A DNA stretch of 23,193 bases from Candidatus Baldrarchaeum yapensis (GTDB lineage: Archaea > Asgardarchaeota > Baldrarchaeia > Baldrarchaeales > Baldrarchaeaceae): positions 1-23,193 of the forward strand of contig JAEOSH010000035.1 of NCBI GenBank assembly GCA_016840465.1, given 5' to 3'. A program made the translations under genes and the position numbers. A model generated the notes under the pieces. The model searched no databases, was not told where the DNA came from, and saw only the letters and a program-made list of their open reading frames with translations. This document shows, piece after piece, positions 1 to 23,193 of the stretch. Numbering within the stretch: position 1 is the stretch's first letter; every line of letters starts with the position of its first letter.

Positions 1-1769
1 ATTTGATTGATATATTAAGATTCAAAATTAGATCAAATGCTAGTGAGAAAATTTTCGGTCTAGGAGTTCAATACAGCAAGATCAATATGAAAGGATCAAG
101 GGTTCCAATCTGGGTTCAAGAACAGGGTATCGGGAGGGGAAAGCTTCCCGATACCGTGCTTCTCAATGCAATTTCTTTCCTTTCTGGAGGATCTTGGTGG
201 ACAACCTACACACCCTTGCCGTTCTTCTTTACTAATTACTATAGGGCATTGTTAGTGGAGAACCCAGAGTACTCGGTATTTGACTTCACAAAGAAAGATA
301 GTATTCAAGTAGAGGTATGGAGCAACTGCATCTCAGCTGTACTTTTCTTCGGAGAAAACTATACCGATCTAATATCCCTCTATACGGACTATATGGGCAG
401 AATGAGGAAATTACCATCGTGGGTGAATAATGGGGCCATCGTTAGGGTCGGCGGAGGGTCGGATAAGGTTAGAGCCGTTGTCAGAAAACTTCTCGAAGAA
501 GGCGTGCCGCTGGCAGGCGTATGGATAGAGGATTGGGGAGGAAGGTGTGTACTTGAAATAAGCGGAGCAAAGTGGTGGACGGTACGGTGGAACTGGGTAC
601 CAGATAGAACACTTTACCCGGACTGGGAAGATCTTATAAGAGAGTTAAACAACTTGGGAGTAAGGGTGATCATTTATTTTAACCCGTATCTAGCAAAACC
701 GCATCCAAACGAAAATTTAAGCAGAAATTTATTTGAAGAAGCATTAACTAGGGGATATTTCGTCAAAAAGGCAAATGGTGAACCATATATACTTGATCTC
801 GGACTTTATCAAGGGGGAATAATCGACCTAACAAACCCAGAAGCAAGAAAATGGTACAAAGAACTGATAAAGAAGCAGATAGAGATCGGCGTATCGGGAT
901 GGATGGCTGATTTCGGAGAATACCTCCCAGTAGATTCTTTGTTATATAACGGATCCACGGGATGGGAATTCCACAACTTGTATCCAGTAGAATGGGCAAA
1001 ATTAAATATGGAAGCAATAAGGGAGGCAAATGCAGAAGGAAATGTAATATTTTTCGTTCGCGCTGGCTTCATCGGAATAACCAGGTTTGCACCACTAACA
1101 TGGTTGGGCGATCAGAGCGTGACATGGGATGAATATGACGGATTGAAATCCGCAGTGATCGGACTGATAACAAGCGGCTTATCCGGAATACAGATAACCC
1201 ATTTGGACATCGGAGGATACTTCTCGGTTAAAACTCCGATCTTGTCATATTTGAGAACTAAGGAACTTTTCATTAGATGGATGGAATTGGCTACATTTAC
1301 ATCCTTCTACAGGACGCACTCAACTAATCTGCCAGAAGATAACATACAGGTTTGGTCCGATAACGAAACAATAGCGTATTTCAAAAATATGACCCTGTTA
1401 TACATAGCACTAACACCCATACGGGAAGACTTACAGGAAGAAGCAGAAGCCACAGGATTGCCGGTTATACGCCCTCTCTTTATCCATTATCCTCACGATC
1501 CGGCAACGTATGAATTGAAATACGAGTTTATGTACGGTCCGGACATAATTGTCAGGCCAGTACTGGATAAAGGAGTTAATGAGGTCGAGGTGTATCTTCC
1601 GGAAGGAAAGTGGATTCACTTATGGACAAATACAACATACACTGTTGGAGTAAATGGGAAGTGGGTAAGAGTCCCCGCACCACTGGGAAAACCTCCAATC
1701 TTCATAAAAGCGGATTCAGAATACTTACCTGTATTATTGAGCCGCTTAAGCCAGATGGGCCTTGTATAA
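1..1769 (+). CDS. GH31 family alpha-glycosidase, YihQ-like subgroup (5' end outside window)
   Basis: Retaining alpha-glycosidase of family GH31, which hydrolyses alpha-linked sugars. Residues below count from the first in-frame TTG at 3. The catalytic barrel is clear. GWMADFGEYLP holds the predicted nucleophile Asp303, WLGDQSVTW holds the predicted acid/base Asp370, and THLDIGGY and RTHSTN are conserved substrate-pocket segments. The C-terminal beta region (APLGKPPIFIKADSEY) closely matches the E. coli sulfoquinovosidase YihQ. The frame is open to the left edge, and 588 residues against about 670 for this subgroup suggests 80-110 N-terminal residues are missing. The Gln of the YihQ WAQDW motif is Glu here (WIEDW), so a sulfonated substrate is doubtful and a neutral alpha-glucoside or xyloside is more likely. 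No signal peptide can be judged. No sugar transporter adjoins it in the window. The family call is firm; the substrate is inferred. Confidence 0.93.
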   Translation, partial: LIDILRFKIRSNASEKIFGLGVQYSKINMKGSRVPIWVQEQGIGRGKLPDTVLLNAISFLSGGSWWTTYTPLPFFFTNYYRALLVENPEYSVFDFTKKDSIQVEVWSNCISAVLFFGENYTDLISLYTDYMGRMRKLPSWVNNGAIVRVGGGSDKVRAVVRKLLEEGVPLAGVWIEDWGGRCVLEISGAKWWTVRWNWVPDRTLYPDWEDLIRELNNLGVRVIIYFNPYLAKPHPNENLSRNLFEEALTRGYFVKKANGEPYILDLGLYQGGIIDLTNPEARKWYKELIKKQIEIGVSGWMADFGEYLPVDSLLYNGSTGWEFHNLYPVEWAKLNMEAIREANAEGNVIFFVRAGFIGITRFAPLTWLGDQSVTWDEYDGLKSAVIGLITSGLSGIQITHLDIGGYFSVKTPILSYLRTKELFIRWMELATFTSFYRTHSTNLPEDNIQVWSDNETIAYFKNMTLLYIALTPIREDLQEEAEATGLPVIRPLFIHYPHDPATYELKYEFMYGPDIIVRPVLDKGVNEVEVYLPEGKWIHLWTNTTYTVGVNGKWVRVPAPLGKPPIFIKADSEYLPVLLSRLSQMGLV

Positions 1770-1803
1770 TAGTATAAAGTATGTACTTCTGAAAATTTCT
1801 GGA

Positions 1804-1935
1804 TTGAACATTTATAGTCTATTCCACCATTTCCGCCTCACCGAGAAGGGATACAGAAAGTATCGTGAGGAACTGGAAAAGATAAGCTTCGTTCCCATCT
1901 ATCTCGATAAGGTGAGGAGGGAAGGATTCTCGTAA
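1804..1935 (+). pseudogene. Possible remnant of a winged-helix-type protein
   Basis: A short open frame of about 43 codons follows the GH31 stop. It contains FRLTEKGYRKYREELEKI, which resembles the wing and closing helix of archaeal winged-helix regulators, where '-LTEKGY/R-' is common. There is no convincing start: an in-frame TTG at 1804 lacks a ribosome binding site. It ends at TAA 1933-1935, just before the convergent FAH gene. It could be the tail of a decayed regulator gene or chance; no domain can be proven at this length. Confidence 0.25.
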
Positions 1936-1950
1936 TTCTCGATACGCCGC

Positions 1951-2829
1951 CTAGATGAACAGAAACCTGTTCCTAATAGTTCCTATCCTTTCTATGGAGA
2001 TCTCGACCACATCCCCGTGCTTCAGCAGTTTCGGCTCGGGCTTGTAAAAGTAGCCCACCCCCTCGGGGGTCCCGGTCGCCACTATGTCCCCGGGCTCGAA
2101 GGTCATCCCCTTGCTGAGTATGTGTATTATGTCATGGACCTTGAACACCATGTTCGCCGTGCTGGAGTCCTGCCTGATTTCCCCATTGACCCTCGTCGTC
2201 AGCCTCAGCGTGTGAGGATCCCCGATCTCGTCTCGGGTGATTATCCAGGGTCCTATCGGGGCAAACTTGTCAAGACTCTTCCCCCGCGTCCACTGCCCGT
2301 CCTTAAATTGTAGGTCCCTCGCCGAAACGTCGTTAAAGACCATGTATCCGAAAACATACTCATATGCGTCCTCCTTACTTATCCTCTTACCCCGTTTTCC
2401 AATAACGAATGCCAGTTCTCCCTCGTAATCGACCATCCTGGTATAATCGCTAGGAATTTCTATGTCGTCGTAAGGACCCGCTATCGAGGTGCGCGGCTTC
2501 ATGAAGACCACCGGCTCCTCGGGTATTTTACTCACACCCTCCCTCACGTGTCCCACATAATTCCAGCCTAGGCAGATGATTTTAGGAGGATCCGTGAGTG
2601 GAGCCAACAATCTCACGTCAGCGAGTTTAATTCCATTCCTCGATGCTTTTTCAAGCTTCCTCTTTCCCGTTAGAACTTCTGCAATAAGTTCGCTCTCTAT
2701 GAATTTCTCAACGGTTTCCGGAAGATCAATTCCCAATATTCTAGAAACGGCGCTGAAATCCAAAATTCTGTCCCCGAATACAAATCCATACGTCACCTGT
2801 CCCTCGTATTTGAACCTAGCAACTTTCAT
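1951..2829 (-). CDS. Fumarylacetoacetate hydrolase (FAH) family protein
   Basis: Cytosolic metal-dependent enzyme of the FAH superfamily (acylpyruvate hydrolases, 2-hydroxyhepta-2,4-dienedioate isomerases, 2-keto-3-deoxy-sugar-acid dehydratase-like members). An N-terminal cap of about 75 residues precedes the catalytic domain opening at LGWNYVGHVREG (88-98). The metal ligands are readable as Glu136 and Glu138 in YEGELA and Asp167 in NDVSARD. KSLDKFAPIGPW (184-195) and TGTPEGVG (252-259) are further family motifs. The start at 2829 gives MKVARFKYEG, the usual FAH opening, 5 nt downstream of a GGTGG site; an in-frame ATG at 2889 would add 20 unrelated residues. The length of 292 aa is normal. 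It converges on the GH31 gene and is divergent from the ATPase. The substrate cannot be read from sequence; a role in sugar-acid or aromatic catabolism is inferred. Confidence 0.92.
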   Translation of the reverse strand: MKVARFKYEGQVTYGFVFGDRILDFSAVSRILGIDLPETVEKFIESELIAEVLTGKRKLEKASRNGIKLADVRLLAPLTDPPKIICLGWNYVGHVREGVSKIPEEPVVFMKPRTSIAGPYDDIEIPSDYTRMVDYEGELAFVIGKRGKRISKEDAYEYVFGYMVFNDVSARDLQFKDGQWTRGKSLDKFAPIGPWIITRDEIGDPHTLRLTTRVNGEIRQDSSTANMVFKVHDIIHILSKGMTFEPGDIVATGTPEGVGYFYKPEPKLLKHGDVVEISIERIGTIRNRFLFI

Positions 2830-3293
2830 GGAACCACCATATCGGCCTTTAAGATTTTGATGCTCACCGTTCACGATTAGATGCAGCATTGGGAATATAA
2901 GAGAAGCTATCTCAATAATTTTTCCCAGGCCCTGAGGGCTCCTATTATTGGAGTCGGCGCACAGGTGGAATCAGGAATGGGGAGAAGATCAAAACTTAAG
3001 GATCTGGAATTCATGTTCACATTCGTCCCCATGCTGATATCGCTCAAAATGTTTATGTGGTGGCGTAGTGGCATTTTGCGAGCTACTTACCATCAACACT
3101 CTTCCTTCATTCTGGGAGCAATCCGTGGGAAATCTCCGTGATGTTTTAATAACTCTTTAGACCAGTGGATCGGCGCTACCCTATTTTTCGATGGAAACCT
3201 CCCGCACAGGATCATCAGGACAATACGATAAGTTCCGTACATTTTAAGTACTTAGAACGGAATAAGAGAATTAAAAAACAAATGGTGAGGTAG
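2830..3293. other. Divergent intergenic region between FAH and the ATPase-TOPRIM pair
   Basis: 464 nt between divergent starts. An 86-codon plus-strand frame at 2881-3141 has no ribosome binding site, no recognisable domain and erratic composition, so I do not count it as a gene. The right end holds the dyad and TATA-like element listed separately. I see no RNA gene or transposon remnant in the rest. Confidence 0.6.
3233..3262. promoter_or_regulatory. Inverted repeat bracketing a TATA-like box upstream of the ATPase
   Basis: TTCCGT at 3233-3238 is matched by its exact complement ACGGAA at 3257-3262. The 18-nt spacer contains ATTTTAAGTA (3241-3250), a plausible archaeal TATA element about 45 nt before the TTG start at 3294. 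Paired arms around a TATA box suit a repressor operator. The binding protein is unknown. Confidence 0.4.
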
Positions 3294-4577
3294 TTGCTTC
3301 GCATTTTTCCGAGGAAGATTGGAGTGAAAAACTTCAAGTCCCTTAGAGATGTCGAAATTGACCTGACAAAGGTAAATATCGTTATAGGGCCAAACGGCAG
3401 CGGGAAAACCAGCCTTGTGGAGGCACTCTATCTCTTAAAGCTTATAGTGGAGCATGTGAGGGGGAGGGTGATAAATCCCTTCCTTGAATGGTGGGGGTAC
3501 CAGGAAGTAGTATGGAATCACGATGAAAAACTCAATATAGAGCTATGTGTGGGGTTCGACATCGAATTCGGACCAGAGGGATTTCTTTCAAAACTGATCA
3601 AGAAGTTCGAAAACACCGATCATCTTTCGCTAAAAAATGTCTCGTATAGAATTTCGGTTACGGGGAAGGGAGGAAGATTCCAGATACTCCGTGAAGAGAT
3701 AGGCTTCAGGAATTTGAAAGTAATTTCAGAAATGGGAGCCTATAAAGTGATGTTTTCCGGGAAAGAGTTCCCCATAGGCGAAGATATATACGAGCCCACG
3801 TTTTTGCATTTAGTATTCGAAGGCATGCGGCTGTACATGCACGAAGATCCTGAAAGTCGCGTGGAGCATGTGATCGAACATTTATGGGGCAATTATGCCC
3901 TACTGCCCAACAATATTGATGGAATCTACGATTTGGCACTACCAGTAATTTTGACATCGATTTATGCCCTCATGGATAGCATGGCTATACTCAGAATAGT
4001 TAACTATGATGCCATGAAGGAGCCATCCAAGCATATAGCTGTCGAGGCACTCTCGATGGATGCAAGTAACCTTCCATCGCTGATTCTCACCCTCTACGGG
4101 GGCAATATCCCAGATAATGTGATCTCGTCGATCGCTTATATCTTAGGCGAAGACGAAAAACGCATAAAGCTGGGTATCAGACCAACCACGGATGGGCGGT
4201 CCTTCCTGACGCTTACAATCGGAAACATCGAGCATCTGCCTCCATCCATACCCGATGGTGTACTTAAAATGCTAGCAATGGAGATCGCGATCGACCAGAG
4301 AGTACCGTTGCTTGTAGTGGACGAAATAGAAAACTCGTTGCATGCCAAGGCGATCCACAGGCTACTGGATGATATCAGAAACTCGAGTACAACGTTGCTC
4401 GCTACGACCCATAGTCCGGCCGTGATAGACATAGTCAAACCGGAGGAAATTATAATTTTGGAGAGGAAGGACACCGAAACTACTGCTAGCAGGATATCCG
4501 ATCCGAAGAAATTGTCTAATAAGCTTAAGGACTTGGGAGTAACTTTAAGTGAGTACCTTACATACATCCGACCATGA
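3294..4577 (+). CDS. OLD/RecF-like AAA ATPase (ABC-type), ATPase half of a PARIS/OLD-like pair
   Basis: 427-aa SMC/RecF-related ABC ATPase of the AAA_15/AAA_21 group used by OLD nucleases, Gabija GajA and PARIS AriA. It opens with the usual IGVKNFKSLRDVEIDL strand-loop. Walker A is GPNGSGKT (32-39). A central helical insert is followed by a degenerate signature-like PPSIPDGVLKML. Walker B is LLVVDEIE (Asp343, Glu344), and the switch His373 lies in ATTHSP. There is no C-terminal TOPRIM domain. Instead, the next gene starts inside this stop codon (ATGA) and supplies one, so the two halves are probably co-translated partners. The TTG start at 3294 is supported by GGTGAGG 3 nt upstream and by reaching the family N-terminus. 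The expected role is ATP-dependent sensing and control of the partner nuclease. The ATPase family is firm; the defence role is inferred. Confidence 0.88.
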   Translation: MLRIFPRKIGVKNFKSLRDVEIDLTKVNIVIGPNGSGKTSLVEALYLLKLIVEHVRGRVINPFLEWWGYQEVVWNHDEKLNIELCVGFDIEFGPEGFLSKLIKKFENTDHLSLKNVSYRISVTGKGGRFQILREEIGFRNLKVISEMGAYKVMFSGKEFPIGEDIYEPTFLHLVFEGMRLYMHEDPESRVEHVIEHLWGNYALLPNNIDGIYDLALPVILTSIYALMDSMAILRIVNYDAMKEPSKHIAVEALSMDASNLPSLILTLYGGNIPDNVISSIAYILGEDEKRIKLGIRPTTDGRSFLTLTIGNIEHLPPSIPDGVLKMLAMEIAIDQRVPLLVVDEIENSLHAKAIHRLLDDIRNSSTTLLATTHSPAVIDIVKPEEIIILERKDTETTASRISDPKKLSNKLKDLGVTLSEYLTYIRP

Positions 4578-5074
4578 AACTTCTCTACGTAGAGGACACA
4601 TATGCCGAAGAAGCACTGAAAATGCTTGTCGAGAAACTTAAGGAAATGAATATAATAGAACGTGGAATGAAGGTCGTGGTTAAGTTTATACCCGGTTTAT
4701 GCAGTACAAAGTTCGAACGCGTATTAAAAGCGGCATCTGAGGAGTATGAGAAGGTCATAATACTCATAGATGGTCATGGAGACCCTGATGGTGCTAAAAA
4801 GAGGGAGGAGGAGCACTTACCGAGAGAGGAGAAACTTAGAGAAAAAATTGTTATTGTCGTAAACAGGTATGAAATCGAAGAGTGGATACTTTATGCGAAA
4901 GGAATACCTCAAGATCCGGCGCCAAGTAAGAAACTCTGGGAGATTACTCGTGGGAACTATACAAAAAGGAATTTGCCAAGAGAAATCGAGAAAATCCTAA
5001 GAAACGAGGATGAACTGAAGAAGTTGCTTTCGTACTCCGTACTACAGATATTATTGAGGGCCTTAACTTCATGA
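4574..5074 (+). CDS. Small stand-alone TOPRIM-like nuclease (DUF4276/DUF3226-like), partner of the ATPase
   Basis: 166-aa protein with the spaced acidic signature of a TOPRIM fold. There is an N-terminal strand with Glu7 (LLYVEDTYAE), then VIILIDGHGDPDG with Asp66 and Asp70 as the DxD-like pair, then NRYEIEEWIL (Glu100, Glu102/103), the late motif of DUF4276/DUF3226-like proteins. These would bind Mg2+ for nucleic-acid cleavage. The gene overlaps the ATPase stop by 4 nt and has no promoter of its own, the organisation of split OLD systems such as PARIS AriA-AriB. It is only about half the length I recall for AriB, so it is not a close AriB homologue. The target (DNA or tRNA) cannot be predicted. 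The TOPRIM call rests on motif order, not an alignment. Confidence 0.7.
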   Translation: MKLLYVEDTYAEEALKMLVEKLKEMNIIERGMKVVVKFIPGLCSTKFERVLKAASEEYEKVIILIDGHGDPDGAKKREEEHLPREEKLREKIVIVVNRYEIEEWILYAKGIPQDPAPSKKLWEITRGNYTKRNLPREIEKILRNEDELKKLLSYSVLQILLRALTS

Positions 5075-5128
5075 TCACGGGTAAAACAGGGAATATTTCC
5101 TAAATAGAGAGATAATCACATAGTATCA

Positions 5129-5383
5129 TCAAAAATCACCACTACTGGTCAATACCCAAACGAAACGTTTGATTCTTTCTGTTTGTGGAAGTAGAGTTTC
5201 TTCTTTAATCAATTCTTCGTAAAGATGCTCTACTGTTTGGTAACCGAGTGGTTTATTGACTAAACTTAATAAGTATCGAGCCCCTTCTAAGTCTTGAGTT
5301 ATTGTATAGGCTATAAGGGGACTACCTGCATGTATGATGACGTGAAGGGCATAATTTTTAATATTCAAAGGTTCTCTCTCCAC
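5129..5383 (-). CDS. AT-rich hypothetical ORF or remnant, overlapping the activase start
   Basis: 84-codon frame, internally protein-like (mixed helix-forming stretches such as GYQTVEHLYEELIKEE), ending at 5129. I recognise no family. Its codons end mostly in A or T (AAA, TTA, GAA), unlike the GC-ending codons of neighbouring genes, which suggests a foreign fragment. The first ATG would overlap the first 54 nt of the oppositely oriented activase gene, so if real it probably starts further inside or is only a decayed tail. A 15-nt dyad CAAACGAAACGTTTG (5157-5171) lies within it. Confidence 0.3.
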   Translation of the reverse strand: MEREPLNIKNYALHVIIHAGSPLIAYTITQDLEGARYLLSLVNKPLGYQTVEHLYEELIKEETLLPQTERIKRFVWVLTSSGDF

Positions 5384-6250
5384 GACGGACCCGGCATCCG
5401 AACCACTGTTTTCTTGAAGGGATGCCCGCTACGTTGTGTGTGGTGCCACAACCCCGAGTCGCAATCACCGTTTCCCGAACTAATGTTCGATGAAGAAAAG
5501 TGCACGGGCTGTGGAAAATGCATCGAAGTTTGCGAAAGGGGTGCCATCGTTGGTCTTAAAAACACTAAGGTGAAGATTCTGAGAAATAGGTGCAATGCGT
5601 GCGGAAGGTGTGAGGCCGTTTGCCACTTCGAAGCACTGAAAGTTGTGGGGCGAGTTATCACAGTAAGAGACGTGATCAGGGAGGTTCTGAGAGATCTGCC
5701 GTTCTACAAAAACTCAAATGGGGGTGTAACTGCGTCGGGCGGCGAACCCCTCTTTCAACCCGATTTCACGGAGGCCCTCTTTAGGGCAGCGAGGAGTGAG
5801 GGAATAAATACGGCTCTCGACACGAGCGGCTTTGCGAAGTGGAGCGTCTTCGAAAGGGTGCTCAGGGTCACCGACTTTCTCCTTTATGACATCAAAGGGA
5901 TGGACCCGGAGAGGCATAAAAGGTACACGGGGGTGTCAAACGACCTCATCTTGGAAAACCTCATCAGGGCCGATAGGATGGGAGTGCCGATATTCATAAG
6001 GGTGCCGGTAATCCCCGATGCGAACTTCAAGGGAGATGACGATTTCAGGAAACTGGCAGAATTTTTATCCGGTTTAGAGAGCGTGGAGCGCATCGACCTC
6101 TTGCCTTACCATACGCTTGGAGAGCCTAAGGCGAAGAAACTGGGTCGACCGTTCATCAGATTCAGGGAGCCCGATGAGGCTTTTCTTGCGAAGTTTAAAG
6201 AGGTTTTAGAGAGTATCGGGTTAAGAGTCACGATCGGAGGTCTTGCATAG
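5330..6250 (+). CDS. Glycyl-radical-enzyme activating enzyme (radical SAM, PflA family)
   Basis: 306-aa radical SAM enzyme that uses SAM and a [4Fe-4S] cluster to install the glycyl radical on a pyruvate-formate-lyase-type partner. Motifs in order: FSLHDGPGIRTTVFLKGC; radical SAM cysteines 32, 36 and 39 (CPLRCVWC); an inserted two-cluster ferredoxin domain, CxxCxxCxxxC at 58/61/64/68 and 88/91/94/98; then GGVTASGGEPLFQP (131-144), the SAM-contact GGE region. This insert marks the glycerol dehydratase, hydroxyphenylacetate decarboxylase and choline lyase activase type rather than short PflA. The ATG at 5330 has AGGGGA 9 nt upstream, whereas an upstream frame start at 5294 adds unrelated residues. 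No glycyl radical enzyme is present in the window, so the substrate protein is unknown. A T6 run follows the stop by about 40 nt. Confidence 0.95.
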   Translation: MYDDVKGIIFNIQRFSLHDGPGIRTTVFLKGCPLRCVWCHNPESQSPFPELMFDEEKCTGCGKCIEVCERGAIVGLKNTKVKILRNRCNACGRCEAVCHFEALKVVGRVITVRDVIREVLRDLPFYKNSNGGVTASGGEPLFQPDFTEALFRAARSEGINTALDTSGFAKWSVFERVLRVTDFLLYDIKGMDPERHKRYTGVSNDLILENLIRADRMGVPIFIRVPVIPDANFKGDDDFRKLAEFLSGLESVERIDLLPYHTLGEPKAKKLGRPFIRFREPDEAFLAKFKEVLESIGLRVTIGGLA

Positions 6251-6287
6251 AGCATGTGATAGAATGCTGTTACGGCTGGTATTATCG

Positions 6288-6299
6288 TAGGTTTTTTAT
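6288..6299 (+). terminator. Oligo-T transcription stop after the activase gene
   Basis: T6 at 6292-6297, 42 nt past the activase stop, in the form used by archaeal RNA polymerase (T-rich, no hairpin needed). It is weak evidence alone, but it falls before the next gene's ribosome binding site. Confidence 0.35.
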
Positions 6300-6353
6300 T
6301 CCATCAGCGCGTAGAAAGAGTGGGACTTCTTCCCAGAACGAAGGGTGCCGGAC

Positions 6354-6842
6354 TTGAGTGGCGAAGATGTAGAACAGGTGGAGTTCGAGATAGAGGCTAT
6401 AGAGACGCCAGCAGGCCGTGTGCCCACCGTTGAGACGATAAAAAAACTTGTAGAGTACTTCAACACGTTAGGCAACACGATACGTCATCTTAGAAAACTA
6501 TTGACAGAGTTCGGGATGTCGATAGAGAACGCCCTCAAACTCGTCGCAAATGGGCTGGTGAAGATAGAGGAGAGGGTGAGAACAGAGGTAGGAGTTATCC
6601 GTCAGATGATCTCCGACCTTGCAATATCCTTAGAAAACCTGAAGGAATCTCTGGAAAAGGGGCAACAAGTACGCGAAGAGGGCGGAGAGAGAGCGATGGC
6701 CGTAGAAGTATCGACGACGGCAACAAACACCCCCTCGTCCGAGGATATCGCAAGGCTCGAGATGCTACTAATCGAGATCTCCGAGAAACTTGAGGAACTG
6801 ATAATAGAGTTGAAGTCGAAGTTGAAGTCGCCTGGCTTCTGA
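6354..6842 (+). CDS. Coiled-coil protein of unknown function
   Basis: 162-aa acidic, soluble protein without membrane segments or recognised domain. The first 25 residues are acidic (SGEDVEQVEFEIEAIE). A helical segment (about 25-105) has heptad-like hydrophobic spacing (TIRHLRKLLTEFGMSIENAL, VIRQMISDLAISLENLKESL). A low-complexity Thr/Ser linker (VSTTATNTPSSE) joins it to a second short helix ending in LIELKSKLKSPGF. The TTG start at 6354 has GGGTG 6 nt upstream; the in-frame GTG at 6345 sits directly against the AAGG and fits less well. Codon use matches the neighbours, with G/C-ending codons, so it is probably a real gene. It could be a structural or scaffold protein; no function can be assigned. 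Confidence 0.6.
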   Translation: MSGEDVEQVEFEIEAIETPAGRVPTVETIKKLVEYFNTLGNTIRHLRKLLTEFGMSIENALKLVANGLVKIEERVRTEVGVIRQMISDLAISLENLKESLEKGQQVREEGGERAMAVEVSTTATNTPSSEDIARLEMLLIEISEKLEELIIELKSKLKSPGF

Positions 6843-7040
6843 TAGTTCGCGATCTGCGGAAATAAATTTTAGACCGCCACTCAATATTATGGACATTTCA
6901 TTGGGCCTAAGGGGGAGGTAGGCATATTAATGTCGAGGAGTTCGGTAGAGGTCAGTGGAGTGGCATTTCTCCGATGCAAAAGATACAGTTTGAAACATTT
7001 AAACGTTTCTGCCCCCGATTCATCTTTCTGATCCACGAAA

Positions 7041-7052
7041 TCAGGATCCTGA
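7041..7052. repeat. Perfect 12-bp palindrome upstream of a small membrane protein gene
   Basis: TCAGGATCCTGA is perfectly self-complementary and lies 42 nt before the GTG at 7095. The position suits an operator, but no second copy is nearby. Confidence 0.35.
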
Positions 7053-7094
7053 GCACGACGCCGATAAAGATCCCGAAGAAGGAACAGGTGGCGT

Positions 7095-7496
7095 GTGCCG
7101 ATCGCCCTGATGCCTAGTAACCCCGGTCCGGAGGCAGCCGTGCCGCCAGTGAAGGATCGGATGAGGAGAAAGTCCTGCGGTCGTACAGTCTCAAATAAAA
7201 GAGACGGTAGGGACAAACGGAAGTTGGAGAACTTCCACTTCGATAGGAAATACTTCGTGATAGCAGTGAACGTCCTACTCATTACTTCTTTCATAACATC
7301 GCTGATACTGTACACCGCGGTGTACTCTCCGCCGGAGGACAGCTGGATGTACGTTCTGTGCACCTCGATATCATTCGGGTGGACCTTCAATGACATCTTC
7401 AACCAGGGGATAAAGTTCAAGTGGTCGTGGTGGTTGGCAACTCCTCTTGCTCCTAAACCTTCGAACATTGAAGAAAATTCGAGAAATTCAAAATAA
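7095..7496 (+). CDS. Small predicted membrane protein, unknown function
   Basis: 133 aa. A basic, Arg/Lys-rich N-terminal half (about 1-50) is followed by one clear membrane segment, YFVIAVNVLLITSFITSLIL, and a second weaker hydrophobic, aromatic stretch (SWMYVLCTSISFGWTF). The positive residues before the first segment predict a cytoplasmic N-terminus. The GTG at 7095 has AGGTGG 3 nt upstream, and an in-frame stop lies just before. Third codon positions are mostly G/C, as in neighbouring genes. The opposite strand carries a longer open frame (6887-7636) through this region, which I regard as the shadow because its codon use is poor in the overlap. No family is recognised. Confidence 0.5.
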   Translation: MPIALMPSNPGPEAAVPPVKDRMRRKSCGRTVSNKRDGRDKRKLENFHFDRKYFVIAVNVLLITSFITSLILYTAVYSPPEDSWMYVLCTSISFGWTFNDIFNQGIKFKWSWWLATPLAPKPSNIEENSRNSK

Positions 7497-7736
7497 CACG
7501 AAAAACATAGATAGAGATACAAAAACGAGAATGCTTCATCGAAAATTAGTACTAGTGTTAATCCGATCAAAATTGACGGTGCGAGAGTTACATCATCCAT
7601 CCAACTGAACATACATCCATCGAACCGCGCTTCCATTCAAAAGTGTTATTTTTTATGCGACCACCATATTAATAGGAGAAGGGAAGTATGCTGATATGAT
7701 AAACACGCCGTTGCATCCTCGGAATCGCCGCCACTC

Positions 7737-7753
7737 ATACCATTAAATGGTAT
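7737..7753. promoter_or_regulatory. 17-bp perfect palindrome (candidate operator)
   Basis: ATACCATTAAATGGTAT has 8-bp arms that pair exactly around a single central base. It lies about 100 nt upstream of the winged-helix regulator and directly adjoins the first TTTTAC repeat. Confidence 0.5.
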
Positions 7754-7813
7754 TTTACAACAAATAACAATTTTACGTCTTTTACCGCAAGTTAGTATTT
7801 TACCGACGTAAAA
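7753..7813. promoter_or_regulatory. Four TTTTAC repeats in 9-bp register plus an inverted copy
   Basis: TTTTAC starts at 7753, 7771, 7780 and 7798, giving spacings of 18, 9 and 18 bp. The reverse form GTAAAA is at 7808-7813, and the longer arms TTTTACGTC (7771-7779) and GACGTAAAA (7805-7813) are exact complements. The array ends just before the likely TATA element of the downstream regulator, so autoregulation by that three-winged-helix protein is a natural hypothesis. Confidence 0.5.
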
Positions 7814-7853
7814 GTTAATTTTTGTTCCCCTCCATAAAATCGTGGTGCCATCC

Positions 7854-8867
7854 ATGACGGAAACCCTGACCTTCCTCGAAACCCATAAGGATTCTATTCG
7901 CAACATTCTCAATGCGCTCAAAAATCCTAGAAGACGGGCCCTTCTCGAGATACTCGTGAAAGATGGGCCCTGTGACGTAGCAACACTGCAGAAGAAATTA
8001 AAAGACTACGGATACTACCACAGTCAGAGCACTATCGAGAACTCGTACGTTCTGCCGCTGATAAAAGCGGAGCTTGTGCGGCGGGAGGATAACAAGTTTG
8101 CAGTCACCGACCTAGGAGTGAGAATTTACGAGATAATAAAGGACCGGGAGTGGCCATCCGTTTTGGCGAAGCCTAATCAGTGCTACGAGGAACTTGTGTT
8201 GCTATTCTTGCACGACTCTCCAAAGCCTCTGCGCGAGGTCCTACTCTTGGTTCCGGGGCACGAAATATCAAGAGTTCTGAAGAGAATTGCGGATCTCATA
8301 GAGAAGCAGAGAACGCACGTCTACTGTACGCCCCTGTTGCCTGAACCTCCCAGCGATGCAAGCCCCGCCGAGCGGGAGATATTCAACATAATCAAAGAGG
8401 AGGGCGAAATAACGGTCTCCGAGGTAATAAGGAGGGCGTCGGTGATCCCTAGGACGGTCTTCAAGTGCCTAAGGAGGCTTAAGGAGAAGAAGGCCATCAA
8501 GAGCTACAGGAGACCATCCATGATCGCGCTGAATGAGAAAGGCAAGGAGGTCGCGGCGTTCCTGTGGAGCATCGCATCGCAGATCCTGAGGAAGACCGAG
8601 GAGTACGATGACCTCGTGAGAACGGTTGTCGAGTACCTGAGTGCGAAGGTGGAGCCCGTCACGGAGATGGAGATGATAGAGGAGTGCCTAGATCCGTTTT
8701 ATCGCAAGAAGTACGGTCGCTCAATAAGCCCCGAGGAGTTCCAGGAGATAAAGAGAAAGCTGAAGAGGATGGGGTTACTGGAGGGAGACCCATACTCAGG
8801 GTACAGGCTTAGCGAGCGGGCGCATGAACTTCTCACGGCAATTGTCCCAGCACAGGTCAGAGGCTGA
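7854..8867 (+). CDS. Multi-winged-helix transcriptional regulator
   Basis: 337-aa predicted DNA-binding protein with three winged-helix-like modules. The first (about 15-95) reads NPRRRALLEILVKDGPCDVATLQKKL and ends in LVRREDNKFAVTDLGVRIYEII. The second (about 170-240) has SPAEREIFNIIKEEGEITVSEVIRRA, recognition helix TVFKCLRRLKEKKAI and IALNEKGKEVAAFL. The third (about 255-330) has LVRTVVEYLSAKVEPVTEMEM and ends in GYRLSERAHELL. No ligand domain or membrane segment is seen. The ATG at 7854 has GGTG 6 nt upstream; an in-frame GTG at 7842 would add four residues. The upstream repeats suggest it controls its own promoter. The gene converges on the hydrolase, with 16 nt between stops. The target genes are unknown. 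Confidence 0.8.
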   Translation: MTETLTFLETHKDSIRNILNALKNPRRRALLEILVKDGPCDVATLQKKLKDYGYYHSQSTIENSYVLPLIKAELVRREDNKFAVTDLGVRIYEIIKDREWPSVLAKPNQCYEELVLLFLHDSPKPLREVLLLVPGHEISRVLKRIADLIEKQRTHVYCTPLLPEPPSDASPAEREIFNIIKEEGEITVSEVIRRASVIPRTVFKCLRRLKEKKAIKSYRRPSMIALNEKGKEVAAFLWSIASQILRKTEEYDDLVRTVVEYLSAKVEPVTEMEMIEECLDPFYRKKYGRSISPEEFQEIKRKLKRMGLLEGDPYSGYRLSERAHELLTAIVPAQVRG

Positions 8868-8883
8868 ACGGCAGGCATTGCAT

Positions 8884-9585
8884 TCAGAGAAGCAAGTCTA
8901 CGAACCACTTGACGCTCTCATTTACTGCATGGCGTCTTAGTGTGGGATCCGTAAACCTGTGATCCGCCCCACTGATTATCCTTAGGGCCTTCGGGGCGGG
9001 AGCCGCATTGTAGAGTTTGTGAGCGTGTGAGACCGGAACAACTTCGTCCTTATCTCCGTGTATCACCAAAAGTCCACGGACCTTTTCGGCGCATGAGATC
9101 ACATCGTATCCTCGCAAGTCTTCCGCAAATTCCCTCCCCAAAAACTGTTCGGCAAATTTGCTTATTTCCCCGAGATCTGCGGGTGCCGCCCAACTTGCGA
9201 CTGCCTTTATTGAGGGTTCTTCGGCCGCCACCACCACGGATATCGATCCCCCGAGACTGCTTCCCATGAGTCCGATCCTGTCGTAGGATCCCTTTATGTG
9301 CTCCAAGACTATCTTAAGGTCCTCCACGCGACTGCTCATGGTAGATTTTCGGAAGTCTCCTGGACTTTCACCACACCCGGAAAAGTCGAACCTCAGGACG
9401 GACATTTTCATCTTCGTGAGGGCGTTTGCGAGCTCTATGTACTTTTCACTGTCCTTTGTGCTCAGAAGACCATGACATGTTATCACGATTACCTCGGAAG
9501 GCGCAACTTTCGGCTCATGCAGGATGCCGACTATTTCCTTACTTCCCCTCCTGAAGACAACCTTCTTGGTCTTAACCGCGAACAT
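8884..9585 (-). CDS. Alpha/beta hydrolase (serine esterase/peptidase type)
   Basis: 233-aa cytosolic alpha/beta-fold hydrolase. The oxyanion strand is VIVITCHGLLSTKDS (about 32-46). The nucleophile elbow is GSSLGG with Ser110. The acid is Asp180 in HGDKDEVVP, and the base is His209 in GADHRF, so the triad is complete and correctly spaced. RFDFSGCGESPG is the typical strand-turn after the first helix. The short cap and length resemble archaeal carboxylesterases, cinnamoyl-esterase-like and dienelactone-hydrolase-like proteins. The start at 9585 has GGTGA about 8 nt upstream. The neighbours give no substrate clue. The fold and catalytic class are firm; the substrate is unknown. Confidence 0.9.
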   Translation of the reverse strand: MFAVKTKKVVFRRGSKEIVGILHEPKVAPSEVIVITCHGLLSTKDSEKYIELANALTKMKMSVLRFDFSGCGESPGDFRKSTMSSRVEDLKIVLEHIKGSYDRIGLMGSSLGGSISVVVAAEEPSIKAVASWAAPADLGEISKFAEQFLGREFAEDLRGYDVISCAEKVRGLLVIHGDKDEVVPVSHAHKLYNAAPAPKALRIISGADHRFTDPTLRRHAVNESVKWFVDLLL

Positions 9586-9613
9586 TCCAAATCACCGAAT
9601 CGCCGTTCTTGCA

Positions 9614-9635
9614 GGCAGATGTTCTGCCGTTTTTG
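9614..9635. promoter_or_regulatory. Hairpin GGCAGA-tgt-TCTGCC followed by T5
   Basis: Perfect 6-bp arms (9614-9619 and 9623-9628) around 3 nt, then GTTTTT on the plus strand. It lies 29 nt upstream of the hydrolase start on the minus strand. It could be an operator or leader hairpin of the hydrolase, or a plus-strand terminator, although no plus-strand gene precedes it. Confidence 0.3.
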
Positions 9636-9710
9636 ACCGGCCCGCTACGGCATCACATAATATAGGATGTCGGTTGAAGTTATAAGATCTGCATTGATCG
9701 ACCCACAACG

Positions 9711-9719
9711 CTTTTATCA
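9711..9719 (+). promoter_or_regulatory. TATA-like element of the ABC transporter operon
   Basis: CTTTTATCA lies 35-43 nt before the ATG at 9754. That spacing would give a leader of about 15 nt carrying the GGTGAGG ribosome binding site at 9744-9750. Confidence 0.4.
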
Positions 9720-9753
9720 GCCGCATCTCTCTCCTAAGGTGGAAGGTGAGGAC

Positions 9754-10480
9754 ATGAGCCCAGAGAACATAATTAAATTGAGGAACGTCGTGAAGATATA
9801 CGAAATGGGACGAGTGAAGGTGCACGCGCTCCGCGGTGTCAACTTCTCCGAAAGAGAGGGGAATTTGTGGTGACCCCCAGCCCCAGCGGGTCCGGGAGAC
9901 CACTCTCCTCAACATCATCGGCGGGCGTGGACAGGCCCACCCTCCGGCGAGGTTATAGTCAACGGGGTAAGGCTTAACGATTTGAGCGAGGAGGAACTCA
10001 CGAACTTTCGGCGTAGGAATATAGGCTTCGTCTTCCAGTTTTTCAATCTCATACCCACGCTCACCGCCAAGGAGAACGTAATGCTGGCGCTGGAACTGAG
10101 AGGGCTTTCTGGGAAAGAGATGGAGGCAGAGGCTCTCAGGTTACTTTCCGAAGTGGAGCTTGAGAAGCGGGCGGATCACTTTCCATCGGAACTCTCCGGT
10201 GGGGGAGCAGCAAAGAGTCGCAATAGCTCGTGCCCTCGCGAAGGATCCGCTGTTGCTGTTATGTGACGAGCCAACCGGGGAGCTTAATGTGGAATCCGGC
10301 AAGGCGGTTTTATCGGTGTTGAAGAGGGTAAATGAGGAAAAGGGAAAGACGATAGTCCTTGTGACCCACAACACGGTCATTGCAAACATAGCGTCGGGGG
10401 CGGTCCGTTTAAGGGACGGCAGAATAGTAGAAGAGTGGAAGATCGAGCGACCGGTTAGTGTTGAGGAGTTGAGTTGGTGA
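9754..10480 (+). pseudogene. ABC transporter ATP-binding protein (MacB/LolD type), frame broken by five single-base indels
   Basis: It would be a 241-aa ATPase powering the adjacent FtsX-type permease. The start at 9754 (GGTGAGG 3 nt upstream) gives MSPENIIKLRNVVKIYEMG. Restoring the frame needs one base added near 9859 (G run) and 9896 (A), and one removed near 9925 (G), 9942 (C) and 10202 (G run). The result is PSGSGKTTLLNIIGG (Walker A), NIGFVFQFFNLIPTLT (Q-loop), ELSGGEQQRVAIARAL (signature), LLLLCDEPTGELN (Walker B) and LVTHN (H-loop). The first Walker A glycine reads as Ser, and the D-loop GELN differs from the usual GNLD. All five defects are length changes in short runs, and the intervening protein is well conserved, so sequencing error is as likely as true decay. 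Confidence 0.85.
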
Positions 10481-10486
10481 GATCGC

Positions 10487-12861
10487 ATGCCGTCGGTTCT
10501 CATAAGGAAGTTGTTGCGTGACATGTCGAGGAATCGCGTCCAGTTCATCGCACTCAGCATAACGGTTATGGTTGGCGTCGCCTTCTACTCGTCACTTGTC
10601 ACGGCGATGAACAACCTCGTAAGATCTTGCGACTACGCATATGAGCAGTTGCGCTTTGCGGCCTTCTCAATAGTGTTCGGGCCGGCTCCCCGGACTGTGC
10701 TTGATGACCTGATGAAGATAGACAATGTGAAGTCTCTGGAGGGCCGGCTTGTTACGAACATAGGAATCTACATCAACGAGGACAGGCAGATACCCGGTCT
10801 CGCAATTGGTATAAACTCCATGCACAAGCTCACCGTCAATGACGTGAAGGGGGAGTCCGGTAGGTACTTCAATCCCGAAGAAGGGGAGCATGTCTGCTCG
10901 AGCGGCACTTTGCCGATGCGTACGGTTATAAGGAGGGAGACAACGTAACACTGATAGTTCATGGGAGGAAAATCAACGTCACGGTTGTGGGCGTGGTCTC
11001 AAGCCCCGAGTTTCTGATTCTCATGAGCGGGCTTTGGGAGTACTCGAGCGGTTATACCTACGGAGTCGTATTTCTTCCATTGAATGTCTTGCAGGCGGAA
11101 CTCGGAATACCAAATATGATAAACGAAGTTGTGGTGGTCGTTAAGGACAGGTCCAAGGTGGATGAGACAATTTCCGAATTTAAGAGGATGCTTGCGCCGT
11201 ACGATGTGATAAGGGTTCTGAAGAGGGAGGAACAGCCCTCATATAGGGCGTTAAAATGGGACATTGAAGGGTTTAGAGAGATATCGGTGGTGTTTCCGGC
11301 ACTGATACTGCTGGTGGCGGCTGTGGAAATATACACCACGCTGAGAAGGCTGATAATTTCGCAGCAGCGCGAGATAGGTGTCCTGAAAACGATGGGGTTC
11401 AGCACACGCCGTATAGTTCTCCATTACATGTCGTTTGCGTTGGTGGCCGGAATAGCAGGGTCCGTTCCGGGAGCCCTCCTCTCGATATGGATATCAGCCG
11501 AGATAACAAAGTTCTACACGAGATCGCTCGGCATACCCTTTACTCTCGTCTCCGTGGACCATCTCGCGATATTGCAAGGCGTAGTAATTGGCGTGATTGC
11601 ATGCATGGCGGGCGCGATTCTGCCAAGTCTCGCGGTTACTAGGTTGAAGCCTGTTGAGATCCTCCGCCCGTACATAAGTGCATCCATGGTCAGGGGGAGG
11701 GTTCCGCTCATTGAGAGGGCCATCATTAGGATCAAGAGTATCTCCATCCGCGCCCGGCTCACGATTAGGAACCTTTTCAGGAACAGAATCAGAACGGGGA
11801 CGACGGTTCTCGGCATAGCTTTTAGCGTAATGCTGGTGTTCTCGATTGTGAGTTTCATGGATAGCTTTTACGCCAATGTTGGCACTCAATACGATCATCA
11901 CATGAGATGGGACCTGCGTGTGCGTTTTTCGACGATGAAAAACGTCAGCGAAATTTACAAGATCGGTGAGTGGGATGGCGTGATCTCTGTGGAGCCATTC
12001 ATAATGGGGATCGCGACAGTGAGCTTTGGCGGCAAGTCCGTCGAGACGGTGATTATAGCGTACCCGAAGAACACATCCATGCACGTGTTCAACATAATTA
12101 ATGGTGAAGGGCTGAAGGACGGTGCAGTTGTGCTAGGAGAGGGGCTTGCAGCGAAGCTGGGAGTGTCCGTGGGTGATGAGGTTCGCGTGAACATAACTTT
12201 CGCAGGAACGGTTCTAAGGGTATCAGGAATAGACAGAGAGCCGTTAATGCTTCATGTTTGCTTTATGACGCTGAAAACCGCGCATGGGCTGTTCAACGCA
12301 ACTGATATGGCGAATGGTGCTCTCCTGAGAGTAGAGAGTGAAAGGATCCCCGACGTTAGGAGAAAGTTATATGAGGTGCCGGGTGTTGAGAGGGTCGATG
12401 TGAAGCATGAGGTAAAGGGAGAGTTCATACGCCTCCTCGACAGGTTTATGACGTTCGCGTACGTGATGCTTGTGATTTCGGTGTTAGTCGCGTCTTCCCT
12501 GATACTGAATATTATGACGACAAATGTGATGGAGCGGAGATACGAGGTTGCAACTCTGAGGATACTTGGCGTCGGCATGAGATCACTTCTCGCATCGATA
12601 GCGCTTGAAAACGTCATCATGGTTGCGTTAGGGATACTGATCGGCTGCACGTTTGGATACCTGACCGCGTGGTCCCTGATACAGGTGTTTCTTTGGGCGG
12701 TTTCCGAGCAGATGTTGACCCTCGAATTGGTGATCAGTCCGATGAGCGTCCTGCTGATATCGTTAGTGGTACTGGTGGCGGCGGTCCTTTCTCAAATACC
12801 CGCAATGCGCTACGTATCGAAGATAAACTTGGCGCGCGCGGTTAAGGAGGCGGCCCTATAG
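10487..12861 (+). CDS. ABC transporter permease, FtsX/MacB-like (one frameshift near 10893)
   Basis: A roughly 791-aa permease once one base (C) is restored near 10893, where GTCTGCTCGAG should read GTCCTGCTCGAG. As sequenced, it is two frames, 10487-10948 and 10960s-12861. The layout is a duplicated FtsX architecture. An N-terminal membrane helix (FIALSITVMVGVAFYSSLVT) precedes an external MacB-like domain and three helices around 265-410 (ISVVFPALILLVAAVEIYTT, MSFALVAGIAGSVPGALLSI, VVIGVIACMAGAILPSLAV). A second unit has one helix (TTVLGIAFSVMLVFSIVSF), another external domain and three C-terminal helices ending in VLLISLVVLVAAVLSQIPA. The gene starts 6 nt after the ATPase stop, so the two form one operon. 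The likely role is substrate extrusion or lipid/lipoprotein-type transport across the cell membrane; the cargo is unknown. Confidence 0.88.
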
Positions 12862-12873
12862 TGGCGGGATGTG

Positions 12874-13272
12874 TTAGAGGGTGCTCTCTAACCTAAACCT
12901 CATTTCTCCCAATTCGGCCAGATACACGACCTTGAACCTCCTGTGCCTCTCGTATTCGAGGATGAGGATGACCTCAAGCCCGGCATCCAGCGCCATTCTC
13001 GCAAAGCCGTAATCCATAGTCACAACCATGGAGTATCCGTTCTTCGTCGCGAAATCTATTATTTCTCTATCCTTTGCGTCTCTGAGGCGGTCATCCTCAC
13101 CCACGTGGAGAAACTCGCTTCCCGCGAGGAACCTCCTTATTTCCCTGAAAACCTCACCTCCCACGTTCTTATCTACGATGATTCTCCAGTTTCTGCTTTT
13201 AATCGCGCTTTTGAGTCTTCTGATGTGATCGTTCAAGTTTTCAGTCGCATCAACATCATGAACGTCGTCCAA
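12874..13272 (-). CDS. PIN-like nuclease domain protein (DUF5615-like)
   Basis: 132-aa protein with the spaced acidic residues of the PIN-like DUF5615 fold: RIIVDKNVGGEVF (Asp34), KDREIIDFATKNGY (Asp68, Glu70) and SMVVTMDYGFAR (Asp87), then LDAGLEVILIL. Such proteins are usually RNase toxins or components of toxin-antitoxin-like modules. The TTG start at 13272 is chosen because GGTGGTG lies 7 nt upstream and a TATA element sits about 45 nt upstream. The first ATG (13332) would place the start upstream of the TATA box. No obvious antitoxin adjoins it: the next gene on the same strand is far away, and the divergent neighbour is a HEAT-repeat protein. The toxin role is therefore unproven. It converges on the permease gene. 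Confidence 0.65.
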   Translation of the reverse strand: MDDVHDVDATENLNDHIRRLKSAIKSRNWRIIVDKNVGGEVFREIRRFLAGSEFLHVGEDDRLRDAKDREIIDFATKNGYSMVVTMDYGFARMALDAGLEVILILEYERHRRFKVVYLAELGEMRFRLESTL

Positions 13273-13316
13273 GAGGGGACACCACCAGCTGTTTAGATTT
13301 ACAAGAGGGTCGTCAC

Positions 13317-13323
13317 ATATATA
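13317..13323. promoter_or_regulatory. Shared, symmetric TATA element between divergent genes
   Basis: ATATATA reads as a TATA box on both strands. It is 33 nt from the ATG at 13356 on the plus strand and 45 nt from the TTG at 13272 on the minus strand. Both distances suit archaeal promoters with short leaders. Confidence 0.4.
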
Positions 13324-13355
13324 GGTGAACATCGGGCCCGGAGTGGAGCGGCTCC

Positions 13356-13961
13356 ATGAGAGCGGGGTATGAGGAGTTCGGGTCGGGGAGGATACTTGAG
13401 GATATAAGACGAAGGCTGAGTAGCGAGAACTTCGCGGACAGGTCTGCCGCCGTGACCGACATGTTGAGGTATGCGGGGTCCTCCGACGTGGACCCCCACT
13501 CGCTGCTGGAGCTTATGGATCTCGCGCTTCATGTCCACATCCCCTTTCCATCCAGAAATGCCCTCCCAACAATAGTTTACGACATTGCGAGACGGAGAGA
13601 TGCCAATGTGAACGTCGTCCTAGACTTCGTGGAGAGATGGCTGTCATCGGAAGAGAAGCATGTCAGGGAGACCGCCGTCTACGCGCTTGTTGCACTTTCG
13701 GGAAGAAATGAGGCTCCTATGGACAGGTTACTCAGGAACCTAACCACGTGCATAGGAGATTCCCACTCCTCGGTTAGGCTTGGGGCGTTTGAGGCGCTCA
13801 AGGAGGTCGCTAAGAGGGGAGATGTCAACGCCGAGGAGATAATGCCGCTGATAGAAAGGGGTCTCGCGGATAAGAGTCCTGCCGTCAGAAACACCGCCGC
13901 GGTTGTCAAGAAGATCTTAAGTCAGCGATTGAGTAGGAGGCCTCCCGATGAAAGGCGATAA
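13356..13961 (+). CDS. HEAT-repeat protein
   Basis: 201-aa all-helical protein made of HEAT/armadillo-like repeats. Helix pairs recur, for example HVRETAVYALVALSGRN, SVRLGAFEALKEVAKRG and AVRNTAAVVKKILSQRL, each with the typical D/S-x-x-V-R-x-x-A start of a HEAT B-helix. Such solenoids bind proteins or act as scaffolds. It has no catalytic motif, signal peptide or membrane segment. The ATG at 13356 is preceded by a GAGTGGAG stretch. The next gene begins 14 nt before its stop, so the two are translationally coupled and probably work together at the membrane. Confidence 0.75.
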   Translation: MRAGYEEFGSGRILEDIRRRLSSENFADRSAAVTDMLRYAGSSDVDPHSLLELMDLALHVHIPFPSRNALPTIVYDIARRRDANVNVVLDFVERWLSSEEKHVRETAVYALVALSGRNEAPMDRLLRNLTTCIGDSHSSVRLGAFEALKEVAKRGDVNAEEIMPLIERGLADKSPAVRNTAAVVKKILSQRLSRRPPDERR

Positions 13962-14583
13962 TGCACATGAGCGGAGGCTCGTAGAAACAATAATTGATGT
14001 TGTTGGCGGGATATTTGTGCTGGTGGTCATGATCGTAATATTTTTCGGTGCGCTGATGACGGCTCGCTCCTCAATGTCTATGTTTAACGTTTTCATCACA
14101 CTTCTGATGCTAATGATCCTACTGTTCGTGCTGCGTCCTCTGCTCACTCCCTACTATGAAGTGAAGAGCGTGAAGTTGGCCCTCTCCCGCAGGAGATCCG
14201 TAAAGATAAGGAGAACGATCCACGGGGTGTTCGCACGTGCGAACGGCATTATAGTGGCAATTCTTCCCCGCATTCTATCCTTAGAGGTCTACGTTCTTAA
14301 GCCGCGATTCACATTCTCCGAGACGCGCTCATTCATAAGGAGGTTATTTGGGCCTTCATTTCCGAGGAGGCAGGGCGAGAAGGCGATGCCGGGTTTTTCG
14401 GGATGGAACTTTTGGAGGTGTGAGGGGGAGTTTCTGATGCCGGATCCAGCCGGTGAAGGATGGGTGAGGGGCTCGGGAGTGGGTTATATTGCAAGGTCGA
14501 GGTTTCTATTTCCGTTCCCATATCTGAGGACGATAGACGCGATACTTTCGATGCTCATGCTTCTGGAACGTGAATACGGGTGA
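13948..14583 (+). CDS. Two-helix membrane protein, unknown function
   Basis: 211 aa. Two adjacent membrane helices lie near the N-terminus (about 18-38, VVGGIFVLVVMIVIFFGALM; about 46-66, NVFITLLMLMILLFVLRPLL). A basic soluble domain of about 145 residues, RRRSVKIRRTIHG and onward, is predicted to be cytoplasmic by the positive-inside rule. The soluble part carries several Trp/Gly-rich turns (FSGWNFWRCEGEF, GEGWVRGSGVGY). The start has GGAGG 7 nt upstream, inside the preceding HEAT gene. I recognise no family. Coupling to the HEAT-repeat gene suggests a membrane anchor for that scaffold. Confidence 0.65.
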   Translation: MKGDNAHERRLVETIIDVVGGIFVLVVMIVIFFGALMTARSSMSMFNVFITLLMLMILLFVLRPLLTPYYEVKSVKLALSRRRSVKIRRTIHGVFARANGIIVAILPRILSLEVYVLKPRFTFSETRSFIRRLFGPSFPRRQGEKAMPGFSGWNFWRCEGEFLMPDPAGEGWVRGSGVGYIARSRFLFPFPYLRTIDAILSMLMLLEREYG

Positions 14584-14624
14584 TCGGAGCGATAATTTGA
14601 GCGGAGACGTTCTTTTAGCGTGGA

Positions 14625-14633
14625 CTTTAAATA
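14625..14633 (+). promoter_or_regulatory. TATA box of the coiled-coil nuclease gene
   Basis: CTTTAAATA fits the archaeal TATA consensus (TTTAWATA) and lies 31-39 nt before the ATG at 14664. Transcription would start just before the GGGAG ribosome binding site. Confidence 0.5.
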
Positions 14634-14663
14634 GAATCCTGCGAACAGTATTTGGGAGAAGAG

Positions 14664-15644
14664 ATGGCGGTCACGGCGGAGCAGATCATAAAGTTACTGG
14701 AGGAGAACCCCGAACTCGCAAGGAAGATATATGAGATACTTAGGGAAAGGTTCGTCGAGAGGAGGGAGTTGAAAGAGATATTGGAGGAAATCAAACATCT
14801 ACGCGGAGACACGAATAAACTTTTTGAGAGAATGCTGTCACTCGAACGAGAGATGGGAGCCATGCGCAGGGACTTCAATGAAGCAATAAAGCGGATGAGG
14901 GAGGATTTCAACCGGGAAATTTCGAGTCTGAGAGTAGAGTTCAATGAATCTATGAAGCGTTTACGCGAAGATTTCAATAGAGAGATCTTAAACTTGAGGG
15001 TGGAGTTTAATGAGTCCATGAAGCGTTTGCGTGAGGACTTCAACCGGGAGATCTCGAACTTGCGAGCAGAGTTTAATGAATCGATGAAACGGATGAGAGA
15101 GGATTTCAACCGGGAGATTATAAAGTTGCGGACCGAGTTCAACGAGTCCATGAAACGTATGCGTGAAGACTTTAATTACCAAATGATTTCGTTGCGAAGA
15201 GAGACCGATCAACGAGTCACACGCTTGGAAAAATCCATTCGGGGTCTGTTTGCGGCGCTAAGCGAGATCAGGGTGTTTGCAGGCATGTCGTTCGAGGAGT
15301 TCGTCAGAAGCTTCCTGACGGGATACCTTAGGGAGGCGGGGATTCCTCCGGAGGGGGTTAAGCTAAAGTCGAAAAAGTTCTGGGATGAGGAGAAGAGGAG
15401 GGAGGTCGAAATCAACATCTTCTACGAAGAGCCGCTCGTTGTGGGGGAGGCGACCGCCGTTGCCGAATCGATGACCGAACTCGAAAAATTGATAGAGAAG
15501 GTGGAGTTTGTGAAGAAGGTTTACAGGCGGGAGCCTGCCGCCAAGTTCTTTATTGCCATTTCAATATCTAGGAAGATATTCGACGAGTTGATGGAGATGG
15601 CCGAAAGACACGGCATAGAGGTAATTTACGGAAGAATAGTTTGA
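14664..15644 (+). CDS. DUF3782/COG5493-type coiled-coil protein with PD-(D/E)XK-like C-terminal domain
   Basis: 326 aa. A short helical head (1-60) precedes a long coiled coil (about 60-195). Its centre is ten 11-residue repeats, alternating EFNESMKRMRE and DFNREISNLRV, from residue 70 to 179. The C-terminal domain (about 205-326) starts with SFEEFVRSFLTGYLREAG and holds EVEINIFYEEPLVVGEATA, with acidic residues 247, 249 and 262 in the place of a PD-(D/E)XK nuclease centre; the usual Lys after the last Glu is not evident (EAT). This combination is common in TACK archaea, and its function is unknown. The ATG at 14664 has GGGAG 5 nt upstream; an in-frame TTG at 14652 would overlap that site. 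The gene is monocistronic by its promoter. Confidence 0.8.
   Translation: MAVTAEQIIKLLEENPELARKIYEILRERFVERRELKEILEEIKHLRGDTNKLFERMLSLEREMGAMRRDFNEAIKRMREDFNREISSLRVEFNESMKRLREDFNREILNLRVEFNESMKRLREDFNREISNLRAEFNESMKRMREDFNREIIKLRTEFNESMKRMREDFNYQMISLRRETDQRVTRLEKSIRGLFAALSEIRVFAGMSFEEFVRSFLTGYLREAGIPPEGVKLKSKKFWDEEKRREVEINIFYEEPLVVGEATAVAESMTELEKLIEKVEFVKKVYRREPAAKFFIAISISRKIFDELMEMAERHGIEVIYGRIV
14871..15200 (+). repeat. Five tandem 66-bp units encoding 22-residue (2 x 11) coiled-coil repeats
   Basis: Each unit encodes an EFNESMKR half followed by a DFNREI half. The protein repeats are nearly identical while the DNA differs at many synonymous positions (CGTTTACGC, CGTTTGCGT and CGGATGAGA all sit at the same place). 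The array is therefore old and kept by selection on protein, rather than freshly slipped. Confidence 0.85.
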
Positions 15645-15688
15645 CCCTACTGATCGAAAAGTTGATGGGAAAGAGCCCTTAGTAAGGC

Positions 15689-15994
15689 ATGGTGGTTCTC
15701 TTGCCCAGGGGTGGGCGAGAACCCGGCAATTCTTATCGTTCGGTAGTAATTGGAATAGTCATCGGGCTTTTATGGAACGTCCTCTTCATGATGTTGCTAT
15801 CCATCCATTTTCTGGCAGTTTTCCCGTTATCTTACACCATTGGAGCGTTGTTCGGAACGTTATATCACGTTAGGAAGCACTACATGGAGACCGACTATGA
15901 GCAATGCACTGACTGCTCGCTGAGGAAAATATGCTGGAAACTGCGTATGCACGAGATATTCCCTCCAAAGAGGGTCACAAAGCCGAGGAGTTGA
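15689..15994 (+). CDS. Small membrane protein with cysteine motif
   Basis: 101 aa. The N-terminus is basic. Two membrane helices (about 20-40, SVVIGIVIGLLWNVLFMMLL; about 43-60, FLAVFPLSYTIGALFG) are followed by a cytoplasmic or external tail with CTDCSLRKICWKLR, a CxxCx5C cluster that could bind a metal. The ATG at 15689 sits close behind AAGG, so an in-frame GTG three bases later is possible. No family is recognised. The next small frame begins 23 nt after the stop. Confidence 0.5.
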   Translation: MVVLLPRGGREPGNSYRSVVIGIVIGLLWNVLFMMLLSIHFLAVFPLSYTIGALFGTLYHVRKHYMETDYEQCTDCSLRKICWKLRMHEIFPPKRVTKPRS

Positions 15995-16017
15995 GAAGTT
16001 TTCTCAAAGGAATTAGG

Positions 16018-16184
16018 ATGAAAGTCGTACTCGGGTTCATGGCGGTGGTTGTAGCATCCTTTGTCATAGCTGAAGTCCTCGGAATTTTTAGTACTCTCTT
16101 GGTACAGTTCGCGGTTATGACGCTCATAGCTTCGGGGGAGTGGGGGTCCTCGTCAGCAGAACCTCTCACTTGTATGGAGAATAG
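16018..16184 (+). pseudogene. Small two-helix membrane protein, probably frameshifted
   Basis: The ATG at 16018 (AAGG upstream) starts MKVVLGFMAVVVASFVIAEV, one hydrophobic helix, and continues LGIFSTLLVQFAVMTLIAS. As sequenced, the frame then turns hydrophilic and runs to 16305. Adding one G to the G5 run at about 16135 instead gives a hydrophobic continuation, GGVGVLVSRTSHLYGE, and a stop at 16184 (55 aa). The second version is more typical of a membrane mini-protein. No family is recognised. Confidence 0.35.
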
Positions 16185-16376
16185 ATCGAGTAAGGGTCAG
16201 CATACAACTCACTCTTCATACCGCGAGCGCGGTCCGCCAGCCATCCTATCATCATTCGTTATGATTAATCCATCATCTGCTTTTAAATTGATAACAGTGG
16301 TGTGAACCGTTTTATCATGCGTGTAGTTTGTATCATCTGCTGGAATGAGCTGAAAGTACTGATGGAAGGCATAACG

Positions 16377-16564
16377 ATGGGAAATGAGAAAAAGGACATG
16401 ACGTTATTCGAGTTTGTTGGCATAGTTGGATGACGTGCATAGTTTTCATCTTAATTTCGCTTACGAGGCAAATACTGATACTCGTGTTTATGACTCCACT
16501 CTTAATGGCGCTCCCAATAATGATAGAGGAATTGCTGAAAAGAAGGAAACGCCTGCGCGAGTAA
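16377..16564 (+). pseudogene. Small membrane protein in two overlapping frames (likely one frameshifted gene)
   Basis: The ATG at 16377 has GGAAGG 8 nt upstream and gives MGNEKKDMTLFEFVGIVG, then TGA at 16431. A second frame starts in the same ATGA (16430) with MTCIVFILISLTRQILILVF and ends in ELLKRRKRLRE (16564). One extra G at 16428-16429 would fuse them into a 62-aa protein with two membrane helices and a basic tail. True translational coupling of two mini-ORFs is the alternative. Confidence 0.35.
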
Positions 16565-16672
16565 CGGCATAATTTAGTTATTAAGTTGTCGCCTATCTTG
16601 CTTCACGTTACGCATTTCAGAAAACTCATGACAATAGGAGTTTTAGACGATAATGTCGAAGACGTGCCGCCT

Positions 16673-17206
16673 TTACCTCTTTTCTTTCTTTTCGGCCTTT
16701 CTGCGGCGTAACCACGTGCTTGCCCTTACGAAGGTTGCGTAGATGTGGAGTTTGTAGGCCTCCGGTCTATCTCCATATTCCAATACGACTTTTCTTGCGA
16801 TTTCGAGGAAACGCTCAGCCTCTTCCATCGTGAAGTCCTCTACCTTCTTATCGAGGTACTCCTTGAGCAACTTTGCCTCTTCTTTTGTCAGAGGGTTCAT
16901 CATGACGAGTTTTATTATGCGCCTCGCCTCAGATTTTGCAAGATCTGCTTTATCCGGGCTAAGTATTCCCTCAGACGTCAGGAAGTCTATCAGGAACTCT
17001 TGATAGCTTAAAAACCGGTTGCTAGTCGTTCAATTTTACTTTTTATTCTTGATTCGGAGGGCGTAATTTTTAATTCCAAGGATTCGAATCTTCCCTCCAG
17101 TTCTCCGATTTTTTCCAAATTTATACGCTAACGTGAGCAGTACAACAAGTCCGCCCAAGCCACCCGCTGCCGCTAGAATGTTAAGGATCATTACTAAAGT
17201 CTCCAT
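16673..17206 (-). pseudogene. Membrane-anchored helical protein, hidden by two frameshifts
   Basis: The intact last part (16673-16903) is 76 aa (MMNPLTKEEAKLLKEYLDKK onward), but coding sequence clearly extends upstream without a usable start (SYQEFLIDFLTSEGILSPDK). Removing one base from the run at 17109-17116 and adding one to the A5 run at 17010-17014 joins it to an ATG at 17206. The result is about 177 aa: a membrane helix (ILAAAGGLGGLVVLLTLAY), a coiled-coil stretch (KIGELEGRFESLELKI, KSKIERLATGF) and a helical domain ending in a Lys/Arg-rich tail. The length change is net zero. The function is unknown. The gene model depends on both corrections; the 76-aa tail alone is the minimum claim. 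Confidence 0.5.
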
Positions 17207-17324
17207 ACATGTTGATACCCGTCATGCATACCCTTACTGAAGTATAAGTATTCACCAAAATTATGAAATCATCGCTCGTCATATCCTTTTATCCGTGAGC
17301 CTTTCAAGATGGATTTCGTGCTTT

Positions 17325-18560
17325 TCAGACGGCAAGTAGCAATGTGCTCAACAGTATTGAGGATGTCACCATAAGGTCCATGGAGGAGGCTATCACGGGG
17401 ATGACGAAGTTGTCGGGGTCGAGGCTCTTCTTGAACGTTATTATTGCTATGGGCAACGATACGGCGATTATTAGGCAGAAGGCGATTATTTGAGTCATCA
17501 TAGCTACGAAGACTATGATGGGTGCGCGAGTGAGGAATCTCGAGGGGGAGTAAGCGAGAGTTCCGATGATACCGTAGAATGCGAACATTCCGAGGCCGAT
17601 GAAGAAGACTGCCGATAGATACTCGAGGTTTTCTCTGCTTTTGAAAAACTCCGTTATTGAGGGTTCCGTGTACCCGAGGGCTAGTCTTGTCGTCGTTATG
17701 GAGGAGAAGATCGCGCCCTCGTCTCCCATTGCCGTCATCATGACCGGGTATATTATCAGGATTTCGGGGTACCTTTTCAGCACTCCCTCTAGGCTCATGA
17801 GAACGCTCCCGGTGACGTTGCTCAGGAGCGCGAGGATCACCATGAGGGGGAGAACTTCCTTCAGAGTATCGCGGAAAACATCACTTTTCCAATACTTGGA
17901 GAACTTCCACATGAAGAGCACGAGGAAGGTTACGAGGAAGAGGAGGCCCATCAGGAGGATCACGACTTCCCCGAGGGTGACCAGCGTGAATATCGTCGAC
18001 ACGTAAATCAGGGTGACAAGGATGTCGTTTATTGTTGACATGACGGGGTAAACCACAACATCGGGGTCGAGCGCCCTCCTGTAGGACTCTATTGCGACCG
18101 CAGTATTCAGCACTATGGAGATGAGGGATGCGGAGATCATCGAGATCAGGGAAACGGAAAGCGACACTAGTAGTAGAAGTGGGGGCGCTATGCTCATGGT
18201 CAGGATGCAGTAGGCTCCGTAGCATACGGATCCTATCAGAATTGCGTTGATGAGACTTAGAAGGAGGATGCTCGAAATCAGGCCGTAAAAGTATTCCGTG
18301 TTGTCGAATATTTGCGGAAGTATCAAACCCGTGTGCAGGCCAGTACTTAATCTTCCAGATAGGACTCCGCTCGTGTTTCCACGCATCGTCAGCACCGGAG
18401 GGTACATTACCAGGACCCATGCCACCATCGGCAGGAAGGGGACCATGAGGGAAGCGAACTTCCCAGCCAAAAGGTCACCCATGCTTACGGATAGTGCGAG
18501 CAGTATCTGGAGGTGGAAATGGTCACGCCCGTCCGCCAGTTCGTTTCTCTCGCTCTCCAT
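17325..18560 (-). CDS. MgtE/SLC41-type divalent cation transporter, membrane domains only
   Basis: 411-aa membrane protein made of two homologous SLC41/MgtE units and lacking the cytosolic N- and CBS domains of bacterial MgtE. Unit 1 has the pore motif YPPVLTMRGNTSGVLSGRLS (53-72) and ALDPDVVVYPVMSTINDI (163-180). Unit 2 has IYPVMMTAMGDEGAIFSSIT (270-289) and SLDPDNFVIPVIASSMDLMV near the C-terminus. The paired DPD...P...D motif confirms the duplication. It probably carries Mg2+ or another divalent ion across the cell membrane. The ATG at 18560 is preferred over a TTG at 18593. A TATA element lies about 25 nt upstream of the ATG, which implies a leaderless mRNA. Confidence 0.88.
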   Translation of the reverse strand: MESERNELADGRDHFHLQILLALSVSMGDLLAGKFASLMVPFLPMVAWVLVMYPPVLTMRGNTSGVLSGRLSTGLHTGLILPQIFDNTEYFYGLISSILLLSLINAILIGSVCYGAYCILTMSIAPPLLLLVSLSVSLISMISASLISIVLNTAVAIESYRRALDPDVVVYPVMSTINDILVTLIYVSTIFTLVTLGEVVILLMGLLFLVTFLVLFMWKFSKYWKSDVFRDTLKEVLPLMVILALLSNVTGSVLMSLEGVLKRYPEILIIYPVMMTAMGDEGAIFSSITTTRLALGYTEPSITEFFKSRENLEYLSAVFFIGLGMFAFYGIIGTLAYSPSRFLTRAPIIVFVAMMTQIIAFCLIIAVSLPIAIITFKKSLDPDNFVIPVIASSMDLMVTSSILLSTLLLAV

Positions 18561-18581
18561 CTCTGGGACCCCGCGGGTGCT

Positions 18582-18588
18582 AATAAAA
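18582..18588 (-). promoter_or_regulatory. TATA box of the cation transporter gene (leaderless)
   Basis: TTTTATT on the minus strand is centred 25 nt before the ATG at 18560. That is the archaeal TATA-to-start distance, so transcription should begin at or next to the ATG. Confidence 0.4.
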
Positions 18589-18834
18589 GGCAATCACAGG
18601 TCATAAAATGTTTTTGCATGTAGATATACGCCGTCAAATCGGAGAATTGGCCAAATTATCACAAATTTCCAATTTATATGATCAAAAGTCAGGTAGTAGA
18701 ATCCAAAGAGCAAAGAGAGCGTTTAGAATCTAGAATATTGCATCAAGTACCTATCATAATTTTGCATAGCGGCTGTTTTCCACGAGAAATTATGTAAAAT
18801 CACGAGGGATGTTATTCCTTTTCGAAAATGAGGA

Positions 18835-19179
18835 CTACCGTGCAGTCTCGTTCTTGATGATGAAGTTGCGCGTAGTGATGCCGAGGAATGGCTCCAGTCC
18901 CTGCACCTCCTCAACCTCGCATGTTATATAGCCATCTATGTTCTTGCATGCCCCGTCGAAGAGTGCACGCCAAAAGCTGGCTATTCTGAGTGGTACGGAT
19001 AGCGGAAACATGCACTCGAGAACGAGGTTCTCGTTGTCGATCTTCCACACGGCGTCCTCCAACTTCTTCCTAGCGGATGGCGGGAGAATTCGCATGAGCC
19101 GCGATACTATGTCGAGTAGGTATTTCTCCCGGGGCTCCCCGTTCACCCTGAACTTTATCCTTAGAACGCGCTGCAACAC
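18835..19179 (-). CDS. Hypothetical protein, weak Pcc1-like fold pattern
   Basis: 114 aa; no firm family. The predicted order is strand (RVLRIKFRV), helix (EKYLLDIVSRLMRILP), two strands (AVWKIDNENLVLECMFPLSV), then a long helix (LRIASFWRALFDGACKNIDG) and a final strand (ITCEVEEV). This resembles the strand-helix-strand-strand-helix plan of Pcc1, the small KEOPS tRNA-modification subunit, but no residue signature proves it. The GTG start at 19179 has GGTAGGT 3 nt upstream. Codon use matches the genome, so it is probably a real gene. Its upstream region to 19340 is shared with the divergent RHH regulator. Confidence 0.55.
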   Translation of the reverse strand: MLQRVLRIKFRVNGEPREKYLLDIVSRLMRILPPSARKKLEDAVWKIDNENLVLECMFPLSVPLRIASFWRALFDGACKNIDGYITCEVEEVQGLEPFLGITTRNFIIKNETAR

Positions 19180-19294
19180 GCTACCTACCTTCTACGCAGT
19201 TGTGCATTTTTCACACTTTATCATACTTTATCGATAAGTTATGCGATTTTAATATTTAAACGCTATTATACCCCAATATCACAAAATTTTAAAA

Positions 19295-19302
19295 TTTTTA
19301 AT
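19295..19302 (+). promoter_or_regulatory. TATA-like element of the RHH regulator gene
   Basis: TTTTTAAT lies 38-45 nt before the TTG at 19340, within a very AT-rich divergent region (19240-19310). Initiation about 25 nt downstream would leave the GTGAGG site (19327-19332) in a short leader. Confidence 0.35.
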
Positions 19303-19339
19303 CGAAAGTGTGAATAGAGAACCGTAGTGAGGTTTGTTT

Positions 19340-19678
19340 TTGACAAGGAGGAAAACCAAGACCGCTCTCCGCACGACCGTAAACCTAGATGAGAGATTGG
19401 TCGCATGGATAAGGGAGATGGTTGAGCGCAAGATATTTAGTGACTTCACTCACGCCTGCGAGTTTTGTATCTCCCAAATAAAGATGTTTCACGAGGCACT
19501 CGACGAACTGCAGCCGCTCCGGGGACTTGTAAGGATACTCGAACTCCTAAAGGACGCGCTAGACAGCGGAAACATAGACGCAGCAAAGGCAATACTGAAC
19601 CTGACGCTCTCGAAGGTAACTAATTTGAGGAGTAACGGAAGGAGTAGTACCGAGAGTAAAAGAAGTGGGCTTTCATAG
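19340..19678 (+). CDS. Ribbon-helix-helix (RHH) DNA-binding protein
   Basis: 112 aa. The N-terminal RHH domain reads ALRTTVNLDERLVAWIREMV (ribbon strand then helix 1) and SDFTHACEFCISQIKMF (helix 2), as in CopG/MetJ-type dimeric regulators. The remaining 55 residues form one or two helices (LRGLVRILELLKDALDSGN, AAKAILNLTLSKVTNL) and a polar tail, possibly for oligomerisation. The start is TTG 19340 rather than TTG 19334, because GTGAGG lies 7 nt upstream of the former and only 1 nt upstream of the latter. RHH proteins bind short palindromes, and two such sites follow this gene, before the ATPase gene. Regulation of that ATPase is inferred. Confidence 0.75.
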   Translation: MTRRKTKTALRTTVNLDERLVAWIREMVERKIFSDFTHACEFCISQIKMFHEALDELQPLRGLVRILELLKDALDSGNIDAAKAILNLTLSKVTNLRSNGRSSTESKRSGLS

Positions 19679-19728
19679 CAATATGTCTTCTTGCCAAGAT
19701 ACGTAGTGCCTCGCAATTTTGTCACATG

Positions 19729-19757
19729 TGGTACCAGTTACGCCTACCGTAACGGTA
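19729..19757. promoter_or_regulatory. Two palindromes between the RHH gene and the ATPase (candidate operator)
   Basis: TGGTACCA (19729-19736) is a perfect 8-bp palindrome. TACCGTAACGGTA (19745-19757) has perfect 6-bp arms around one base. Both are built from TACC/GGTA half-sites. They lie 39-67 nt upstream of the ATPase start, where a repressor or activator would act. Confidence 0.45.
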
Positions 19758-19795
19758 AAATTCTCCGCCATACAACTAGGTAAAAGGTGGGACTC

Positions 19796-21028
19796 TTGGG
19801 TCCCAGACTTATAATTCCCCGATCCGAGGCCGAGATCCTAAAAAGCGTTGACGGATGGATCCTGGTCTATGGGAGGAGAAAGACCGGAAAAACGTTCCTA
19901 ATTCGGAATTTCATTGAATTCGACTCGTACTACTTCGTCACGCGGTCGATCGAGGTGTTCTCGTATAATAAAGAGTTAGAGAAGATATCATATGAGGTCT
20001 TCATGGACAGGATGAGGAGGGAGATCCGCGAGGAAAAGACGATAGTCGTGGACGAGTTCCAGAGGCTCCCTCAAGAGTTCCTGGACTTTTTGCATTTTGC
20101 CAAAAGTTTCGCCAAGGCAAAACTAATACTCGTGGGCTCAAGCTTCAACTTCACGAACAGGATCCTGAGTTCGGGAAGCCCAATCCTAGGCATCGTGTAC
20201 CCGGTGAAACTGGGCCTCATAAAGCCCAGAGATGTCCTAGCCGCCCTCTCGAAGTACTACGAGCCGAATGAGGCACTGCTGCTATCGTCGATATTAAGGG
20301 ATCCCGTGATCGTCGAGGATCTGCAACCCGGTGAGAGCATCAACGAGTTCCTCAGAAGAGTAATCCCTAAGATAAGGGTCACCGTGAGATCGCTGATCGG
20401 GGAGATATTCGACGAGGAGGGTCGGGAACTTTCACAAAGATACGAGGCGATTCTGCGGGCGGTCGCCGCGGGGTGCAAAAGACCATCGGAGGTTGCAAGT
20501 CACATCTCAGGGATTTTAAGAACCCCTCTCAAATCCCAGGATGTCAAGAAGTACCTGAGGAACCTCGTGGAAATGGGAATATTGCGGAGGATAAAAATCC
20601 TCGGAAGAGACGCGCACTTTTACTTCATGGAGTCCCCCATTATCGACATGTATTACTACCTCGACCTGAAAACGGGGTTCTCCGAGGTCAACGTTCCAGT
20701 TGACGTTCTGGTTTCCCACATAGAGAGGAAACTCCCGCTGTACTATGAGATGTTTATCGTGGATCTGCTCGCCGACGCCTACGGGTGCGAGGTCGTAAAA
20801 AGCTTCCATCCGGAAGTGGACGGAATCCTCATAAGGGGGAAGGAGGCGGTCGCGGCGGTGGAGGTAAAGATGGGAACGGTAAGCAAAGCAGATGTGAAGA
20901 GGTTCATTGAGAAAACAAGGGACATCAGCGATAGGAGGATAGTTATTGCGAGAAATAAGATCTCAGAAAAGAACGTCGAATGCCTGACCCCTTCCGAGTT
21001 ATTAGAAATTGTAAGAGCGAAGAATTAA
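19796..21028 (+). CDS. Archaeal AAA ATPase with C-terminal PD-(D/E)XK (DUF234-type) domain
   Basis: 410-aa member of the archaeal STAND/ORC-like ATPase family (Pfam Arch_ATPase + DUF234), abundant in thermophilic archaea and of unknown function. Walker A is GRRKTGKT (26-33), Walker B is KTIVVDEFQ (Asp86, Glu87), and LILVGSSFNF is the sensor-1 strand. A winged-helix-like middle follows (YEAILRAVAAGCKRPSEVAS to LVEMGILRRIKIL). The C-terminal nuclease-like domain reads EVDGILIRG...AVEVK, with Asp342, Glu356 and Lys358 complete, so cleavage activity is possible. The TTG at 19796 has GGTGG 5 nt upstream; the GTG at 19787 overlaps that site. The preceding RHH gene and palindromes suggest regulated expression. 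The 3' end overlaps the restored frame of the convergent retropepsin-like gene. Confidence 0.88.
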   Translation: MGPRLIIPRSEAEILKSVDGWILVYGRRKTGKTFLIRNFIEFDSYYFVTRSIEVFSYNKELEKISYEVFMDRMRREIREEKTIVVDEFQRLPQEFLDFLHFAKSFAKAKLILVGSSFNFTNRILSSGSPILGIVYPVKLGLIKPRDVLAALSKYYEPNEALLLSSILRDPVIVEDLQPGESINEFLRRVIPKIRVTVRSLIGEIFDEEGRELSQRYEAILRAVAAGCKRPSEVASHISGILRTPLKSQDVKKYLRNLVEMGILRRIKILGRDAHFYFMESPIIDMYYYLDLKTGFSEVNVPVDVLVSHIERKLPLYYEMFIVDLLADAYGCEVVKSFHPEVDGILIRGKEAVAAVEVKMGTVSKADVKRFIEKTRDISDRRIVIARNKISEKNVECLTPSELLEIVRAKN

Positions 21029-21483
21029 GTAATTTATCAGAAGAACGCATTTATGCCCAGTACTGCGGCTCAACACTTCTTCTCCGTTTATCCTTGTCGT
21101 TGAACCGAACCTCCAAATCCCGGAGCCCACCGCCAGCAATACAAGCCCCAACTCCTCACTCAACTTGTCGTTAACGGAATCTCCCTCTCTATATGCGAGA
21201 TAACTGCGTCACACATCACCTCATCCGACTCGCGGTTCTCAGCAACTACACTGACAATAAGCTCATTTGGAATGACGTACAGGGTTACATCTCCGCCTGA
21301 GGTCCCGTACTCATCCCTCCTAACTTCAGGAGATGGAGGCCATAACCCAAGTCTCTCCGCCAACCTCAGCGGTATCAGCAACTGAGCAGTATCGGTCTTA
21401 AATCCGCTGTTAACAAGCGCCGCAGTTTCGACGGTTCTACCAGTTCTTTTGGACTTTATCCTTATTTTCACCCTTACCGCCAC
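21002..21483 (-). pseudogene. Retropepsin-like (clan AA) protein with Asn in place of catalytic Asp; one frameshift
   Basis: The readable frame from GTG 21483 gives MAVRVKIRIKSKRTGRTVET, then ALVNSGF, TAQLLIPLRLAERLGLWPPS, GGDVTLYVIPNEL, CDAVISHIEREIPL and a stop at about 21168. This is the retropepsin-like fold: the flap strand, the IP..lAe.LGl helix and the second-half strand are in order. The D[TS]G active site reads NSG. Adding one A at 21171-21174 extends the frame through NDKLSEELGLVLLAVGSGIW, the expected last helix and turn, to a stop at 21002 (about 160 aa). The start at 21483 has GGAGG 8 nt upstream; an ATG at 21555 would add a basic extension. It is probably non-catalytic; its role is unknown. 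Confidence 0.65.
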
Positions 21484-21658
21484 ACCTGTCCCCTCCAGCC
21501 TCCATATATGCCCTATCCGGCGCCTGCGCTTCCTATATATCCTGCCAGCGATCATATTCTCACCGCCTCATAAATATTCGCTTAATGCGCTATCGCGATT
21601 TACGCAGGGAACTCTGGTTATCATTCGTATTTGAAAGTTATATGCGTGCGTGTAAAAA

Positions 21659-23193
21659 TTAGGCTTCATTTTCGCTTAATAACTTCACCAGCCATCCCAA
21701 ATCCAACTCGTATAACTTCGCGGCTCTCGGCACTCCGTTCTCCGGATCCCACCCCAGCATTTCATAGTACAGGGAAATCGCTCTATCCAACTCCTCCTTG
21801 GAAATCCTCCTGCCCTCAAGGGGACCGGAGGGTAGAGGCTCGAATAGCCTCTCGGGGAGCGTGTCATCCTTCCTCCCGATGCCCTCCCTGATGTTAAAGC
21901 ACCTCAACATCGTAATGCCTCTCTCGCCCACCTTCATCAATTCCCAGAGGCTCATGTTCCACCCCGTGACCGCATTGACGATCTCCCTCACATCATCGAC
22001 CGTGAAAACCCCGGACGGATGAGGTGCCACCGTGAACAGGCACATGCAGAGGCAATTCAAGAGGCTCCACCACATCTGCAGATATACTATCGCCCTCACT
22101 TTCTCAGGCCCTAAACTAAACCTGTCCATCGGCTCCAGTATTCCGAGCGGCTTATACACGTCCGGTAACTTCTCCAACCCTGTATCATGCGCGGCCTGAA
22201 GATGATCAGCACCGACTGGCGAAACCGCATACATGAGACCTACACCAACTTTCCCCCTCGGCTCGTGCATCGGAACCTCCTTACCCTTGACGTGCATCGC
22301 TATCTTCTCAGCACCCTTTCCTATCTTCTCAGCGGCCCTCATCACGCCCTCCGCAAGGAGATCCCCTATCCCCTCCCTCTTCGCTATCATCTCCACAAGC
22401 CTCAGCATCGCATCCTTATTTCCAAATTTGAGTTCGATCCCTCCAGTATCATCCTTTGTGAGTATCCCCCGCTCATAACACTCCATCGCAAACGCAATTG
22501 TGACTCCGGTGCTTATAGTATCGAGACCGTACGCGTTACACAACTGATTTGCATACGCAATTGCGCTGAGGTCGTCGATCCCGCACAGGGATCCTAAGGA
22601 TGCTATGGTCTCATACTCCGGACCCCCATAGTCGGGATCTGTGGCATACGGCTCCTTGGCGACCACAACCCTCTTGCAACCAATGGGGCACGCATAACAC
22701 CCCTTCCTCCCGATAAGTATTGTCTCCTTCATCCTCTCCCCGGAAATCTTCTCTGCACCCTCGAAAACCCCCTCCCTGAAGTTCCGTGTGGGGAGCATCC
22801 CTAACTCGTTGAGTGGAAGGACAAGCTCCGCGGTCCCGTAGGTAGACCTCGAAACGCTACCGGGGTTCTCTCTCATCCTCTCGTTGAACTTCCTCGCAAG
22901 GTCCCTCAACTTACTCTCGTCGTAAAACTTCGGCTCCATGAAACCCCGTACTGCCACCGCCTTGAGGTTCTTTGATCCCATGACCGCACCCATTCCTCCC
23001 CTCCCGTTCGCATACTTCCCCTCGCTGATAATGCAAGCGTATCGCACAAGATTCTCACCGGCGGGACCTATGGCCGCCACCCTGATCCTGCTGTCTCCCA
23101 ACTCCTTCCTTATTTCCTCCTGCGTCTCCTTCGTGGTCTTCCCCCATAACCTCCCCGCATCCCTTATTTCCGCCTCCTCGTCATGAATCCACC
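21659..23193 (-). CDS. Aldehyde:ferredoxin oxidoreductase (AOR family, tungstopterin), 5' end outside window
   Basis: 510 residues of a roughly 600-620-aa enzyme that oxidises aldehydes to carboxylic acids with ferredoxin, using a tungsto-bispterin and one [4Fe-4S] cluster. The visible part begins within domain 1 (WGKTTKETQEEIRKELGD, RVAAIGPAGENLVRYACI, GRGGMGAVMGSKNLKAVAVR). Cluster cysteines are CYACPIGC (22676-22699), with the fourth expected in NCLCMCLF (near 22040-22060). The pterin-contact motifs AYANQLCNAYGLDTISTG and HEPRGKVGVGLMYAVSPVGADH are intact. The frame is open to the right edge. A convergent or downstream partner is not seen. It may detoxify aldehydes or work in amino-acid or sugar fermentation; which AOR subtype (AOR, FOR, GAPOR, WOR) cannot be decided without the N-terminus and an alignment. 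Confidence 0.95.
   Translation of the reverse strand, partial: WIHDEEAEIRDAGRLWGKTTKETQEEIRKELGDSRIRVAAIGPAGENLVRYACIISEGKYANGRGGMGAVMGSKNLKAVAVRGFMEPKFYDESKLRDLARKFNERMRENPGSVSRSTYGTAELVLPLNELGMLPTRNFREGVFEGAEKISGERMKETILIGRKGCYACPIGCKRVVVAKEPYATDPDYGGPEYETIASLGSLCGIDDLSAIAYANQLCNAYGLDTISTGVTIAFAMECYERGILTKDDTGGIELKFGNKDAMLRLVEMIAKREGIGDLLAEGVMRAAEKIGKGAEKIAMHVKGKEVPMHEPRGKVGVGLMYAVSPVGADHLQAAHDTGLEKLPDVYKPLGILEPMDRFSLGPEKVRAIVYLQMWWSLLNCLCMCLFTVAPHPSGVFTVDDVREIVNAVTGWNMSLWELMKVGERGITMLRCFNIREGIGRKDDTLPERLFEPLPSGPLEGRRISKEELDRAISLYYEMLGWDPENGVPRAAKLYELDLGWLVKLLSENEA

Follow-up and report, generated by a model that had tools for sequence, protein, structure and literature searches.

Two overlapping genes of the Asgard archaeon Candidatus Baldrarchaeum yapensis encode an OLD/RecF-like ATPase and a small protein with TOPRIM-like acidic motifs. 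This locus raises the question of whether the pair represents an archaeal version of the split defence system PARIS (AriA-AriB), another kind of conflict module, or a component of the regular cellular machinery. Antiviral systems of archaea, and above all of Asgard archaea, are thinly described. The pair was analysed within a stretch of 23,193 nucleotides (contig JAEOSH010000035.1), referred to here as the window, where it is delimited by the following features:

3242–3250, plus strand: TTTTAAGTA, TATA-like sequence of a probable archaeal promoter, read by eye
3284–3291, plus strand: GGTGAGGT, probable ribosome-binding sequence before the TTG start of the ATPase gene, read by eye
3294–4577, plus strand: gene of an OLD/RecF-like ABC ATPase of 427 aa, TTG start, without TOPRIM, from the ORF call and profile matches
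4574–4577, plus strand: ATGA overlap of the ATPase and small-protein genes
4574–5074, plus strand: gene of the small protein of 166 aa, ATG start, with a predicted TOPRIM fold, a divergent relative of DUF4276

The first-pass annotation had described an ATPase gene and the gene of a 166-aa protein sharing ATGA, and both the coordinates and the strand were correct. Since TTTTAAGTA and GGTGAGGT precede the TTG start, the pair is probably under the control of its own promoter.

Comparison across genomes showed that the ATPase and the small protein genuinely belong together as a unit. In each of the 20 complete loci, four from Asgard archaea (including the window) and 16 from the Thermococcus phylum, the TOPRIM gene was immediately preceded by the ATPase gene on the same strand, and the two genes overlapped by four nucleotides in 13 loci. 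The earlier expectation that both genes would be found together elsewhere was thus borne out, with the same gene order in three further Asgard and 16 Thermococcus-phylum genomes. The pair was present in 4 of the 227 genomes of the phylum to which the window belongs, next to one weak remnant, and in the Thermococcus phylum 20 of 115 genomes encode the small protein, whole or in part. Thermococcus comparisons gave dN/dS values mostly between 0.06 and 0.16 for both genes, indicating purifying selection; a value of 1.3 came from two very closely related small genes, of which one is damaged at the C-terminus. Searches of viral contigs with either protein or with a 4-row alignment yielded no homologue, and neither did searches of phage and plasmid records. 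In the phage family phrog_3940 (537 positions), positions 251–337 matched the C-terminal part of the ATPase and positions 351–480 the small protein, so that this family is apparently a fused form of this type of ATPase with the small TOPRIM protein.

The sequence of the ATPase displays the following elements:

Residues ~31–39: Walker A, GPNGSGKT
Walker B: LLVVDEIE, including E344
H-loop: THSP, including H373
Family motif: P62...W66-W67-x-Y69
Residues ~141–250: hypervariable middle region

Matches to the Pfam families AAA_21 (6.7e-18), AAA_15 (3.5e-17) and SMC_N (1e-13) were obtained, and the best match among PDB sequences was the OLD-family protein 6p74. All features of an OLD-like ABC ATPase are present, and from the invariance of K38, E344 and H373 in the 20 family members it is inferred that the protein should hydrolyse ATP. 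The middle region (residues 141–250) accounts for about 47 inserted residues per homologue. Profile search found no TOPRIM domain within the ATPase. The structure of the ATPase was predicted by AlphaFold with low confidence (pLDDT of 47).

In the small protein, four groups of residues were defined as motifs:

E7-D8
D66-G-H68-G
E100-I-E-E103
C-terminal Y129-x-K131...L134

An AlphaFold model calculated from six sequences displayed a TOPRIM-like fold with a pLDDT of 90.8. E7 lies after strand 1 and D66 after strand 3 of this model, the positions at which TOPRIM proteins carry the catalytic glutamate and the DxD motif, respectively, and the invariant E100-I-E-E103 starts the helix following strand 4. 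Realignment of Foldseek candidates with VIA-align, for which Z scores below 8 are not strong on their own, identified PH0156 (2p62) as the top match (Z 10.8 over 160 residues, 22% identity), along with BpOLD (Z 9.7 over 145 residues), XccOLD (8.9) and GajA (8.3), followed at lower ranks by T7 primase and the small TOPRIM protein 2fcj (both near 7), retron Eco2 and AriB (8v46, Z 6.5). Foldseek alone gave nothing under an E value of 0.001 for the small protein (best E value of 0.037), and neither single-sequence nor profile search detected a relative among the PDB sequences. On the basis of the model, the TOPRIM fold of the small protein is confidently predicted. The earlier reading of the locus as a single operon made of an OLD-like ATPase without TOPRIM and a separate TOPRIM protein was supported. 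PH0156 of Pyrococcus horikoshii, the best structural match, is a longer protein of 241 aa with a solved structure.

The acidic residues of the putative active site are highly conserved: E7 and D66 were found in all 20 members of the small-protein family and D68 in 19 of them. The copy of the window is the exception, as its DxD stretch reads D66-G-H68-G-D70 (4769–4783), with His68 in place of the second aspartate and Asp70 two residues further on. The difference between His68 and Asp68 corresponds to one base (CAT instead of GAT). Judged from the sequence, the DxD site of the window copy could be altered or inactive, and because 19 of 20 relatives carry aspartate where it has His68, its nuclease may be weakened.

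The split layout, with ATPase and TOPRIM protein encoded by two adjacent genes, is the one known from PARIS, and the pair had initially been proposed to belong to that system. An archaeal AriA-AriB in the proper sense would also agree with the overall OLD-type architecture that both share, with the match of AriA models to all 20 ATPases and with AriB appearing among the structural matches of the small protein. A series of results spoke against it, however. Comparison of the small family with a DUF4435 (AriB) set by hhalign gave a probability of 0.2%, which is weak evidence given a set of only four sequences, and Pfam DUF4435 matched none of the 20 family members. AriB, a DUF4435 protein, is also longer: the AriB-type proteins found here measured about 300 aa. 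The models of HEC-01A and MAD3 outscored that of AriA for the ATPase, and the two AriA-type ATPases included in the tree were placed apart on a separate branch with a length of 3.4 and a support of 100. Moreover, OLD proteins of Class 4 (PARIS) were reported exclusively from bacteria in a published survey (PMC12796447). Membership in PARIS is thus considered extremely unlikely. Overall, the original observation was confirmed, and its first interpretation was partly supported. In PARIS, a hexamer of AriA holds AriB, and phage triggers free AriB as a tRNA-cutting dimer (PMC12409363). Although it is not PARIS by the tests applied here, the pair may operate in a similar manner.

Other members of the OLD family were considered as well. 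OLD proteins of classes 1 and 2 (BpOLD, XccOLD, GajA) contain the same type of ATPase, and their TOPRIM domains were matched by the small protein with Z scores of 7.7–9.7, but they carry both domains in one chain, unlike the two-gene pair. Gabija (GajA-GajB) was rejected, since the ATPase lacks a fused TOPRIM domain and no helicase is encoded among the neighbours of the pair. Cran1, an archaeal OLD protein of class 5, is a single-chain protein whose role seems to lie in the cell cycle instead of defence, and which is vertically inherited and could not be deleted (PMC12796447). The pair was not assigned to this class either, as it consists of two chains and has a scattered presence.

The small protein was next placed among the families of short TOPRIM-like proteins. 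The window protein reached 15.0 bits (E value of 0.03) with the Pfam model of DUF4276 (PF14103), which is below the gathering cut-off of 30.2, and 13 of the 20 family members were matched by this model at an E value of 1 or lower, the best being 0.0025. Comparison of profiles was much clearer: aligned by hhalign to the DUF4276 set, the 20-row small family obtained a probability of 97.2% over 161 columns, i.e. over the whole domain, against 3.5% for the reversed profile and at most 0.6% for eight shuffles. The window protein alone reached 94.4%. With 166 aa and this profile match, the short nuclease half and its resemblance to DUF4276, both remarked upon at the outset, were well founded.

Reference loci of DUF4276 were collected from Asgard and deltaproteobacterial genomes (n = 25, from which two fragments were dropped). 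In each of the 23 usable loci an ATPase gene immediately preceded the DUF4276 gene on its strand, frequently with an overlap, and the encoded ATPases matched the ATPase profile of the pair with E values from 3e-33 to 9e-15. In the ATPase tree, the archaeal pairs formed one clade (support of 98) and the DUF4276-linked ATPases another one (83), in agreement with the suggestion of a separate archaeal branch; the ATPase of the window thereby groups with the DUF4276-linked ATPases and away from those of AriA type. The tree was rooted at midpoint and contains long branches, and whether the archaeal clade is sister to the HEC-01-type ATPases or nested within them varies with root and sampling.

The upstream ATPases, the hhalign result and the ATPase tree together place the pair, by sequence comparison, in the broad ATPase–DUF4276 kind, a bacterial family of candidate defence systems known as HEC-01 in PADLOC and as MAD3-MAD4 of MADS, and as a separate archaeal branch of it. 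HEC-01A was the first PADLOC model for the ATPase, followed by MAD3, AbiLi and AriA; the HEC-01A and MAD3 models each matched all 20 ATPases, and HEC-01A scored best for every one of them. HEC-01, a candidate defence system of PADLOC, likewise consists of an ATPase (HEC-01A) encoded first and a DUF4276-like protein (HEC-01B) encoded second, in adjacent and often overlapping genes. In contrast to HEC-01, the archaeal ATPases group in their own clade, the archaeal small proteins are shorter (~165–180 versus ~185–245 aa) and share the motifs EDxYG, C-x2-K and EIEEW, and the small protein of the window gave marginal matches to the models of HEC-01B (E value of 0.026) and DUF4276. The methylation-associated defence system (MADS) also combines an ATPase, MAD3, with a DUF4276-like neighbour, MAD4. 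MAD3 was the top NCBIfam match of the ATPase (6.7e-26, 91.4 bits with a cut-off of 420) and MAD4 the top PADLOC match of the small protein (0.0025), which obtained 12.4 bits with the NCBIfam model of MAD4 (cut-off of 160). The cut-offs of MADS were therefore missed, and neither a methylase nor other MADS-like genes were seen near the pair. The archaeal branch is called new here, and the classification of ABC ATPases by Aravind and colleagues may already describe related pairs. The analysis provides a predicted fold and probable catalytic residues for a family which is only marginally matched by the models used for finding defence systems.

The most informative distribution was that in Thermococcus. 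In most carriers of this genus, the pair alone makes up a cassette of about 1.85 kb, placed exactly between pth2 and truD, and the start of truD was overlapping in most of them. The empty site was recognized in 17 of the 20 non-carriers examined, where the stop codon of pth2 is followed by three nucleotides and the ATG of truD. One Thermococcus-phylum genome (G262) harbours the pair at another site, between the genes of CDP-archaeol synthase and a GTPase. Decayed copies were identified in two genomes (G256 and G261), and a broken copy in a deltaproteobacterium. On the tree of the flanking genes, the presence of the pair required 10 changes, of which at least seven are forced by supported branches; in about one third of the shuffles, this count was no fewer than that obtained with shuffled labels, i.e. 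the presence is as scattered as random.

Signs of exchange were also evident. The tree of the pair conflicts in places with that of the flanking genes (locus L052, and L042 against L047). At L052 (8532–9794, genome G252) and in genome G312, the truD beside the pair shares only ~65% identity with the truD of other Thermococcus, while aspS and pth2 of L052, unlike its truD, are close to those of the remaining Thermococcus; this truD looks as if it had been swapped along with the cassette. In the comparison of L045 with L048, the small genes hardly differ (dS of 0.14) and the ATPase genes differ strongly (dS of 1.18), a contrast which at the level of sequence shows recombination between both genes of the pair. 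The tree conflicts, the divergent truD and the contrast in dS all point to exchange by recombination.

These data bear on two explanations which place the pair in the regular life of the cell. One is a housekeeping role in the control of DNA or of the cell cycle, as for Cran1. There is precedent for such a role of an archaeal OLD protein (PMC12796447); most Thermococcus carriers have the pair at a fixed chromosomal place, and purifying selection acts on both genes. The low frequency given above (4 of 227 genomes in the phylum of the window, 20 of 115 in the Thermococcus phylum including pieces) argues against it, as do the scattered gain and loss and the decaying copies, all of which set the pair apart from the single-chain, vertically inherited and undeletable Cran1; a housekeeping function is accordingly held to be very unlikely. 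The other is a factor in the quality control of tRNA or translation that would be co-regulated with pth2, truD and aspS of Thermococcus. The location between pth2 and truD with the overlapping truD start fits such a factor, and the functionally similar AriB cleaves tRNA (PMC12409363), but the pair occupies a different site in G262 and the genes beside the Asgard copies are unrelated, which leaves this explanation quite improbable. In view of the scattered presence, the decayed copies and the clean site, a dispensable conflict module fits better than housekeeping.

Another explanation is a selfish module resembling toxin-antitoxin systems, in which the TOPRIM protein would be the toxin and the ATPase its partner and antidote, and which would be kept by addiction and stress response instead of virus defence. 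The overlap of the two genes is in line with it, as are their patchy occurrence, the decay of some copies and the exact manner in which the pair comes and goes at one place of the chromosome. In Pfam, AAA_21 is annotated as a putative AbiEii toxin, the ATPase of a type IV toxin-antitoxin system. An ATPase with all catalytic motifs and a hypervariable region is however better understood as a sensor than as a simple antidote, and close relatives of the pair are classed as defence candidates. This alternative therefore appears unlikely, less so than the two cellular roles.

The explanation that accounts best for the observations is a conflict module composed of a sensor ATPase and a TOPRIM nuclease, most likely antiviral and comparable to an OLD protein split in two, to which a probability of about 0.6 is given. 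By analogy with OLD, Gabija and PARIS, the ATPase would dimerise or oligomerise, with contacts made by its ABC-type ATP sites, and the small TOPRIM protein would dock on it and be held or positioned there under restraint. The probable sensor is the variable middle region of the ATPase, which would respond to a viral product or to a cellular change. Upon this trigger, the TOPRIM protein would be activated or released and would cut nucleic acid, either tRNA or DNA, with metal ions bound in the region of E7, D66 and E100/E103, and cleavage would lead to a stop of growth or to destruction of the invader. Trigger, substrate, outcome and formation of the complex are inferred here.

A more specific proposal can be made tentatively. 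The pair might constitute a distinct split-OLD class apart from PARIS, namely an archaeal ATPase–TOPRIM defence module whose stand-alone nuclease is unusually short and acts on tRNA or DNA. Thermococcus would gain and lose it as a scarless cassette at the conserved pth2–truD site, and one Asgard archaeon would have a version where DxD is rebuilt as DxHxD. Taken in all its parts, this proposal is possible, with the odds rather against it. The pair demonstrates the presence, in two distant archaeal groups, of a split OLD-type ATPase–nuclease allied to the DUF4276 branch and not to AriB; the published survey has split (class 4) OLD proteins from bacteria only (PMC12796447). As the site in Thermococcus is clean and the genus has cultured members amenable to genetics, the choice between defence and housekeeping is directly testable.

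A mobile or defence context had been proposed as well. It did not stand for the window itself, where neither profile search nor the neighbouring genes revealed a recognisable defence island, and it gained support from Thermococcus, where the pair is scattered in its presence and decayed in places. Among the identified neighbours of the pair no known defence gene was found, be it in the window, at the remaining Asgard loci or in Thermococcus. Part of the proposed context was an AT-rich ORF downstream of the pair, which had been regarded as foreign:

5129–5383, minus strand: AT-rich ORF of 84 aa, 37% GC, between the pair and the gene of a radical-SAM activating enzyme

This ORF matches no family and occurs as a single copy in the genome, and a transposon remnant was rejected on these grounds. 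It also runs into the beginning of the following gene and may be non-coding.

Several other features of the window were recorded. An ABC transporter has its ATP-binding gene spread over two overlapping frames (9982–10266 and 10160–10480), and its permease gene is likewise split (10487–10948 and 10987–12861); these splits are frameshifts, due either to decay or to sequencing error. A DUF5615 (PIN-like) protein is encoded on the minus strand at 12874–13332 with no evident partner adjoining; proteins of this type often occur in toxin-antitoxin settings. Finally, a coiled-coil protein is encoded at 14652–15644, which contains near-identical repeats of the type MKR(L/M)REDFNREI... and a C-terminal part that appears nuclease-like by eye.
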